This document shows positions 1 to 64,000 of a stretch of DNA of 64,000 nucleotides, piece after piece. Origin of the DNA: Thermogemmata fonticola (lineage in GTDB: Bacteria; Planctomycetota; Planctomycetia; Gemmatales; Gemmataceae); the NCBI RefSeq assembly GCF_013694095.1, contig NZ_JACEFB010000005.1:62001-126000 (forward strand), in the 5' to 3' direction. Under the pieces are notes generated by a model. That model did no database searches and was not told the origin of the DNA. It saw only the letters and a program-made list of their open reading frames with translations. Within the stretch, counting starts at the first letter, position 1. The number at the start of each line of letters is the position of its first letter. The position numbers and the translations under genes were made by a program.

Positions 1-17
1 TGCGCCGGAGATCACGC

Positions 18-1280
18 ATGAGCCAATGGTGGAAGTCCTGGAGCCGCGGGATCGCAGCCGTTGCTAAAGCGCGCGAAGTGGTCCGGCAAATCTTGCAGGG
101 GGAAGGCACGCGCCCGGCGGAATGGGAAGCTCGGCTCTCCACCTGGCGGGATCGGCTTCCGGTGCCCGTCTTCTGGCTCGTGGGGAAAACGCAGTCCGGC
201 AAGACGTCAATCATTCGTTACCTGACAGGTGCGAGCGATGCGATCATCGGAGCAGGCTTTCGCCCCACGACTCGCTCCACCCACCGTTATGATTTCCCAA
301 CCGTTGAGGCCCCCCTCCTGGCATTTCTGGATACGCGCGGCCTGGATGAACCGGGATACGATCCCCGCCCAGACATCGCAGCCTGCTCGGCCCAAGCCCA
401 CTGCGTGATTGCGACAGTCAAAGTCACGGACCCCGCGCAAGCCACCCTCCGTGGCCTGCTGGAATCTCTCCGCAGGGAAAGGCCGGACCGTCCCATTGTG
501 CTTTGCTTGACCTGCCTGCATGAAGCGGACATCACCACGCCGTTGCCGCAACCCTATCCGTTTCGCCCGGTGGCAGCCTCGGAGCAGTGGGAGTGGCCCG
601 CCGAAGTCCCCGGCCCCCTGCGCCTCCAGCTCGATAGACAGATTCAGCAATTCACCGGGTTGTACGATCTTTTCGTACCCCTGGACTTGACCCGGCCGGA
701 AGACGGCTACCCCGTGCCCGACTACGGCGGGGAAGCTCTCAAAAAGGCATTGGCCCACGTGTTGCCGCACACCTACCGCCAGACGCTGCTGCAACTCGAA
801 TCGCTCCTGGCCGAGTTGAAAGATTTACATCTCCAGCAGGCATTGCCCGTGGTCATCGGTTACAGCATGCTGGCGGGAACGATCGGCACCCTGCCTATTC
901 CGCTGGCAGACTTGCCGCTGCTGCTCGGCTTGCACGTGCGCATGGCCCGGCATCTCGCGGGAATCTACGGCCAATCGCTGCGCTTCGACAATTATCGCGA
1001 GTTGGCGGCTATCCTGGGAGTAAGCCTCGTCACCCGGCAACTGACCCGGCAACTGGCGAAGCTGATCCCGGTGGTCGGTTCAGCCGTAGGGGGGGCAGTG
1101 GCCTTCGCTTCGACTTATGCCTTAGGCCGGGCGCTTTGCTACTATTTCGAGACAGTCGCCGCCGGTCACGTCCCAGATGCCGCAATCCTCCGGCGAGTGT
1201 ACCAAGAGCAGTTTGCCGCGGCGGAAGCCGCTTTCCACCGCAGCGCCCCGACCAGTCGGGAGTCTGAACCCCAGCGATGA
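18..1280 (+). CDS. DUF697-containing P-loop GTPase
   Basis: This 420-residue protein is a TRAFAC-type GTPase. The Walker A (G1) motif GKTQSGKT lies at residues 56-63 and the G3 motif DTRG at 105-108. The G4 position reads TCLHEAD rather than NKxD, so base recognition may be relaxed. The C-terminal third (about 275-395) is hydrophobic and Gly/Ala-rich with a LPIPLADLPLLLG stretch, as in DUF697 proteins that pair a GTPase with a membrane-associated tail. The start follows a GGAG box near the left window edge. The tail suggests membrane association, but substrate and partner are not visible. It is transcribed towards the minus-strand phosphatase gene and is not obviously in an operon. Confidence 0.85.
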   Translation: MSQWWKSWSRGIAAVAKAREVVRQILQGEGTRPAEWEARLSTWRDRLPVPVFWLVGKTQSGKTSIIRYLTGASDAIIGAGFRPTTRSTHRYDFPTVEAPLLAFLDTRGLDEPGYDPRPDIAACSAQAHCVIATVKVTDPAQATLRGLLESLRRERPDRPIVLCLTCLHEADITTPLPQPYPFRPVAASEQWEWPAEVPGPLRLQLDRQIQQFTGLYDLFVPLDLTRPEDGYPVPDYGGEALKKALAHVLPHTYRQTLLQLESLLAELKDLHLQQALPVVIGYSMLAGTIGTLPIPLADLPLLLGLHVRMARHLAGIYGQSLRFDNYRELAAILGVSLVTRQLTRQLAKLIPVVGSAVGGAVAFASTYALGRALCYYFETVAAGHVPDAAILRRVYQEQFAAAEAAFHRSAPTSRESEPQR

Positions 1281-1464
1281 ATTCCCGCGAAAGTCAATCG
1301 AGAGATCAATCCCCCCAAATGAACCGTCGCCAAGACGGCAACTGCGGCCAGGTATCAGTGCCGCTCGCCGCAGGAACGAACAGAAGATAGGGGGGAGGCG
1401 AGAGCGAGAGATAGGAAGCGATCGCGCCAAGGGGGGAAGAAGACCCTTCGCACCAGAGAATGTT

Positions 1465-2322
1465 TCAGGCGGCGGGATCGGACTGCTGGGGGTAGGGGAC
1501 GTCCGCCAGGCAGCGGAGCAACTCGGCGTGAATGCGGCCGTTGGTCGCCACAATGTCCGGCCGAAAAGGGTCAAACGCCTGGCCCGTCACAGTCGTAACT
1601 ATTCCTCCCGCCTCCTGGACCAGGACGGCCCCGGCCAGAACATCCCAGGCGTAATTGTCGAACGCCCAGTAGCCGTCATGCCGGCCGGCCGCGACGTAGG
1701 CCAGGTTGAGCGCCGTCGAGCCAGTACGGCGCAGAGTCTGAGCATGGGCGGAAAGGTACTGCCAGGCCGCGAGGTTCCGCAACTGCCGACGATGATCCGC
1801 CGGAAAGCCTGTGGAAAGAAGACTGTCGCGTAACAGCGGCGTGGAACTCACGTGGATGGGCCGGCCATTGAGAAAAGCTCCCCGCCCGCGCACCGCGGTG
1901 AAAACCTCCTGCAACCGCGGATCGTGAATGACACCCAGCCATGCCTGGCCGGCGAACCACAAGCCGATGGAAACGCAATAGGCCGGGACATCATGGACGT
2001 AATTCGACGTGCCATCCAGCGGATCGACGATCCACGTCGGCGGTGCATCGTCGGCCGGTCGGGTTTGCTCCGGCGTCCACCCCACGGCATCCTCTTCGCC
2101 CAGGAACCGATGGTGCGGAAACGCGGCCTGGATGGTGCGCCGGATCGCTTCCTGGGCCGCATGATCGGCATCGGTGACCAGATCGGCCCGGCCTTTCTCC
2201 CGCACGGCAAACGCGGATCGCCAGCGTTCCAGTTCCTGGGCGGCTTGAGAAGCCGCAGCCACAGCCACTTCCAGCAATCGATCCAGTTCCTGAGAGGAAA
2301 ACACCTCAGCATGCTTGCTCAT
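1465..2322 (-). CDS. Inositol monophosphatase family protein
   Basis: A 285-residue Mg2+-dependent phosphatase of the inositol monophosphatase / SuhB superfamily. The metal-binding signature is complete: GEED at residues 75-78, DPLDGTSN at 100-107, and WDVLAGAVLVQEAGG at 226-240 with the third metal Asp at 227. Length is normal for the family. It lies 139 nt downstream of ileS on the same strand and may be co-transcribed with it. The sequence alone does not separate inositol-1-phosphatase from histidinol-phosphatase or 3'-phosphoadenosine phosphatase activity, so no gene symbol is given. Confidence 0.93.
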   Translation of the reverse strand: MSKHAEVFSSQELDRLLEVAVAAASQAAQELERWRSAFAVREKGRADLVTDADHAAQEAIRRTIQAAFPHHRFLGEEDAVGWTPEQTRPADDAPPTWIVDPLDGTSNYVHDVPAYCVSIGLWFAGQAWLGVIHDPRLQEVFTAVRGRGAFLNGRPIHVSSTPLLRDSLLSTGFPADHRRQLRNLAAWQYLSAHAQTLRRTGSTALNLAYVAAGRHDGYWAFDNYAWDVLAGAVLVQEAGGIVTTVTGQAFDPFRPDIVATNGRIHAELLRCLADVPYPQQSDPAA

Positions 2323-2461
2323 GCGGACATCCTAGGAAACCCGCCCAGGCTGGGCAGCGCAGCGATGGATGCACCGCCTGCTTCCCAGGCTTGCTAGCGT
2401 TCTGCGTTGCAAACCCAATCTGGAAACCCAACGCCCGGATCATCTCGCGCAACGGACCCAC

Positions 2462-5400
2462 TCACACCTTGCGCAACTCGACCTGGAGGGTGCCCTCCGA
2501 AAGCGTGATGGTTTCCCGGTAGGTATCGCTCTGGCGATCCAGCGGCTGATCGCACCAGTGCAAGGCTTGCACCGCAGTAGCGATGGCCTGGCGATGGCTG
2601 GTCAGGGTCTGCGCCAATTCCGGCGTCGGGGAATGCACGTAAAGGGCAATTTTATCGAGCAAGTCCAGACCGGCCTTTTTGCGCGCCTCTTGAATGTGGC
2701 GGATGATCAACCGGGCCAATCCCTCGCGGCGCAGCTCCTCTGTGATCCTCGTGTCCAGGGCCAGTTGGGTGCCGCGCTCCGCCGTGCCGACATATCCTTC
2801 CGGAGCGAGATACTCCGGGGTGAAGTCTGCCGGCGACAACTCGACTCCTGCCAGGGCCGCCGGCGGTTGTTCGCCCTGGTAGTGAGCCAGTTCCTGTTCC
2901 GCCTGAGCCAGGAGGGCCGCCAGCTTGGGGGCAGCAGTCTTCTTGTTCAGATGCCAGCGGACTGTCAGCAAGGGGGTGGGCTGCTCGTGGAAGGTGAGAT
3001 TTTTGACGTTGAGTTCGTCCAGAATCAGGTCCTGGAAGCGTGTGATGGCGCGGCGTTCCTGGGCAGAAGCCGGGGCGAGAAGCAGCGTCCGCAACGGCTG
3101 GCGCACATTGATCCGGGCCATTTGGCGCGCCGCCAGTCCCAACGTCACAATCCGCTGGACCACGGCCATATCGGCGGACAGTTGCTGATCGATGAGCGAC
3201 TCATCGACTTCGGGGAAATCGCACAGATGCACGCTTTCCGGGTCCGCGGGGCGGCGCAGATTCTGCCACATCGCCTCGGTGACAAAGGGCACGCACGGCG
3301 CCATGAGCTGGCAGAGGGTGCGCAAAGTGGTGTACAACGTGTGATAGGCCGCCCATTTGTCCCGGCGTCCGACCTCATCCAGATCAGCATGGCGGCTGTG
3401 CAAGCGGTCCTTATTCCGGCGGACATACCAGTTCGACAGGTCCCCTTCGATGAATTTCTCGCACTCCAGCGCAAAGGCCATCACGTTGTAGTCGCTGTAA
3501 GCCTGCCGGGCCGTGCGAATCAGCAATTGCAAGTTGGAGAGCAGCCAGCGATCCACATCCGGCCGTTCGGCCGGCGGAATTGGCGGCACGGTCTGCGGAT
3601 CATATCCATCCCCGATGGCATAGTTGCAGAACATGGCGTAGGTGTTCCAGAGCTTGAAGAAGACTTTGGAACGGACCTCGTCCGCCGGGGCCGGACCAAA
3701 GTTCAAATTGCTGGCCGGATTGTGCCGCACGTACATCCAGCGCATCACATCCGCTCCCATCGGACGGAAGGGAATCTCTTTGCCTTTGGGATCGCGGATG
3801 ACGCCGCCGGTATCCGCCGCGGCGATGAACTCGATGGCGTTGCCCGCGCTCTTGTGCATCTCCTGGCCATACTGATCGCGGACCAGGCCGTGACCCAGCA
3901 AGGTGCGGAACGGCGGCTCCCCGTCGCTCATCATCGTGCTCATCGCCAGCAGGGCGTAAAACCAGTTGCGAAACTGGCCGGGGAAGCTCTCGGTGATGAA
4001 ATCGGCGGGATACCACTGCCGCCAGTAGGATCGGTCCGTATTCCAGCGAAGCGTTGAGAAGGCCACGATGCCGGCATCCAGCCAGGGATTGCCGACATCA
4101 GCAATCCGGTGCATGCGCCGCCCTGTGCGCGGATTGCGAATCTTGACCTTGTCGATCCACGGCCGGTGCGGAGTATGACCGGCGAACTGCTCCCAACCCT
4201 CAATGGCCCGCTCCTGCAATTCCTCTTTGCTGCCGATGACCTCAAATTGCGTCGGGTCCTCCTCATCCACCCAGATCGGCAAGGCCAGACCCCAGTAGCG
4301 CTTCTTGGAGATCATCCAGTCCCCCATGTTGCGGAGCCAGTCGAGTTCCCTCGCCTTGCCATTGATCTCCGGCGGCAGGAAACGGACCTCCGGACGCTGA
4401 ACCACCTCCATGATTTTCCCGCGGAACCCTTCCTGGCTGTGCTTCGGCCCCATGTGGATGAACCATTCATCCACCAAGCGGTAGAGCAACTCGGTCTTGC
4501 ACCGCCAGCAGTGGGGATAACGGTGGACATAACGCTCCACGGCGAAGAGCAGGCCCTTGCGTTTTAGCTCGGCAAATACCAGCTCCGCGGTCGCCGGGTC
4601 CGAGGCCGAACGGCCGGTGAAAACGCCGAATCCTTCCAGGAAGGTGCCATCATCAGCCAGCGGGGCGATGGGCGGCAGGCCATTCTCTTTACCCCAGATG
4701 TAGTCGATCCCGCCGCAACCCGGCGCTGTGTGGACAATGCCGGTCCCTTCCTCCGCCGTGACCGCATCACCGCCGGAGATGACCCGGTGCGCCTCCGCCG
4801 CACTCACCGCCGGCCAGTGACCCGCCTGGCGGGTGACACGGGCCACCTCTTCGGGATAGCCGTAGAGGTGCTGCTGAGCGGGTAGATCGTCAAAGGGACC
4901 GGCGTAGCGCCAACCGAGCATGTCCGCCCCGCGGACCGCACCGACCACCTCGTAGCCCTCCGCCCCCCCCTTATCGACGAAGTATTGCTCGATGCGGCGC
5001 AGCGGCGGAACCCCCGGCAGCCAGGCCCGTCGACCCCGTTGGGTCGTACCTTCCTCTTCCTCCTCCCCCTCACCCGTGCGGCTCTCCCCCAAGCTCGCCA
5101 TCCGATCCAGGCGCAAAGCACCCTCCGCCACGTAGTAAATCTCATCCCGCACCCGCACCCGCACATAAGTCAGGTCCGGATTCACCGCTGCCCCGACATT
5201 ACTCGTGAGTGTCCACGGCGTCGTCGTCCAGACCAGCAGATACTCCTTATCCCGGCCCAAGAGCGGGAAACGCACGAAACACGCCTTGTGCTCGACCAGC
5301 TTGTACCCTTCCTTCATCTCCATTTCGGAGATGCCCACCCCGCAGCGCCCGCACCAGGGCATCACGTCGTAACCCCGATAAATCAACCCTTGCTGATGGC

Positions 5401-5959
5401 ACTTCTTGAGAAACGCCCAGATCGTGTAGTTATTCTCCTCCGACATCGTGAAATACGACTTCCGCTCATCCGGGCTTTTCGCCCAATCCTCATCCGTGCG
5501 GTCCCAGTCCATCCAGTAGCCCAAGCGGATACTCTGCTCCGTCTGAATCCGGGCGTACTTGTCCACCCGGGCCTTGCAGTGACGCACAAACAGGTCAATG
5601 CTGGCCTCCACGTCCCCCGGCACCAGGTTTTCAATATCGCGTTTGCTCTTCAAACCCAGCTCTTTCTCGACCTCCACCTCCACCCACAAGCCCTGGCAGT
5701 CGAAACCGTTCTGATAGCGCATCTCGTGGCCGGTCATGGCAAAGAAGCGATGATACACGTCCTTGTAAGTCCGACCCCAGGCATGATGCACCCCCATCGG
5801 ATTGTTCGCCGTGATCGGGCCGTCCAGAAAACTCCAGCGGGGCTTGCCGGCATTGAGCGCCTTGCGCTTGGCAAAAATCTGCCGTTCGTCCCAGAATTGC
5901 AATATGGCACGTTCCAGGGCCGGAAAATCCACCGCCGTCTCAACCTTCGCAAAAGCCAT
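2462..5959 (-). CDS. ileS: Isoleucyl-tRNA synthetase
   Basis: A class I aminoacyl-tRNA synthetase of 1165 residues that charges tRNA-Ile. The N-terminus has DGPITANNPMGVHHAWGRT, where GVHH (56-59) takes the place of HIGH. The second signature is EMHKSAGN at 700-707 instead of KMSKS. An editing (CP1) domain lies between them, and the C-terminal anticodon-binding region contains a zinc-like pair, PHCWRCKTE. A Glu-rich insertion (about residues 290-320, GEGEEEEEG) is not part of the family core. The length is that of the long IleRS type. ATG follows an AGGTGG box. The leader lacks the T-box core sequence. The substrate assignment rests on overall resemblance and is firm; alternative class I enzymes such as ValRS are less likely. 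Confidence 0.93.
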   Translation of the reverse strand: MAFAKVETAVDFPALERAILQFWDERQIFAKRKALNAGKPRWSFLDGPITANNPMGVHHAWGRTYKDVYHRFFAMTGHEMRYQNGFDCQGLWVEVEVEKELGLKSKRDIENLVPGDVEASIDLFVRHCKARVDKYARIQTEQSIRLGYWMDWDRTDEDWAKSPDERKSYFTMSEENNYTIWAFLKKCHQQGLIYRGYDVMPWCGRCGVGISEMEMKEGYKLVEHKACFVRFPLLGRDKEYLLVWTTTPWTLTSNVGAAVNPDLTYVRVRVRDEIYYVAEGALRLDRMASLGESRTGEGEEEEEGTTQRGRRAWLPGVPPLRRIEQYFVDKGGAEGYEVVGAVRGADMLGWRYAGPFDDLPAQQHLYGYPEEVARVTRQAGHWPAVSAAEAHRVISGGDAVTAEEGTGIVHTAPGCGGIDYIWGKENGLPPIAPLADDGTFLEGFGVFTGRSASDPATAELVFAELKRKGLLFAVERYVHRYPHCWRCKTELLYRLVDEWFIHMGPKHSQEGFRGKIMEVVQRPEVRFLPPEINGKARELDWLRNMGDWMISKKRYWGLALPIWVDEEDPTQFEVIGSKEELQERAIEGWEQFAGHTPHRPWIDKVKIRNPRTGRRMHRIADVGNPWLDAGIVAFSTLRWNTDRSYWRQWYPADFITESFPGQFRNWFYALLAMSTMMSDGEPPFRTLLGHGLVRDQYGQEMHKSAGNAIEFIAAADTGGVIRDPKGKEIPFRPMGADVMRWMYVRHNPASNLNFGPAPADEVRSKVFFKLWNTYAMFCNYAIGDGYDPQTVPPIPPAERPDVDRWLLSNLQLLIRTARQAYSDYNVMAFALECEKFIEGDLSNWYVRRNKDRLHSRHADLDEVGRRDKWAAYHTLYTTLRTLCQLMAPCVPFVTEAMWQNLRRPADPESVHLCDFPEVDESLIDQQLSADMAVVQRIVTLGLAARQMARINVRQPLRTLLLAPASAQERRAITRFQDLILDELNVKNLTFHEQPTPLLTVRWHLNKKTAAPKLAALLAQAEQELAHYQGEQPPAALAGVELSPADFTPEYLAPEGYVGTAERGTQLALDTRITEELRREGLARLIIRHIQEARKKAGLDLLDKIALYVHSPTPELAQTLTSHRQAIATAVQALHWCDQPLDRQSDTYRETITLSEGTLQVELRKV

Positions 5960-6214
5960 AATAGTCCACCTCGCCTGCCCTCAGCCGGGATGGCATAGCG
6001 CAAAGAACAAGCTGGAATAGCATCGTGCGTAGACCACGCTCTCACCCCCCGGCTCAACACTTTCAGGAGAGATAATCTACCCGCACCACGCAAGCCGTCC
6101 ACGCTCCCTATCCTCCTCAATAGCAATGCGTAGGATGTAAAGACATAAAACGATGCTGATCAATATACCTCCCCAACTTCCATAGTTGCCCAGGCACAAG
6201 TCAATCGCCTTCTG

Positions 6215-6427
6215 GGCGCTCGTCATTCGCCTTCTGGTCCGGTAGGCTGGACTTTGATTGCGATAGGTGTTGGTTTAGGTTGGTTCTTTGGACAAGCTAA
6301 TTGGAAGAAGTGTGCGGCGTTTGTGATGAAGTGCACGGTGTTTGTGATTCAGATGCATCTGCTGAAAGTGCAGGCGCTCCAAGCGGCAGGCGTCAGCGAA
6401 AAGAAGATTTTCGGGAAGAAGAAGTAA
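6215..6427 (+). pseudogene. Decayed 3' end of a lectin-YaaW paralogue
   Basis: A start-less frame reads SGPVGWTLIAIGVGLGWFFG, then ANWKKCAAFVM and on to VSEKKIFGKKK and a TAA at 6425-6427. It parallels the C-terminus of the intact gene at 6627-7874. Positions 6340-6403 match 7790-7853 base for base over 64 bp, while the sequence 5' of this is diverged and partly deleted. A 21-bp in-frame tandem duplication (6308-6328 and 6329-6349) repeats the KCAAFVM heptapeptide as KCTVFVI. No upstream lectin portion is present, so this is a remnant and not a functional gene. The left boundary is approximate. Confidence 0.8.
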
Positions 6428-6581
6428 ACCGCAATCGACCTCAAGCTTGGGGAAAGCATGAAACAAAATCCCGGTCTTTTCTCCAAATAATCTCACAGCG
6501 CAAGCGAATACCCACCCCAGAAGCCATAAAGATTGGGGGTTGCTCCTTGACCATCCCCTTGGGGCGTTGGAATGGTGATGA

Positions 6582-6610
6582 ACTAGGAATGGGATTTGTG
6601 ACTTCCTAGT
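6582..6610 (+). promoter_or_regulatory. Inverted repeat just upstream of the lectin-YaaW start
   Basis: ACTAGGAA at 6582-6589 is the exact inverse of TTCCTAGT at 6603-6610 (8 bp, 13-nt loop). It ends a few bases before the GGAGGG ribosome-binding site of the gene starting at 6627. It could be an operator or a leader hairpin, and the sequence does not decide between them. Confidence 0.45.
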
Positions 6611-6626
6611 AACCGGAGGGCTTGTC

Positions 6627-7874
6627 ATGAACCGCACCAGTTCCTTGTCTGTTGTGCTGGGGTCCAGCTTGGCCTGTGTGTTCCTGCTCCCATCACTAAC
6701 CTGGGCCCAGGAAACCAAGGATACCCTCCAGCAGGGAGAGTCCTTGCAGCCGGGGCAAAAGCTGGTCTCGCAAAACGGCCAGTTTGAACTCGTCATGCAA
6801 AACGATGGCAATCTCGTCTTGTACAAGGTTTGGGAAGGAGCACGTGAGGCCGTATGGGATAGCGGCAGCTGTGGTCATCCTGGCAGCTATTGCATCCTGC
6901 AACAGGATGATGGCCATTTCGTTATTTACAATAAGGCAGGTAAAGATATTTGGGCCAATTGGAGATTTGGAGGTAGAAAATTAGTCGTTCAAAATGACGG
7001 GAATGTGGTCATTTACAACAGCAAAGGCGAGGCAAGATGGGCTACGATGACGCTTTTTCCTGACTATAACAGATACAAGAAGGCCTTGGCTGGCATAGCT
7101 CCCCTTGTCAAACCCAATGATTATTGGACGACTGAGGATTTCAACACGTTTCTTGACAGTTTGCCAAAATTATCACTGCTGTCACTCAAACAATCGCTAG
7201 GATTGATTGATGAAAATAAAAAACCAAATCTAACGTATAATGCTAATTCTTACAAAATCAAGGAAGAGCTACTAAATGCATCAAATAATATATTGATACG
7301 TTGGTTTAAAGATCCGAACAATATAGACTATCATGAGATTGTGCAATGGGTAGCAGGCAAGCTCGAAATCGACAAGGAGAAGATCGCGAATTATTCAACC
7401 TTCATGCTAGAACGAGAGATTCTAGAACAGATGTTTGTCAAGATATGGGATGGACTCAGTAAGGAACAAAGAGAAGAATTACTCAACCAACTCGACCCCA
7501 ATGGAAAAATCCAGGATAAAGCCGGTATAGCCGCATTATCCGGTGCCGCCGCACTCGCCGCCCTTTCAGCCACCGTATATTTCACAGGATTTGCATTCTA
7601 CACAACCATGTCTGTCGTCATATACACCGTGGCCGGCTTCTTTGGACTTACTATTCCCTTCGCCGGTTACATCGGTGCCTCGTCTCTTGTCGCCCTACTC
7701 TCTGGCCCCGTAGGTTGGGTTCTAATCGCAGTTGGAGCGATTGTGGGGATAGGCTTACTAGGGCGTGCTGATTGGAAAAAGTGTGCGGCGTTTGTGATTC
7801 AGATGCATCTGCTGAAAGTGCAGGCGCTCCAAGCGGCAGGCGTCAGCGAAAAGGAGATTTTCGGCGGGAAGTAA
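6627..7874 (+). CDS. Secreted bulb-type lectin fused to a YaaW (UPF0174)-like domain
   Basis: A 415-residue protein with a signal peptide (about 1-27, ending TWAQ). A bulb-type (mannose-binding) lectin domain follows, with three QxDxNxVxY-type sites: QNDGNLVLY (58-66), QDDGHFVIY (93-101, with G-H for G-N) and QNDGNVVIY (122-130). Residues about 150-415 resemble E. coli YaaW: a segment with STFMLEREILEQMFVKIWDG (compare STFEIEQQLLEQFLRNTW), then long hydrophobic segments (about 300-380) and a basic end. GGAGGG precedes the ATG. The second half is clearly AT-richer than its neighbours. A decayed copy of its 3' end lies upstream. YaaW has no established function, so the role is unknown. Carbohydrate binding is inferred from the lectin motifs. 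Confidence 0.8.
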   Translation: MNRTSSLSVVLGSSLACVFLLPSLTWAQETKDTLQQGESLQPGQKLVSQNGQFELVMQNDGNLVLYKVWEGAREAVWDSGSCGHPGSYCILQQDDGHFVIYNKAGKDIWANWRFGGRKLVVQNDGNVVIYNSKGEARWATMTLFPDYNRYKKALAGIAPLVKPNDYWTTEDFNTFLDSLPKLSLLSLKQSLGLIDENKKPNLTYNANSYKIKEELLNASNNILIRWFKDPNNIDYHEIVQWVAGKLEIDKEKIANYSTFMLEREILEQMFVKIWDGLSKEQREELLNQLDPNGKIQDKAGIAALSGAAALAALSATVYFTGFAFYTTMSVVIYTVAGFFGLTIPFAGYIGASSLVALLSGPVGWVLIAVGAIVGIGLLGRADWKKCAAFVIQMHLLKVQALQAAGVSEKEIFGGK

Positions 7875-7968
7875 GTGACGTCGCCCGTCAACCTCAAACC
7901 GCCCGCCTGAAGCCACCCAGGCCCATCCGCGAGGCATACTGCACGGAAGCACCCCTAACCCACCGCCG

Positions 7969-10389
7969 TCATCCCCATGTCTGTAGAGGCAGCAGGCGTT
8001 GCAGGCGATAGGCTAGCAAGGACCAGCGCTGGGTGGTTTCGCAGTTCATCACGGCTCGCCAAAGGGCTTTGCGCGAACCGACGAGGACGACCAGGCGCCG
8101 GCCCCGCGTGATGGCGGTGTACAACAGGTTGCGCTGCAACATCGTGTAATGCTGGGTATGCAAGGGCATGACGACGGCGGGATACTCGCTCCCCTGGCTT
8201 TTGTGCACCGTGCAGGCGTAGGCCAGTTGTAACTCATCCAGGTCCGCGAAGTCATAGTCCACCAGTCGCCCGTCGAAATCGACGAGTACGATTTGCTCTT
8301 CGGCATCGATGGCGTGAATCCGGCCGATATCGCCGTTGTAAACGTCGCGCTGATAGTTGTTGCGGATTTGCATGACCTTGTCCCCCAGCCGATAGATCGT
8401 CTCATAGCGGCGGACTTCGGGACGATCAGGGGCCGGTGGATTGAAGAGCTGCTGCAATTCCCGGTTGAGGTTCAACGCGCCAAGTTCTGTTTTGACCTGG
8501 GGTGTCAAGACTTGGATGTCTTGCACAGGGTCGAAGCCAAATTTACGGGGGATGCGTTCCACGAGGAGTTGCCGGAGGGTTTGCAAAATGGCGGGTGGGT
8601 CCGTGGCTTCGATGAAGAAGAAATCGCCGTCGCTGCTTGGTGCGGAAGCCGGTAGCTCGCCGTGCAAGACGGCATGGGCCGCCCGCACGATCCAGCTTCC
8701 CTGGGCCTGGCGGTGCACCTCGGTCAAGCGCACGACGGGAACCACCTGGGACGCGAGGCAATCCGCCAGCACCGCACCGGGGCCGACGGAAGGGAGTTGA
8801 TCCACATCCCCCACGAGGACCAGGCACGCCCAGGGCGGTACCGCCTGCACCAGGCGATGCATCAGAACCACATCGACCATCGAGGTCTCATCGACGACAA
8901 CTAGATCGGTGTCCAGCGGGTTATTGCGGTGGCGGCGGAAGGAGTTGGTGGCGGCGTCATACTCTAGCAGGCGATGGAGGGTCCGAGCTTCACGGCCGGT
9001 GGCTTCACTGAGGCGCCGAGCTGCGCGACCCGTCGGCGCTGCCAGATGGATGCGCAATCCCTTGGCGGCGAACAGGTGCAGGAGAGCTTTCACAAGCGTG
9101 GTCTTGCCCGTCCCCGGACCGCCCGTGATGATGAGGACTTTGTGCTGCACGGCGGCCCGCAGAGCGGCCTGCTGTCCCGGCGCCAGTTGCAATCCCAGGC
9201 TCTGCTCTGCCCAGGAGATGGCGGCTGCGACATCAGTCGGCGGCAGGGGATGGGGCGAGCGCAACAATTCGGCCAACCTGTGGGCCAGTCCGTGTTCCGC
9301 CAGGAAAAGTGGCTTGAGGAACAGGAGCGTGGCATCGCGCCCCTCCTCATCGGGTAAATCCTCGTCCCAGCCGCCAGGATCGCTCTCTTCCCCCTGCCCA
9401 TTGGCCGTGTGCCGAGAAGACCCCACGGCCTCCGAAGAGGGCGTGCCTGTCGCCTCCCGCGTCGAGGGGGAAGCCGAGGCATGAAGCCGAGACTGTGCCT
9501 CCTCGTCCGTCTCAAGTTGATACAACCCCCCGGTTCCTTTCGGTGCTCTGCGGATACGCCCCGGACTGTCCCGGATGACTTCGTCGCGGTAGCAGAGTTG
9601 ATTGATGGCCGCGGTGATGATACTGGAGGGAATGTGTGTCAGGGCGACAGCCCGTTCGCGCACCACTTCTTCCGGCAGGGCGACATGGCCGTCATTTGTG
9701 GCCTCGTTCAGGACGTGGCGAACGGCGGCCTCGGCACGATGCGGCGAATGGGGCGGCACACCCAGCTTGAGGGCTAAGGCATCCGCGGTGGCAAAGCCGA
9801 TGCCCCAGATGTCCGTGCACAACCGATAAGGATTGGCGCGGATCAACTCGATGGCTTGCTCCCCGTAGGCTTTGTAGATGCGATGAGCGCGGGCCGTCCC
9901 AATGCCGTGACTGTGCAAAAACACCAAGATTTGACGAACGGTTTTCTGTTCAACCCAGCTCTGGCGGATGCGTTCAATGATTTTCGGTCCGATCCCCGGC
10001 ACCTGGGCGAGAAAAGCGGGGGACTGATCGATCACCTCCAGGGTGCGCTCCTTGAAGTGGGCGACGATGCGCCGGGCCAGTTGCGGGCCAATCCCCTTGA
10101 TGCGTCCCGAAGCTAGGTATTTCTGGATTCCCTCGATGGTGTGGGGTGGAGTGGTCCGCAGTTCCGAGGCGCGAAATTGGCGGCCATGATTGCGGTCCAG
10201 AACCCATTCCCCGATGGCGGTCAGATATTCGCCCACCGCCACCTGCTGGCTGTAACCCACGACGGTGATCAATTCCCGCTGGTTCCGCACCTGAACCCGC
10301 AGGACGCAATAACCCGTCTCCGGATTATGGAAGGTGATCCGTTCGATCACTCCCTGCAATTGCTCCGCCACCGTTGGCACCGTCTCCAT
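7969..10389 (-). CDS. recD2: RecD2-type ATP-dependent DNA helicase
   Basis: An 806-residue SF1B helicase of the RecD2/TraA type, expected to unwind DNA 5' to 3'. An N-terminal OB-like segment is followed by tandem helix-hairpin-helix units (GIGPQLARRI, PGIGPKIIERI, GIGTARAHRI, GIGFATADAL). Walker A is GGPGTGKTT near residues 423-431, motif II is VVDETSMVD, and the C-terminal motif YACTVHKSQGSEYPAVV lies near 728-744. A low-complexity linker of about 45 residues (about 300-346, rich in S, T, E and D) separates the N-terminal region from the motor and accounts for the slightly long size. No recB or recC lies nearby, as expected for RecD2. It converges on the lectin gene with a 94-nt gap. Confidence 0.93.
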   Translation of the reverse strand: METVPTVAEQLQGVIERITFHNPETGYCVLRVQVRNQRELITVVGYSQQVAVGEYLTAIGEWVLDRNHGRQFRASELRTTPPHTIEGIQKYLASGRIKGIGPQLARRIVAHFKERTLEVIDQSPAFLAQVPGIGPKIIERIRQSWVEQKTVRQILVFLHSHGIGTARAHRIYKAYGEQAIELIRANPYRLCTDIWGIGFATADALALKLGVPPHSPHRAEAAVRHVLNEATNDGHVALPEEVVRERAVALTHIPSSIITAAINQLCYRDEVIRDSPGRIRRAPKGTGGLYQLETDEEAQSRLHASASPSTREATGTPSSEAVGSSRHTANGQGEESDPGGWDEDLPDEEGRDATLLFLKPLFLAEHGLAHRLAELLRSPHPLPPTDVAAAISWAEQSLGLQLAPGQQAALRAAVQHKVLIITGGPGTGKTTLVKALLHLFAAKGLRIHLAAPTGRAARRLSEATGREARTLHRLLEYDAATNSFRRHRNNPLDTDLVVVDETSMVDVVLMHRLVQAVPPWACLVLVGDVDQLPSVGPGAVLADCLASQVVPVVRLTEVHRQAQGSWIVRAAHAVLHGELPASAPSSDGDFFFIEATDPPAILQTLRQLLVERIPRKFGFDPVQDIQVLTPQVKTELGALNLNRELQQLFNPPAPDRPEVRRYETIYRLGDKVMQIRNNYQRDVYNGDIGRIHAIDAEEQIVLVDFDGRLVDYDFADLDELQLAYACTVHKSQGSEYPAVVMPLHTQHYTMLQRNLLYTAITRGRRLVVLVGSRKALWRAVMNCETTQRWSLLAYRLQRLLPLQTWG

Positions 10390-10508
10390 CCCGCGATTCC
10401 CGACGATCCCGCGCCATCTATCCTAAGCCACTTCATCGAGGAGTTTTCCTTTTCCAGCGTAGCGACCCTGGGTGCGGAAGCGATGTCGGTTGTTCTCGTT
10501 CCAGCCAG

Positions 10509-11153
10509 TCAGCGGCGGGCCTGTCGCTCCTCTTCAGCCCCCAGGAGGTAAAGGAAGCTGGTTAACTCCTGGGCAAAATGGGGCTGGGTGTGGTGAATAT
10601 GATCCGCCTCGCAGATCAGCGGCAAGCGGCGGCAGCGGGGAATCCCCCACCGGCTCAAGCAGCGCTGGAAGGGCCGCAGATGGGGGGAGTAAACATGCAC
10701 GAGTTTGTGTTCATCGAGCTGCAACTCGGCGGGCCGGCGCCGGTTGATCACGGCAATCGCCGTGCAGCCATCGTGCATCAGCAATTGTTCAAACTCCCAC
10801 AGATGGCTGATCAACACGACCTGATCGATTCCCTCCCGCCGCCAGAGACGGGACTGCCCCCACCCCAAGCCGTGGGTCGATTCCACAACAACATCCCCAC
10901 AGTCCCCGATGAGGGAAACTAGTTCCAAGAACACCTCGAAGAGATGCTCTGCGGACACCGCGGCGGAGAGCATTGGCATGCGCAGGGTTCCGGCCTGAAA
11001 GACTGCCAGGCGATACCCTTGCTGCGGTTGCAGCATCGCCTGCGGGGCCGGGCGGACGGCTTGAGTCAATTGAAAGGATGGCGGGCCGTAAACTTTCCAC
11101 CGATGAGTCAGGGATCGGGAATTCACAGCACCCCCCGTAACGCTTGGGTCCAT
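10509..11153 (-). CDS. Hypothetical protein, no recognised domain
   Basis: An open frame of 214 residues whose coding pattern resembles its neighbours. It lies about 120 nt downstream of recD2 in the minus-strand direction of the map but is separately placed, with its 5' end near 11153. I recognise no family. Visible features are an alternating hydrophobic and charged core (GDVVVESTHGLGWGQ, QVVLISHLWEFEQLL), several His residues near the end (DHIHHTQPHF) and no signal peptide or membrane helix. A start at the internal Met 40 (position 11036) is possible because no strong ribosome-binding site precedes 11153. It appears to be a globular cytosolic protein. Confidence 0.6.
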   Translation of the reverse strand: MDPSVTGGAVNSRSLTHRWKVYGPPSFQLTQAVRPAPQAMLQPQQGYRLAVFQAGTLRMPMLSAAVSAEHLFEVFLELVSLIGDCGDVVVESTHGLGWGQSRLWRREGIDQVVLISHLWEFEQLLMHDGCTAIAVINRRRPAELQLDEHKLVHVYSPHLRPFQRCLSRWGIPRCRRLPLICEADHIHHTQPHFAQELTSFLYLLGAEEERQARR

Positions 11154-11440
11154 GCAAGGGAATGTTCACTTCCGTGGCGGCTCGTCTGGCCGGGTGCGGT
11201 CGTCCGTCGGGGTGCTCACTTCGGCAGGCCAGAGCGTTCCATAACAAGCATAATCCCTGCGGCGGCGTTCGGGCGTCCCTGCCCGGCTATTTTTCGCTCC
11301 CTACAAGTCCGATCGGAAGATTGGCAACGCTTGCAACGATCCTGCCAGCCGAAAGGGCGTCCCAAGGATTTCGCTACTTGACTCCCGAGGCACGGCGTCG
11401 ATCTTTGAGAAAGGGAAGGTCGTTCAGCCCCGGTACAGGA

Positions 11441-12211
11441 TCAGCCCCGCTGGAGGAGATAGCGGTGGGGATCCACTTCGCGGCGCAGGATGTCCAATTC
11501 TTCGGAGGTCGGCGGAGGAGTGGTCAGAAGCGGTTCGTGGATTTGCAACTCAAAGCCGGTAGCCGCTTGCACCTGCTCCAGGGTCACTCCGGGATGGAGG
11601 CTCCGCAGGCGCATGCGTTTGGTGTCCGGGTGGAAGTCGAGAACAGCCAGATCGGTGATGACCCGGTGGGGGCCGGTGTTGGGAGGGAGTCCTGCCGCCT
11701 CGCGCGCTCCGGGACCGGTGAGATAACCCGGAGTTGTGAGAAAGTCCAGTTTGGGGACGAACTTGCGGCGATCATGCTTGATGATGATCAAAGTCCGCCA
11801 GCAAAACGAGGCCAAATCGTTGGCTCCCCCGCTGCCCGGCAAGCGGACCTGGGGGCGGCGGTGCGTGCCGCCAATATACGTGGAGTTAAGATTGCCATAC
11901 GGATCGATTTGCGCCCCGCTGAGGAACGTATAGTCGATGAGTCCCCGCTGGCAGAATTGCATCACGTCCGCCATGGAGGTGGCCATAACAGCCCGGTGGA
12001 TGGTGGTGCTATCCCCGACACTCACCGGCATGGTGGGCAGGTGCGGTGCCACCCCTCCCGCCTCGAACAGGATGACCAAATGGGGAGCGTGCCGGCGCTG
12101 GGCCAGCATCGCCGCCGCGCAGGGCAAGCCGGTGCCGATCGCGGCCGTCTTGCCATCTTCCAATGCGCGAGCTGCGCAGCAAATCATCAATTCCGTCGCG
12201 GTGTATTCCAT
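11441..12211 (-). CDS. CoA-transferase beta-type subunit
   Basis: A 256-residue family I CoA-transferase subunit, most like the beta subunits of glutaconate/3-oxoacid-type enzymes. N-terminal TATELMICCAARALEDG and AAIGTGLPCAAAMLA are typical, and GSGGANDLA (about 126-134) fits the glycine-rich SxGGxxD signature. GAQIDPYGNLN is the family's ID.xGN element. GAGGGGGAAG precedes the ATG. These enzymes normally need an alpha subunit encoded just upstream, and none is present in the 280 bp upstream or anywhere in this window. The acyl substrate cannot be told from sequence. Confidence 0.85.
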   Translation of the reverse strand: MEYTATELMICCAARALEDGKTAAIGTGLPCAAAMLAQRRHAPHLVILFEAGGVAPHLPTMPVSVGDSTTIHRAVMATSMADVMQFCQRGLIDYTFLSGAQIDPYGNLNSTYIGGTHRRPQVRLPGSGGANDLASFCWRTLIIIKHDRRKFVPKLDFLTTPGYLTGPGAREAAGLPPNTGPHRVITDLAVLDFHPDTKRMRLRSLHPGVTLEQVQAATGFELQIHEPLLTTPPPTSEELDILRREVDPHRYLLQRG

Positions 12212-12491
12212 GCTTCCCCCTCATCAGACAGTTCCGGCCAGAGCACCACTTTCGCTTGGGTCGTTCCTGCCCTCGTCCTTTCAGTCTTCCCTTCCCCTGT
12301 ACACTCTGACTCTTTGCGGCGAATCCCTCTCACCCCATCTCGCAAAGCTGACCGAAACCATCGTGCTAACCCTCACAATCCCACCCCCTGTTTAATTTTT
12401 TCTCGGACAAAGCTAGCCGCGATCCATATTCTGCCACAGTTTGATGCACGGGACGGCCTCTTAGCCTCAGCATAACACAAGGAAACTCATC

Positions 12492-13487
12492 GTGAATCCT
12501 TCTCTGGCGGCGAGCATGACCTTATCTCCAGAAGCGGCACCAACCCCCCGCGGGTATGTGCGCTGGTTTCTGGTGGTGATCCTGACGATTCATCTGCTCG
12601 CTTTGACAGCGTTGACGCCGTATCTGTTTGTGTGGTGGGGCTTGTTGCTGGTTTGGGTGGGCAACTTCATCTTTGGCTCGCTGGGAATCAACCTGGGCTA
12701 TCACCGGATGCTGACGCATGGGGCCGTCCGCTTTCCGCGTCCGCTGGAGCGGCTCTGGGTCCTGCTTGGAGTGTGCAGCCTGGAGGGGTCTCCCTTGTGG
12801 TGGGTGTGCACCCATCGCCTGCACCATCAACACAGCGACGACGCCGAGGACCCGCACAGTCCGAGACGGAGTTTTTTCTGGGGACATATGGGCTGGATTT
12901 ACACGGACGATCCGCGGCGGCATTCCTTGGACGTGTATGCCCGCTACGTTCCCGACCTTCTAAGCGACCGTTTCCTGCGTTGGCTCCATCGCGGCAATCG
13001 TTGGTTGATCGTGTGGCTGCTGCATGTCCTGATGCTGGGAGGGCTGAGTTGGGCCGCGGCGGCCTGGCTGGCTTCGGACCAGGCGGGAATGATCCAACTG
13101 GCCTTACAGTTGTTTGTTTGGGGCGTGCTGGTGCGAACGGTCTATGTGTGGCACATCACCTGGCTGGTCAACTCCGCCGCTCATCGCTGGGGGTATCGCA
13201 ACTATCCGACGGCGGATCAGAGCCGCAATAACTGGCTGGTGGCGTTGCTGACCAATGGCGAGGGCTGGCACAACAATCACCACGCCGCCCCCCGCGCCTG
13301 CGCTCAAGGCCACAAATGGTGGGAGATCGACCTCACCTTTTCCTTCGTCCGCCTCCTGGAACTGGTAGGACTGGCCTGGGACGTGGCTCCGGTCCGCGTT
13401 CCCGCTCATCTCCGCCAAGATGGCTCTGGCACGCCGGAGTACCACAAGCCGCCGAACAATGGCACAGCCTCAGTTCCTGCGCCGTGA
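12492..13487 (+). CDS. Acyl-CoA / fatty-acid desaturase
   Basis: A 331-residue membrane di-iron desaturase of the delta-9 (stearoyl-CoA type) family. The three histidine boxes are intact: HRMLTH (71-76), HRLHH (108-112) and HNNHH (260-264). Hydrophobic segments lie around 24-66, 80-105 and 168-215, as expected for a four-helix enzyme with cytoplasmic iron site. The GTG start at 12492 has an AAGGAAAC box at a good distance. It introduces a double bond into acyl chains using O2 and an electron donor, and so adjusts membrane fluidity. No ferredoxin or reductase partner lies alongside. Confidence 0.93.
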   Translation: MNPSLAASMTLSPEAAPTPRGYVRWFLVVILTIHLLALTALTPYLFVWWGLLLVWVGNFIFGSLGINLGYHRMLTHGAVRFPRPLERLWVLLGVCSLEGSPLWWVCTHRLHHQHSDDAEDPHSPRRSFFWGHMGWIYTDDPRRHSLDVYARYVPDLLSDRFLRWLHRGNRWLIVWLLHVLMLGGLSWAAAAWLASDQAGMIQLALQLFVWGVLVRTVYVWHITWLVNSAAHRWGYRNYPTADQSRNNWLVALLTNGEGWHNNHHAAPRACAQGHKWWEIDLTFSFVRLLELVGLAWDVAPVRVPAHLRQDGSGTPEYHKPPNNGTASVPAP

Positions 13488-13586
13488 GGCACAATTCCCA
13501 AATGACCCACCGCTCGGGAGTGATAAAAGGCCAGGGGGTCGGCGCGGTCAGAGGGGACCATTTTCAGGATTTTCTCATTTTGTCGC

Positions 13587-13616
13587 TTGACATCCGTGGC
13601 AAAAGCTGCCTAGATA
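13587..13616 (+). promoter_or_regulatory. Sigma70-like promoter for the DUF1559 gene
   Basis: TTGACA at 13587-13592 and TAGATA at 13611-13616 are separated by 18 bp, close to the housekeeping consensus. Transcription would begin near 13623, giving a leader of about 155 nt before the ATG at 13780. The leader is G-rich with several short complementary stretches. No known riboswitch core was recognised in it. Confidence 0.55.
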
Positions 13617-13779
13617 ATCACGAGCCACACGTTCAGCGACTCGCACTGTTGATCTGAGGGTGGTTATCCGGCCGTTTGTGAGGCGGAGGCCCAGCAACGG
13701 CTGGATGGCGTGCACCTGTCCAGGTCGAACGTGTGGAAGCGGAGCAGCCCCTGAAGTAACTCTCCACGGGGAGATTCCC

Positions 13780-14631
13780 ATGGTCCGGCGGTCCCGCCGG
13801 GGGATGACCCTTCTGGAAGTGCTATGCACCGTGGCGATCGCAGCGGTGGTGCTGGGATTGTTTCTGCCCGCGGTCCAGAAAGTGCGCGAGGCGTCGGCCC
13901 GGTTGCAATGCGCCCATCATTTGCGGCAGATGGCCTTGAGTTTCCATCATCATCATGACGCCCACGGTTATTACCCTCTGGGGGGCACCCATGTGCCGCC
14001 GCGCTTCCCGGCCACGGCGGATTTTACAGCCGTGACCCCGGCGGCCCGCTTGCGCTCCTGGAGTTGGGCTTACGCCATCCTGCCCTTCCTCGAGCAGTCC
14101 ACGCTCTATCAACACCCGAACAGCCACGTAGTCAAGGGAACGGCTGTGGCTATCTACTACTGCCCGACGCGCCGCAAGCCGCAGTTATACGATGGCTATG
14201 CCCGGATAGACTATGCAGGCAACGCCGGGGATCATCCGCTAGGTCTCAATGGCCTGGTGGCGCGCACCGGCCACGGGGTCGTTCGCGTGGCGGACATTCT
14301 CGACGGCAGCAGTCATACTGTGCTAATCGGGGAAAAACAGCTCAACCGGGCGATGCTGGGCTATGCGGCGGACGATAACGAGCCGTATCCCATCACCGGC
14401 TGGAATGATGACTGGGACGTGTATCGCTGGGGCGCCGAGCCGCCTGCTCCGGACTATTCCGCTCCAGGCCGTCTGGAAGGGTCCCGTGTATTCGGTTCCG
14501 CTCATGCCAACGGCTTCTACGCCGCCTTTGCCGATGGTTCCGTTCGTTTCCTGCGCTATACCATTCCGTCCGAGATCTGGCGCCGGGCCTGCGTCCGTAA
14601 CGACAGGCACGTCGTTCCGCTCAACGACTAG
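13780..14631 (+). CDS. DUF1559 prepilin-like protein with N-terminal methylation motif
   Basis: A 284-residue pseudopilin-like protein of the DUF1559 family, which is greatly expanded in planctomycetes. The N-terminus MVRRSRRG/MTLLEV is a type III (prepilin) signal with predicted cleavage after Gly8 and Glu at +5. A single hydrophobic helix (LCTVAIAAVVLGLFLPAV) follows. The family signature H...DG is present near the C-terminus (AHANGFYAAFADGSVRF). ATG 13780 was chosen because it starts exactly at the prepilin leader and has GGGGAGA upstream. A longer in-frame extension to 13660 would bury the signal. Likely exported and assembled by a type II secretion/type IV pilus-like system. The specific role is unknown. 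Confidence 0.9.
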   Translation: MVRRSRRGMTLLEVLCTVAIAAVVLGLFLPAVQKVREASARLQCAHHLRQMALSFHHHHDAHGYYPLGGTHVPPRFPATADFTAVTPAARLRSWSWAYAILPFLEQSTLYQHPNSHVVKGTAVAIYYCPTRRKPQLYDGYARIDYAGNAGDHPLGLNGLVARTGHGVVRVADILDGSSHTVLIGEKQLNRAMLGYAADDNEPYPITGWNDDWDVYRWGAEPPAPDYSAPGRLEGSRVFGSAHANGFYAAFADGSVRFLRYTIPSEIWRRACVRNDRHVVPLND

Positions 14632-14769
14632 TCTGCGGAGATCGGGAAAAACGGCACCGCGATCGGTTCTCGCTTCGCTGCCGCGGCTCGGCTTCCTGCT
14701 GCCAAGTGGAACCTAGCTTCGCCTTCCCAGGTGAAGACGAGCAGCGGAAGCCCCTTCTTCCCACTCCGC

Positions 14770-16044
14770 TTAGTGTCGGGAAGCCGTGGTTTCGGCAATG
14801 CGATAGATCGCCTTCTCTGTCCGGAGAATCAAGGCATCGCCATCGACCGCCGGGCTGGCCAGAATGCGCTCCGGCAACCGGTTGCGTGCCAGTTCCTCGA
14901 AGGTATTCCCCGCCTTCAGGACGATCGTGACCCCCTCCTCGTCACAAAAGTAGAGGCGGCCCGAGGCATGTATGGGGGAGGCGGAAAATGCCCGGCCCAC
15001 CCGTTCGCTCCAGACCTCCCGCCCATTGCGGGCTTCCAGGCAAGTCACCTGGCCATCATCAGAGGCCAAATACAAGTAATCTCCGACGACCAACGGCGAG
15101 GCATTCCGCGGCACTGCCTTCTTACTCATCCAAACCACATGGGTATTGGTGACATCCCGGCGTCCATCGGGGCGGATGGCGTAGAGCAGCGGTGAGTCAT
15201 ACCCGGTGGAAAGGAAGACCAAACCGTGGGCATACACCGGCCGGGGAACCACGGAGTAACCCTCGTAACGGACGCGCCAGATTTCTTGACCCGTGGCCGG
15301 GTCCAAGGCCATGACCACGTCGCTGCCCGGACAGATGAGCTGCTGCCGTCCCTGGACGGTGATGAGCGTGGGCGTGCAGAAAGAAAACGGCTTTTTGGGC
15401 CGGGCATTGCGAGGCGTGCGCCAAGCGATGGAACCATCGCGCCGATCCAAGGCTACGACCAGTTGCTGATCCGCACCGTCGATGCAGAAAATCAAATGTC
15501 GGCCGACCAGCACGGGGGAACCGCCGTTTCCATGCACCGGTTGATAGCGCAGGCTTTGCTGCCGCCACAAACACCGCCCCGTCTGAGCGTCCAGACAAGC
15601 CGTGCCCATGTGCCCGAAATGGACGAACACCTCCCCGCTCTCCACGACCGGCGTCGGACTCGCATGGCTATTCTTCGGATGAATCCGCGGCGCCGTCGCC
15701 CCATCCTGATGGAACACCTCGACATCCCAGAGCACTTTGCCGGTCGCGGCTTCCAGGCACAGGGCACGCAGCGAATGATCTCCGTTGTTCCCCTGCGGCA
15801 CCGCTGTGGTCACGTAAATCCGTCCTTGGGACAGTACCGGGGACGACCAACCTTTGCCGGGTATCTCCTGGCGCCAGACGATATTCTCCGTGCGGCTCCA
15901 ATTCAGCGGCAGCCGAGCCGAGCCGGCCTGCCCATCCGCCGTCGGACCCCGAAACTGATACCACTCCGCCCCCAGGCCCGCCACAGCTCCCGCAAGCCAT
16001 GCTACGCCTGCCACGCCGACCCAAACCATTCGCTTTCTGAACAT
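14770..16044 (-). CDS. PQQ-like beta-propeller repeat protein (exported)
   Basis: A 424-residue BamB/PQQ-dehydrogenase-like beta-propeller. The signal sequence (MFRKRMVWVGVAGVAWLAGA) precedes EWYQFRGPTADGQ, the usual entry of planctomycete PQQ-repeat proteins. Repeats of the A-DxxTGxxxW type recur (LEAATGKVLWDVEV, LDAQTGRCLWRQ, LDRRDGSIAWRTP, LDPATGQEIWRV, LEARNGREVWSE). No catalytic quinoprotein residues or heme motif are seen, so it is more likely a scaffold or binding propeller than a dehydrogenase. The start at 16044 is preferred because AGGGGAG lies at the right distance. Upstream in-frame ATGs at 16053 and 16104 are less well placed. Confidence 0.88.
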   Translation of the reverse strand: MFRKRMVWVGVAGVAWLAGAVAGLGAEWYQFRGPTADGQAGSARLPLNWSRTENIVWRQEIPGKGWSSPVLSQGRIYVTTAVPQGNNGDHSLRALCLEAATGKVLWDVEVFHQDGATAPRIHPKNSHASPTPVVESGEVFVHFGHMGTACLDAQTGRCLWRQQSLRYQPVHGNGGSPVLVGRHLIFCIDGADQQLVVALDRRDGSIAWRTPRNARPKKPFSFCTPTLITVQGRQQLICPGSDVVMALDPATGQEIWRVRYEGYSVVPRPVYAHGLVFLSTGYDSPLLYAIRPDGRRDVTNTHVVWMSKKAVPRNASPLVVGDYLYLASDDGQVTCLEARNGREVWSERVGRAFSASPIHASGRLYFCDEEGVTIVLKAGNTFEELARNRLPERILASPAVDGDALILRTEKAIYRIAETTASRH

Positions 16045-16464
16045 GACCAACATGCTCCCCTCTTTTTGGTGAACAAGCCCCTTGACAAAGTCCCAGGATT
16101 GCACCTGTGTTGCTCCGGCTGTTCTGTTTCACCGGGTATTCTGTTTCAGCCTGCGTTTCTGAGGAGTCCCCATATCCTGGAACGTCCCGACGCGTTGACT
16201 CCATCGCGCCCCGACCGCCCGATTTCGGACCGCCCCTCCTCAGCCTGGCCTGATATTTGGCGCACTTCCGGACGATCTTCGACTCCGCCAGGCGGGAAGC
16301 TATCGGACAGAGCTTGGCCATTTCCGCGTCGAAACGGCTGGGGATTTCCCACTCCAGCGCTGCCACGGCCGAGGATTTCCAAGTCTTCCCTCACAGGGGC
16401 AGCAAAACACACTCCCAACCTCATGCCACAAACACGGAACACGGAGTGATCCGAATAGAGCGCT
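16045..16464. other. Gene-free intergenic stretch
   Basis: No supportable gene in about 420 bp between the propeller gene and the zinc-ribbon gene. A short near-repeat of TTCTGTTTCA occurs at 16122-16131 and 16139-16148. The promoter of the propeller gene should lie at the left end. Confidence 0.5.
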
Positions 16465-16713
16465 TCATGCCGGCGGGTCCCTGGCCTGTCTGGGGGAAGC
16501 CGACGAGGGAGGGGAAGGGGTCGGCGGTCCCGGCTGCGGCGGATGAGAAACGGAAGGGGAAGGATTCACCGGGCAAGTAGCCGGATTCAGAGGCGGCTGT
16601 TCCTGCAACCCTTCGCAGCAGTTCCACTCTCCGAAGCCGCCGCATTCGGGACAGGGCAGCAGTTGCCCGTTGACACGGATCAGGTGCTGGCCGTGGCAGA
16701 CCGGGCAGATCAT
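16465..16713 (-). CDS. Small double zinc-ribbon protein with proline-rich tail
   Basis: An 82-residue protein. Residues 1-35 carry CPVCHG and CPECGG plus a CC pair (WNCCEG), resembling the CxxC repeats of DnaJ-type zinc ribbons. The rest is Pro/Ser-rich and probably disordered. The ATG lies immediately before ICPVCHG. Small proteins of this make-up occur next to unrelated genes in several bacterial groups. Function unknown, with metal binding inferred from the cysteines. Confidence 0.7.
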   Translation of the reverse strand: MICPVCHGQHLIRVNGQLLPCPECGGFGEWNCCEGLQEQPPLNPATCPVNPSPSVSHPPQPGPPTPSPPSSASPRQARDPPA

Positions 16714-16828
16714 GCTGCACTCCCCAAATCCTTGCCGCTGGGGGCTGCCTCCGCCCTCCGCCGCCCACGGTCACCCACCGCCGCAGGAGGTCTTCCCCGG
16801 AGGCCGTCCCGATTCCATTTCCCCCGGC

Positions 16829-17386
16829 TCAGGACAGACTCTTGACAAACGCCAGCACCTCCTTGGGGTGCGAGTTGACGTTCACCTTGTCATAAATTTT
16901 GGCGATCTTGCCTTGCTTGTCGATGACGAAGGTGACGCGCTTGGGGGTCTTACCCGTCGGGCTGGAGAGAATGCCCAGTTGCTTGATCAGTTCCAAGTTG
17001 GTGTCACACAGCAAGGGATAGGGCAGCATGTGGGTGTCGATGAACTTCTGCTGCAATTGCCGGTCATCCGCACTGGCTCCGAGCACTACGACGTCCTTGG
17101 GGAACTCGCCGATGATGTCCCGGAAGCCGCACGATTCCACCGTGCATCCCTTCGTCAACGCCTTCGGATAGAAGAAGATGACGACGGTCTTCCCTTTCAA
17201 GTCGGCGATCGACAGGGTCTTCTTGCCCGTAATACCGGCTTTCTCGATCTGCACTGCTTCCAGCGGCACGTTCGGGAAGGGGTCTCCCACTTTCACTTTC
17301 AGTTGCGTATCATCCGCCACGGCGGTGAACCCCCAACACAAGGTCACAACAGCGGTCAGACTCCCCAGGCGCATGCAGCGTGTCAT
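16829..17386 (-). CDS. Exported peroxiredoxin (BCP/AhpC-TSA type)
   Basis: A 185-residue thiol peroxidase that reduces hydroperoxides using a redox-active cysteine. The peroxidatic site is FFYPKALTKGCTVESCGFRD, with Cys81 as peroxidatic and Cys86 as the likely resolving residue, the atypical 2-Cys pattern of BCP/PrxQ. A short signal peptide (1-24, ending TAVAD) predicts export. Residues 30-185 form the thioredoxin-like domain. It lies 115 bp upstream of the small zinc-ribbon gene on the same strand, with no redox partner adjacent. Confidence 0.92.
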   Translation of the reverse strand: MTRCMRLGSLTAVVTLCWGFTAVADDTQLKVKVGDPFPNVPLEAVQIEKAGITGKKTLSIADLKGKTVVIFFYPKALTKGCTVESCGFRDIIGEFPKDVVVLGASADDRQLQQKFIDTHMLPYPLLCDTNLELIKQLGILSSPTGKTPKRVTFVIDKQGKIAKIYDKVNVNSHPKEVLAFVKSLS

Positions 17387-17561
17387 GGCATGGACTCCTT
17401 ACACATACGGATACGGAAAGGCAAATTCGGCGGGTCCCCTGTATCCAAGCCGAATTCATCTTCCGGCTCATGCAGGGGCGTTGCCATTGTCCGCAAAGCG
17501 ACGCTCCCCGACAAGGGGGGAAGAGTCGATTCTCGACGGAATACCCCGGCGCGAACCTGTC

Positions 17562-17605
17562 GTTGACCCCTGACTACTGTTCCGTTTACCCCTGACTACC
17601 CTGAC
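17562..17605. repeat. 22-bp tandem duplication
   Basis: Two copies of a 22-bp unit (17562-17583 and 17584-17605) share GACCCCTGACTAC or TACCCCTGACTAC cores. The second copy also starts a 7-bp stem ACCCCTG/CAGGGGT (17588-17594 with 17605-17611). The 365-bp gap 17387-17751 otherwise holds no gene. A TATACT box at 17696-17701 may belong to the promoter of the next gene. Confidence 0.6.
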
Positions 17606-17751
17606 AGGGGTTGGCCACGCCCTTGCAGCGGCTTCATGCCGGCAGACTCTCCCCCTGGCAAAGGATGAGAAACTGGTGTAAGATGGAATCGGCTTTATAC
17701 TCGTGCGTTTAATCTGTTTTTCCGAACCTCTGTCCTCTATGGAACGGTCTT

Positions 17752-18552
17752 ATGGCTGTGTCGTATACGTGTCCGTCCTGCCGGACAACGCTGCGGACTG
17801 CCCAAGCGGTCCCAGCCGGTAAGTCGATCAAGTGTCCTAAATGCGGTCATGTGTTTGCACCGGCCGCTGCTCGGAACCCTTCCTCAACCGGGGCCGCCGC
17901 TGCGACCGCGAGTGCCGCGGCCAAAGCGGAGAAGCCGCCCGGACCGGACGTCTTCAAATTGGCGGATGATGATCCCCCCCCGGCGCCCCCTCCGCCTAAG
18001 CCTTTTGTCGACGACGAGGAAGAAGGGGGACGGCCGAAAGCCTACGGCGTCATCGTCGAATCGCAGGAAGAGCTAGCGAAAATCGAGAAAAACAAGCCGA
18101 AGTTCGACATCCAGGACCGTTTCAAGAAAAGCGCCCGCGGTCCCGCCCAGGCCATGCTGGTCTTTCCCAGCAACTTGCTGACCATGCAAGGGCTAATTAC
18201 GCTGGTCGCAGCGATCGGCATTTTCATCTACGGAATGTGGCCCTTGGTCTTCAATGACGCGCCGCCCAGTGATGAAGAGGTGGAAGAGGCCGTACTCACG
18301 ATGATTTTGGGCTTGCTGACCTTCGGCTGGGCCGCCCTCATCCTGTATGGCGCCAGTGAAATGCAGCAAGTCAACTCTTACCTTTGGGCCATGGTCGGTT
18401 CCATCGCGGCTATCTTGCCGTTATTGATCGGTTTGTACGGCATTGTCATGTTGCTCAACCCCAAGGTGAAAGCCGGCTTTGAGGAAGCCGAAGCCGGACC
18501 GGACGACGATGAGGAAGACGACGATTCCGACGAGGATGAGGACGACGAATGA
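17752..18552 (+). CDS. Zinc-ribbon (MJ0042-like) membrane protein
   Basis: A 266-residue protein, first gene of a four-gene unit. The N-terminal zinc ribbon has CPSC at 7-10 and CPKC at 28-31, as in MJ0042-type zinc-finger domains. An acidic, Pro-rich linker (about 60-110) follows, then three membrane helices (about 140-168, 180-205 and 210-235) and a highly acidic C-terminal tail of D/E runs. The stop overlaps the next ATG (ATGA), so the sigma factor is probably translationally coupled. Function unknown. Its position suggests it may sense or tether in the sigma pathway (inference). Confidence 0.8.
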   Translation: MAVSYTCPSCRTTLRTAQAVPAGKSIKCPKCGHVFAPAAARNPSSTGAAAATASAAAKAEKPPGPDVFKLADDDPPPAPPPPKPFVDDEEEGGRPKAYGVIVESQEELAKIEKNKPKFDIQDRFKKSARGPAQAMLVFPSNLLTMQGLITLVAAIGIFIYGMWPLVFNDAPPSDEEVEEAVLTMILGLLTFGWAALILYGASEMQQVNSYLWAMVGSIAAILPLLIGLYGIVMLLNPKVKAGFEEAEAGPDDDEEDDDSDEDEDDE

Positions 18553-19094
18553 CACCCCCCACGGATGCGGAACTGGTCGAGCGCTTTGTCCGCCAGCGCG
18601 AGGCAGCGGCCCTGGAAGAGCTGCTCCGCCGTTACGAAGAACCCCTGTTTCGCTTTCTCTACGGCGTATTGCGGGACCATCACGCCGCAGAGGACGTTCT
18701 TCAGGAGACCTTCGTCCAGGCGCTGCGTTCCTTGGAGGGGGTCCGGCCTGAGGGGATTCGAGGCTGGCTCTTTACCGTGGCTCATCAGCAAGCCGCGCTG
18801 TGGAAGCGCCGCCGCCGGAATTGGCCGGCATTACTGGCTGAGGATGTCGATCTCCCCTCCACGGCTGCGCCCGAAGCTGAGTTGGAGCAGGCGGAGGAAA
18901 GCGTGTGGATTCGGCAAAGCCTGCGGCTGCTCCCTGTCGTGCAACAAGAGGCGCTGCACGCCCGCTACTATGAGGGGAAAAAGTTTCGAGAAATCGCCGC
19001 GTCTTTGGGGTGTCCCTTAGGCACCGTGTTGGCCCGGCTCCACGCGGGATTGAAGAAACTCCGGCAGATGTGGGAGGAACGCCATGGCCGCTGA
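18549..19094 (+). CDS. ECF-type RNA polymerase sigma factor
   Basis: A 181-residue sigma-70 family protein with regions 2 and 4 only. Region 2 includes FRFLYGVLRDHHAAEDVLQE and GWLFTVAHQQA (about 30-80). Region 4 includes LPVVQQEALHARYYEG and the helix-turn-helix FREIAASLGCPLGTVLARLH (about 142-162). It directs core polymerase to an unknown regulon. It overlaps the upstream gene by 4 nt and the downstream anti-sigma-like gene by 11 nt, a compact arrangement implying coupled translation. Confidence 0.93.
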   Translation: MTPPTDAELVERFVRQREAAALEELLRRYEEPLFRFLYGVLRDHHAAEDVLQETFVQALRSLEGVRPEGIRGWLFTVAHQQAALWKRRRRNWPALLAEDVDLPSTAAPEAELEQAEESVWIRQSLRLLPVVQQEALHARYYEGKKFREIAASLGCPLGTVLARLHAGLKKLRQMWEERHGR

Positions 19095-19752
19095 CGCGAC
19101 GCTCCGAGATCAGGCCTTGCGTTATGCCGCGGGGGAACTCTCTCCGATCGAAGCGGCCGCCTTCGAGGCGCGATTGGCCAGTGATCCCGCAGCCCGCGAA
19201 GCTGTAGCGGAAGCCGTCCGCCTGTCCGCCGCCGTTCTCCATTGTCCCCCACCCGCACCGGATGCTTCTTTCCGCGCCGCGGCCTGTGAGCGTTTGCTCC
19301 ACCCACGCCGCCCGCGTTGGCTTTCCCGGCGGGCCTACCCCGGCCATCCCCTCCTCTGGGCCGCTTTGGGAGCTGCCACGATCACTGCCTTCGCCCTGCT
19401 TCTGACGCTTATCCCTCGGCCGGCTCCGTCCCCGATCCCGAATCCTGCGCAGCCCGCCTCCTCCCCCGACAGCGCCGCGGCGCCCGATTCACCTCTCTCC
19501 TCCACCGCGCTATCCGCCCGGAGAGACGAGGAACCACCTTCGGCGACCGCAGTAGCCGCCCGGTCTGCGCCGAACACCGAGGAGGACCATCCTCCCATGA
19601 GCGTGGCTGAGTTATGGGCCGACATGAGTACTCCCGAACGTGTGGAAAAGACCCGCGACGAAGAGCTGCGTTGGCGGCAGAAACTCCGCGAACGGGGAGC
19701 CTATGCCTCCCCCCGCTTTCCCACCCCGGACGCTGCCATCGAGACACGCTGA
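19084..19752 (+). CDS. Anti-sigma factor-like membrane protein
   Basis: A 222-residue protein directly following the ECF sigma gene with an 11-nt overlap. The N-terminal ALRYAAGELSPIEAAAFEARL segment is the short helical module common at the start of planctomycete anti-sigma proteins. The HxxxCxxC zinc motif is absent. One membrane helix (about 98-118, WAALGAATITAFALLLTLIP) is followed by a Pro/Ser/Ala-rich, presumably periplasmic segment. The anti-sigma role is inferred from position and topology, not from a diagnostic motif. Confidence 0.75.
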   Translation: MAADATLRDQALRYAAGELSPIEAAAFEARLASDPAAREAVAEAVRLSAAVLHCPPPAPDASFRAAACERLLHPRRPRWLSRRAYPGHPLLWAALGAATITAFALLLTLIPRPAPSPIPNPAQPASSPDSAAAPDSPLSSTALSARRDEEPPSATAVAARSAPNTEEDHPPMSVAELWADMSTPERVEKTRDEELRWRQKLRERGAYASPRFPTPDAAIETR

Positions 19753-19780
19753 CCGCCCTGCCTTGTGGGGATTGCCAACC

Positions 19781-20359
19781 ATGAGGGGTATTTGTCACCG
19801 CTTGGGGACCGCTACGGTCCTCGTTACTTCGCTGACAGCGCTGACCTGCCTATGTCCTTCCATCCCTCCGGCGGAAGCTGCCCCGCTTCCCCGCTTCACC
19901 GAAGAGCGGGAAGCAGCCGCTCTCCACTTCGTCCGCAAGCATTGTCCAGAATTGCTCCCCCTGCTCGAAGAACTCAAACGGACCAATCGGCCTCTCTACG
20001 AACGGCAAATCCTCGAAACCTTCCAGGTTACGGAACTTCTGGCAGACCTGCTCGACGACCCCAAACGTTATGAGGTCGAACTCCGCATCTGGAAAACCGA
20101 AAATCAAGCGATGGTCCTTGTAGCCCAGCTCACCACTGCCAAACCCGAAGAACGTGACTCGCTCGATCAACGCCTCCAACACCTCGCCCGCGAACTGATC
20201 GAACTCGAAGCCCAAGCCATCGAGTGCCGCATCGAATTGCTCCAGGCCGAGTTGGCTTTCCATAAAGAAGAACTGGCCAAACATCGGGATCAAATCGACC
20301 GCTTGGCGCGCGAACGCTACGAAGCTCTCCTGGAAAAGGCCCGGAAGAAGAAACCCTGA
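19781..20359 (+). CDS. Exported coiled-coil protein of the sigma operon
   Basis: A 192-residue protein beginning 28 nt after the anti-sigma-like gene. A signal peptide (MRGICHRLGTATVLVTSLTA... cleaved near AEA, about residue 30) precedes a long charged helical region (about 40-190) rich in Glu, Leu and Arg with heptad spacing (LLPLLEELKRTNRPLYERQ, ELAFHKEELAKHRDQIDRL). ATG 19781 was chosen because the signal begins there; the frame is open further upstream without a signal. It probably forms a periplasmic coiled coil. A sensor or target role in the ECF pathway is inferred only from linkage. Confidence 0.78.
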   Translation: MRGICHRLGTATVLVTSLTALTCLCPSIPPAEAAPLPRFTEEREAAALHFVRKHCPELLPLLEELKRTNRPLYERQILETFQVTELLADLLDDPKRYEVELRIWKTENQAMVLVAQLTTAKPEERDSLDQRLQHLARELIELEAQAIECRIELLQAELAFHKEELAKHRDQIDRLARERYEALLEKARKKKP

Positions 20360-20542
20360 CGCCGCACGATCGCCGGTTCGTCTCCCCGCGGTCAGGTCTG
20401 CCTCCCTCGACGAATACGGGGAGAGCGATCAACAAGATCGCCGCCTACCGCCGCTCTCGCTTCCGGCCTTGTGGCTTTGTTTCTCATGCGCGAGTTTCCC
20501 ATTCATCTCTTGGGAATCAGCGGTGGCATAAAATAAAGTGTC

Positions 20543-21607
20543 ATGAAGCGCGCGATGAAACATCTGGCCCCCCTGTACGCCAAAGTCGCAGCACGGGTGC
20601 AACCGCCGGTCTGTATCGCTTTGGGTCCTCCTTGGCCGGTCGCCCAATTGGTCCAGACTATCGCCTTACCCGACACCGTGTGCGTGCAGATGGACCTGCA
20701 TCAAGCGGAACGCCTGCGGGATTGCCTCAAGGAGTTGCAAGTCCGTGCGCAGGTAGAAACTGTGGCGGACCTGTGGGACCTGCCGGCGCGGTTTGCAACG
20801 GTCATTTTCCCCGCGGCGGCTCACTCCGATCGGGCTTTGAAACAGGATGTGGTCGAGCAGGCTTACCATATTTTGCAACCGGGGGGCACTTTCATTGCCC
20901 TGTCCGAGTACGAACGGGATCATCTCTTTGCCCCGTGGCTGAAGAAGCTCTACGGGCGCTGCGGCGCTACGCCAGCCAGTCCCGAAGGGACCGCCATTTT
21001 TGCCACCAAGACCGCGGACAACCGCCCCCGTCGCCGACATGAGATCACCTTCCACGCCCGGATCGGGAACGGCCCCTCCGTCCATATCGTCTCTCAACCG
21101 GGCACGTTCAGCTATGGCCGATTCGATGAAGGCTCCCGTGCCATGCTGGAAATTGCCGAGATTCGTCCGGGGGATCGGGTGCTGGACCTGGGTTGCGGCA
21201 ACGGGGCGGTCGGCTGCCTGGCCGGATTACGGGTGGGAGCAGCGGGAAGCGTCACCTTTGTGGACAGCAACCTGCGCGCCATCGCCTTGGCCCAACGGAA
21301 TGCGACAGCGAATCAGACTCCGCAACCCCGCTTTCTCGCCGCGGCTCGACTGGAGGGGCTAGAACCGGCCAGCTTCGATGTCATCCTGGCTAATCCCCCC
21401 TACTACGCCTTGACGGAAATCACCCGCTTGTTCATCGCCGGCGCCCGGCCTCTGCTCGCTCCCGGCGGCCGATACTACCTGGTCACGAAAATGCCTACCG
21501 CCGTTGTTCCGATGATCTTCCAGACCTTCGGAGATTGTTCCGTCCATGAAAACCGCGGCTACTCCGTCATCAGTGCTACCCGCGGCCCATCATCATTCCC
21601 ACGATAG
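20543..21607 (+). CDS. RsmC/RlmG-like class I methyltransferase
   Basis: A 354-residue SAM-dependent methyltransferase. The C-terminal Rossmann domain carries motif I VLDLGCGNGAVG (from residue 213), the acidic end of strand 2 (TFVDSN) and the catalytic NPPYY at 284-288, the NPPY signature of exocyclic-amine N-methylation. The N-terminal half is a degenerate copy of the same fold, the arrangement seen in RsmC and RlmG, which methylate guanine in 16S or 23S rRNA. Which rRNA position is modified cannot be decided here. It is a single gene ending 96 bp before the convergent SecA-like gene. Confidence 0.85.
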   Translation: MKRAMKHLAPLYAKVAARVQPPVCIALGPPWPVAQLVQTIALPDTVCVQMDLHQAERLRDCLKELQVRAQVETVADLWDLPARFATVIFPAAAHSDRALKQDVVEQAYHILQPGGTFIALSEYERDHLFAPWLKKLYGRCGATPASPEGTAIFATKTADNRPRRRHEITFHARIGNGPSVHIVSQPGTFSYGRFDEGSRAMLEIAEIRPGDRVLDLGCGNGAVGCLAGLRVGAAGSVTFVDSNLRAIALAQRNATANQTPQPRFLAAARLEGLEPASFDVILANPPYYALTEITRLFIAGARPLLAPGGRYYLVTKMPTAVVPMIFQTFGDCSVHENRGYSVISATRGPSSFPR

Positions 21608-21702
21608 AGGCAGCGAACAAAAAGCAACGGCGTTTCGCCAGGCGAGTAATCAACAGAGGAAGAACTTACATCTTCGCAAGCCAGTCGCTGGCAAGACGAG
21701 GA

Positions 21703-23739
21703 TCAATCCACGTACTGGTCGGCGCCGATGTCCTTGAGCCATTCCTGGCGGTTTTTATCGTAATTTTTCAGATCGAGGCGCTGGCGGTAGTGGCGTTTTT
21801 CGATGCGCCGTTGGGCCTTGCGGAAGAGGGGGGCAAAGGCGTTCCAATTGCGATTCTGGCCGGAACGCGCCAGGGCTTGCAAGCGGCGCTGTTTCTTTTG
21901 CCCCAAGCCTTCCAAGATATGGTCTTCCAGGGAGAGGAAAAATTGGGCGCTGCCGGGGTCGCCTTGCCGTCCTGCCCGGCCGACCAATTGGCGGTCGATG
22001 CGTTCTGCTTCGTGGCGTTCCGTAGCGATGACATGCAAGCCGCCTTTTTCAGCCACACCCGGTCCCAGCTTAATGTCCGTGCCCCGGCCGGCCATGTTTG
22101 TGGCCACGGTGACCGTGCCCGGTTGGCCGGCGAGGGCCACGATTTCCGCCTCCCGCTGGTTCTGTTCCGCGTTGAGCACCTGATGAGGGATACCCGCCGC
22201 GGTGAGTTTCGCCGACAGTTTCTTGGAGGCCTCGACAGTGCGTGTGCCGATCAGGACAGGCCGGCCTTGAGCGAGCATCGCTTGCGTTTCGGCCACGACG
22301 GCATCAAATTTGGCATCCTCTGTGGGGAAAATGCGGTCCGGCAGCAAAATGCGGCGGCAGGGCCGATTCGTCGGCACACGTGTCACCCACAGCCCATAGA
22401 CCCGCCGCAGTTCCCAGAAATTCGGCATCAACGTCCCGCTCATACCCGCCAGTTTCGTGTAGAGGCGGTAGAAGTTCTGGTAGGTAATTTGGGCGGCATG
22501 CTCGCTGGGCATATTGATCGGCACGCCCTCTTTTGCCTCAATGGCCTGATGGAGGCCGTCACGCCAGTGGCGATCTGGCATGGGACGGCCGGTGCCCTCG
22601 TCGATGATCACGATCTTTTTTTCCGCGCTGATCATGTAGTGCTGGTCCCGGCGGTAGCGGTAATGAGCCAACAAAGCCCGTTCCACCGCTTCAAACATTT
22701 TGTCCATTGCTTTGGCATGTTTGCCGGTCGGCGGTTCAGAATAGCGCACCTGCCGCCGCCCCGCGTCCGTCAACTCCAGTTTTTCCTTTTTGGGAACGAA
22801 GTAGAAGTGCTCATCGGGAACCAGCGTCCGAGCCACGCGGTCGGCCCAGAGATAGACCACTTGCTCTTCTGGCTCGGCTAGGCGTGTGGGGTTGGCGATG
22901 ATCATGGGCGTGCGCGCTTCATCGATGAAAATACTGTCGGCCTCGTCCACGATGGCATAAACCAGTCCGCGCTGGACACGGGGATCCAGCCGGGCCGAGT
23001 TGTGCTGAGGAAGCCAGGGTGCCCAGAAGGGCGCCGCTGCCGCCTGTCCCCCGCGCAGCTTCATGCGATCGCGCAGGAAGTCGAAGCCGAATTCCGAGGC
23101 CGTGCCGTAGGTGATGTCACAGCGGTAGGCCTGGTAGCGCCGCTCATCGTCCATGCGCTGCTGCAAGTAGCCCACGGTCAAACCCAGTTTTTCGTAAACG
23201 GGTCCCATCCACTCGGCGTCGCGCCGGGCCAGATAATCGTTGACCGTGGCGATGTGAACTCCTTTACCCGTGAGGGCATTGAGGTAGGCGGGAAGCGCCG
23301 CCGTCAGGGTTTTCCCTTCTCCGGTGGCCAGCTCCACCAGTCCGCCGAAGTGCATCACAACCCCTGCGGCCAGTTGCACGTCAAAGGGACGCAAGCCCAG
23401 GGTCCGCTGGATCGCTACGCTGACCAAACCGAAGGCCTCCGGCAAGAGCAGGTCCAGATTCCAGCGTCCCCGCGCTTTGCCCCGCAACTGTTGGCTGACT
23501 GCCAGTAATTCCTCATCGCTGGTATCGCGGAACCGCTCCTCCCAGTAGCGAATCTGCGGAATCACAAGCGCAGCACGGGCCAGGCGGCGGCGCCAGGGCG
23601 GAGCCACCCACGCCAATATCCGGTTCCACCATAACGGCCCTAACCGCCCCGGCACGTTCTCGATCGGCTTGTGCTCGTGGGCCACCCGTTCCGCTGGGAG
23701 AAGTGCCGATACGGCCGAGGTCGGTAGCGTCCATCCCAT
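21703..23739 (-). CDS. SecA-like ATPase lacking the C-terminal domains
   Basis: A 678-residue protein with a complete SecA motor: Walker A ATGEGKT (138-144), DEAD box VDEADSIFIDEARTP (about 264-278), the preprotein-crosslinking region start DITYGTASEFGFDFLRD, and NBD2 motifs ATNMAGRGTDIKLGPGV and QLVGRAGRQGDPGS. It then ends shortly after the start of the scaffold helix (RIEKRHYRQR...), so the helical wing, two-helix finger and zinc tail of canonical SecA (usually 830-950 residues) are missing. ATG 23739 was preferred; the frame is open to 23847 with a Gly/Arg-rich, unlikely extension. It is either a paralogue with another role or partners with a separate subunit. SecYEG is not in the window. 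Confidence 0.85.
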   Translation of the reverse strand: MGWTLPTSAVSALLPAERVAHEHKPIENVPGRLGPLWWNRILAWVAPPWRRRLARAALVIPQIRYWEERFRDTSDEELLAVSQQLRGKARGRWNLDLLLPEAFGLVSVAIQRTLGLRPFDVQLAAGVVMHFGGLVELATGEGKTLTAALPAYLNALTGKGVHIATVNDYLARRDAEWMGPVYEKLGLTVGYLQQRMDDERRYQAYRCDITYGTASEFGFDFLRDRMKLRGGQAAAAPFWAPWLPQHNSARLDPRVQRGLVYAIVDEADSIFIDEARTPMIIANPTRLAEPEEQVVYLWADRVARTLVPDEHFYFVPKKEKLELTDAGRRQVRYSEPPTGKHAKAMDKMFEAVERALLAHYRYRRDQHYMISAEKKIVIIDEGTGRPMPDRHWRDGLHQAIEAKEGVPINMPSEHAAQITYQNFYRLYTKLAGMSGTLMPNFWELRRVYGLWVTRVPTNRPCRRILLPDRIFPTEDAKFDAVVAETQAMLAQGRPVLIGTRTVEASKKLSAKLTAAGIPHQVLNAEQNQREAEIVALAGQPGTVTVATNMAGRGTDIKLGPGVAEKGGLHVIATERHEAERIDRQLVGRAGRQGDPGSAQFFLSLEDHILEGLGQKKQRRLQALARSGQNRNWNAFAPLFRKAQRRIEKRHYRQRLDLKNYDKNRQEWLKDIGADQYVD

Positions 23740-24177
23740 AACTTCACCCAATCTCACGCGGAAGCACTCGCTCCCCACCCTGCAACCTGCTCGAAATCCC
23801 CAAGAGGCGAAACCTACCCAAACGGAATCCCTCCTCCCACTTACCAACCATATCCCATCCCCTCCCGCTGCTCAAGCTCACCCCCACCATCCCAGCGAAG
23901 TCAGACATCCACGTACCCGCGGTGGACCGGGACAAGCCGCTCTACCTCTGCAAATCTGCGGCTGTCAACATCAGGGATAGGACGGGTTGTTCCACCTCAC
24001 CTTGTCAATTGTGGCCTAGAATGGTTAGGGTGATCCAACCTTCCGGAACATCCCGGCTTAGAGAGGGGAAGGTTGCCGGTCATACCCCTTGGGGGCCAGC
24101 GAATACCGTCTTAGGCCACAAGGCGAAACGTCTATCTGTTGCGAACCTCAACCACGATATTGTTTTATGGAATCACA
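23740..24177. other. Divergent intergenic region with a 9-bp hairpin
   Basis: About 440 bp between the divergent SecA-like and LOG genes, with no supportable gene. CAACCTTCC at 24036-24044 is the exact inverse of GGAAGGTTG at 24067-24075 (9-bp stem, 22-nt loop), in the leader of the LOG gene. No T-tract follows it, so it is not a standard terminator. Promoters for both flanking genes should lie here but none could be assigned. Confidence 0.5.
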
Positions 24178-25236
24178 ATGATACAGGAGTCTCAACCGCT
24201 ACCGCGCACTCCCTTTCATACTTCCCTGGACGGTGAAGGCGGGGAAAGTTCAGCCGCGCGTTCCTCGACCGCACCACCGGATGTAGAGGATTATGCCCTC
24301 CAGATCAAGGAAACGGCGGACAAGCTTTTGCACGACCAGGCCAGCCGGGGTGACATGCGCCTGCTGGCCACAGCGGTCCGGGAGCTGCGCTATTGCTTCA
24401 AGATTTTTTCTGCCTATCGCCACCGGCGGAAGGTGTCGATCTTCGGTTCTGCTCGGACCCCGCCGCAGCATCCCGCCTACAAGGCGGCGGAAGAGTTCGG
24501 ACGGCGAATAGCGAGTGCAGGGTGGATGGTCATCACCGGCGCCGGCAGCGGCATCATGGAAGCTGGACATCGCGGCGCGGGACGGGACGCCAGCTTCGGA
24601 TTGAACATCCTGCTGCCTTTCGAGCAGGCGGCCAATCCCGTGGTCCAGGGCGACCCCAAACTGGTCACCATGCGCTACTTCTTCACCCGCAAGTTGATGT
24701 TCATCAAAGAATCCGACGCGGTGGTGCTGTTTCCCGGCGGCTTCGGCACCCACGACGAATGCTTTGAAGCGCTCACCTTGATCCAAACCGGCAAATCACA
24801 CCTGTTCCCCATCGTTATGGTGGATGAACCGGGAGGAAACTACTGGCAACTATGGCAACGCTTCATCCAGGAAGGACTCGTGGACCGCGGCTACATTTCC
24901 CGCCATGATACCTCCCTCTACCGTATCACCGACTCAGTCGAGGAAGCGGTGCGGCAAGTGACCAGCTTTTACCGTGTCTATCACAGTCTACGCTACGTGC
25001 GGGGGGAATTGGTTCTGCGCCTGCAACAACCGCTACCTCCCGCCCTGTTGCAACGCATCCGCGAAGAGTTCCGGGACATTCTGAGCGGAGGAGATTTTGA
25101 GCTTCTCCCTGGCGCCCTTCCTGAAGAGAGCAATGAACCGGAGCTAGCCCACCTGCCGCGCCTGAAGTTCCGCTTCCAACGGCAAGCCGTCGGACGCCTC
25201 CGGCAGCTTGTGGACCTCATCAATGCCGAGGCCTGA
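24178..25236 (+). CDS. LOG-family (TIGR00730-like) Rossmann protein
   Basis: A 352-residue protein with the LOG (lysine decarboxylase-like) fold. The nucleotide-binding strand VSIFGSARTPP, the GAGSGIMEAGHRGA loop and the diagnostic PGGFGTHDE (186-194) are all present, the last containing the PGGxGTxxE motif. Proteins with this motif hydrolyse nucleoside 5'-monophosphates or cytokinin ribotides. It is longer than the minimal 180-residue LOG proteins, with a helical N-terminal region (about 35-80) and a C-terminal extension, as in the larger subgroup. ATG 24178 is chosen; a TTG at 24139 would add 13 residues. The physiological substrate is unknown. Confidence 0.87.
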   Translation: MIQESQPLPRTPFHTSLDGEGGESSAARSSTAPPDVEDYALQIKETADKLLHDQASRGDMRLLATAVRELRYCFKIFSAYRHRRKVSIFGSARTPPQHPAYKAAEEFGRRIASAGWMVITGAGSGIMEAGHRGAGRDASFGLNILLPFEQAANPVVQGDPKLVTMRYFFTRKLMFIKESDAVVLFPGGFGTHDECFEALTLIQTGKSHLFPIVMVDEPGGNYWQLWQRFIQEGLVDRGYISRHDTSLYRITDSVEEAVRQVTSFYRVYHSLRYVRGELVLRLQQPLPPALLQRIREEFRDILSGGDFELLPGALPEESNEPELAHLPRLKFRFQRQAVGRLRQLVDLINAEA

Positions 25237-25431
25237 TCCCTGCCCTTCCAGAGTGCAGCCGAAGCCTGATCTCCGCTCCTCTAAAGTGAGGTGCATTCCC
25301 GACCGGAATCGCCGGAACATCGAAGCATCCTCCGGAAGGAGGGGATGAAGGAGGGGGTGTGTCTTCGAACCAAAGTGTCTTCGACATCCAAGAGAGAACC
25401 GGGGCTAGCGATTATAGAGTCTGGTTGGCTT

Positions 25432-25465
25432 AAAAAAACACGGGGCGGGAACGCCCCACCCCGTG
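25432..25465 (-). terminator. Intrinsic terminator of the candidate RNA
   Basis: On the minus strand CACGGGG (25459-25465) pairs with CCCCGTG (25439-25445), with additional GGG/CCC pairing inside after one mismatch. It is followed directly by seven T residues (25438-25432). This is a textbook rho-independent terminator with no coding gene ending just before it. Confidence 0.8.
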
Positions 25466-25700
25466 ACCAAGCCTACTTACGGGTCCCGTCCATCCCTTGG
25501 GTAGCCTGGCTGCTTATCCGTCCCCCCCTCGGAACGGAATAAGCCTAAACCGAGATAGCTGTAGGAAGCCGGCAAGCTGCCTGATCCTCCTTCAGCATCC
25601 GGGGCAAATCAGGCATGTCGACTGGCTCGTGCGGCTGCTCCCAACGCACCGGTCGACCCTGGATCACCACCGGACATCTCTTACCTAGATCACGGCAGGA
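25432..25700 (-). ncRNA. Candidate structured non-coding RNA, unidentified
   Basis: Read on the minus strand, this gene-free stretch contains a string of exact pairings. They are: an outer stem GTCGAC/GTCGAC (25652-25657 with 25617-25622) enclosing GTGCG/CGCAC (25645-25649 with 25629-25633); TGCCTGAT/ATCAGGCA (25608-25615 with 25578-25585); GCTTAT/ATAAGC (25539-25544 with 25512-25517) extended by CCGT/ACGG; CCAGGCTAC with GTAGGCTTGG and one bulge (25501-25509 with 25467-25476); and a terminal hairpin with T7. CTCGG at 25550-25554 can also pair with CCGAG (25528-25532) in the loop of the third stem, which would be a pseudoknot. The 5' end is approximate. It does not match the cores of tmRNA, RNase P RNA, 6S or SRP RNA that I can recall. 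No minus-strand gene follows, so it is more likely a trans-acting RNA than a riboswitch. Confidence 0.55.
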
Positions 25701-25931
25701 CGCGATGCAAACGAACTGAGGGAAAAAAATGCAAAAATCACCGACAGCTTTTTGGGGAGAACAAAAAAAATCTCGTGAGGACGAACTATGGCCTGCGGCG
25801 AACCGACGAAAGGATGCTGCTGCGGAACGGACAGGAGAGCAAAGGCCAGAAGAGCAAGAGGCACGAAGGTTGGGAGCGGTCCCGAACCGAGGCCCCAGAT
25901 TTCGTCACAAACGCTACGATGGACGGATTGT

Positions 25932-25968
25932 GTCCCTCCCGCCGATCAGGTTGGCTCAAGGGAGGGAC
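25932..25968. other. 9-bp perfect hairpin downstream of the DUF2203 gene
   Basis: GTCCCTCCC (25932-25940) and GGGAGGGAC (25960-25968) are exact inverses with a 19-nt loop, 27 nt past the DUF2203 stop. No T-tract follows on either strand. It could protect the 3' end of the transcript. The rest of 25701-25994 shows no gene. Confidence 0.4.
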
Positions 25969-25994
25969 GTGTTTGGGAGAGTCAGAAAGAAGTC

Positions 25995-26483
25995 TCAGCG
26001 TACCGGGCGGTTGGCCGCGGTCGGCACGCCATGCTCCCACTCAGTAGGAATGGGGCGCCGGGTGGTTTCCCCCAGGTAGTGCCAGTAGGACACGTTGTTT
26101 TCACCAAGACGCCAGGAGAACGCGGCAGGCCGACCCAGGATCTTCGTGGGGAAGTCGACTTCCCCGACCGTATCGTCGACCAATTGTACGCCCAAGCCCT
26201 GCAACTCGCTCAGAGCATCCGCAAACGAGCGCTCCGCGGAGGCGATCTCCTCATTGATTCGGTATCGGCGCTGCCGACCCCTCCAATCCAAGTGACGGCG
26301 ATTGCGGTAAAGCTGTTCCTGTTCCGGCGTCAGTTGGCGGATCGTGCGCCGGTGCTGTACCAGGTCATTGACAATGCTGGCTACCAACGGCAACATCCGA
26401 CGAGCGGTTTTCAAATCCAGCACGATCGGTTTGGATCGTGGCTTGCCTGCCGGATTGGTAGCACGATGGGGTGTCTGGCTCAT
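25995..26483 (-). CDS. DUF2203 family protein
   Basis: A 162-residue cytosolic protein. The N-terminal part contains LDLKTARRMLPLVASIVNDL and a charged helical segment (about 45-95). The C-terminal core has VQLVDDTVGEVDFPTKILGR and SWRLGENNVSYWHYLGETTRRPIP, which fit the conserved VDFP...GR...W..GE..i.yWH pattern of DUF2203. Function of the family is not known. GGGAG precedes the ATG. Its transcript runs leftward towards the candidate RNA at 25432-25700 and could be continuous with it, though a separate promoter is more likely. Confidence 0.85.
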   Translation of the reverse strand: MSQTPHRATNPAGKPRSKPIVLDLKTARRMLPLVASIVNDLVQHRRTIRQLTPEQEQLYRNRRHLDWRGRQRRYRINEEIASAERSFADALSELQGLGVQLVDDTVGEVDFPTKILGRPAAFSWRLGENNVSYWHYLGETTRRPIPTEWEHGVPTAANRPVR

Positions 26484-26990
26484 AGTTGCTCCCGCTGAGC
26501 GAGGGAGACCAAACTGTATCCCCCTCTTACCCTATTCTAGGAGCGCTGCCCCGAAGGGAATGCTTCAGGACAACGTTTTTTCAGAAATCCGCCAAGGACC
26601 GCTTCGTCCGCCTTGGCATGGCTCATATATTTGGAAACCTACCAAGGCCCTGCGGGTTCGCACCCACCCCACTCTTCTACCATCTTCATCGGTTTAACGG
26701 GAAGGTCGGTTGCCTCAACCCCAGTGCACGTTGGAACAGTTCGCATTCCATCAACGCGGGCAACTGCTTATTCCACGAGGAGTTCAGTATGCTGGCATGA
26801 TCCCTCGCTTGGGTCAGCGGTGGTACTTGTGACGGATTGCACATGCCCACTGGAGTTACAATCAGCAGGCTTGTAACAACAGCACAGAGACTCACCCCTA
26901 GGGCGGATGCACCCCCCTCACGGCCGCATGCTCTTTGGCGGACCCATCGGAATAGCCTCTGGATATGCCCAGGTCATCCCGATCAACTGC
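26484..26990. other. Gene-free intergenic stretch
   Basis: About 500 bp without a supportable gene. It holds a 7-bp hairpin GCCAAGG/CCTTGGC (26591-26597 with 26611-26617) and an AT-rich patch near 26630. A TAGAAT box near 26535-26540 (minus strand) might serve the DUF2203 gene. Confidence 0.4.
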
Positions 26991-27761
26991 CTAGGACGGA
27001 GTCCCCTGGCTAGCGGAACTCTGGCAGCGCTGGCAGTAAGCCTGCCAGTCCTCAAGAGTATCGATATCCCAGCGCGGGGGCAAATAAGCCACGGAGCAAC
27101 CCAAGATGCGGCACTGCTGGACTTGATCCTCCAGGGTCCAGCGAGAAGACCAACGAATGTTGTCGAACAGACGGGGACGGAACGAAGCCGTGCCGATCAA
27201 ATAATAGCCGCCGTCGAAGGAGGGACCGATCACGACATCATACTGTTGCAATAGCTCGAAGCTCTTCTGAAGAAGGGGAACGTCCAGTTCCAAGCAATCG
27301 GTCCCGATGGCACAAACCGGGAAGTGCTTAGAAAGCTCCAGCGATGACGCCGTTTCAACAGCCCCGCCGTGAAGCTGTTCGAGTGCCGCGGAATTAGAGA
27401 CTGACGGAAGATCGGACGGGAGGGGAGCTTCTTTTTGAGCCAAAAGATAGGCCTGTTGAAAAGCGGCTGCCAGCCGTTCGCCCAACGGGCCGCTCTTTTG
27501 AACCCACCAGAGGTCGCACAAATGATGCCAAGGAGCAAAGTCCTCCCACGGAGCACCATCGTAAAGGGCGATGAGCCGAGCCTGCCGCCGCAGCGGCTGG
27601 ATGTTTTGCAGCAAGCGGTCGATCCAGGTGCGATACAACGCGGCGGCTTCCTGGAAACCCACCGCGGCTCCCAAGCGTGTCTTCACCTTTCCCGCGGCGG
27701 GATACTTCAGAAAAACCAAGAGGGAAGGGAGTAGTGCAGGCATGGCCAAGAGAGCGTGCAT
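26991..27761 (-). CDS. TIGR04282 / DUF2064 glycosyltransferase-like protein
   Basis: A 256-residue nucleotide-diphospho-sugar transferase-like protein. LVFLKYPAAGKVKTRLG matches the family start (K.P..G.vKTRL). GTDCLELDVPLL is the GTDCP-type metal/nucleotide site, and DVVIGPSFDGGYYLIG the conserved GP..DGGYyLiG motif. The C-terminal WDIDTLEDW is the D-x-D-T-xxDL element. The family is annotated in arsenosugar biosynthesis clusters, but no arsenic gene is present here, so that role is not supported. A candidate second start is Met7. About 92 bp separate it from the M24 peptidase gene upstream, so the two could be co-transcribed. Confidence 0.87.
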   Translation of the reverse strand: MHALLAMPALLPSLLVFLKYPAAGKVKTRLGAAVGFQEAAALYRTWIDRLLQNIQPLRRQARLIALYDGAPWEDFAPWHHLCDLWWVQKSGPLGERLAAAFQQAYLLAQKEAPLPSDLPSVSNSAALEQLHGGAVETASSLELSKHFPVCAIGTDCLELDVPLLQKSFELLQQYDVVIGPSFDGGYYLIGTASFRPRLFDNIRWSSRWTLEDQVQQCRILGCSVAYLPPRWDIDTLEDWQAYCQRCQSSASQGTPS

Positions 27762-27820
27762 GTCCCAAAAACCCAGAGGGAAGCCGTGATCTCAACTCCA
27801 AGAGGCCCAGCCTACCCACG

Positions 27821-27868
27821 GGGAATGGCTCACGGGCGTTGCAGGGGAATGACTCACGGGCGCAACAG
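27821..27868. repeat. 24-bp tandem duplication covering the end of the M24 gene
   Basis: Two 24-bp copies (27821-27844 and 27845-27868) share GGGAATG(G/A)CTCACGGGCG. The right copy contains the stop codon and last codons of the M24 peptidase gene (stop 27854-27856). The left copy lies in the intergenic region, so the 3' end of the gene was duplicated outward. Confidence 0.75.
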
Positions 27869-29035
27869 GTGGATTTCCTGTTGCGGTTCGCCCCCGGTGA
27901 TGTGCACAGTCCCCGCAGCATCGATATACACATTCACTTCACTGCGCACGCCGAATTGGGGCAGGTAAATCCCCGGCTCGATGCTGAAGGCGGTCCGCGG
28001 GATCAGGCGGCGTTCTTCGCGGGTCTCGAAGCCGTCGATGTGGGCTCCGTTGCCGTGGACTTCCTGACCGATGTTGTGGCCAGTGCGGTGGGTGAAATAG
28101 TCTCCATAGCCGGCACTGTCGATGACATCGCGCACCACAGCATCGACTTCCCACCCCTGCAAGGGGCGGCGTGCGGCAAAAGCCTCCTGCACATGGCGGA
28201 TGCCGGCATCCCGTGCCGCGACCACCACGCGGAAGACGCGCTCGATCTCCTCCGGCACGCGCTCTCCGACATAGGCGACGCGGGTGTAGTCGGCATACAC
28301 GGCGCGCGGCTGCTTCTTTTTGGCCCACAGATCAATCAGCACGTAGGTATCCGGACCGATGGCCACATCTTGCTCCGGACTGGTCTCGAAGTGCGGATCG
28401 CCGCTATGGGCATTGGCCGCCACAATCGGTGGGCTGTAGGTGGTCAAATCGTGACTCTCGAAAAACTCCAGAATGTGCTTCTGCACGGCAGACTCAGTCA
28501 CCCGACCGTACTGGCGAATCTGCGTCCGAATGAAGTCGAAAGCGGCATCAAACGCCTGCCGGCACAGGCGGGCGGCCTCGAAGTGGGAACGTTCCTGTTC
28601 CGCATCCCACGCCGCCTCGAATAACTGAATCAGGTCCCCAGAGGACACCGGCTCGCAACCGCACGCCCGAATCAGCTCCAGCGTCCCGCCATCCACGCGA
28701 CTGACGTAAGGATTGGCATTGCGCGGGCTGTATTCCAAGGCCACGCGCCGGCAGCCCGCCAAAACCTGCCCCACCCCCTGCTCCAATTCCTGCCAACGGC
28801 GGTAAACGATTTTCCGCCCCGGCAGGTGATCCAAAGCCCACGGTTCGATGGCATGAACCACCTTGCGCGGCTCGCCCTGCACCGGAATGAGATAGAACCA
28901 CCGCCGGGACAGTTTTTTTTCCTCCAGGGCCAGCAGGCGTTGAGCGAGAAGATTCAAGCCGCGAAAATCGTACAGCAGCCAACCATCACAATCGTACTCC
29001 CTTAATGCCGCCTGAACGGCCGCGATGTCGAGCAT
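27854..29035 (-). CDS. M24 family metallopeptidase (Xaa-Pro peptidase-like)
   Basis: A 393-residue pita-bread aminopeptidase/prolidase-like enzyme that cleaves peptides with an N-terminal X-Pro bond (known family activity). The five metal ligands are in place: Asp235 (LIDLWA), Asp249 (VYADYTR), His320 (HRTGHNIG), Glu353 (SIEPGIYL) and Glu366 (RSEVNVYI). Residues 1-150 are the creatinase-like N-terminal domain. ATG 29035 has GAGG at a good distance. A TTG two codons upstream is the alternative start. No signal peptide is seen. It is upstream of the glycosyltransferase-like gene on the same strand. Confidence 0.92.
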   Translation of the reverse strand: MLDIAAVQAALREYDCDGWLLYDFRGLNLLAQRLLALEEKKLSRRWFYLIPVQGEPRKVVHAIEPWALDHLPGRKIVYRRWQELEQGVGQVLAGCRRVALEYSPRNANPYVSRVDGGTLELIRACGCEPVSSGDLIQLFEAAWDAEQERSHFEAARLCRQAFDAAFDFIRTQIRQYGRVTESAVQKHILEFFESHDLTTYSPPIVAANAHSGDPHFETSPEQDVAIGPDTYVLIDLWAKKKQPRAVYADYTRVAYVGERVPEEIERVFRVVVAARDAGIRHVQEAFAARRPLQGWEVDAVVRDVIDSAGYGDYFTHRTGHNIGQEVHGNGAHIDGFETREERRLIPRTAFSIEPGIYLPQFGVRSEVNVYIDAAGTVHITGGEPQQEIHLLRP

Positions 29036-29226
29036 GGGCAATACCTCGAATCAACCCGTAAAGGAATCCGAGCGCGCTCCGGCTAGCCACTCTCCGGGGA
29101 TAGCCGCGTGCCGCGGAGACCCGGCACAGCCTGGCCTGCTGCTGGGACCCGGCCCAGACCTTGGCTGTTCCAGCCCTCCTCACCATAATCAGCATCATAC
29201 CAGCCGCGATAACCTGAGGATACGTC

Positions 29227-29286
29227 CTGCCTTGGAGATCCTGGGAGTGCCGCGATCTGCCGTGGAGATCAGGGGAGTGCGGCGAT
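29227..29286. repeat. 30-bp tandem duplication
   Basis: Two 30-bp copies (29227-29256 and 29257-29286) match at 26 of 30 positions, with the shared core TGGAGATC. They sit in the 480-bp region 29042-29523 between the divergent M24 and cytochrome genes, which holds no gene. Confidence 0.7.
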
Positions 29287-29443
29287 TCCCACAGAAAATG
29301 TTGAAACTGAGGCCGACCGGCCAGTGCCCCCGGTGGAAGCAGGAACTCCCGCCGTGATCGACCCCCGCGAGTGATTGATCCATCCCCGGCTTCGGAGAGT
29401 CTCGCCACGCTTCTGGGCCAATCCGTGCCCGATTTGCGCTCGA

Positions 29444-29498
29444 TGCAGGCTACCAAGATTGAGCGGTTGAGTGCAGGCTACCCGATTGAGCGGTGATT
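29444..29498. repeat. 28-bp tandem duplication
   Basis: Two imperfect 28-bp copies share TGCAGGCTACC and GATTGAGCGGT (starting 29444 and 29472). They lie directly upstream of the cytochrome gene's ribosome-binding site and might affect its promoter. Confidence 0.65.
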
Positions 29499-29523
29499 TC
29501 CCCCTGAAATTGAGAGGGTCCCG

Positions 29524-32500
29524 ATGCATCACACCTGCCATGCGACACGATGGGCCACTTCCAGCCATCCTGTGATTCTCCACGCGGAGCGAACTCGAAG
29601 GATGCCGCCTCCTTTCCTTCGGAGAGCCTGCCGCCTCCCTCTTGGTCGCGGCCATCGTCGGGTGGAACAGCTGGCCCACGTCCTCGCGGGAAGCGGCCAG
29701 CCCCCCAGGAATAGGCTGCTTACCGCCAGCAGGGATCGCCACACTCTGCGGAGGTCCTGGTCAGCGTGGGGAGCCGGTTTGTTGATGCTGAGCCTGTTCT
29801 GCGGGGGGAGCGGTCCGCTCTCCGCGGTGGAACCTGCGGAGTTGAAGCCGGGGCTGGTGGCCATTTATCAGGAACCTACGGGAAGCCGCAAGGAGGGACC
29901 GCCTCGCAGCGTCGTGCGATTGGAAAGCACGGTAGCGGTGCTCCTGGATCGCGGGGAAACCGTCCATCCACGGCTGGAAGCCTTGGGTAGCGCGCGTTGG
30001 TTGGGGTATGTCAATGTGGTGCGAGGCGGGAATTACCGCTTCAGTGCCACGATCCGCCACGGAACAGTGGTGGTGCAGGTCGATGGGAAAGAGGTGTTGC
30101 GCGGCCAAGCCGGCGAGCAAGAGACGACCATCCAGGGACCGGAAGTCTCCCTCGGCGGAGGGGTCCGCCTCCTGGAAGTGGCATGGACCTGTCACTTGAC
30201 ACCGACTCGGTGCACCCTGTGGTGGGAGGGACCGGGCTTCATTCGTGAGCCGCTCAATGGCCATTATTTGGGGCATTTACCGTCCCAACGGCCAACGCAG
30301 TTTCGCGCCGAGGTGCAGCGCGAACAGGGGCGATTTTTATTTGAGGAATTGGCCTGCATGCGGTGCCACCGTCCGGCCCAAGAAGTCGGTGGCGCCCCGT
30401 CTTCTGGTAAAGACAAAAATCCTCCACTGCCTACTGCCGCGGCTTTGCTCGCTCGGTCGTTGGCGGATCGCAGCGGCCCGAAGCTGACGAACCTGGGACG
30501 GCGCGTTTACGCCGGCTGGCTCGACCGCTGGCTGGACCATCCGCAGAAGCTACGCCCTCAGGCCACTATGCCGCGACTCTTCGGAGAGGATGCTGTCGGC
30601 CAGGCGGAACGTTATGCCATCGTCCAGTTTTTCCTCCAGCAGGCCGGCCCGCCCCTGCCTCAGTTTCGTCCCCCCTTGCTGGCTAATAACGAATGGAAGC
30701 AGAGCATCAACCGCGGGCAAACGCTCTTTTTCGTTACCGGTTGTGCGGCTTGCCATCAGGAACAAAAGGCTGCCGAGAAAAATGAAGAGGAGGAAGGGCG
30801 GGAGCCGCTGCGGCCTGAGGACTCCTTGTACGGCTTAGGGACATCCCAAGGGTCCACCCCCAAGTACGTCCTGGGTTCACTGGGCAGCAAGACGCGGCCC
30901 GAAGTGCTGGCGGACTATCTGCGCAATCCGCTCACCCTTCACCCCGGCGGACGCATGCCGCAGATGCAACTCCAGCCGCAAGAGGCCACAGACCTCGCCC
31001 GCTTCCTGTGCCTGAACCGGGATGACTCGATCCCCGCGGACCTTCCCCCCCTACCCTCCGTGGCACCTCAGAAATTGTTTGCTCTGCATGGCCAGCCTCT
31101 GCCCGATGGCTGGGACCAGCTTCCCGCCGAGAGACAATGGGGGGCGGCTGGGGAGATGCTGCTGGCGGCCAAAGGGTGCGTCAATTGCCATGACATCGAG
31201 GTCAACGGCAAGCCATTGCCAGCCCGCCTAGCCGTGCCCCTGGAACGCGTCCTGGCCACCAAGCACCCCGGCTGCCTGAACGAGCAGCAACAGCAGGGAA
31301 AGGCACCCCGCTATGCCCTCACCCCGGAGCAACGCGACGCCCTGCAAGCGTTTCTGCGGGACGGCTGGCAGGTCTCCGCCGCTCGGTCGCCAGCTTATGT
31401 GGCTCGCGTGGCCTTGCGCCGTTACGGCTGCTTGAATTGCCATGTGCGGGACGGGGAAGGCGGCATCCCGAATCCCCTGGCGGAACGGATGCGCCTGCTG
31501 GAGAAAGCGGAGAACGCCGACGATATCCGCCCTCCTGTGTTGACAGGCATAGGGCATAAAGCGCGCCGGAGCTGGCTTCAGGCCGTGTTGCTCGAGGGGC
31601 AGCGAGCCAGACCCTGGATGCAACTGCGCATGCCGCAGTACGGAGCGGACCACGTCGGCACCCTACCGGACGCCCTGCCCCGCTTGGAAGGGATGCCTCC
31701 GGATGACGAGGTTCGCAAAGTCCCGCTGAGCACCGAACTGATCGCGCAAGGCCGGCAGATCATCGGGAAAAGTGGCTTGGGCTGCATTTCCTGTCACGAC
31801 ATCAGCGGCATTGCCAATCCAGGAACCCGCGGTCCTGACTTGGCCACGATCCAGCAGCGCGTCCGCTATGAGTGGTACGAGCGTTGGCTTCACCAGCCCC
31901 TGCGCATGGCCCCCGGTACGCGCATGCCCCAGGCATTCGTGGATGGCCAATCCACACTCAAGACAGCCTTCGGAGGAAATCCCCAAGCGCAAGCCCAAGC
32001 GATGTGGGCCTATCTGTCGCTCGGACCCGGTTTACCCCTGCCGGAAGGGTTGGAACCGCCGAAAGGATTGATTCTAGCCGTTCGGGAGCGTCCCGAATTG
32101 CTCCGGACATTCCTGCCCGAAACCGGAGCGCGCGCCATCGCCATCGGTTATCCCCAAGGGGTGCATTTGGCTTTCAGCGCCGAACAATGCCGCCTCGTGT
32201 ATGCCTGGAGCGGTAACTTCTTGGACGTTTCTCCCGTTTGGAACAATCGCGGCGGCGCCCCGGCGAAACTGCTCGGTCCCAAGTTTTGGACGGCCCCGCC
32301 CGTGCATCCCTGGGGGTGGACTTCCTCGGGCGCAGAACCACCCCTTTTCGAGAAACGCCTGCAAGACCCGGCATGGGGCGCACCCCTTCCCCAAGAGCCG
32401 CCCCGCGTCTACAGCGGCCCGCGGTTGGTCCGGTTCGACGGTTATTCCTTGGACGCCCAAGGCCGACCGGCTTTCCGCTATGCAATCCAGACGGAAGCCG

Positions 32501-32940
32501 GGAATAAGGAAGAAGTCCATATCACCGAGACCCCTGCACCTTTGCGCTCGGCGGTCGCTACCGGTCTGGCCCGACAGTTTCAATGGGAGGCACCCCCGCA
32601 AGGAACCCTGTGGTTTCTGGCCGCCACGGCGAGCGGTCCGCCCCGCGTGCAGGACGTGACTACGGGCCGCATCCGCCCCTGGAATGTCTCCAGCGAAGGA
32701 GCGGAGTTAGCGGCGACCGGCTGGCGAGTACTTCTCCCCCAAAGCGGCGGGGGAGTACTAGCTCTTGAAGCTCACCAAGCCCCTCCTGGCACTTGCTGGC
32801 ACTGGGTGAAGCAGAACAACGGCGGGAGCTTGCTGCTCCGGTTCCCACCTCAGCAGCAGCGCTGGCAAGGCCAGATCACCGTGGCCATCTGGAGCCTGCC
32901 CCGCGATGAGGACGCCTTGCTCCGCGATCTGGGGAAATGA
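29524..32940 (+). CDS. Exported pentaheme c-type cytochrome with PA14-like domain
   Basis: An 1138-residue protein with five CxxCH heme-attachment sites: CMRCH (278), CAACH (407), CVNCH (552), CLNCH (636) and CISCH (754). A PA14-like carbohydrate-binding segment (about 110-240, GLVAIYQEP ... TLWWEGPGF) precedes them. The C-terminal region (about 860-1138) resembles the non-heme beta domain found after cytochrome c modules in planctomycete heme proteins (YPQGVHLAFSAEQCRLVYAW). Export is required for heme attachment. A hydrophobic segment WGAGLLMLSLFCGGSGPLSA lies at about 84-103, which is late for a signal peptide. The ATG at 29524 has an AGAGGG box, so the true start may be here or inside. 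Likely an electron-transfer or sugar-oxidation protein. Confidence 0.85.
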   Translation: MHHTCHATRWATSSHPVILHAERTRRMPPPFLRRACRLPLGRGHRRVEQLAHVLAGSGQPPRNRLLTASRDRHTLRRSWSAWGAGLLMLSLFCGGSGPLSAVEPAELKPGLVAIYQEPTGSRKEGPPRSVVRLESTVAVLLDRGETVHPRLEALGSARWLGYVNVVRGGNYRFSATIRHGTVVVQVDGKEVLRGQAGEQETTIQGPEVSLGGGVRLLEVAWTCHLTPTRCTLWWEGPGFIREPLNGHYLGHLPSQRPTQFRAEVQREQGRFLFEELACMRCHRPAQEVGGAPSSGKDKNPPLPTAAALLARSLADRSGPKLTNLGRRVYAGWLDRWLDHPQKLRPQATMPRLFGEDAVGQAERYAIVQFFLQQAGPPLPQFRPPLLANNEWKQSINRGQTLFFVTGCAACHQEQKAAEKNEEEEGREPLRPEDSLYGLGTSQGSTPKYVLGSLGSKTRPEVLADYLRNPLTLHPGGRMPQMQLQPQEATDLARFLCLNRDDSIPADLPPLPSVAPQKLFALHGQPLPDGWDQLPAERQWGAAGEMLLAAKGCVNCHDIEVNGKPLPARLAVPLERVLATKHPGCLNEQQQQGKAPRYALTPEQRDALQAFLRDGWQVSAARSPAYVARVALRRYGCLNCHVRDGEGGIPNPLAERMRLLEKAENADDIRPPVLTGIGHKARRSWLQAVLLEGQRARPWMQLRMPQYGADHVGTLPDALPRLEGMPPDDEVRKVPLSTELIAQGRQIIGKSGLGCISCHDISGIANPGTRGPDLATIQQRVRYEWYERWLHQPLRMAPGTRMPQAFVDGQSTLKTAFGGNPQAQAQAMWAYLSLGPGLPLPEGLEPPKGLILAVRERPELLRTFLPETGARAIAIGYPQGVHLAFSAEQCRLVYAWSGNFLDVSPVWNNRGGAPAKLLGPKFWTAPPVHPWGWTSSGAEPPLFEKRLQDPAWGAPLPQEPPRVYSGPRLVRFDGYSLDAQGRPAFRYAIQTEAGNKEEVHITETPAPLRSAVATGLARQFQWEAPPQGTLWFLAATASGPPRVQDVTTGRIRPWNVSSEGAELAATGWRVLLPQSGGGVLALEAHQAPPGTCWHWVKQNNGGSLLLRFPPQQQRWQGQITVAIWSLPRDEDALLRDLGK

Positions 32941-33037
32941 TACAGCATAGTCCAGCAGGGCGGGATCGACTGGACCCCGGCATGCCGGAGTTTCTCCGGG
33001 GCGGCGCGCCCTCCTTTTGCGCCAGGCGTATCGAGCC

Positions 33038-34438
33038 ATGAATAACCAGGCTTTGACTCTGCCGCGCCGCGGATGGAAAGTGCCCGTCCGCGGAGTTCTC
33101 CTTGCGGTCATCGGACTCTGTGTTGCTACGGCTTGGGCACTCCCGGAGTCGCCTCAGGGGCGTTCCCTCTTGGGAGTCATCGCCTTTCTTAGCCTGGCTG
33201 CCGCCTGTTCAACGCGCTTGGAGGCAATCCAATGGAGACCGATCGTCGGGGGAATGATCCTGCAAATCACTCTGGCGGTACTGATTCTCCGCGTCCCGGC
33301 CGTGTATGACTTCTTCGTGGCGACCAGTGATGTCATCCGGAAGTTCATCGAATTCTCTGACGCCGGTGCCTCCTTCGTCTTCGGGCCATTGGTGCAAGCG
33401 GAACAATTGGAAAAGGGGCTGGGACTGTCTCAGGGGGGCGGTTTCATTTTTGTCGTCAAGGCCTTGCCCGCTGTCATTTTCGTCTCCTCGTTTTTCACGG
33501 TCTTGTACCATTTGGGGATTCTGCAACGGGTCGTCCGGCTGTTTGCCTGGATCATGGTGCGGATCATGGGAACCAGCGGCGCTGAAAGTCTTAGCGCCAC
33601 CGCCAATGTGTTCATGGGTCAAACGGAGGCTCCGCTGATTGTGCGGCCGTACATCCCGGCGATGACCCGTTCGGAACTACTCGCCTTGATGATCGGGGGC
33701 ATGGCGACGATAGCCGGGGGCGTCATGGTGGCCTACATCGCCATGTTGGACAAAATCGGCATGGGGCAGCAGGCCTATGCCCTCTTGGCGACCAGCGTCA
33801 TGGCGGCCCCCTGCGGACTTTACCTGGCGAAAATCCTGCTTCCAGAGACGGAAGAGCCGCTGACACGGGGTCAAGTCAAAGCGAGTGTGGAACGCAGTCA
33901 TGCTAATGTCATCGATGCGGCAGCGGAAGGAGCCAGCCAGGGCATGAAACTGGTGCTGAATATCACCGCCATGCTCATCGCCTTCATTGCGTTTGTGGCC
34001 CTGATCAATCACGTATTGGCTCGAATCGATGGCTGGCTCGGATTGCAAGCCGCAGCCGGCTGGTCCGGACCGCTCAGCCTGGAACGGTTGCTCTCCTGGC
34101 TCTTTTACCCCGTGGCCTTGTTGTTGGGCGTTCCCGCGGGCGATGCGGCAGCGGCGGGAGAACTCCTCGGCGTCAAGCTGGCCCTCAACGAATTCGTCGC
34201 CTACGTCCTGTTGGCCGAAAAATATGGGGACCAACTCCAGCCGCGGACCGTTGCACTCCTGGCTTACGCCTTGACAGGCTTTGCCAATTTCGCTTCGATT
34301 GGCATCCAGTTGGGAGGAATCGGCAGTATGGCTCCCCAGCGGCGCGGCGAGCTGGCTCAACTCGGCCTGTTAGCCCTGCTCGGAGGTTTTCTCGCCACCT
34401 TGATCAACGCGGCGTGGGCAGGCCTGCTCCTTCCCTGA
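33038..34438 (+). CDS. Concentrative nucleoside transporter (NupC/CNT family)
   Basis: A 466-residue polytopic inner-membrane protein. The CNT signature GTSGAESLSATANVFMGQTE (from residue 178) followed by APLIVRPYIPAMTRSEL and GGMATIAGGVMVAYI is nearly complete. The second half carries GVPAGDAAAAGELLG and LTGFANFASIGIQLGG, both typical of the substrate- and ion-binding region. It imports nucleosides with H+ or Na+. The ion is not decided. ATG 33038 is preferred over a TTG at 33017. It is 97 bp after the cytochrome gene and could share its transcript. Confidence 0.93.
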   Translation: MNNQALTLPRRGWKVPVRGVLLAVIGLCVATAWALPESPQGRSLLGVIAFLSLAAACSTRLEAIQWRPIVGGMILQITLAVLILRVPAVYDFFVATSDVIRKFIEFSDAGASFVFGPLVQAEQLEKGLGLSQGGGFIFVVKALPAVIFVSSFFTVLYHLGILQRVVRLFAWIMVRIMGTSGAESLSATANVFMGQTEAPLIVRPYIPAMTRSELLALMIGGMATIAGGVMVAYIAMLDKIGMGQQAYALLATSVMAAPCGLYLAKILLPETEEPLTRGQVKASVERSHANVIDAAAEGASQGMKLVLNITAMLIAFIAFVALINHVLARIDGWLGLQAAAGWSGPLSLERLLSWLFYPVALLLGVPAGDAAAAGELLGVKLALNEFVAYVLLAEKYGDQLQPRTVALLAYALTGFANFASIGIQLGGIGSMAPQRRGELAQLGLLALLGGFLATLINAAWAGLLLP

Positions 34439-34593
34439 GCGGAGCTAAAGCTCGGCCACACCTTGGTGCCTCTCCGTCTCTTCTACCTGCTGATCGGCGC
34501 ACCGCCTTGATCCAGACATATCCACGGTTACGCTTGGCTGCCTCCTTTCTTTCACCCCTGCTATCGTAGCTCATCGTCCTGGGGAAGGATTTG

Positions 34594-34677
34594 GAATCCA
34601 GCAGAGTTGCCATCCGGGGCTGAATCCAGCAGAGTTGCCATCCGGGGCTGAATCCAGCAGAGTTGGCATCAGAGGCC
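34594..34677. repeat. 28-bp unit repeated three times over the end of the WD40 kinase gene
   Basis: The unit GAATCCAGCAGAGTTGCCAT plus 8 more bases occurs at 34594-34621, 34622-34649 and 34650-34677. The first two copies are identical; the third diverges at the end. The third copy contains the stop codon of the kinase gene (34669-34671), so the gene's 3' end has been duplicated outwards. There are no spacers, so this is not a CRISPR. Confidence 0.85.
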
Positions 34678-37600
34678 GGGTGCCTGGCTGCGAGCCGGCC
34701 AGTATTTGACACTGCCATCGCGGGCAAAGGACAACAGAGCCGAAGCATCGGGTAGAAATTGCAGGCGGATGATGCGTTCGACATGACCGGTCAACCGGGC
34801 ACGTTCCTGTCCGGTTTGGGGATCACTGAGCACCACGACGCGGTCATGCCCGCCGCTGGCCAATGTACGTCCGTTTGGGCTAAAAGCTAGGGCATAGACC
34901 GCTCCATCGTGTCCTGTGATGTCGGCCTGCCAGTCCAAGGTCCTCTCGGATGGTTTCCAGGAGGCGACTCGGACCAGGCCGTCGGCTTGGGCGATGGCCA
35001 GCCAATTGCCTTGAGGGCCACCCCAAGCCAAGGCGGTGATGCGTTCGCGTAGCTGCCGCTCTAACACCACCCGACCCTCTCGATCTAGGATCACGAGTTG
35101 GTTCTCGATAGCCAACGCGAGGTAGCGGCCTGTGGGATCGAAGACGCATTCCCGTGCGGGTTTCTGCTTCTCGGTGGTGTAAAGGCGGCGGGGGGAGCTA
35201 CCTTTGCCGGCCGGTTTCGCTCCCAGACGCAAAGGGTCCCACGCGGGCAGCTCCCAGAGCCAAACTCCGCCCGCCTCGAGCAGAGCTGCCGTCCGGCCCG
35301 CGGCATCGACGGCCACGGCATATACCGGACTATTCCAGGGAATCGCCAGCGGGTCGTGAAACCTGAGTGTTTCCCCCCCTGACCAGTCCATTCGCAGCCA
35401 TAACGCCACGAGGTTCCTTTTACCCGCCTCGGTCCCGATCTCGAAGGAAGTGAGGGCCAGTCGGCCATTGGGCGTCAAGGCGAGAGCGAGAACATGGGGA
35501 CCTGGCCGCCCTGGACCCCAATCCCATTGTTCCAGAGGAAGGAGAATCTGCCGCAGACGGAATCGATCGCGCAAGTGGGACGGCCAAAGTCCGGCGACAA
35601 TGTTTCCTTCTCCTTGCGCCCCACGGGAGGCCATGAGAATCAATCGGCCATTGGCACTAGCCGTTACCAATTCGACCACATCCTCCGGGGACAATTCCAC
35701 GGTCTCACAACGTTGAGGTTGTGTCCTCCATATCCGCGCCGTGCCGTCACTACTTCCGGAGATCAGTTGCAGGCGATCCGGGCTGAAAGCCAAAGTCACC
35801 ACACTTTGGGCGTGTCCGTGGAGCACGGTCAATTCTCGGCCCGTTGTATCCCAGAGGCGCACCGTCCGGTCGAAACTACCGGAGGCCAGCCACTCGCCAT
35901 CAGGACTGAAAGCGAGGGAATAGATGGCGGCAGTATGGCCGCTGAGCCGCCGGGGCGGGCGCTCGGGATGGGCCAGGCGAATCAGTTGAATCAGGGGAGT
36001 CGCTCCACTGTCAGCAAAAGCCAGGTGCTGGCCGTCCGGGGAAAAGGTGACAGCGCGGATGGGAGCCGTGGATTTGAATTCCACCTGAAGGCGGCTGCCA
36101 TTCCCTTCCCACACCCGCACGTAGCCGTCCGTTCCGCCGCTGGCCAATCGGCGGCCATCCGGGGCGAAGCTCAGACTGGTGACCTCCGCGATGAAGGGTC
36201 GTCCCTCCACCTTCGTTTTGTTGGGGTCAGGGTGGGCCTCGATGGGACGGTCCAACAGCATGGGCAGGCGGTCGGAACGCGGCGGGAAGCGGACAGCCGG
36301 AGCGGCACTACCCACCAGAGCGCTCCAGGCCATCACTTCAGCCAAGGGAGGATGGACCGCGGCGAGATTCCACCAGCAGAGCGTTCCATCCGCAGCGCCA
36401 CTGACGAGCAACCGGCCATCCGGACTGACTGCGAGGGCGGTGACAGCCGCCCCTCCATGCGCTTGGAGCACCTCCCAACGCGGACTTTTCAGGCGCAGGG
36501 GACGTACCCACGGACGTAGCGGGCGCAGCAGGTCCAGGGAGCGTTGGGTCTGCTGGAGCAACGCCACGGGCAACTCCCACAGCCGGATGGCTCCGTCCTC
36601 TCCCGCGGTGATGAGCAAGGCTTCATCGGGAGTGAAGGCCACAGCCGTGATCCGACCCGAATGGGCGGAGCCGACTAACCAGGTCCGGCCGCTATTCGGG
36701 TCCCAGACGTGGACATGTCCCCGATCATCTCCACTAGCGACGAAGCTGCCGCGGGGGGACCAAGCCACAGCGCGGATAGGCGGCGCTGGCCTGGTTTCGA
36801 GATGCTGATATTCCACCACCTGCCGTTGGCACAAGCGATGGAGGTAGGCCCAGGTGAAATCCCGGAGTTCGGGGGGACAGCGTTGGGGGTCCTCCAGCAA
36901 CCGAACGGCACGGTAGGGGTCGTATTCCACCACGGTCGCAATTTGCATCAGTTGCAAGGCGTAGTTGGAGCGGCGGCGTTCCTCGATCTCGCGTTGCAAG
37001 CGGGCATTGCTCTCTTCGGCTTCGCGCCGTTTTTGGGCGTTTTCCAGGGCCAGGCGTTCGGCTTCCTGGCGGGCTTGGGCTTCATCTTGCCGGGCCAGAC
37101 GCGCCGCTTCGGCCTCGGCTTCGCGCTGGCGGACCGCTGCCCGCACCTGAAGATAGGCCGTGGTCAAGCCCACCAGCAAGATGACAAGGGAGGTGACCGA
37201 GACAGCGGCTAAGGCGCTCCAGACCGGATGGCGGCGGACCCACCGCGCGATGCGCTCCGGACCGGACAAGGGGCGTGCCAAGATCGGCTCGCCATCGAGA
37301 AAACGCCGCAGATCCTCCGCCAGCGCGGCGGCATTGGGGTAACGACGGGACGGCTGCTTTTCCAGACACTTCAGGCAGATGGTCTCTAGGTCCAAAGGGA
37401 TACTTGGCCTGAGACGGCGCGGGGGAACTGGCTCGTCATGCAGAACTTGCAGGATGATGTCGAGGGGGCTTTCCCCCAGAAAGGGGGGCCGGCCGGTTAG
37501 CAATTCGTAAAGGATGGCGCCGAGAGAATAAATATCGACTGCGGGTCCAATGTCCCGGTTTCTCCCCGCGGCTTGCTCCGGAGCGATATAGCTTGGAGTG

Positions 37601-38646
37601 CCCATGACGGCCCCGCTGCGGGTCCCGCCACTCCCGCTTTCCTCCAGCCGCTTGGCCAGGCCAAAGTCCGTGATTTTGGGTTCCAAATCACGAGGTAAGG
37701 GCCAAGGGGGGGAATCGCTCGTGATGCTCTCGGGGGAAAATACCTCGGTGGAGGGATAGGGAGCTGCCCCATTGACCCGCCGGAGGAGTACGTTGGCCGG
37801 CTTGAGGTCCCGATGGATCACCCCCCGGCTGTGGGCATACTGCGTGGCTTGTGCCAACAGCAGGACCAGCTCGGCGGCTAGATGGGCCGGCCAGGGACCG
37901 CGCTGCAAATGGGTCGCGAGGTTCCCCCCTTCCACATACTCCAGGGCCAGATACAGATGCCCCCCCGCTTCGCCGATCTCGTAAATCTGAACGATATTCG
38001 GATGCTGCAAGGCCGCTACGGCCTCGGCCTCCCGGCGGAAGCGGGCACGGGCCTCAGCATCGGCGTGCACACCTGCCAGAATCATCTTCAGGGCGACAAT
38101 CCGGTTCAGGCTCAGTTGGCGGGCCTTGTACACCACGCCCATACCGCCGCGGCCCAACTCGCCGAGCAATTCGTAGCCGGGCACCTGCGGCACTGGCTCC
38201 AGCCGCGCCACGCTGCCGGTCGATTGCCCCTTAGCCGTCTCCCCACCTTCCGGCAACAGTTGAACCAAACTATCCCCGGTTGAGGTCAGTGCTCCGGGTT
38301 CCTGGGCATAGCCTGGGTCTGGCGGAGGCAGGGTACTCTCTACCACAAAGGCATGATCTAAGCTCGGACTGTCCGAGGGGGCGGAGGCGGACGAAGATTC
38401 CAGCCTTTGCAAGCGGCCAGGGAAGAAAGTTCGGGTCAGTCCTTTGCCCACCGGGTCCAGTTGTTCCACCGGTGCGGCCAAAACCACCGGATCGACCCGC
38501 GGTAAGCCGGTCTGATCCTCATGCTGGGGCTGAGACGGCAGACTTTCCCATTGCTCCGTGCCGCACACGGGGCAAGCACGGGGGAGATGGCCGTCCAGCG
38601 GCATCACCCACGTATGGCCCTCCGCACAGCGGTACTGATTCGTCAT
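34669..38646 (-). CDS. Ser/Thr protein kinase with zinc ribbon and WD40 propeller
   Basis: A 1325-residue signalling protein. Order: N-terminal zinc-ribbon-like CRAEGHTW/CPVCGTE region (1-35); a disordered linker; a kinase domain from YELLGELGRGGMGVVYKAR (about 155) through HRDLKPANVLL (about 276), DFGLAKRL and MGTPSYIAPEQAAG; a membrane helix (about 480-505, ALAAVSVTSLVILLVGLTTAYL); a charged coiled coil (about 508-570, Arg/Glu/Ala-rich); and at least ten WD40-type repeats (about 640-1320, LAFSPDGxxLASGSxDxTVRLWD). The kinase is predicted active and cytosolic with the propeller on the other side of the membrane. The ligand is unknown. No adjacent phosphatase or target is evident. Confidence 0.93.
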   Translation of the reverse strand: MTNQYRCAEGHTWVMPLDGHLPRACPVCGTEQWESLPSQPQHEDQTGLPRVDPVVLAAPVEQLDPVGKGLTRTFFPGRLQRLESSSASAPSDSPSLDHAFVVESTLPPPDPGYAQEPGALTSTGDSLVQLLPEGGETAKGQSTGSVARLEPVPQVPGYELLGELGRGGMGVVYKARQLSLNRIVALKMILAGVHADAEARARFRREAEAVAALQHPNIVQIYEIGEAGGHLYLALEYVEGGNLATHLQRGPWPAHLAAELVLLLAQATQYAHSRGVIHRDLKPANVLLRRVNGAAPYPSTEVFSPESITSDSPPWPLPRDLEPKITDFGLAKRLEESGSGGTRSGAVMGTPSYIAPEQAAGRNRDIGPAVDIYSLGAILYELLTGRPPFLGESPLDIILQVLHDEPVPPRRLRPSIPLDLETICLKCLEKQPSRRYPNAAALAEDLRRFLDGEPILARPLSGPERIARWVRRHPVWSALAAVSVTSLVILLVGLTTAYLQVRAAVRQREAEAEAARLARQDEAQARQEAERLALENAQKRREAEESNARLQREIEERRRSNYALQLMQIATVVEYDPYRAVRLLEDPQRCPPELRDFTWAYLHRLCQRQVVEYQHLETRPAPPIRAVAWSPRGSFVASGDDRGHVHVWDPNSGRTWLVGSAHSGRITAVAFTPDEALLITAGEDGAIRLWELPVALLQQTQRSLDLLRPLRPWVRPLRLKSPRWEVLQAHGGAAVTALAVSPDGRLLVSGAADGTLCWWNLAAVHPPLAEVMAWSALVGSAAPAVRFPPRSDRLPMLLDRPIEAHPDPNKTKVEGRPFIAEVTSLSFAPDGRRLASGGTDGYVRVWEGNGSRLQVEFKSTAPIRAVTFSPDGQHLAFADSGATPLIQLIRLAHPERPPRRLSGHTAAIYSLAFSPDGEWLASGSFDRTVRLWDTTGRELTVLHGHAQSVVTLAFSPDRLQLISGSSDGTARIWRTQPQRCETVELSPEDVVELVTASANGRLILMASRGAQGEGNIVAGLWPSHLRDRFRLRQILLPLEQWDWGPGRPGPHVLALALTPNGRLALTSFEIGTEAGKRNLVALWLRMDWSGGETLRFHDPLAIPWNSPVYAVAVDAAGRTAALLEAGGVWLWELPAWDPLRLGAKPAGKGSSPRRLYTTEKQKPARECVFDPTGRYLALAIENQLVILDREGRVVLERQLRERITALAWGGPQGNWLAIAQADGLVRVASWKPSERTLDWQADITGHDGAVYALAFSPNGRTLASGGHDRVVVLSDPQTGQERARLTGHVERIIRLQFLPDASALLSFARDGSVKYWPARSQAPGL

Positions 38647-38894
38647 GCCATCGCCTCAGCCGACACAAGTAGCTTCATTATCCACGTTCCCCAGACTGCG
38701 GCAAGCCAACCTCAACAGCCGGCCTCCAGGCTTGTGGGATGATTTCAGCCCTCTTTTCCCTCCTGTTTGCTCCTCACCTTTTCTGTTCGCTCCCAGGTTT
38801 TGGGGATTGCGCTTTCCAGTTGCTCTGGAGTTTTTTGCGGAAAGTTGGTAATTACCCCCCGCTCACGGATCCCCTGCAATAAGGACGCCAACCT

Positions 38895-39752
38895 ATGAGC
38901 CAACCCAACAGCCCTGGGGTTCATCCGACGGCCATCGTCAGCCCCGAAGCCGTCTTGGGGGACGATGTGCGGATTGGCCCCTATGCCATTGTGGAAGGCC
39001 CCGTCATCATCGGGGCGGGGACGGTCATCGGTCCCTACGCCCACCTGATCGGTCCTTTGACGATCGGGCGCAACAACCAGATCGGGACCGGTTGCGTGCT
39101 CGGAGGCGCTCCCCAACACTTGGGTTATCGCGGAGAAACCACCCAGATCATAATTGGCGACGGCAATATCTTCCGCGAACACGTTACCGTCCACCGGGCC
39201 TTGCCCCAAGGAACAGGCCACGGCAGCGGGGTAACGCGGATCGGCCATCGCAATCTGTTCATGGTGGGCAGTCATGTGGCGCATGATTGTACCATTGGGG
39301 ATGAGTGCATCCTGGCCAATGGCGCTCTGCTCGCCGGTCACGTGACCCTGGCCGACCGGGTTCTCATCAGCGGCAATTCTGCCGTCCACCAATTCTGCCG
39401 CATCGGGCGCTTGGCCCTGCTGAGCGGGGTGTCGGCGGTCAGTCAAGACATTCCGCCTTTTTGGGTCATGCAACGCCACAATGAAGTATGCGGAGTCAAC
39501 GTCATTGGCATGCGGCGCGCGGGGCTATCCACGGCGGACATTCAAGCAGTCCGGCACCTTTTTACCCTCATGTACCGCCAGCGCCTTCCCCTGAGCGTGC
39601 TGTTACAACAGAACACCCAGCTTGCGGAGACTTCGCCGGCTGTTCGGGAAGTTCTCGAATTTATTCGCACCTCTCAGCGTGGTATTCCCGGCGCCCATCG
39701 CTACCGCGGCTCGGACGAACCCCCGATCGAGACCCACCGTTCCGCCGCCTGA
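38895..39752 (+). CDS. lpxA: Acyl-[ACP]-UDP-GlcNAc O-acyltransferase
   Basis: A 285-residue left-handed beta-helix enzyme that puts the first acyl chain on UDP-GlcNAc in lipid A biosynthesis. The hexapeptide repeats start at HPTAIVSPEAVLGDDVRIGP and continue through GAGTVIGPYAHLIGPLTIG. The catalytic-site segment MVGSHVAHDCTIGDECILAN (with His at about 122 and 125) and the GRLALLSGVSAVSQDIPPFW segment are conserved. It implies a lipid-A-bearing outer membrane. Other lpx genes are not in the window. AAGGA lies upstream of the ATG. Confidence 0.94.
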   Translation: MSQPNSPGVHPTAIVSPEAVLGDDVRIGPYAIVEGPVIIGAGTVIGPYAHLIGPLTIGRNNQIGTGCVLGGAPQHLGYRGETTQIIIGDGNIFREHVTVHRALPQGTGHGSGVTRIGHRNLFMVGSHVAHDCTIGDECILANGALLAGHVTLADRVLISGNSAVHQFCRIGRLALLSGVSAVSQDIPPFWVMQRHNEVCGVNVIGMRRAGLSTADIQAVRHLFTLMYRQRLPLSVLLQQNTQLAETSPAVREVLEFIRTSQRGIPGAHRYRGSDEPPIETHRSAA

Positions 39753-40185
39753 CCGCTCGCCCCTGACAATCCCCAATCCTTCCCCTCAGCAATCCGTTTT
39801 TTCTGCACCTCGTCTGCCTTTTCCAGGCTAGCCCAGCCCGGATGAGCCTGCTGCACTTGTCCATCCTGATCCACGAAAGGCGGCTCCCTCTGCCAGGCCG
39901 CTCTCTGGGTTTTCCTTGTCGCCACTGCTACCGCCCCTACGATATTCAAGACGAGGCAACCAGGGCCATCGATGTTCGGACTTGGACGACCCTCTGAATC
40001 ATGAGACCCAGGCATGCGTGGGATGTGTGAGTAGCCGCCTCTGCCGTTCGTGCTGTTTTTCGCCAGGGAGAACCTGTTTCGGCCGTTATGGGAGTCCAGA
40101 ATCACCATCTCCTTGGTGAGGTTCCAGGGGCGTCGCATGAGGCGTGAAGGCGGCGAGGGGCATATCCACGCTGGAGGTGGAAGCG
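39753..40185. other. Intergenic stretch before rplY
   Basis: About 430 bp with no supportable gene. The last bases hold the GGAGG box used by the L25 gene. No riboswitch or tRNA was recognised. Confidence 0.4.
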
Positions 40186-40830
40186 ATGCAAACGATAGCC
40201 ACACTCAAGGCAACTGTGCGAAACGCCCAGGGCACCCGTGCCGCACGCAAGTTGCGCCAACAGGGATTGGTCCCAGCCATCATCTACGGGCACAAGCAGG
40301 CGAATGTGGCCGTGGCCGTCTCCCGGCATGACATCGACCATATCGTCCGCGTTCAGCATGCCCGCATGATCACCCTGGATGTGAACGGCCAACAAGAGAC
40401 GGTCCTCATCCGCGAAGTGCAATGGGACGTCTTCGGCCGTGAGATCATTCATGTGGACTTCGAGCGAAAAAGTGCCGCGGAAAAGGTGAGAGTCGTCGTC
40501 CCGATTGAATTGCGCAACGTGCCGAAACAATCCGGCGGAGCGGTCCTGGATCAACCCCTGCACACGGTCCACGTGGAATGCCCTCTGGGCAACATTCCGG
40601 AGGCGATCCGGGTCGACATTACGCATCTGAGTGTAGGCCATCCGATCCACGTCAAAGACCTGGTGGTTCCCGCAGGCGTGAAGATTTTGGAGTCGCCGGA
40701 GGCAGTGGTCGTACAGTTGAAAGTGCCAGGGGCTGCCGAAACTGCCGCGGCGCCGGCTGCTGAAGCCGCTCCCACTGCCCCGGAAGTCATCAAGAAAGAG
40801 CGCAAGGCGGAGGAAGCGGAAGAGAAGTAA
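40186..40830 (+). CDS. rplY: 50S ribosomal protein L25 (CTC-type)
   Basis: A 214-residue L25/general-stress CTC protein. The N-terminal 5S rRNA-binding domain (1-95) starts LKATVRNAQGTRAARKLRQQ, and the second beta-rich domain (about 96-190) includes VVVPIELRNVPKQSGG and HPIHVKDLVVPAGV. An Ala/Pro/Glu-rich tail of about 25 residues follows. ATG 40186 has GGAGGTGG upstream and begins at the family's usual start. It binds 5S rRNA in the central protuberance. It heads the cluster with pth, rpsF, ssb, rplI and dnaB. Confidence 0.94.
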   Translation: MQTIATLKATVRNAQGTRAARKLRQQGLVPAIIYGHKQANVAVAVSRHDIDHIVRVQHARMITLDVNGQQETVLIREVQWDVFGREIIHVDFERKSAAEKVRVVVPIELRNVPKQSGGAVLDQPLHTVHVECPLGNIPEAIRVDITHLSVGHPIHVKDLVVPAGVKILESPEAVVVQLKVPGAAETAAAPAAEAAPTAPEVIKKERKAEEAEEK

Positions 40831-40995
40831 TCTTTTCTTCCCCAGGCCTCGCTCGCTGGACCCAATAACGGTCCCCCTTCGCGCTGAGGAAGGCGGCGCG
40901 AATTGGGCCATACACTGGAGGCAGCGGCCCTCCGCTGGCAGGTTTTAATCTGCTTCCTCCCCGGCGGACTTTCCGGCAAGCGAACGGATTGATCC

Positions 40996-41805
40996 ATGAA
41001 AATCGTCGTCGGTTTGGGCAACCCCGGCAATCGTTACGTCGGCACGCGCCACAACGTCGGCTTCGAGGTCATCGACACCCTGGCCCGCCATCTCCAAGTT
41101 GGCTCCTTTCGAGAAAAATTTGAGTCCCTCATCGCGGAAGGCAAACGGGGTGATGACACCCTCTTGCTTGTCAAGCCCCAGACATACATGAACTTGAGCG
41201 GCCGTGCGGTGCGTGCTCTCCTGGATTTTTACAAGCTCCCCCTCCAGCACCTGCTCGTCGTTTGTGACGACATTCATCTGCCGTTGGGCAAACTGCGGCT
41301 GCGTCCCCGCGGTAGCCACGGGGGACACAATGGCCTGCGGGACATCCAACTCCATTTGGGCACGGAAGAGTATCCGCGCCTGCGCATCGGGGTGGGGGAG
41401 CCAGAACCGGGAGAGGCCGTCGATCATGTGCTCAGCCGCTTCCGGGCCAGCGAGCAACCGATCATAGCCGAGGCGATCGCGCGCGCCGCCCAAGCCGTGG
41501 AATGTTGGGCCGAACGAGGCCTCGAGGCGGCCATGAACCGCTTCAATGCTCCGGACAAACCAGCGAAACGCTCCTCTGCCCGCTCTCGGCCCTCCCCCCA
41601 ACCTTCCTCCGCCTCTTCGCCGCCCGCCTCGAAAGCTAACCCCGATCCGGAAACTCTGACCGTCATGACCGCGCCCATCCCCGTCGCACAGCCGGAGCAG
41701 GAGGCGCCCCCCCCTGCCCCCTCCGAAGACTCCTCTCCGCCTTCCCACGAGGCCGCCTCCCCTTCAGATTTCGGCACCTCTGGCAATCCTCCGGCCACTT
41801 CATAG
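40996..41805 (+). CDS. pth: Peptidyl-tRNA hydrolase with C-terminal extension
   Basis: A 269-residue enzyme that releases peptides from peptidyl-tRNA. GLGNPGNRYVGTRHNVGF carries Asn9 and the catalytic His19, and VVCDDIHLPLGKLRLRPRGS supplies Asp92. VKPQTYMNLSG and GSHGGHNGLRDI are conserved tRNA-contact elements. Canonical Pth is about 190 residues. Here about 75 extra residues rich in Pro, Ser and Ala follow (about 195-269), presumably disordered. It sits 165 bp after rplY. Confidence 0.94.
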   Translation: MKIVVGLGNPGNRYVGTRHNVGFEVIDTLARHLQVGSFREKFESLIAEGKRGDDTLLLVKPQTYMNLSGRAVRALLDFYKLPLQHLLVVCDDIHLPLGKLRLRPRGSHGGHNGLRDIQLHLGTEEYPRLRIGVGEPEPGEAVDHVLSRFRASEQPIIAEAIARAAQAVECWAERGLEAAMNRFNAPDKPAKRSSARSRPSPQPSSASSPPASKANPDPETLTVMTAPIPVAQPEQEAPPPAPSEDSSPPSHEAASPSDFGTSGNPPATS

Positions 41806-41954
41806 ATCAATATTCCCCTACGTATGTGGCAACCCCTCTTCCGCTTCGGGGAGGAAGAGGTCAGCGACGGACCGGTTTCACAGCGGCCGTGTTCTGTCGT
41901 TGCATCCACGGTTCCAGACTGCCTGCGCTGGCAGTCCCAAAAGTGAGGCTAACC

Positions 41955-42479
41955 ATGCCAGTCAACACCTACGAAACGATGTTGCTCCTGGACCCCACCA
42001 AGGTCAGTACGGACAGCGAGGGAGTCCTCAAGCATTTGCATGCCCTCTGGGAACGGCATGAGGCGAAGATTCTCGTCAGCCGCCCTTGGGACTACAACCA
42101 CAAATTGGCCTATCCGATTCGCAAGTTCAAAAAAGGGGCGTATCACGTCATCTATTATCAGCAGGACAGCCAAAAACAGCGGGAACTGGACCGTGATATC
42201 AAACTCCAGGAAGGCCTCGTCCTGCGCCATCTGACAATCCGTTTGCATCCCAAATGGGTGGACGCCATGCTCAACGTGGCACGCGAGGATCATTCGACGG
42301 CCTTCGCTCTGCGGGGCATGCGTGAAGATGTACCTTTGGCAGAAGACGTGCCTCCCTCAGCGACCCCGGACAGCGGAGCCGCCGAAGCTCCTCCAGCTTC
42401 CACTCCGACTCCGGCCCCGACGCCTGCACCCACCCGCCGCTCGCGCCGCAGCGCGGAGGGTGCCGATAAATCGGAATAA
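41955..42479 (+). CDS. rpsF: 30S ribosomal protein S6 with proline-rich tail
   Basis: A 174-residue S6. The ferredoxin-like core (1-105) begins VNTYETMLLLDPTKV and includes RPWDYNHKLAYPIRKFKKGAY. The tail from about 125 onward is Pro/Ala/Thr-rich and not part of the fold. ATG 41955 is chosen because it begins at the family core; the longer frame to 41826 is not supported. S6 binds S18 in the small subunit. The usual neighbour order rpsF-ssb-rpsR-rplI is kept except that rpsR is missing. Confidence 0.93.
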   Translation: MPVNTYETMLLLDPTKVSTDSEGVLKHLHALWERHEAKILVSRPWDYNHKLAYPIRKFKKGAYHVIYYQQDSQKQRELDRDIKLQEGLVLRHLTIRLHPKWVDAMLNVAREDHSTAFALRGMREDVPLAEDVPPSATPDSGAAEAPPASTPTPAPTPAPTRRSRRSAEGADKSE

Positions 42480-42938
42480 ACCGCATACACCCACCCTGAA
42501 GTTCTCGTGCTCCCGCGAGTATTGACAAAACCACCGTTGTTGACGAAACCATCGTTCTCATCGCTCCGTCCCGCTCGATGGCCTCTACCTGAGCGGGGGC
42601 AAGGAATTGCCTACCTGTTTCTCCGGTAAGATAGGATTGATGCCATTTTTTCCGCGCGAGGTAAGGCAACAGGCTCGCTTCTTCCTGCCTGATCCTTGGA
42701 GTTGTTCCATCTTCCCGCCCTTCCCGGAATAGTAGGATTGTGCTGGCAGTCAATTTCTCCGACGCCCGCACCTACGGGGTATCCGATGTTCTAAACCCCT
42801 CGGCTGATTTTTTTCCACCTACGGACCTTGCGATGGACAGGTGGGTGTGGGATAGTTGGTAAGAGGATGGCGTCTCAACCGTTTCCCAGAGTCTGAACCG
42901 TATCCCCTAGCGAGACCCATCCGAGAGGAGGTCGCACC
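42480..42938. other. Intergenic stretch before ssb with an 18-bp tandem duplication
   Basis: About 460 bp without a supportable gene and without an rpsR frame. Two 18-bp copies, ATTGACAAAACCACCGTT (42521-42538) and GTTGACGAAACCATCGTT (42539-42556), stand in tandem. An rpsR-type short frame was looked for and not seen. Confidence 0.55.
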
Positions 42939-43448
42939 ATGGCGACGTTGAACAAAGTGATGTTGATTGGCCGGCTGACCGACAATCCGGAAGCTCCACG
43001 CACCCTTCCCAGCGGCAACACGGTCATCAAGTTCCGCTTTGCCGTCGGGCGCAGCCGCAAAAATCCCCAAACCGGGCAATGGGAAAACGATCCCAACCCC
43101 CTCTACATCGATTGTGAAGCCTACAGCCGGCCGGACACACGCCGCAATCTGCCCGAACTGATCTACCAATATGCGCGCAAGGGAGACCCGCTCTACATTG
43201 AGGGGCGGTTGCAACTCGACCAATGGGAAGACAAAAACGGCGGCGGCAAACGCTCCAAACACAAAGTCGTGGTGGAAAGCATCGAATTCCTGGGCAGCCG
43301 CAATCCCGATGGCCCGCCTCCCGCCCCGGCCAACCGTTCCAATTCCCGCGTGACCGCCTCTGCTCCCCACGATGAGGAATTGCCGGACTCCTATACCCCG
43401 GATACCCCCTCCACCGGCCAAGAGGATGAGGACCCCATTCCTTTCTGA
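42939..43448 (+). CDS. ssb: Single-stranded DNA-binding protein
   Basis: A 169-residue SSB. The OB fold (about 1-110) includes LNKVMLIGRLTDNPE and GDPLYIEGRLQLDQWEDKNG. A flexible Pro/Ser-rich region leads to the acidic C-terminal tip DEDPIPF, the conserved docking peptide for repair and replication enzymes. GAGGAGG precedes the ATG. It coats single-stranded DNA at the replication fork and is well placed beside dnaB. Confidence 0.95.
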   Translation: MATLNKVMLIGRLTDNPEAPRTLPSGNTVIKFRFAVGRSRKNPQTGQWENDPNPLYIDCEAYSRPDTRRNLPELIYQYARKGDPLYIEGRLQLDQWEDKNGGGKRSKHKVVVESIEFLGSRNPDGPPPAPANRSNSRVTASAPHDEELPDSYTPDTPSTGQEDEDPIPF

Positions 43449-43487
43449 TCCGCAGATTCTGATACGCAGATCATCCGCCCCTGAAGC

Positions 43488-43514
43488 GTGGCCGCTGGCT
43501 TAAGCCAAGGCCAC
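43488..43514 (+). promoter_or_regulatory. Hairpin in the rplI leader
   Basis: GTGGCC (43488-43493) and GGCCAC (43509-43514) pair, with GGCTTAAGCC inside forming a further palindrome. It lies between ssb and rplI, where rpsR would normally be. It may be a transcript-processing or L9 autoregulatory element. No T-tract follows. Confidence 0.45.
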
Positions 43515-43679
43515 GAGCAGGACCTGCCGGGAGGAATTACGCCCCCCTGCGGACAGTGGCCGGATTGATCCCTAAGATGACAAATCCCGGTACTGTATGC
43601 GCGAGGGGACATAGCTCACCCAATGGAAAAGAGTCCGCCCGGCATCGCATCCGCGGCGGATTCCTAAGGAGTAATTTCC

Positions 43680-44258
43680 ATGGCCAAGAAAAGCTCAGCC
43701 AAGGCAGCCGGTCAAGCCGCGACAACCGCTTCCACCCAACGCCAGCCCAAAAAGAAAATCAAAAAGCGGCAACAGGTGAAAAAGGACCCGCATGGCAACG
43801 TCTTCGTCGTGCTAGTCCAGGATGTTCCTCATCTCGGACGGCAAGGAGAGGTCGTGCGGGTTCGTCCCGGCTATGCCCGCAATTACCTGTATCCCTACGG
43901 ATTGGCGGTACCCCCCACCGAGGAAAACCTCCGCCGCTTGGAACAGTACAAGATTCAGGTCCAGAAAGCACGCGAAGCGAAAATCGCGGACCTCAAGGTG
44001 TTGGCCGAGCAACTCTCCCGCCTGCCCGTTATCACCATCGAAGCCAACGCCAACGAAGAAGGCCATCTCTATGGGTCGATCGGTCCGGTCGAAATCAGCA
44101 AATACCTCAAGGGGAAGAATCTGCTTGTCGAACCGGAAATGATCCGCATGGAGCAGCACATCAAGGAGGCCAACACCATCGTCGAAGTGCCGGTGCACCT
44201 GGGCTATTCCATCGAAGCCAAGATTCAGGTCGCCGTTATCGCCGCGACCCGGCGTTGA
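43680..44258 (+). CDS. rplI: 50S ribosomal protein L9 with basic N-terminal extension
   Basis: A 192-residue L9. The family core starts only at about residue 40, with VFVVLVQDVPHLGRQGEVV and RPGYARNYLYPYGLAV. About 40 Lys/Gln/Ala-rich residues precede it (KKSSAKAAGQ, QPKKKIKKRQQ). GGAG lies 9 nt before the ATG, so the extension is translated. The C-terminal domain (about 120-192) ends EVPVHLGYSIEAKIQVAV. The extension could add rRNA contacts; that is inference. Confidence 0.94.
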   Translation: MAKKSSAKAAGQAATTASTQRQPKKKIKKRQQVKKDPHGNVFVVLVQDVPHLGRQGEVVRVRPGYARNYLYPYGLAVPPTEENLRRLEQYKIQVQKAREAKIADLKVLAEQLSRLPVITIEANANEEGHLYGSIGPVEISKYLKGKNLLVEPEMIRMEQHIKEANTIVEVPVHLGYSIEAKIQVAVIAATRR

Positions 44259-44366
44259 AAAGCCGTCAGGACGAACCGGGAACAACAGCCAACACAAGCC
44301 TTCCCAGCGGCGTGGGCCAGCACATTCCCCCACCAGGGTCGGAAAAAAAAAGACCAGGCCCAAGGA

Positions 44367-44915
44367 CTATATTCCGGAAGACACGATGGGCGGCGCGCTG
44401 ACTCCCCCGGCTGACTGGTTTTTGACCAGTTGAAAAACCTGCACCAAAAAGCGGTAGGTGAATTCCTCGATCCCCTCGGCGTTACTTTCGCGATTCCCCG
44501 CCACGTTCAACACAAAAATGTTATTTTGGACCAGCCATTGGAACACCTCTTCCGGCGTCACTTTCACTTTGGAACGCGGGGATTTCGGATACGGGATTTT
44601 CAATAAGGGCCGCTGGAGTTCTTCGGCATAGCGGAGAGTGGCAGCCACACCATCCGCATTCCAGCGACTGGCGATACAGAGCGTGCCCCGAGCAAATTCC
44701 ACATTCCGACGTGTTCGCTTGGTGTATTCGCTTGTGGGTAAAGCCAGCATGCCGTAGAGCCGCTCGTATTCGGGCTTCGGGCCATCCTCGGTCAGAAAAC
44801 CTTTCGGCATCCAGCCGCCCGTAGGTATGCCACAGGCTTTAGCGGCCTTCAAACCTCCCAAATCCGCACCCGTCTGCCCCCCGGAAATCACCCGCTTCAA
44901 CTCAAATGCCGCCAT
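44367..44915 (-). CDS. SLOG-family putative molybdenum-carrier-like protein
   Basis: A 182-residue Rossmann-like protein with the ISGGQTGADLGGLKAA start of the putative Mo-carrier / SLOG group. GGWMPKGFLTEDGP follows (the conserved GG..P.G..aEdG element) and TRRNVEFARGTL is the R.N...Dgtl motif. Proteins of this group bind nucleotide-like ligands; the Mo-carrier name comes from plant MCP. No molybdenum-cofactor gene is nearby, so the metal role is uncertain. It is on the opposite strand to the replication cluster and upstream of it. Confidence 0.85.
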   Translation of the reverse strand: MAAFELKRVISGGQTGADLGGLKAAKACGIPTGGWMPKGFLTEDGPKPEYERLYGMLALPTSEYTKRTRRNVEFARGTLCIASRWNADGVAATLRYAEELQRPLLKIPYPKSPRSKVKVTPEEVFQWLVQNNIFVLNVAGNRESNAEGIEEFTYRFLVQVFQLVKNQSAGGVSAPPIVSSGI

Positions 44916-45171
44916 GATTGCACCCCCCGGAAGTCCTGGATACCCCCCCCGCTGGCAAGACGAACCTGGACATGATGGAATGAAGGCTTCGTCCCCCTTG
45001 TGTTTATTCTACAGCAGCGATAGCACAACTGTCTTTTGATCTGACGGTAGCGCTCGTGTGATCACTCGATGGCCAGGCCCCGGCCTCAGCGACGCCGGAT
45101 GGACTACACCACCAACCTTGCAATCGCCCTTCCCCGTCTAGCACAATCAGGATATGTTAGGCACCCGCGGA

Positions 45172-45240
45172 GCAGGACAGGTTAGGGTGTAAGGTCCGCG
45201 GCAACGAGCGGGATTCGCCGCCCGGACCGCCCTGTCCTGC
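45172..45240 (+). promoter_or_regulatory. Long hairpin in the dnaB leader
   Basis: GCAGGACAGG (45172-45181) pairs exactly with CCTGTCCTGC (45231-45240). Inside, GGTCCG (45193-45198) pairs with CGGACC (45223-45228), and CGGC (45199-45202) with GCCG (45217-45220). Together they form a roughly 69-nt rod with an interior loop. It ends 42 nt before the dnaB ATG. The rest of the 367-bp region 44916-45282 shows no gene. Possible leader regulation or processing site. Confidence 0.6.
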
Positions 45241-45282
45241 CCCAGAGTTTGAGTTGTTGATGTCGCCGGAAGGCAGAGTAAG

Positions 45283-46683
45283 ATGTCCGACGGACTGAAT
45301 GAGCGTGCTTTACCCCATAACCTTGAAGCGGAAAAAGGGGTCCTGGGAGGCATTCTCCGCGACCCTGACGAATTGCCGACCGTGCAACAGTTGTTACGTC
45401 CTGACAATTTCTATCTCGATGCGCACCAGAAGATCTACGCTGCCATCCTGGAGCTGGCCAACGAGAACCTTCCCATCGATCTGGTCATGCTCCATGAGCG
45501 GCTGAAGCGGAACAAACAACTGGAAGATGTGGGAGGCGCCCTTTATCTGACCGAATTGTGGGAGGCGGTTCCTACAGGGGCGAATGCGGAATACCATGCC
45601 CGCATCGTGCGGGATGCCGCCATGGTGCGCAGCCTCATCCACGCGGGCACGGAAATCCTCCGGGAAGCCTACGAACGCACACAATCGGCAGATGAGTTGG
45701 TCGCCCAGGCGGAACGCCGCATCATGGACATCGCCAGGGCGGGCTTGATTGGCGAAACCAAGACCCTTTCGGAAGCCATCCATGAAGCCTTCGCCCGCAT
45801 CGATGCCCGGACAGGACGGGACAGCAGTCAATTGGCGGTGAGCGGCCTGCCCACCGGTTATGTGGACCTCGACAACCTCCTGGCAGGATTGCAGAACTCC
45901 GAGTTGATTGTCATCGCTGCCCGTCCGTCGGTCGGAAAAACCGCCTTTGCTCTCAACATCGTCCGCAATGTCATCACCAATTACGATGCCGCCACTCATG
46001 GGGGTGAAGCGGGTCCGCCGGTACTCTTTGTCAGTTTGGAGATGACCCGAATCGAACTGGCGGAACGCCTCCTGTGCTGCCAAGCACGCGTCGATAGCCA
46101 CAAGGTTCGCAAAGGCACACTCCACGCCGAGGATATTCAAAAGTTGATGGACGCGGGCGATGTGCTACGCCGGGCCAAATTGTATCTGGACGACACCCCC
46201 TCCCGCAGCATGATGCAGATCGCCGCTCTGGCTCGACGGCTGATGAAAAAACACGAGAAGGAAGGCGGTTTACGCCTGGTGGTCATCGATTACTTGCAAC
46301 TGATCGAGCCAGAGAATCGCCGTGATCCCCGGCAGGAACAGGTGGCGCAGATCAGCCGGCGCCTGAAGTTCCTAGCGCGAGAGCTGGGCATTCCCGTCGT
46401 CGCCCTGGCGCAGGTCAACCGCGCCTCTGAAGAACGGCAAGACCATAAACCGCGCCTGGCCGATCTGCGCGAATCCGGCAGCATCGAGCAGGACGCCGAC
46501 ACCGTGTTGATCCTCCACCGCCCCGGACGTTACGAAGGCTCGCAGGAGGACAATATCTTGGAGGTCATCGTCGCCAAGCAGCGCAACGGCCCCACCGGAG
46601 AAATCACCCTCACCTATCTCAAGCCCTACAACCGCTACGAGAATTACATCGCGGATATCAGTTACAGCGGAGACGGCTTATGA
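45283..46683 (+). CDS. dnaB: Replicative DNA helicase
   Basis: A 466-residue DnaB. The N-terminal domain (about 1-105) begins LPHNLEAEKGVLGGILRD, the family entry. The RecA-like domain carries Walker A ARPSVGKTAFAL (GKT at 218-220), Walker B LVVIDYLQLIEP and the DRADL-like SGSIEQDAD sensor region. It unwinds the replication fork as a hexamer. The last Leu codon TTA (46678-46680) is also the stop (TAA) of the convergent protease gene, so the two genes abut exactly. Confidence 0.95.
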   Translation: MSDGLNERALPHNLEAEKGVLGGILRDPDELPTVQQLLRPDNFYLDAHQKIYAAILELANENLPIDLVMLHERLKRNKQLEDVGGALYLTELWEAVPTGANAEYHARIVRDAAMVRSLIHAGTEILREAYERTQSADELVAQAERRIMDIARAGLIGETKTLSEAIHEAFARIDARTGRDSSQLAVSGLPTGYVDLDNLLAGLQNSELIVIAARPSVGKTAFALNIVRNVITNYDAATHGGEAGPPVLFVSLEMTRIELAERLLCCQARVDSHKVRKGTLHAEDIQKLMDAGDVLRRAKLYLDDTPSRSMMQIAALARRLMKKHEKEGGLRLVVIDYLQLIEPENRRDPRQEQVAQISRRLKFLARELGIPVVALAQVNRASEERQDHKPRLADLRESGSIEQDADTVLILHRPGRYEGSQEDNILEVIVAKQRNGPTGEITLTYLKPYNRYENYIADISYSGDGL

Positions 46684-47580
46684 CCGTTCCTCAGGACGGT
46701 TTGCTCTGGCCGGTTCGCCCGCTGGAGCGTGTTCGGACGGCGTCGGTTCCGGAGCGAAGGAAGACGCCGAGCCGGGTTGGGATGACGGCCGCGGTCGACT
46801 CAACCAATACAAAAGGGCTTTCACCTCGAAAGGCTTCAAGTCCGGCTTGAGGGAAAGAAGTCGGGCGGCGATGCCCGTGAGATGAGCGGCAGCCCAACTC
46901 GTCGCTGGTTCTGTGGCAAAGGGACCGAGATAGCCGCGCCCGTGGGCTTGAAACTCCACCTGATCCCGCAAGCAATAGGCGAATTGGAGCGGATCCGGGA
47001 AAAGGGCCTTATCGACGGACAACAAGGGGGGGGCAAACGCCGCGGGGTAGCTGCGCGTGAAAGGATGGTCATTATGGGCCGCCGCGACCACCAAAACATC
47101 CCGATAATAGGCTTCCTCGACCATCTGGAGCAATTGCCAGCGCCGCGCGGGGGGTTGCAGGCGCTGTTCCACGATTCCCAGGGACAAATTGATGATTTTC
47201 ACCTGCCACACATCCAAAGCGTGCCGGAGTGCCGCCAGAACTGTCTCAATAGTGGTCCCTGACCCCACCGCGAAAACGTCCGCCGAGAAGAGTTGAACCC
47301 GCGGAGCCAGTGTCACAATGATGTCCGCCACTGTGGTCCCATGTGGACTGGATTGCCGCCCCTGGTAGGGTAATGGCGGGCCATGAGGGCGGAAGATGGC
47401 CCCTTCCACGTGTGGAGGCTCCCTGCCCCGCTGGCGGGCGCGTTCCGCAAGCACAGACCACTCGATTCCCGAATCGACCACGGCCACCCGGATTCCCTCC
47501 CCCGTGGCCCGGCTGTCCTGAAGCAGTCGTTCCGGAGTCAGTTGGAGAAGCACAGACTCAATCAGGTTCAGGGATTCCAT
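46678..47580 (-). CDS. S8 (subtilase) family serine peptidase-like protein
   Basis: A 300-residue subtilase domain without signal peptide or prodomain. Catalytic candidates are Asp36 (AVVDSGIEW), His80 (SSPHGTTVADI), oxyanion Asn170 (AAHND) and Ser228 in EPATSWAAAHLTGIAA, where ATSWA replaces the usual GTSMA. Spacing suits the fold, so activity is possible but the serine context is atypical. An acidic/Pro tail follows from about 262. ATG 47580 is chosen over a TTG at 47586. It abuts dnaB tail to tail. Cytosolic location is inferred. Confidence 0.82.
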   Translation of the reverse strand: MESLNLIESVLLQLTPERLLQDSRATGEGIRVAVVDSGIEWSVLAERARQRGREPPHVEGAIFRPHGPPLPYQGRQSSPHGTTVADIIVTLAPRVQLFSADVFAVGSGTTIETVLAALRHALDVWQVKIINLSLGIVEQRLQPPARRWQLLQMVEEAYYRDVLVVAAAHNDHPFTRSYPAAFAPPLLSVDKALFPDPLQFAYCLRDQVEFQAHGRGYLGPFATEPATSWAAAHLTGIAARLLSLKPDLKPFEVKALLYWLSRPRPSSQPGSASSFAPEPTPSEHAPAGEPARANRPEERS

Positions 47581-47683
47581 AAGCAAGCGGAGTCATTGCG
47601 GAAGCAGAAAGAATGCCGTGGCTGGTGACTCTCCCTCTGCCCCTACGGGCCGTGACGGACAGGTTCTCATCCTCTGGCGAGCA

Positions 47684-48901
47684 TCAAGAGTGAGTCCAAC
47701 TCACGTCGAGTAGCTGCCGGAGGTCCCGGATCATGCGTGTGCAGTATTCCACGGCCCGCACGCCGTGCTGGCGGGAGAGAGTTCGCACCTCTTCGAGCAA
47801 CTGGATCACAGCCTCGGAATCTTTCTCCGCTGCTCCCGATTGCGCCAGCCCTTGTTTGATGTGCTCCAGCACTTCGGGCGGCGGTTTGTCTTCGTGCAGC
47901 AGGTCGCGGACCCGTTCGCTGGCTTGCAAAGCCGCAGCTAGGGCATCGATGAGCAACCTCTGTCCCTGCCGTTCCGCCAGGCTTCGCCGTAACAGGTCCA
48001 CTCCTAGATCGGCTGTCGCCCGTGCTACTTCCATATCTTCCGGACTGAATTCAGCGCCGGCCTTGTCGAACAACTCGATGGCTCCGACGATGCCCTCGCC
48101 GATGGCCATGGGTGCGATCAGCAGCGTCCGGCGCTCCCGTTCCACGGGCAACAACTGGAGAGCCTCGCTGGCACTCGGTATCGGCTCGGACAGCAGGATC
48201 GGTTCCTGGCGGCTCAGAGCGGCGGCTACCAACGTCTGGCGGAACGGCACGGCCTCGACTTCCAGAAGCGCACCATCGGGCTGATACAGCATCCATCGAC
48301 CGCCGAGCGGCACCCCCTCCGGAGGGCTGACATACACCACCAATAGCCCATCGGCCGCTTTGGTGATTCGGATGGCCCAGCGGAGAAGATCCCGCGCTGC
48401 GTCGGGAATGGGAACGGGGTCTTGGAGAACAGCGGCCGCCTGGACATAGGGGATGATTTGTTCGACGGCGTCCCGGAAAGCAGCCAAGGAGCGTTGCAAT
48501 TCCCGTTGCCGCTTCAGGGGGCGGATACGTGCTAACTGCCGCCGCACCGCCGCCAGAAACGACTCGCGCGTCAAGTCCACATTTTTGTCCAGATAATCCC
48601 GCACCCCCATCCTCAAGGCTTGCAGAGGCGTGGCCTGATGGGCAAAGCCTGTCACCAGAATCGCTGTGATTTCCGGTTGAAACTCCACCAGGTCTTCCAG
48701 AAGTTGCAAACCGTCGCTGCCCGAACCGAGATTCCAATCCAGAATGGCCAAATCGATGACCTGCTGGCTGGCGATCCGCAAGGCAGCCTCAGCATCCGCT
48801 GCGCTGAAAACTGTGACTCCAGGTCCCAGCTCAGCCAGCCACTCCGTGAAAGTCCGCCGGACACTTTCTTCATCATCGACGACCAAAATAGCTTCACTCA
48901 T
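47684..48901 (-). CDS. Response regulator with GAF domain
   Basis: A 405-residue signalling protein. The receiver domain (1-115) has the acid pair in LVVDDEE, the phosphoacceptor Asp55 (AILDWNLGSGSDG), and a conserved Lys at 106. A second domain (about 160-310) fits a GAF sensor (LLIAPMAIGEGIVGAIELFDK). A helical tail (about 320-405) may mediate dimerisation. There is no DNA-binding, HD-GYP or GGDEF output domain, so it probably relays a signal by protein contact. The ATG has few ribosome-binding features. The cognate kinase is not in the window. Confidence 0.85.
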   Translation of the reverse strand: MSEAILVVDDEESVRRTFTEWLAELGPGVTVFSAADAEAALRIASQQVIDLAILDWNLGSGSDGLQLLEDLVEFQPEITAILVTGFAHQATPLQALRMGVRDYLDKNVDLTRESFLAAVRRQLARIRPLKRQRELQRSLAAFRDAVEQIIPYVQAAAVLQDPVPIPDAARDLLRWAIRITKAADGLLVVYVSPPEGVPLGGRWMLYQPDGALLEVEAVPFRQTLVAAALSRQEPILLSEPIPSASEALQLLPVERERRTLLIAPMAIGEGIVGAIELFDKAGAEFSPEDMEVARATADLGVDLLRRSLAERQGQRLLIDALAAALQASERVRDLLHEDKPPPEVLEHIKQGLAQSGAAEKDSEAVIQLLEEVRTLSRQHGVRAVEYCTRMIRDLRQLLDVSWTHS

Positions 48902-49152
48902 GGAGTCTGCTACCACTTGCCGCGGATCGTTTCACTTCCCCAAGCGGAACGAAAGCCCTGAATCGCACGGACCGCAAGCCTGGTTTCCATCGTCCACCCT
49001 GCAATCCGTTACAATCATACGCAGGTCGATCCGCCGAACTAGCATCATTGCAGTATATTGAACAACATAGAGGGACCATTCGGCAGGCTTTTCGCAAGGC
49101 ATCCGGCGACTCGGCGATGAGTTTTTTCCCAGCAAGTACAGGAGTTGAAGAG

Positions 49153-50004
49153 ATGACCGCCATCCTCTCCGACGAAGCCATCCGCACCTACCACGACAAG
49201 GGATACTACCTGGCTCGCGGCTTTTTCGATGCGGAAGAGATCGATCTGCTGCGCCGCTCTGCCAAGGAGGATCACGATCTGGACAAACATGCATTCGGGC
49301 GCGCAGATGGAGAAGGCGGCGTTGTTCGTCTCTCGCTGTGGAACCATCCCGGCGAGGGCATCTACGGTATGTTCGCACGCTGCGAACGGATGGTCCGCAG
49401 TTGCGAAAAAATCCTCGGCGGCGAAGTCTATCATTACCACTCGAAGATGATCCTGAAAGACCCGAAAGTGGGGGGAGCCTGGACGTGGCACCAGGACTAC
49501 GGTTACTGGTATCAAAACGGCGTATTGCTACCCTGGCTGGTCAGCGTTTTCATCGCCGTGGACCCGTGTACGCGCGAGAATGGCTGCTTGCAAGTCATCG
49601 AGAACTCTCACCACTGCGGACGGATCAATCACGTTCTCACCGGCGAGCAAGCCGGGGCGGACCGCGAACGCGTCCAGGAGTTGCTCAAGCGCCCCCAGCT
49701 ATTCCCCCATCGCTACATTGAAATGGAACCGGGGGATGCCTTATTCTTCCATTGCAACCTCCTGCATCGCAGTGATCAAAACAAAAGCGATCAGCCGCGC
49801 TGGGCAATGATCTGTTGCTACAACGCCGCCCGGAATGATCCCTATAAGGAAAGCCATCATCCGCGTTACACCCCTCTCCACGTCGTGCCCGATGCGGCCA
49901 TCAAACAGGTCGGTATCCGCCGGTTCGCACCGGACGATGCTGTCGCCTGGCTGGACGGCAACCGGGATGTCAGCGCCCGTTCCCTCGCCGAGCAGCCTCA
50001 ATAA
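49153..50004 (+). CDS. Phytanoyl-CoA dioxygenase family protein
   Basis: A 283-residue Fe(II)/2-oxoglutarate-dependent oxygenase. The facial triad is visible: HxD as His113 and Asp115 (WTWHQDYGYW), and the distal His205 (HCNLLHRSDQN). Arg216 (QPRWAM) is placed to bind 2-oxoglutarate. ATG 49153 has GGAG 8 nt upstream and begins just before the domain; an upstream in-frame start at 49048 is unlikely. The family hydroxylates small molecules, including phytanoyl-CoA and halogenation or ectoine-type substrates. The substrate here is not indicated by neighbours. Confidence 0.9.
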   Translation: MTAILSDEAIRTYHDKGYYLARGFFDAEEIDLLRRSAKEDHDLDKHAFGRADGEGGVVRLSLWNHPGEGIYGMFARCERMVRSCEKILGGEVYHYHSKMILKDPKVGGAWTWHQDYGYWYQNGVLLPWLVSVFIAVDPCTRENGCLQVIENSHHCGRINHVLTGEQAGADRERVQELLKRPQLFPHRYIEMEPGDALFFHCNLLHRSDQNKSDQPRWAMICCYNAARNDPYKESHHPRYTPLHVVPDAAIKQVGIRRFAPDDAVAWLDGNRDVSARSLAEQPQ

Positions 50005-50114
50005 CCTTCGCCACTGGTCGTTCGAGGCTCAGGCTTTTTCCCTGTGATGCAGGCACTCCCGGTGCAGCGCTCCACAGCCTCCGAAGGTGACCCGCCCTGA
50101 AGCGTGCTGCGGGT

Positions 50115-52235
50115 TTATCGCCGCGGCCCGCTGCCACCAGGCCGGACTCCGCCGCCAGGCCGAACGCCTCCGGGCAGGCCGCCGCGGGGAATGCCACCGC
50201 CAGGAATGCTGGGAATCCCGGAGACACTCGGACGCACCGCAGGAGGAATAGTGCCAGGCGACGACGGCCGCACCGCCGGCGGCACGGTTCCTGGCAACGA
50301 GGGACGCACCGCAGGAGGTAGTGAACTCGGAGTAGGGGGGCGGATGACACCAGAACTTGGCGGAGGATTCGTCCCCCCTGCTGGAGTCACAGGAGCAGGT
50401 CCAGGACGGCTCGCCGGTGGTACAAATGAACTGGGCCGGGGCGTGATCGGCCCTCCAGGTCGGTTGTTCTCTTCAGGAGTTATGAGGCCCGGCGAAGGTG
50501 AGGAAGGCGGGTTCAGGGTTGGTCGGGGCGCTGGCGGCGGATTGGGAGCGGGAGAGGTAAGAGGGGAATGGGGACGCACGGATGGCGGAGGGGCGCTGCC
50601 GCCTGGCCCTTGGGAAACGCTTGGGCCTTTGGAACCAGCGGGGGGCACAACCGGCCGATTGGGAGGTGTTGGTGGGGAACTGTTCCCGGCGCCGGGAACC
50701 TGTCCGACTCGCCCCGCAGCCGGACTATTCGTCGAAGGATTAGGCCGCACACTCGGCGGGGGATTGGAAACCACTGCACCGGGAATACCACTCGTTGCGG
50801 GGGGACGGTACTGAGTGGTGGCGTTGGTCCCGTTGCGCGTGGCGGGTACACCGGAAACCGCGGCAGGTCTAGAAGGCTGCTGAACTCGACGTACTGTGTT
50901 GGCTTGTTGAAGCGTGCGGACCACTTGCTCGGCCGGTTGGACCACCCGGTTTTGCTCACGTTGGACCACCTGACGAGCCGTGGCTCTCGCCGCGGCTGCC
51001 GCCGCGTTCGCTACACCGGCTGTTATGCCACTGCGCTGTATCACCCCGTTATTGGCGGAAACAAGTCCCGACATCGAACGGACTGCCCGCTGACCGGTCC
51101 CGATGCTGTTTGCCAACGCAGCGGTCTGCACTCGTCCCCGCCAGTTGGGATTATTCCGATTCAGCCAGCAGTAATGCCGCCAGAGGGGATTCCAGCATCC
51201 GAATCGACAGCACCACCAGGGGCAGTAACCGCCCGGCCAACCCCACCATCCGCCATACCACAATCCGATCCCTACACCCACGTTCCAAATCGGCGGCCAG
51301 TAGAGACTCGGATACCACCACCACGGTGTGTACCACCACGGATCCCACCAGTTGCCGTAGTAGTAGTAATTCCAACCCGGCCCAATGTAGAGCGAGGAAA
51401 ACAACCCGCCCCAACCCCAGCCCCAACCCAACCCTAGACTCAACGCCAAGCGTGGCCGCCACCGCCAACCGGGTGTCAACCAGACGGGTTGGGTGAAATA
51501 GACCGGTGTGTAAACCACCCCGCGCCATTCCAGCGGGTAATCCCAATAGCCCGGTACATACAAATAGCCGGAGCCGGTGTACAGGTATTGGGGTGGATGC
51601 CACATCATCACGCCATGAGCATAAGCCCAATACCCCGCTCGCCAGACATAGCGCCCATCGCGATATTCCCAGTGGCCCGGAACCCAAACGGCAGTGTCGC
51701 TCGGAGGCGGCGTGCTCGGTCCGCTTTCCACCGGCGACGGCGGCGGCGGTAGGTCCACACGCCAGCTACTCATGCTGGCTGGACGCCAAAAACCGGGGCG
51801 GTACACCCACTGGCCATTCTCCGCGTACCACTTCCCCGGTTCCCAAACCCGATCCGGCGGAACATTCCGCCAAAAGCCGCTAATCCAGATGAAGTCCTGC
51901 CGTTCCTTATCCCAGTACCAGTAACCGGGAATCCATTGGACATTTTCGCCTTCCGGTTTGCTCTCCGGCGGCTCTTCCGGTACGGGCGGCGGAGGAGCTT
52001 TGGGGGCCGTCAACCCTTCCCCGCGTGTCGGACCTCCCGGCTCCGCAAAGGCTTCGTGAATCGGCCCCTTCTCCAGGGGTTGAACCCCCGCTTCTGCCGC
52101 CGGGGCCGCCTCTCGCGGTGCCGGCAAGGAGGATGGATTTTCTTGGCCCCATGCTGAACCGGCTCCAACCAGCAAGCTCACGAAACCCCATCCGAGAATG
52201 ACTACGGGGGTGAAATCCCAGGGTCGGCGGCACAT
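50115..52235 (-). CDS. Exported WXXGXW-repeat protein with proline-rich tail
   Basis: A 706-residue exported protein. The signal peptide (about 1-32) ends near AWGQ. From about 95 to 235 there are repeated W-x-x-G-x-W motifs (WIPGYWYW, WISGFWRN, WEPGKWY, WVPGHWEYRDG, WRAGYWAY), the YXWGXW/WXXGXW type. A Tyr/Trp/Gly-rich segment follows (about 265-370), and a Pro/Ser/Gly-rich, low-complexity region (about 450-706) ends the protein. Such proteins are thought to be cell-surface or envelope structural proteins. The tail is presumed disordered. It is the largest gene in this stretch and has no obvious operon. Confidence 0.85.
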   Translation of the reverse strand: MCRRPWDFTPVVILGWGFVSLLVGAGSAWGQENPSSLPAPREAAPAAEAGVQPLEKGPIHEAFAEPGGPTRGEGLTAPKAPPPPVPEEPPESKPEGENVQWIPGYWYWDKERQDFIWISGFWRNVPPDRVWEPGKWYAENGQWVYRPGFWRPASMSSWRVDLPPPPSPVESGPSTPPPSDTAVWVPGHWEYRDGRYVWRAGYWAYAHGVMMWHPPQYLYTGSGYLYVPGYWDYPLEWRGVVYTPVYFTQPVWLTPGWRWRPRLALSLGLGWGWGWGGLFSSLYIGPGWNYYYYGNWWDPWWYTPWWWYPSLYWPPIWNVGVGIGLWYGGWWGWPGGYCPWWCCRFGCWNPLWRHYCWLNRNNPNWRGRVQTAALANSIGTGQRAVRSMSGLVSANNGVIQRSGITAGVANAAAAAARATARQVVQREQNRVVQPAEQVVRTLQQANTVRRVQQPSRPAAVSGVPATRNGTNATTQYRPPATSGIPGAVVSNPPPSVRPNPSTNSPAAGRVGQVPGAGNSSPPTPPNRPVVPPAGSKGPSVSQGPGGSAPPPSVRPHSPLTSPAPNPPPAPRPTLNPPSSPSPGLITPEENNRPGGPITPRPSSFVPPASRPGPAPVTPAGGTNPPPSSGVIRPPTPSSLPPAVRPSLPGTVPPAVRPSSPGTIPPAVRPSVSGIPSIPGGGIPRGGLPGGVRPGGGVRPGGSGPRR

Positions 52236-52666
52236 AATCTTCCCCCCACTACCAGAGATGCTCTCATCTCATTCTCATTGTACCCCCGCTCTCCAGAGTC
52301 CGCGCTACCCAATGCTGGAATTTCCGGAGTAGTGTCGAAACGCAGGAATGACGCGGGTAAGTCCTCTGTTCACCCGCTTACCTCCCTGCTCAATCCCTAT
52401 CCGAAGCATGTTTTTGGATCACCGATCTACTGGCTGCACTGGCGCTCGCGTGATCTGAGCCGAACATTCCCGAAGGACGGACAATACGGAAGCTAACAGG
52501 AGCGCCTAGCTCGATCGATGACCCGCACGAGTGCCCCAAAGGAATTGCCCTTGTGCGGGATCGAAGCTGAGAATGCAATGGATGACGTAGAGGATTCCCA
52601 GACATCCGAGGAGTCGATTCGCGGAATGACTACCCACGAACTCTGGCCGAGAAAAAACCATCCGCC
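52236..52666. other. Gene-free intergenic stretch
   Basis: About 430 bp without a supportable gene, between the divergent WXXGXW and BON genes. Promoters for both must lie here. No strong box or hairpin could be assigned. Confidence 0.4.
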
Positions 52667-53098
52667 ATGCCGCGTGTAGCCGCTTTATTGCTTTTGGCCG
52701 CTCTGTTCACCGTCCTGGTGGCCGCTCGTTTCCAGGCCAGTGATTTGGAGCGGCTCACCGCTGTGGGCAGTGTCCTCCAGCGACAGATCCAACCCCTCCT
52801 CCCTGAGACGGAACGATTCCGGCAACTCGCCGGTGAGTGCTGGCACCATTGGCCACATCGGCCTGTGGATGATTTGCGGCATCGCTTGGCGACGGATGCC
52901 CGATTGCAAGGGATCGCCGTCACCATCGTCGACGAGGACAACTCCATACGCTTACGTGGGATTGTACCTTCCGAAGAAATCCGTCAAATCATCCAAGAAC
53001 TGGCCACACATACGCTGGGAATTGAAGCCATTGTCGATGAATTAGCCGTCGTCGCCCCTCAGGCGGCTCCATCCCCGGAAAATCTTACCTCGCATTGA
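52667..53098 (+). CDS. BON-domain exported protein
   Basis: A 143-residue protein with an N-terminal hydrophobic signal or anchor (about 4-22). One BON domain (about 66-130) shows DLRHRLATDARLQGIAVTIV, IRLRGIVPSEEIRQIIQEL and LGIEAIVDELAV, with the usual conserved Gly and the glycine-preceded strand. BON domains bind phospholipid or attach to envelopes (family knowledge). Followed by the intrinsic terminator at 53213-53254. Confidence 0.82.
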   Translation: MPRVAALLLLAALFTVLVAARFQASDLERLTAVGSVLQRQIQPLLPETERFRQLAGECWHHWPHRPVDDLRHRLATDARLQGIAVTIVDEDNSIRLRGIVPSEEIRQIIQELATHTLGIEAIVDELAVVAPQAAPSPENLTSH

Positions 53099-53212
53099 TT
53101 GACAATAAGACATATTCAACATTTCCGTGCCCAGAAACACTTTTCCAGGAAAGGGCAGCATATTATTTCCGAACATTGAACATCATACATATCATCGTCT
53201 GGCATTTGAAAT

Positions 53213-53254
53213 CAAAAAATTCGGGCCACGACTAACTCCATCGTGACCCGAATT
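53213..53254 (-). terminator. Intrinsic terminator of the LEDR-type repeat gene
   Basis: On the minus strand AATTCGGG pairs with CCCGAATT (53247-53254 with 53218-53225), with further CACGA/TCGTG pairing after a mismatch. A T-run (53219-53214) follows. It ends the minus-strand transcript of the repeat gene starting at 54367 and may also affect the convergent BON gene. Confidence 0.75.
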
Positions 53255-53329
53255 ATGCCCTGATTTGACGGCCAAAGCTTGGACATCCAGCGAGCAGCGG
53301 ACCCATAAAACGTACTACAGCTCAAGTCA

Positions 53330-54367
53330 TCACGGGAAATTGATGACCGTCAAGTTGGCTGGCGCGGTCCAGGGTGTCGGCAATGTATCCCCCACCACGT
53401 GATTCCCGCCATCCAGAAGTGATCCAAAACCGACCGTCACGTTGGAGGCACCCCAATTATTTAGAACCTTATCATCACCATTACCCAACAGCGCGATAAG
53501 CAAGCTCATGATAGCATCCTCCATGAATATTGCATCGTTGTTATCTCCAGTGTCGATTATAGTTGTCTGTAGATCGACTGTGGGCCCACCCACCGTCGTG
53601 CTAGGTGCACCAAAGCGAACCAAATCGTCACCGACATCGGTACGGATCACAGTGGTGCCAAACACCTGGAGGGTAGCAGTCCCCGAGGTGCCGTTATCGA
53701 CAAACACTCGATCATTGCCGCCACCGGTGTAAATCAGCAAGTTGTTGCCGACTTGGGACAAACCCGGAATGAAGCGAACCAAATCGTTTCCACCGGCTGT
53801 ATTGATGAAAAGGTCATTACCAAAGACAGTGCCATTCCCAGCAATATATACCCGGTCAAGCCCACTGGTCAGATAGATATAAGTATTCACCCCCACAGTT
53901 GTATTATCGATCACGACAGTATCGTTCCCGCTCGGATCACGGATGAAGAGATTATTGCCAAATCGGCAAGCGCCGATGCGGAGGATGTCATTGCCGTTGC
54001 CCATCGTGAAGTAAGCGTTACCGGTGGCGTTCAAGCTCGTGGCTGTCACTTTGTCATCGCCATTGAGCATGTCGACAAACAAATTATCCAAAGTTGGCGG
54101 ATTATTCGGGCCATTGGGATTCAAAACTATCAATGTTGGTGTATTGGTAACCACCCAACTTCCTGGTGTATTAGGATCCAATGCCAATGTGGTGGCTCCA
54201 TTGGCTTGTACTTCAATACCCTGATTGGTCATCGTAATGTCGATGTCGTTGGACTGATTGTCCCCTGTGATCTTGATGTCTGCCGTGTTGAAGCCCAGCA
54301 CAGTGACGGCAGGAACACTGCGGTCTTCGAGCATTTCCACGTGCAACTGCGAGCGTCTGCGAAGCAT
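53330..54367 (-). CDS. LEDR-signal exported repeat protein
   Basis: A 345-residue protein. It begins MLRRRSQLHVEMLEDRSVPA, the planctomycete-type LEDR N-terminal export tag. It then carries about eight GNGxD-type turns spaced roughly 25-35 residues (MGNGNDILRIG, GNDTVVID, GGNDLVRFIPG, GGGNDRVFVD, VGDDLVRFG, GNGDDKVLNN), resembling RTX calcium-binding or right-handed beta-helix repeats. The nonapeptide GGxGxDxxx register is loose, so it is not a classical RTX toxin. AGGAGGG precedes the ATG. Likely a cell-surface structural or adhesive protein. The upstream DNA is AT-rich. Confidence 0.8.
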   Translation of the reverse strand: MLRRRSQLHVEMLEDRSVPAVTVLGFNTADIKITGDNQSNDIDITMTNQGIEVQANGATTLALDPNTPGSWVVTNTPTLIVLNPNGPNNPPTLDNLFVDMLNGDDKVTATSLNATGNAYFTMGNGNDILRIGACRFGNNLFIRDPSGNDTVVIDNTTVGVNTYIYLTSGLDRVYIAGNGTVFGNDLFINTAGGNDLVRFIPGLSQVGNNLLIYTGGGNDRVFVDNGTSGTATLQVFGTTVIRTDVGDDLVRFGAPSTTVGGPTVDLQTTIIDTGDNNDAIFMEDAIMSLLIALLGNGDDKVLNNWGASNVTVGFGSLLDGGNHVVGDTLPTPWTAPANLTVINFP

Positions 54368-54891
54368 TTTTCCCTCCTCTGGTTAAACCCTGGCCTCGAT
54401 CATCCACGCGGATACACAAGATATGTACCCCGCCCAATGCGCGATGCTTCGAGGCCTCACTGTCACTATGCAATTTGCTCATTCCGAGCGGACAGAAAAG
54501 CCCTAAAAAACTGACTGAAATTTCCTCCCCCTTGGCTAGCACAAACGCTGCGGTTGTTGTGATTTGCCCCAATAAGCATTTGGCATACAGAGTGCGTAGT
54601 ACCGCCAAGGCATGTAGGATGGGACGGAGGAATTTTGACGGGGAGAGGAATTTTGCTACGGAAACGTGAAGAAGGCCAACAGTCCCCCTTGCGCAGCATT
54701 GTCAAAAATCAGGTCTCAGGTGGAGAAATGAGTCAAGAAATTCCGATTCCGGCATTTTTGTGCCTCTGCTACATCGCAGGACAAGAGGGGGTGTTCTAAA
54801 GTTGAGGGTGCAGAGGGTCCCAGGATTTGGCCCGGTTCGCCCCTTTGTGTCGGTTCGCCCGTTGGCCTACATCCTACGCCGGCGAGGTTCC
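54368..54891. other. Intergenic stretch with a spaced direct repeat
   Basis: About 520 bp between divergent genes, without a supportable gene. AGGAATTTTG recurs at 54628-54637 and 54646-54655 (18-bp period). AT-rich throughout, as expected of a promoter region. The repeat could be a regulator-binding site. Confidence 0.45.
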
Positions 54892-56445
54892 ATGACTGCA
54901 CCAATCCATGTTGCGGAATTTGTGCGTTTGATTCAGCAAAGTGGGGTGGCTGACGAGCGAGCCATTCGGAATCATTTGACGGGTTTGGGGATCGACCTCG
55001 AGGAAGGGGATGCACGTTCTGTGGCGGAAATCCTCGTTCGGGATGGGTTGCTCACCCAATTCCAGGCTGACCAATTGCTTCAAGGAAAATGGCGGGGATT
55101 CCACGTTGGCAAATATCGGATTTTGGAGCGGATCGGCAGCGGCGGCATGGGGCAAGTCTTTCTCTGCCGTCATATTCAATTGCCCTCGCTGATCGCCATG
55201 AAAGTCCTTCCGCCGTCGAAAGCCTCCTCGCCTTCCGCTTTGGGCCGGTTTTATCGGGAAGCCCGTGCTGCGGCCTCGTTAGATCACCCCCATCTGGTAC
55301 GCACCCACGACATCGGACAGGATGGCGAACTCCATTACATCATCATGGAATACATTCACGGTCCGAATCTCCTGGATGTTGTAAAAAAATCCGGCCCGCT
55401 CTCCATCGAACGTACTGTCACCTATCTGTACCACATCGCGGACGCCTTAGACTATGCCCACAAGAAGGGATTGGTCCACCGGGACATTAAACCGAGTAAT
55501 ATCCTCATCGACCGTTATGGCCGGGCCAAGCTGTTGGACTTAGGATTGGCACGTTTCTGCCACGACGAAGAGGACAACCTCACCGTCATGTATGACGACA
55601 AGATGGTCTTGGGCACGGCGGACTACGTGGCACCGGAGCAGATCGCCAATAGTCACCATGCGGATATTCGTGCGGATATCTATTCCCTCGGCGCCACGGC
55701 ATACTACCTTTTGGCGGGCCACCCCATTTTCCCGACCGGAACAGTTTCCCAAAAACTGATCTGGCACGGAACTAAGGAGCCGGCACCCATCCGTCAGATT
55801 CGCCCGGATGTTCCCGAAGAACTCGCAGCGGTGGTTATGCGTATGTTGGCCAAAGAAGCCCGGCAACGCTACCAAACACCCGCCGAATTGCAAGCCGCCT
55901 TGCTCCCGCTTTTGCCCCTTGACCCCCCAGCATTACCCGTGGAAGAGATGCCGCGGTACAGCCCCCTGGTTATGCGTCTCCTGGGTGAAGCGGGTGTGCC
56001 CAATCCTAACCTGGTCCGCACCCCGCCGCCGAGGCACCGCGGGACGATCCACCCCGCCGCCGTGAAAGAAGCTGTGGCCCAGGCCGCTTGCCCTCCTAAA
56101 CTTTGGCATCAGGCCGCTGTGGCGACCGTCCCCCCTCCGGGTATCATGACGACCCCGCCGCCGGTCGCCACTACTCGCGATGGCACGCTACGCTCCAATC
56201 TCGACACTGATCGAGCGGCGCTGGATCAAACGCCCTGTGCTTACCGGCAGCCTTCTCCACCTGCCCCCCGTACTTCGGGTCCGCAACCTCCGACAGCTCC
56301 CGACTCCCGGCTTGAAACGGCGGAAACTCCAGCAGCTGTTTCCCGCTCGAAAACCTCTCGCCGCTGGATCCGTTTACTCCTTTTCATCCTCCTGTTCCTT
56401 TCGATAGCAGGTGGCGCTCTTGCGGCATGGGGCTTCTGCTTCTAA
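54892..56445 (+). CDS. Ser/Thr protein kinase, membrane-anchored
   Basis: A 517-residue kinase. A short N-terminal region (1-60) with a DUF4062/ALPK-like helical start precedes the kinase domain: YRILERIGSGGMGQVFLCR (about 75), HRDIKPSN (196-203), DLGLARF in place of DFG, and GTADYVAPEQIA. The C-terminal part is Pro-rich with a single membrane helix (about 495-515, WIRLLLFILLFLSIAGGALAA). The DLG substitution occurs in active bacterial kinases. It is likely an environmental signalling kinase. ATG 54892 was chosen; the frame is open further to 54760 but not supported. Confidence 0.9.
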   Translation: MTAPIHVAEFVRLIQQSGVADERAIRNHLTGLGIDLEEGDARSVAEILVRDGLLTQFQADQLLQGKWRGFHVGKYRILERIGSGGMGQVFLCRHIQLPSLIAMKVLPPSKASSPSALGRFYREARAAASLDHPHLVRTHDIGQDGELHYIIMEYIHGPNLLDVVKKSGPLSIERTVTYLYHIADALDYAHKKGLVHRDIKPSNILIDRYGRAKLLDLGLARFCHDEEDNLTVMYDDKMVLGTADYVAPEQIANSHHADIRADIYSLGATAYYLLAGHPIFPTGTVSQKLIWHGTKEPAPIRQIRPDVPEELAAVVMRMLAKEARQRYQTPAELQAALLPLLPLDPPALPVEEMPRYSPLVMRLLGEAGVPNPNLVRTPPPRHRGTIHPAAVKEAVAQAACPPKLWHQAAVATVPPPGIMTTPPPVATTRDGTLRSNLDTDRAALDQTPCAYRQPSPPAPRTSGPQPPTAPDSRLETAETPAAVSRSKTSRRWIRLLLFILLFLSIAGGALAAWGFCF

Positions 56446-56713
56446 CCCCAGCAACACGGTCATTCGATGCTCAGGCAAAAGGCTTCATAGATGCCGCCGA
56501 CCCGAGGTCTGCCGGCCTGCGGAGCGCCTCGGCGATCTCCACTCGCCCTTCGTCCAGGAAAACACCGTCTGAGTGGGTATGTGATACGGGTTACCATCAT
56601 TCCTGCCTCTTGGACCCATCCAATCCATTTTGTCCATAGGATATGCCCTAGCCAATCCAGAGGAGTCGGTAAGTGGATGCAATGAGAAACCGAGGCTGAG
56701 GAGGATCCAACCC

Positions 56714-57355
56714 ATGCAACGCGGGAATGCGGCGGCCCGATCCGCAGACTGGCAAAAGCTCATTTGGTTCGCAATGGCGGCCGTGCTGGGGCTTGGCCCA
56801 ACAGGATGCTCGTCCGCTCAGTCCACCTCGCCAACAGCCAAAGTATTCAAAAGCAAAGGGGGACACGATCACGATCATGAGCACAGTCGGGCCGATGCCA
56901 TGCTGGAAGATATGACCCTACCCGATGGAACGAAATGCCATGCGGGTCTGAGTGCCCATTTGGACCCGAAGGGGAATGAATTGGATGTCTTCTTCGAGTC
57001 CTTGGATAAGGAGCCAAAGCCGGTGGCAATCCCGGCATCGGCCCAAATCACAGCTCGCGTCACACGAGAAGGGGATGACAAACCGTACCATCTGAGCTTT
57101 CAACCGGCACCGGCCCAGGAAAGGCCGAATGACCCCGCCGGACGGTGTTCACGTTTTTCTGCCTCTGCTCCGTGGATGAAGGAAGACGACAAGCTCACCG
57201 TGGTCATCACGGTAGAGTATGAGGGGCAACTCAAGCGTGTCACCTTTGCCGATTTCGTCCCCCGCCAGCATGCCCACCAGCACGAGAGTGAACCGCCGAA
57301 AGGATCGAAACCTTCCCAGGACGCCAAAGAACCATCACCAGGGGAGAAGAAATAA
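56714..57355 (+). CDS. Putative His-rich lipoprotein, function unknown
   Basis: A 213-residue protein with a signal segment (LIWFAMAAVLGLGPTGC) ending in Cys32. The lipobox is imperfect (Pro at -3), so lipidation is uncertain. Just after it lies a His/Asp-rich stretch HDHDHEH (about 52-58), suggesting metal binding. The rest is a beta-rich domain (about 70-180) and a Lys/Glu/Ser tail. GAGGAGG lies upstream of the ATG. No family was recognised. The His cluster and export point to copper or zinc handling, which is inference. A strong terminator follows at 57428. Confidence 0.7.
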   Translation: MQRGNAAARSADWQKLIWFAMAAVLGLGPTGCSSAQSTSPTAKVFKSKGGHDHDHEHSRADAMLEDMTLPDGTKCHAGLSAHLDPKGNELDVFFESLDKEPKPVAIPASAQITARVTREGDDKPYHLSFQPAPAQERPNDPAGRCSRFSASAPWMKEDDKLTVVITVEYEGQLKRVTFADFVPRQHAHQHESEPPKGSKPSQDAKEPSPGEKK

Positions 57356-57427
57356 TCTCGGATCCCACCAGAGAGCGGTAGGAGAGCGGCAGGAGGTTGG
57401 GGAAAGTGGGCTAGAACCTTAAACGCG

Positions 57428-57478
57428 CACCGCCCGCTGGTGAGTCCCCTTGAGGGAACCGAGCGGGCGGTGTTGTTG
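57428..57478 (+). terminator. Intrinsic terminator of the His-rich lipoprotein gene
   Basis: CACCGCCCGCT (57428-57438) pairs perfectly with AGCGGGCGGTG (57462-57472), an 11-bp stem with a 23-nt loop, followed by TTGTTGTT. It also lies just past the stop of the minus-strand sigma gene (57513) and may act on both strands. Confidence 0.8.
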
Positions 57479-57512
57479 TTCGGCGATCACATCCTGAATG
57501 TTCAGGGGTCCG

Positions 57513-59318
57513 TCAGGGCAAATCCACCTTCTCCTTGGCAGCCCACTCGCGGAGCAAGCGCATGCCGCGGACATTGATCTGCCGCACCCGTTCTTTGGTG
57601 ATTCCGAAATGCTGGCCGATCTGTTCGAGGGTCATTTCCTCGTGGCCATCCAACCCGGCGCGCATGCGAATCACCTCACGGGTCCGGGGATCCAGGTGCT
57701 CCAGGAGGCGATTGATGCGGTCGCGGGCCGCATCTGCCGTGGCGATGGCTTCCTGTTCGTCGCCGCGGGTGTCCGCCTGGGTCTCGAACAATTCATCGTG
57801 GCCGGTCATGAATCGCTGCCGCCGCGTTTTCTCATCCGGAATGCTGCGGGCAAAGTTCTTCATGATGGCCCACGTGGCATAGGTGCTGAACTTGTTCCCC
57901 CGGCTGTAGTCGAACTTCTCGACCGCCCGCATCAACGACAGGTTGCCGTCGCTCACCAGATCGTCGATGCTCTCACCCGGAGTGAGCCGCTGCTTGGCCT
58001 GAGCGTACACGAGGCGCTGATTGCAATTGATCAGCAAGTCGCGGCACTTTTTGATCTCCCGCTTCAGCTCCTCGATCCGCTGCAGGTCGCAGGCTCGCAC
58101 CTTGGACGGCTCCAGGCTCTGGAGGAACTTGTGCAGCTTGTATTTGAGGAAGTTCATCTTCCGGAATACATGCTGCTCCTGCTCGCGGGTCAACAAGGGC
58201 CACTCGTAGAGGTGGGCCATATAGGCCGGCACATCCTTCGGGGGGGTCCGGGCCGCTCGCTTCGCCTCAAACTCCGCCAGCCCCGGCATCTCCGCGAGGA
58301 TTTCCGCCTCCTTAGCTGGATCGTCAAATTCCGGGTTGTAGATATAGTCGATCGGTGTCCGCAGCAACTCCTGCAACCGCATTTCATTGGCAATGCGGTA
58401 CATGCTGGAGCGGCTCCGTCCGTGACGCTTTGCGAGGGTATCCACGGTTTCATCCCTCATCAGGTGCCGAGTCATGGTCAGGGCAATTCCTTGCTTGCTG
58501 CTGGGGTCCAAAGGTCCACTGTGCGGATACAAGGCCAAGTCCGGGTGATCACGATCAAAGTTTTTGATGGTATAACGGATGGCCTCGGGACTGCGTTTCA
58601 GCCGAGCGGCGATGCGCCGGCTGGTTTCGGTCAAATTCAAGCCTTCCTCTTTACACTGGCGTGCTAAGCGTAGAATTTCTTCCTTCTCCGCCTCGCTGAG
58701 ATGGCTGAACCGGGCGCCGCGTTCCACCAACTCCCGGTGCTCCGCCACAAATCGCTCCACGGCCGAGAGGGGAAACCCTAGCTGGCTGCGGCCATTGATC
58801 TTGATCCGGCGGGCGACGAGGCCTTTCAGCCGCCAGCGCGAAATCGTCTTGGTGGACACGTTGAGCCGCTGGCTGACCTCTTCCAGAGTGAGCATCGGCT
58901 CGATGGTTTGCTCCACCGGCACGGCTGGCAGGGACTTTTCCAACCGCCGGATGAACAATTCCAAATCGTGCCGCAGGTCCTCACCAGAAATCAACAGGTC
59001 CGGGTACGCCTCGGAGCGATAATCCGTAATCCGGAAGCAGACGTACTGGTACGGATAGCTCTTGGCCGGATCAATCTCGGCCAAAAGCTGGCAAGCGGCT
59101 TCCCGTTGCGCCTGTCGCCGAGCTGGAGGAGCATAGCGGGTCTGCTGCTCCGCTAACTCCCTAAGCGCGGCGATTCGGAACTCGCTCACCGTGTCCTCCC
59201 GGCGGTTGCTCTCGCCGCCATGATCATCCCGACTGCTAATGCGGGCTGTATTCTCTTCCCGTCGTTGCCGGGATCGATTCCAAACCTCCAGGATTTTTCC
59301 CAACTTGCGGGTGACCAT
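57513..59318 (-). CDS. Large sigma-70 family factor with N-terminal HTH modules
   Basis: A 601-residue sigma factor. Region 2 is DDLVSDGNLSLMRAVEKFDY...RGNKFSTYATWAIMKN (about 452-490), with the melting/-10 segment; region 4 is MTLEQIGQHFGITKERVRQI (about 562-582). These are close to primary sigma factors, but no region 1.1 precedes them. The N-terminal 330 residues carry an excisionase-like HTH (143-170, LTLEEVSQRLNVSTKTISRW), a second HTH-like unit (about 207-250) and a third (about 285-315, DTLAKRHGRSRSSMYRIANE). This is an unusual build-up of DNA-binding modules. Regulon unknown. The gene stands alone. Confidence 0.88.
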   Translation of the reverse strand: MVTRKLGKILEVWNRSRQRREENTARISSRDDHGGESNRREDTVSEFRIAALRELAEQQTRYAPPARRQAQREAACQLLAEIDPAKSYPYQYVCFRITDYRSEAYPDLLISGEDLRHDLELFIRRLEKSLPAVPVEQTIEPMLTLEEVSQRLNVSTKTISRWRLKGLVARRIKINGRSQLGFPLSAVERFVAEHRELVERGARFSHLSEAEKEEILRLARQCKEEGLNLTETSRRIAARLKRSPEAIRYTIKNFDRDHPDLALYPHSGPLDPSSKQGIALTMTRHLMRDETVDTLAKRHGRSRSSMYRIANEMRLQELLRTPIDYIYNPEFDDPAKEAEILAEMPGLAEFEAKRAARTPPKDVPAYMAHLYEWPLLTREQEQHVFRKMNFLKYKLHKFLQSLEPSKVRACDLQRIEELKREIKKCRDLLINCNQRLVYAQAKQRLTPGESIDDLVSDGNLSLMRAVEKFDYSRGNKFSTYATWAIMKNFARSIPDEKTRRQRFMTGHDELFETQADTRGDEQEAIATADAARDRINRLLEHLDPRTREVIRMRAGLDGHEEMTLEQIGQHFGITKERVRQINVRGMRLLREWAAKEKVDLP

Positions 59319-60547
59319 TCGCTACTCCTGTCGCTTTCTTTCCTAATCAGTCAGTGGTTTCCTATCTGTCAGTGGAGTGTGCCCTTATGGTTATTCGCAC
59401 CAATTCAGTGCGACTTTTGTCCTTCACTCCAACATACCTTTTTTTCCTCAACCTCTTACCGAAATAGCGCCGATTTCCTAAAGAGTTGCGCTATCTTCGG
59501 ATTCCTTCCTGGCGGACGCTCCGTGCTGGATCCTAAACTCCCTCCGTGGTTGCACCTTATTGTTCAGGCTAACTCCAGGGGGCGGTAAGACCTCCTTGGT
59601 TCGCTACCGGTGGCCCCAGTTGCCGTTCCCACGGAAGGAGTTTTGCATCTGCAAGGCTAAAGGGAACTTACGGTAACCAGCAGACAAGGGACTGCATAAT
59701 ATTGGATGGTGGTATCCCTGTCTTTGGTTCAGAGTAAGGGGGCAATTTTGTCCAGGTGCCACTCTCCCCTCACTCCAAAAGCATAGGACTGCGCCAAAGC
59801 CATTTGTCTCCGGGTGGTTCCCGTTTGGAGCCGAGCCGCATTTGTCATTATGATCGAGGCTCGATGCCCCTGCGATGTCGGCAGGTCCCATCGCAGCAGT
59901 CAGCGAGTGCAGATCACGTGCCAAAATCAATACGTGGCGGAACCCTAGGATACAATTCTCCTTATCTCCTTGGATTACAATAGGTTATATACGAGTCACT
60001 AAGAGAGCCCGCTGCTCATTTGAAAACCCAACCTCCCATGATCTCCAAAAAGCGGTGGTTGATTTTTCCCGTTCCCGGTGCATTTTTGCTCGACACTGGG
60101 CAAAACTTTCGGACAGCATCGCAGTCTTTAAGCTCTGTCGAATTATGCTGTTACAAAAACTTTTCTGTTCGAGACGACTTGGACCGGATGGCAGAGGTCA
60201 CGAAAGCTATGCGGCTAGAACCCACCGTGTCTGAGTCGGAGTGTTCTCCTGCGTTACAATACCCAGGGAGTGACAAGGCCGACACGGGGTCAGGCAGGAA
60301 GGGAGGAAAGAAATCATACGATTTAGGGAAAACACGCGGTATAACTCCTCCTAGCCTATGTCCTTTGGAATGGGCCAAGTAAGTAAGCTGGCACTCGCAG
60401 CATGCGGTGTATATTGGAGAACCAATCTTTTGGGATTTCGTTGGCGGAATTTTAGGAAACAATCGGCGGCGGCTGGAGATAATGGGGGTTCCTATCTGCC
60501 CAATGATCGGCTCAGTTGTGACTAGCAAATAGGATGAGGCTTGTTAC
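59319..60547. other. 1.2-kb stretch with no supportable gene
   Basis: This is the longest gene-free interval. Short open frames exist on both strands but show no start signals, homology or matching coding character. The sequence has lower GC than surrounding genes. No tRNA or known structured RNA was recognised. It may be a decayed region or hold regulatory or RNA elements not seen here. Confidence 0.4.
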
Positions 60548-61888
60548 ATGCCTACCAAATTCGTTCTGATGATCGTGCTAGGGGTGCTTTCGGCCATTGC
60601 CCCCGGACTGTCAGCATTCTCGAATGCGACCTTTACTCTGCACGAATCTTTCCAAGAGGGAACATCTTATTCTGTCGAGAGTTCTGTGCGGTTACAGGGT
60701 CGATTGTCCCTTCCGGGTCAAGCTACAGGGGCAACGCGGGACATTCCGCTCCGGGGAGAAGGCCGCATCCGCTACACCGAACGGGTCCTTGCCCCTTTGG
60801 AAAAGGGGGCGGTGATGCGCACAGTGCGCCTCTACCAGCAGGTAGAGATGCAACGGCGTGCCGGGGAAACCGTTCAGGAGGCCACACTCCGACCGGGGGT
60901 CAGAAGACTCGTTCTCCTCGCTCAGCAAGGAAAACGGGCGCCGTTTTCTCCAGACGGACCTCTTACTTGGAGTGAACTGGACTTGATCCGCACCGACCCG
61001 TTTTGTCCGATTCTGATGGCAGGGTTGCTGCCACAAAAGGCTGTTGCGGTCGGGGACAAGTGGCCGGTGACATCCGCCGCCGTCCGGGAATTGACGGACC
61101 TCGAGGTGATTCACGAAGGGGGCTTGGCGGTCGAACTTTTGGGTCCCACTCCCGTGCAGCAGAAACAGCTTTTGCGGTTGAAGCTCAGCGGGGTGGTGCG
61201 CGGGAGTAACGCCGACGGCCAACATGTCCATCACTTGGACGGCACGATCTATTACGACCCTCAGTGGCCCGGCATTACTTATCTTTCCCTCAAAGGAACC
61301 CATCACTTGCTCAACGAGAAAGGCCAGCCCGCAGGGACGATTGAGGGGTATTTCACCCTCAACCGCGCTGCCGCCCGTGACTTGCCTGCCCTCTTGCGCG
61401 ATAACGCGCTGGCCGATCTAAATCTCCAACCCAATCAAGAGAATACTCTGCTACTGTTTGAGGATGCCGAATTGGGGTTACGTTTTCTCTACCCGCGCAG
61501 TTGGCGTGTCGGCATGGTACGGGGACGCCAAGTAACGATCGATCACGCCCAAGGAGCAGGCATTCTCTTGACATTGGAGTCTGCCGACAAAATGCCGACT
61601 CCGGAGGGGTATTACCAGGAAGTCATTGGATTTTTGCGTCAACGCCAGGCTCGTTGGCAGAAGCTGCACGATCCCCAGCCGAGGGGAGAGACGCCGAGTG
61701 CCCCGATTCGTTTCGGCATCCGCGCCCAATGGGACAAAGGCGAGGAACATCTGGAATACGCTATGATCCGCCAGACCGAAGGAGGTGTCATCGCCGCGGC
61801 TCGTTTGCCCTCTAACCAGGCAGAAGTTCTTCTTCCCGAAGTGGAACGAATTTTTCGATCCATTCAGGTGACGCGCCGTATCCCGTGA
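60548..61888 (+). CDS. Exported protein of unknown function
   Basis: A 446-residue protein with an N-terminal signal (about 1-22). It is beta-rich with no recognised domain (RYTERVLAPLEKGAVMRTV, TYLSLKGTHHLL, GLRFLYPRSWRVG). The last part (about 300-446), beginning with LFEDAELGLRFLYPRSW, could be a PsbP/DUF1795-like domain (inference from the pattern in which a DxxxGFxFxYPxxW motif starts such domains). A GGATGAGG-like sequence precedes the ATG. It is 195 bp before glgA. Probably periplasmic or outer-membrane. Confidence 0.7.
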   Translation: MPTKFVLMIVLGVLSAIAPGLSAFSNATFTLHESFQEGTSYSVESSVRLQGRLSLPGQATGATRDIPLRGEGRIRYTERVLAPLEKGAVMRTVRLYQQVEMQRRAGETVQEATLRPGVRRLVLLAQQGKRAPFSPDGPLTWSELDLIRTDPFCPILMAGLLPQKAVAVGDKWPVTSAAVRELTDLEVIHEGGLAVELLGPTPVQQKQLLRLKLSGVVRGSNADGQHVHHLDGTIYYDPQWPGITYLSLKGTHHLLNEKGQPAGTIEGYFTLNRAAARDLPALLRDNALADLNLQPNQENTLLLFEDAELGLRFLYPRSWRVGMVRGRQVTIDHAQGAGILLTLESADKMPTPEGYYQEVIGFLRQRQARWQKLHDPQPRGETPSAPIRFGIRAQWDKGEEHLEYAMIRQTEGGVIAAARLPSNQAEVLLPEVERIFRSIQVTRRIP

Positions 61889-62083
61889 TGGCGGCAAGCG
61901 CACGCAAGAACTGAGGAAGCGTGCGAGGCGGTGGGGGAGTGCAGCAGTCCCCTTACACTTTGCCGGGGCATACGATAGGCCATACGGAAAGTCTTTTTTC
62001 TCTGGGTTGATAGTCTCCATGCTCACCTGTGTGTCTGCGGCGACCAGAGTACGACCGGGAAATGCGAGGCGAAAGGGGGGATT

Positions 62084-63613
62084 GTGACAGGACCGCGCGT
62101 GTTGTTTGCCACGCCTGAAGTGGCCGGTTTTGCCAAAACCGGGGGATTGGCAGACGTATCCGCTTCCCTGCCTCGTGCCTTGGCGCAATTGGGGGCCGCC
62201 GTCGCCGTCGTCATGCCGTATTACAACGCGGTCCGCCGGAGTGGGCAACCGATCGAACGGACCCCATTCGTCCTCCCCGTGCCGTTGGGGGACCGCGTTC
62301 TAGCTTGCCGAGTGTACCGTTCCCTGCTCCCGCGCTCCTCAGTACCCATTTACTTCATCGAGCATTCCCCTTTTTTCGAACGGGATGATCCTCGCCTGGG
62401 CCGCGGGTTGTATCAGCAAGTCATGCTCGGCGGCTATCGTGCCGACTATCCCGACAACGCGGAACGCTTTATCTTTTTCAGCCGGGCGGTGTTGGAACTG
62501 GTACCCCACTTGGATTTCCGACCCGAAGTGATTCACGTCAATGATTGGCAAACGGCACTCGTGCCGGTGTTTCTGGCGGAAGCCTACCGTTCCCGGCCAG
62601 GGTACAACCATCTGCGCACCCTCCTCACCATCCATAATTTGGCTTATCAAGGCATTTTTGGCCGGGATGTTTTGCCCCTGACCGGACTGCCGGGTTGGCT
62701 ATTCAATCCCACGCAGTTGGAGTATCACGGCTTTTTCAACTTCCTGAAGGCGGGGATTATCTACGCTGACGCCATCAATACGGTCAGCCCCACCTATGCT
62801 CGCGAAATCCAGACGCCAGAATACGGTTACGGCTTGGAAGGTTTACTAGCCAGCGTGCAGCATAAACTGACGGGCATTGTGAACGGCTGCGATTACGAAC
62901 AATGGGACCCTGCCCATGATCCCCACATCGCCGCCACTTATACTCCGGACACTGTGGTAGAACGCAAACCGCTTTGCAAAGCAGACTTGCAACGCCGCTT
63001 CGACCTGCCGGTGATGGCGGACACCCCTGTCTTGGGAATGATCGCCCGGTTGGTCCACCAGAAGGGGATCGATCTGGTACTTAGCGCAGCACCGGGATTC
63101 CTCGACCTGGGCTGTCAAATCGTATTTTTGGGAGAAGGGGACCGCGAATACCACGACCAGCTTCAGGCGTTTCGTAGCCGACACCCCAACCGGGTGGGTT
63201 TGTACTTGGGATTTCACGAAGGTCTTGCGCATGTCATCGAGGCTGGGGCCGACTTGTTCCTCATGCCTAGCCGCTACGAACCCTGTGGTCTTAATCAGCT
63301 CTACAGCCTCAAGTATGGCACGCCGCCGGTGGTCCGGGTCACCGGAGGGTTAGCCGATACTGTCGTCAATGCCACGGAGGAAAATATCGCAGCCGGCACG
63401 GCGACTGGCTTCGCCTTTCACGACTACACGGCCAGTGCCCTCTACGAAACCGTTCGCTGGGCGTTGACACTTTATCATCATCGCCCTCATCACTTCCGGC
63501 AAATTATGCAGACCGCGATGCGGCAGGACTGGAGCTGGAATCGCAGCGCCCGGGAGTATGTCGCTTTGTACGACCGACTTTGCCAGACGGTTGCACGCTT
63601 GCAACACGGGTAA
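62084..63613 (+). CDS. glgA: Glycogen synthase
   Basis: A 509-residue GT5 glycosyltransferase that extends alpha-1,4-glucan from ADP-glucose. The conserved KTGGL is at residues 18-22 (AGFAKTGGLADVSASL). HVNDWQTALVPVFL, TVSPTYAREIQTPEYGYGLE and NGCDYEQWDP are typical, and PSRYEPCGLNQLYSL plus TGGLADTV form the catalytic/nucleotide region near the C-terminus. Start is GTG with a GGGGGGA box upstream. The ADP preference is inferred from family. No glgB, glgC or glgP lies in the window. Confidence 0.95.
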   Translation: MTGPRVLFATPEVAGFAKTGGLADVSASLPRALAQLGAAVAVVMPYYNAVRRSGQPIERTPFVLPVPLGDRVLACRVYRSLLPRSSVPIYFIEHSPFFERDDPRLGRGLYQQVMLGGYRADYPDNAERFIFFSRAVLELVPHLDFRPEVIHVNDWQTALVPVFLAEAYRSRPGYNHLRTLLTIHNLAYQGIFGRDVLPLTGLPGWLFNPTQLEYHGFFNFLKAGIIYADAINTVSPTYAREIQTPEYGYGLEGLLASVQHKLTGIVNGCDYEQWDPAHDPHIAATYTPDTVVERKPLCKADLQRRFDLPVMADTPVLGMIARLVHQKGIDLVLSAAPGFLDLGCQIVFLGEGDREYHDQLQAFRSRHPNRVGLYLGFHEGLAHVIEAGADLFLMPSRYEPCGLNQLYSLKYGTPPVVRVTGGLADTVVNATEENIAAGTATGFAFHDYTASALYETVRWALTLYHHRPHHFRQIMQTAMRQDWSWNRSAREYVALYDRLCQTVARLQHG

Positions 63614-63655
63614 CGCTACCCCGCGGACGCAACTGGCTGCCTGGGGGCACCACCA

Positions 63656-64000
63656 CTAGCGACCGTTCAGGGGCGGCACATCGCACACCAACGTCGCAAT
63701 GTGACGCACCGCTTCGTACTTCTTCCCGGCCCACTCGCCACTTCGTCGTTCGGTCACACGTGCTGCCACACAGTAGCGACCGCCTTCCTTGTAGATCGGG
63801 GTCAAGCCCTGGGTATCCGTCTTGACCGATGTGCTGCTGACTTCGCCCTTTTCCGCTTTTTCGGAGAGGTCTACGCTCACCTCCGCATCGGCCACTGTCT
63901 TACCCTGACGCCGCACCTGAAACCGCACCCCGCCATCGGCACGCAGCGGAACAATTTCCATCGGCAACGCCTCGCCCACCGCGTTGCCGGCTGCAAACGG
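63656..64000 (-). CDS. DUF4198-type protein, C-terminal part only (edge-truncated)
   Basis: The frame is open to the right edge of the window, so the N-terminus lies outside. The visible 115 residues include LPMEIVPLRADGGVRFQVRR and GKTVADAEVSVDLSEK, followed by KTDTQGLTPIYKEGGRYCV. This fits the C-terminal domain of DUF4198, a beta-sandwich family in exported proteins, some next to Ni/Co transport genes. Function unknown. It ends 43 bp past the glgA stop, converging on it. Confidence 0.75.
   Translation of the reverse strand, partial: PFAAGNAVGEALPMEIVPLRADGGVRFQVRRQGKTVADAEVSVDLSEKAEKGEVSSTSVKTDTQGLTPIYKEGGRYCVAARVTERRSGEWAGKKYEAVRHIATLVCDVPPLNGR

Follow-up and report, generated by a model that had tools for sequence, protein, structure and literature searches.

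The question raised by this locus is whether a gene-free stretch of the minus strand encodes an RNA of its own and, if so, what such an RNA might do. The stretch lies in a window of 64,000 nucleotides of Thermogemmata fonticola DNA (the window being the whole of the DNA analysed), and an initial annotation made from the letters alone had proposed a structured RNA with its own terminator at this place. Structure was indeed found there: the folding energy is below chance in comparison with shuffled sequences, both with the terminator (z = -4.7) and without it (z = -3.2), and the terminator hairpin with its T7 tract is present at 25465-25432. The terminator and the 5' half contribute part of this signal, and the 95-nt core by itself has an unexceptional energy (z = -1.5), so that the case for the core rests on conservation and covariation and not on energy.

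The signals that would delimit a transcript recur in relatives. A TTGCNN/CTANNT pair with a spacing of 16 is found at most of the loci compared, with TTGCAT as the commonest -35 element, and a T-run follows within 75 nt 3' of the core at 59 of 61 loci. The minus strand from 25676 to 25432 thus looks like a real, unannotated RNA that would run from promoter to terminator (Table 1). T-rich tracts are also seen right upstream of the promoter, at 25722-25770 in the window and at the equivalent place in relatives; they could mark the end of the upstream gene's transcript or be a promoter element.

Table 1. Features of the putative RNA and its upstream neighbour (window positions)
Feature	Position	Strand	Remarks
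Predicted transcript	25432..25676	-	about 245 nt; start placed from the promoter, end from the T-run
Promoter -35 element TTGCAT	25705..25710	-	from sequence; recurs across loci
Promoter -10 element CTAGGT	25683..25688	-	spacing of 16 to the -35 element
Variable 5' domain	25548..25676 (start approximate)	-	strongly folded; occupies the place of the form A aptamer 5' half
3' domain as matched by model R1	25463..25547	-	95.4 bits in the window's genome
Hairpin with conserved GAGGGG loop (25525-25530)	25512..25544	-	equivalent to the P3 tip of the form A aptamer
Conserved helix, 5' arm GCCAGGCUAC	25501..25510	-	in form A also the P3 3' strand
Conserved helix, 3' arm GUAGGCUUGGU	25466..25476	-	helix 91% paired, 55 sequences
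GGG-AUGGACGGGA-CCC hairpin	25481..25496	-	near-invariant; most conserved piece
Intrinsic terminator	25432..25465	-	11-bp stem, then T7
DUF2203 gene (neighbour, outside the RNA)	25995..26483	-	upstream; Pfam PF09969

Comparison of 25432-25700 (minus strand) with all Rfam families gave only chance-level matches, in keeping with the proposal of an independent RNA outside the described families, and the whole 64-kb window has zero matches at gathering scores. The housekeeping RNAs that the annotation had been unable to recognise here were rejected on the same grounds, tmRNA, RNase P and SRP RNA having no Rfam match at the locus and 6S RNA no RF00013 match. A 6S-like RNA, possibly the genome's real 6S RNA, was seen on another contig (C1:795369-795580; 41.9 bits against a cut-off of 46.4). 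A small open reading frame within the conserved segment (AUG GAC GGG ACC ...) was considered and rejected, since the frame is shifted in L094 and others and the stops differ. Literature on small RNAs of Gemmata and other planctomycetes and on stand-alone c-di-GMP RNAs, in a coverage outside which most subscription journals fall, yielded no title or abstract on this RNA, and the c-di-GMP-I-GGC family, which becomes important below, is merely listed among models in the literature examined.

The element is conserved. By DNA search, 47 genomes from a set of 99 that included the window's own have the 3' half, and R1, a covariance model of that 3' half, matches 64 out of 95 genomes in the window's family, in 28 of 39 genera and nearly always as one copy. 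Outside the family, R1 matches in the wider class sample were confined to two genomes of the same order and three from family f5; a sample of 391 further genomes from the phylum had none. Named matches to a 20-base core include Gemmata, Limnoglobus and Fimbriiglobus; beyond the planctomycetes this motif gave only isolated matches of 24-27 nt, at 23 bits or less, which were taken as chance. Extra minimal copies were noticed in two Gemmata-group genomes (L083, L084 and L085), consisting of promoter, 3' domain and terminator, with only about 29 nt in these paralogues from the -10 box to the 3' domain.

Within the 3' domain, two structures are supported by compensatory changes. The CCAGGCUAC/GUAnGCUUGG helix is 91% paired over 55 distinct sequences from both forms of the RNA (see below), its covariation score exceeds that of all 500 shuffles and of slid pairings, and the helix together with the inner GGG/CCC stem is 93% paired, versus 22-47% when slid. 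The 7-bp stem of the GAGGGG hairpin is 94% paired, with double changes at six of seven pairs and a covariation reached in none of 500 shuffles; possession of the loop was a condition for inclusion in that alignment, which is the sole reason for its invariance there. Of 61 loci, 50 have GAGGGGG in the matched stretch; the loop is altered in some form A members (L105, L107, L109, L114 and L120), and the conserved helix is poorly kept in a few relatives (L071, L110). The window's core folds into just these two elements, the GAGGGG hairpin and the conserved helix.

The initial annotation had suggested a search of relatives for compensatory changes in its stems. The hairpin and helix of the 3' domain covary; the stems of the 5' half (approximately 25548-25676) lie in sequence that is unalignable even with a genome of the same genus. 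A pseudoknot proposed between CTCGG (25550-25554) and CCGAG (25528-25532) can be paired on paper, but it is not conserved; CTCGG occurs at the equivalent place in two of 33 loci, the window included, where 2.0 would be expected by chance.

The relatives differ in their 5' half. In 24 of 60 relatives, here called form A, the 3' domain is preceded by an aptamer of the c-di-GMP-I or c-di-GMP-I-GGC type. Each of the 14 form A loci tested scores above the gathering threshold of RF03167 or RF01051 (54-73 bits), and none of the aptamer-less loci tested does so. The aptamer stems are 97.8% paired, and form A retains, by alignment, the counterparts of G20, A47 and C92 in the Vc2 aptamer, which contact c-di-GMP in its crystal structures. 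By Rfam score and by stems, form A relatives thus qualify as c-di-GMP-I(-GGC) riboswitches, and they would be expected to bind the ligand. The two forms are homologous, and alignment places the GAGGGG hairpin of the window at the P3 tip of the aptamer. The P3 3' strand (CCAGGCU) and the P1 3' strand (CGAAGG) of form A run straight into the near-invariant GGGAUGGACGGGACCC, and the near-invariant 3' domain falls outside the Rfam aptamer model.

At the remaining loci and in the window (form B), unrelated hairpins or almost nothing replace the aptamer 5' half. The window sequence has neither a P2 stem with a GNRA loop nor the GGCAAAC...GACGCAAAGC core, and the c-di-GMP-I(-GGC) families give no match to this copy even at E<=10. 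A hairpin with a U-rich loop (e.g. CGCAGUUUUUGUGCG) recurs in the 5' domains of many form B loci (L098, L092 and L118 among them) and is also present in the form A locus L009; it is absent from the window.

Form A occurs in an outgroup, family f5 (L070-L072), which makes it the likely ancestral state. Since genus g13 also contains both forms, the aptamer seems to have been lost, probably on more than one occasion. The direction of change suggested by these distributions, from A to B, would make the window copy a derivative without the sensor. Form A genomes have more GGDEF copies (a mean of 4.8 versus 3.4; p = 0.0003 by genome, 0.03 by genus), in a comparison that takes no account of genome size or shared ancestry. 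The window's own genome and the same-genus genome G001, from a lineage without the sensor, have one GGDEF match each, among the lowest in the family. A c-di-GMP-I-GGC sensor is still present elsewhere in the window's genome, at L032 (C2:264706-264805; 70.8 bits), where a separate, bona fide aptamer is followed by what seems to be a diverged start of the 3' domain, with an ATG about 360 nt further on that may start a gene.

How might aptamer and 3' domain be coupled? In form A the aptamer stems and the conserved helix (90.4% paired) share one strand and are mutually exclusive, because the nucleotides on the 5' side of the helix also belong to P3 and P1. For form A without ligand, the computed stability of the helix state surpasses that of the aptamer state by a mean of 6.4 kcal/mol. 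A KD of about 1 nM is quoted for the c-di-GMP-I aptamer class (PMC3627812), and ligand binding could plausibly pay for this gap. In form A alone, covariation of the conserved helix does not exceed that of shuffles, as expected if the strand is tied by both structures, and also as expected if the helix has no separate role there.

In the simplest model that we can offer, a stand-alone regulatory RNA, about 245 nt long, would be transcribed from its own sigma-70-like promoter and end at its own intrinsic terminator. Its conserved module would be the 3' domain (GAGGGG-loop hairpin, conserved helix and GGG-AUGGACGGGA-CCC hairpin), serving as an effector that probably acts in trans, and its sensor module, a c-di-GMP-I type aptamer forming the 5' half, would be found only in the ancestral form A. 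Binding of c-di-GMP to form A would break the conserved helix and so change the way in which the effector is presented. With the aptamer 5' half missing from the window and most relatives, the helix should form permanently, and loss of the sensor in form B, the window's lineage included, would have left the effector in its ligand-free shape for good.

The gene neighbourhood bears on this model and on a competing one, in which the RNA is a cis-acting leader (a riboswitch in form A, an attenuator in form B) with a conditional terminator, controlling for example secA. The initial annotation had noted that no minus-strand gene lies close downstream, and this was confirmed: the next one is a SecA-like ORF at 23847-21703 (714 amino acids as listed), and a convergent LOG/'lysine decarboxylase' ORF on the plus strand (24139-25236) intervenes, which leaves no cis target in the window. 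In several Gemmata-group genomes a SecA-like gene is directly 3' of the RNA. A cis leader would account for the riboswitch aptamer in form A and for a SecA-like gene on the same strand in these genomes and within 4 kb in seven of 36 form B relatives. However, the loci as a whole have no consistent cis target: of the 55 loci with a downstream ORF within 1.5 kb, 25 have the nearest one on the same strand (9 of 24 for form A, 16 of 31 for form B), an orientation that is approximately random and so argues against cis-regulation, and no downstream gene is common to them. Furthermore, the terminator stem touches at most 1-2 bases of the conserved helix and neither aptamer stem. We therefore regard the cis leader as improbable. 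The annotation's view that a riboswitch role is unlikely survives with regard to a cis target, but it had not anticipated a c-di-GMP-I aptamer at orthologous loci, with a P3 stem whose tip corresponds to the hairpin of the window; its preference for a trans-acting RNA is probably right, given the random orientation.

The commonest neighbour is the DUF2203 gene, which lies upstream of the RNA at 33 of 60 loci, in every case in the same orientation, and the RNA could be imagined as its 3' UTR. This seems scarcely credible, in that a conserved promoter-like pair separates the gene from the RNA and the other 27 loci have no detectable DUF2203 gene upstream in the stretch examined. Taken together, the promoter-like pair, the T-run, the mixed downstream orientation and the upstream DUF2203 gene fit an independent, probably trans-acting RNA. 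Such an RNA might still serve as a sink or store of c-di-GMP, as proposed for the Bdellovibrio merRNA, and not as a regulator of targets; form A resembles merRNA (PMC3627812), since both are free-standing RNAs that contain a c-di-GMP-I aptamer and lack a cis gene. We find a sink very unlikely for a family in which the 3' domain is conserved at least as well as the aptamer and persists without it in the window and in most relatives. One specific form of the preferred trans-acting reading is that the RNA titrates CsrA, with c-di-GMP altering exposure of the binding sites in form A. Two ANGGA motifs (AGGGA and AUGGA) occur in the GGG-AUGGACGGGA-CCC hairpin and the base preceding it, tolerated changes in AUGGA fall mostly at the N position, where C or A replaces U, and the window's genome has three CsrA genes. 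The motifs are disrupted in two members, however (AGGGGUGGA in L088 and L081), and conservation reaches well beyond GGA. Since CsrA is found in all 95 family genomes, with or without the RNA, its distribution neither supports nor excludes it as the partner, which would be a guess from the motifs; a CsrA sponge seems rather doubtful to us.

The reading that we favour, and consider somewhat more likely than not to be correct, is that of a trans-acting RNA in the style of EutX and merRNA that was switched by c-di-GMP in its ancestral form and has lost the sensor here. The broader proposal of an order-wide family, in which a c-di-GMP aptamer would control a trans-acting effector by helix competition and repeated loss of the sensor would leave a constitutive RNA, is more tentative, and we put its chances slightly short of even. 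Riboswitches that control a trans-acting RNA rather than a gene are rare, and in this case the same effector is found in relatives that have the sensor and in others that lack it, which makes an effect of c-di-GMP on the RNA testable by comparison. Gemmata-type planctomycetes also gain a conserved regulatory RNA to look for, and some c-di-GMP-I-GGC aptamers in Rfam would be part of a larger stand-alone RNA.

Three known systems provide the closest parallels. Loci homologous to this one have the P1, P2, GNRA loop and P3 of the c-di-GMP-I and c-di-GMP-I-GGC aptamers (RF01051, RF03167); the window copy, unlike these, lacks the aptamer 5' half and is detected by neither model, and the RNA adds a conserved 3' domain, ends at its own terminator and has no consistent regulated gene. 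The merRNA of Bdellovibrio, the sole genus from which it was reported, is likewise a free-standing RNA that contains a c-di-GMP aptamer and has no conserved gene downstream (PMC3627812); a role as a c-di-GMP store has been proposed for it. Judged by sequence, form A would combine an aptamer with a putative promoter and terminator of its own and no cis gene. The window copy lacks the aptamer, and the RNA described here, unlike merRNA, keeps its conserved 3' domain even then. EutX/Rli55, an adenosylcobalamin riboswitch controlling a trans-acting small RNA, also has a ligand aptamer upstream of the effector part of a stand-alone, trans-acting RNA (PMC5821096), an arrangement that we infer for the present family with respect to trans action. 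Ligand class and effector are different, and EutX is shortened by ligand-stabilised termination, whereas the switch proposed here would be a refolding of the full-length RNA.
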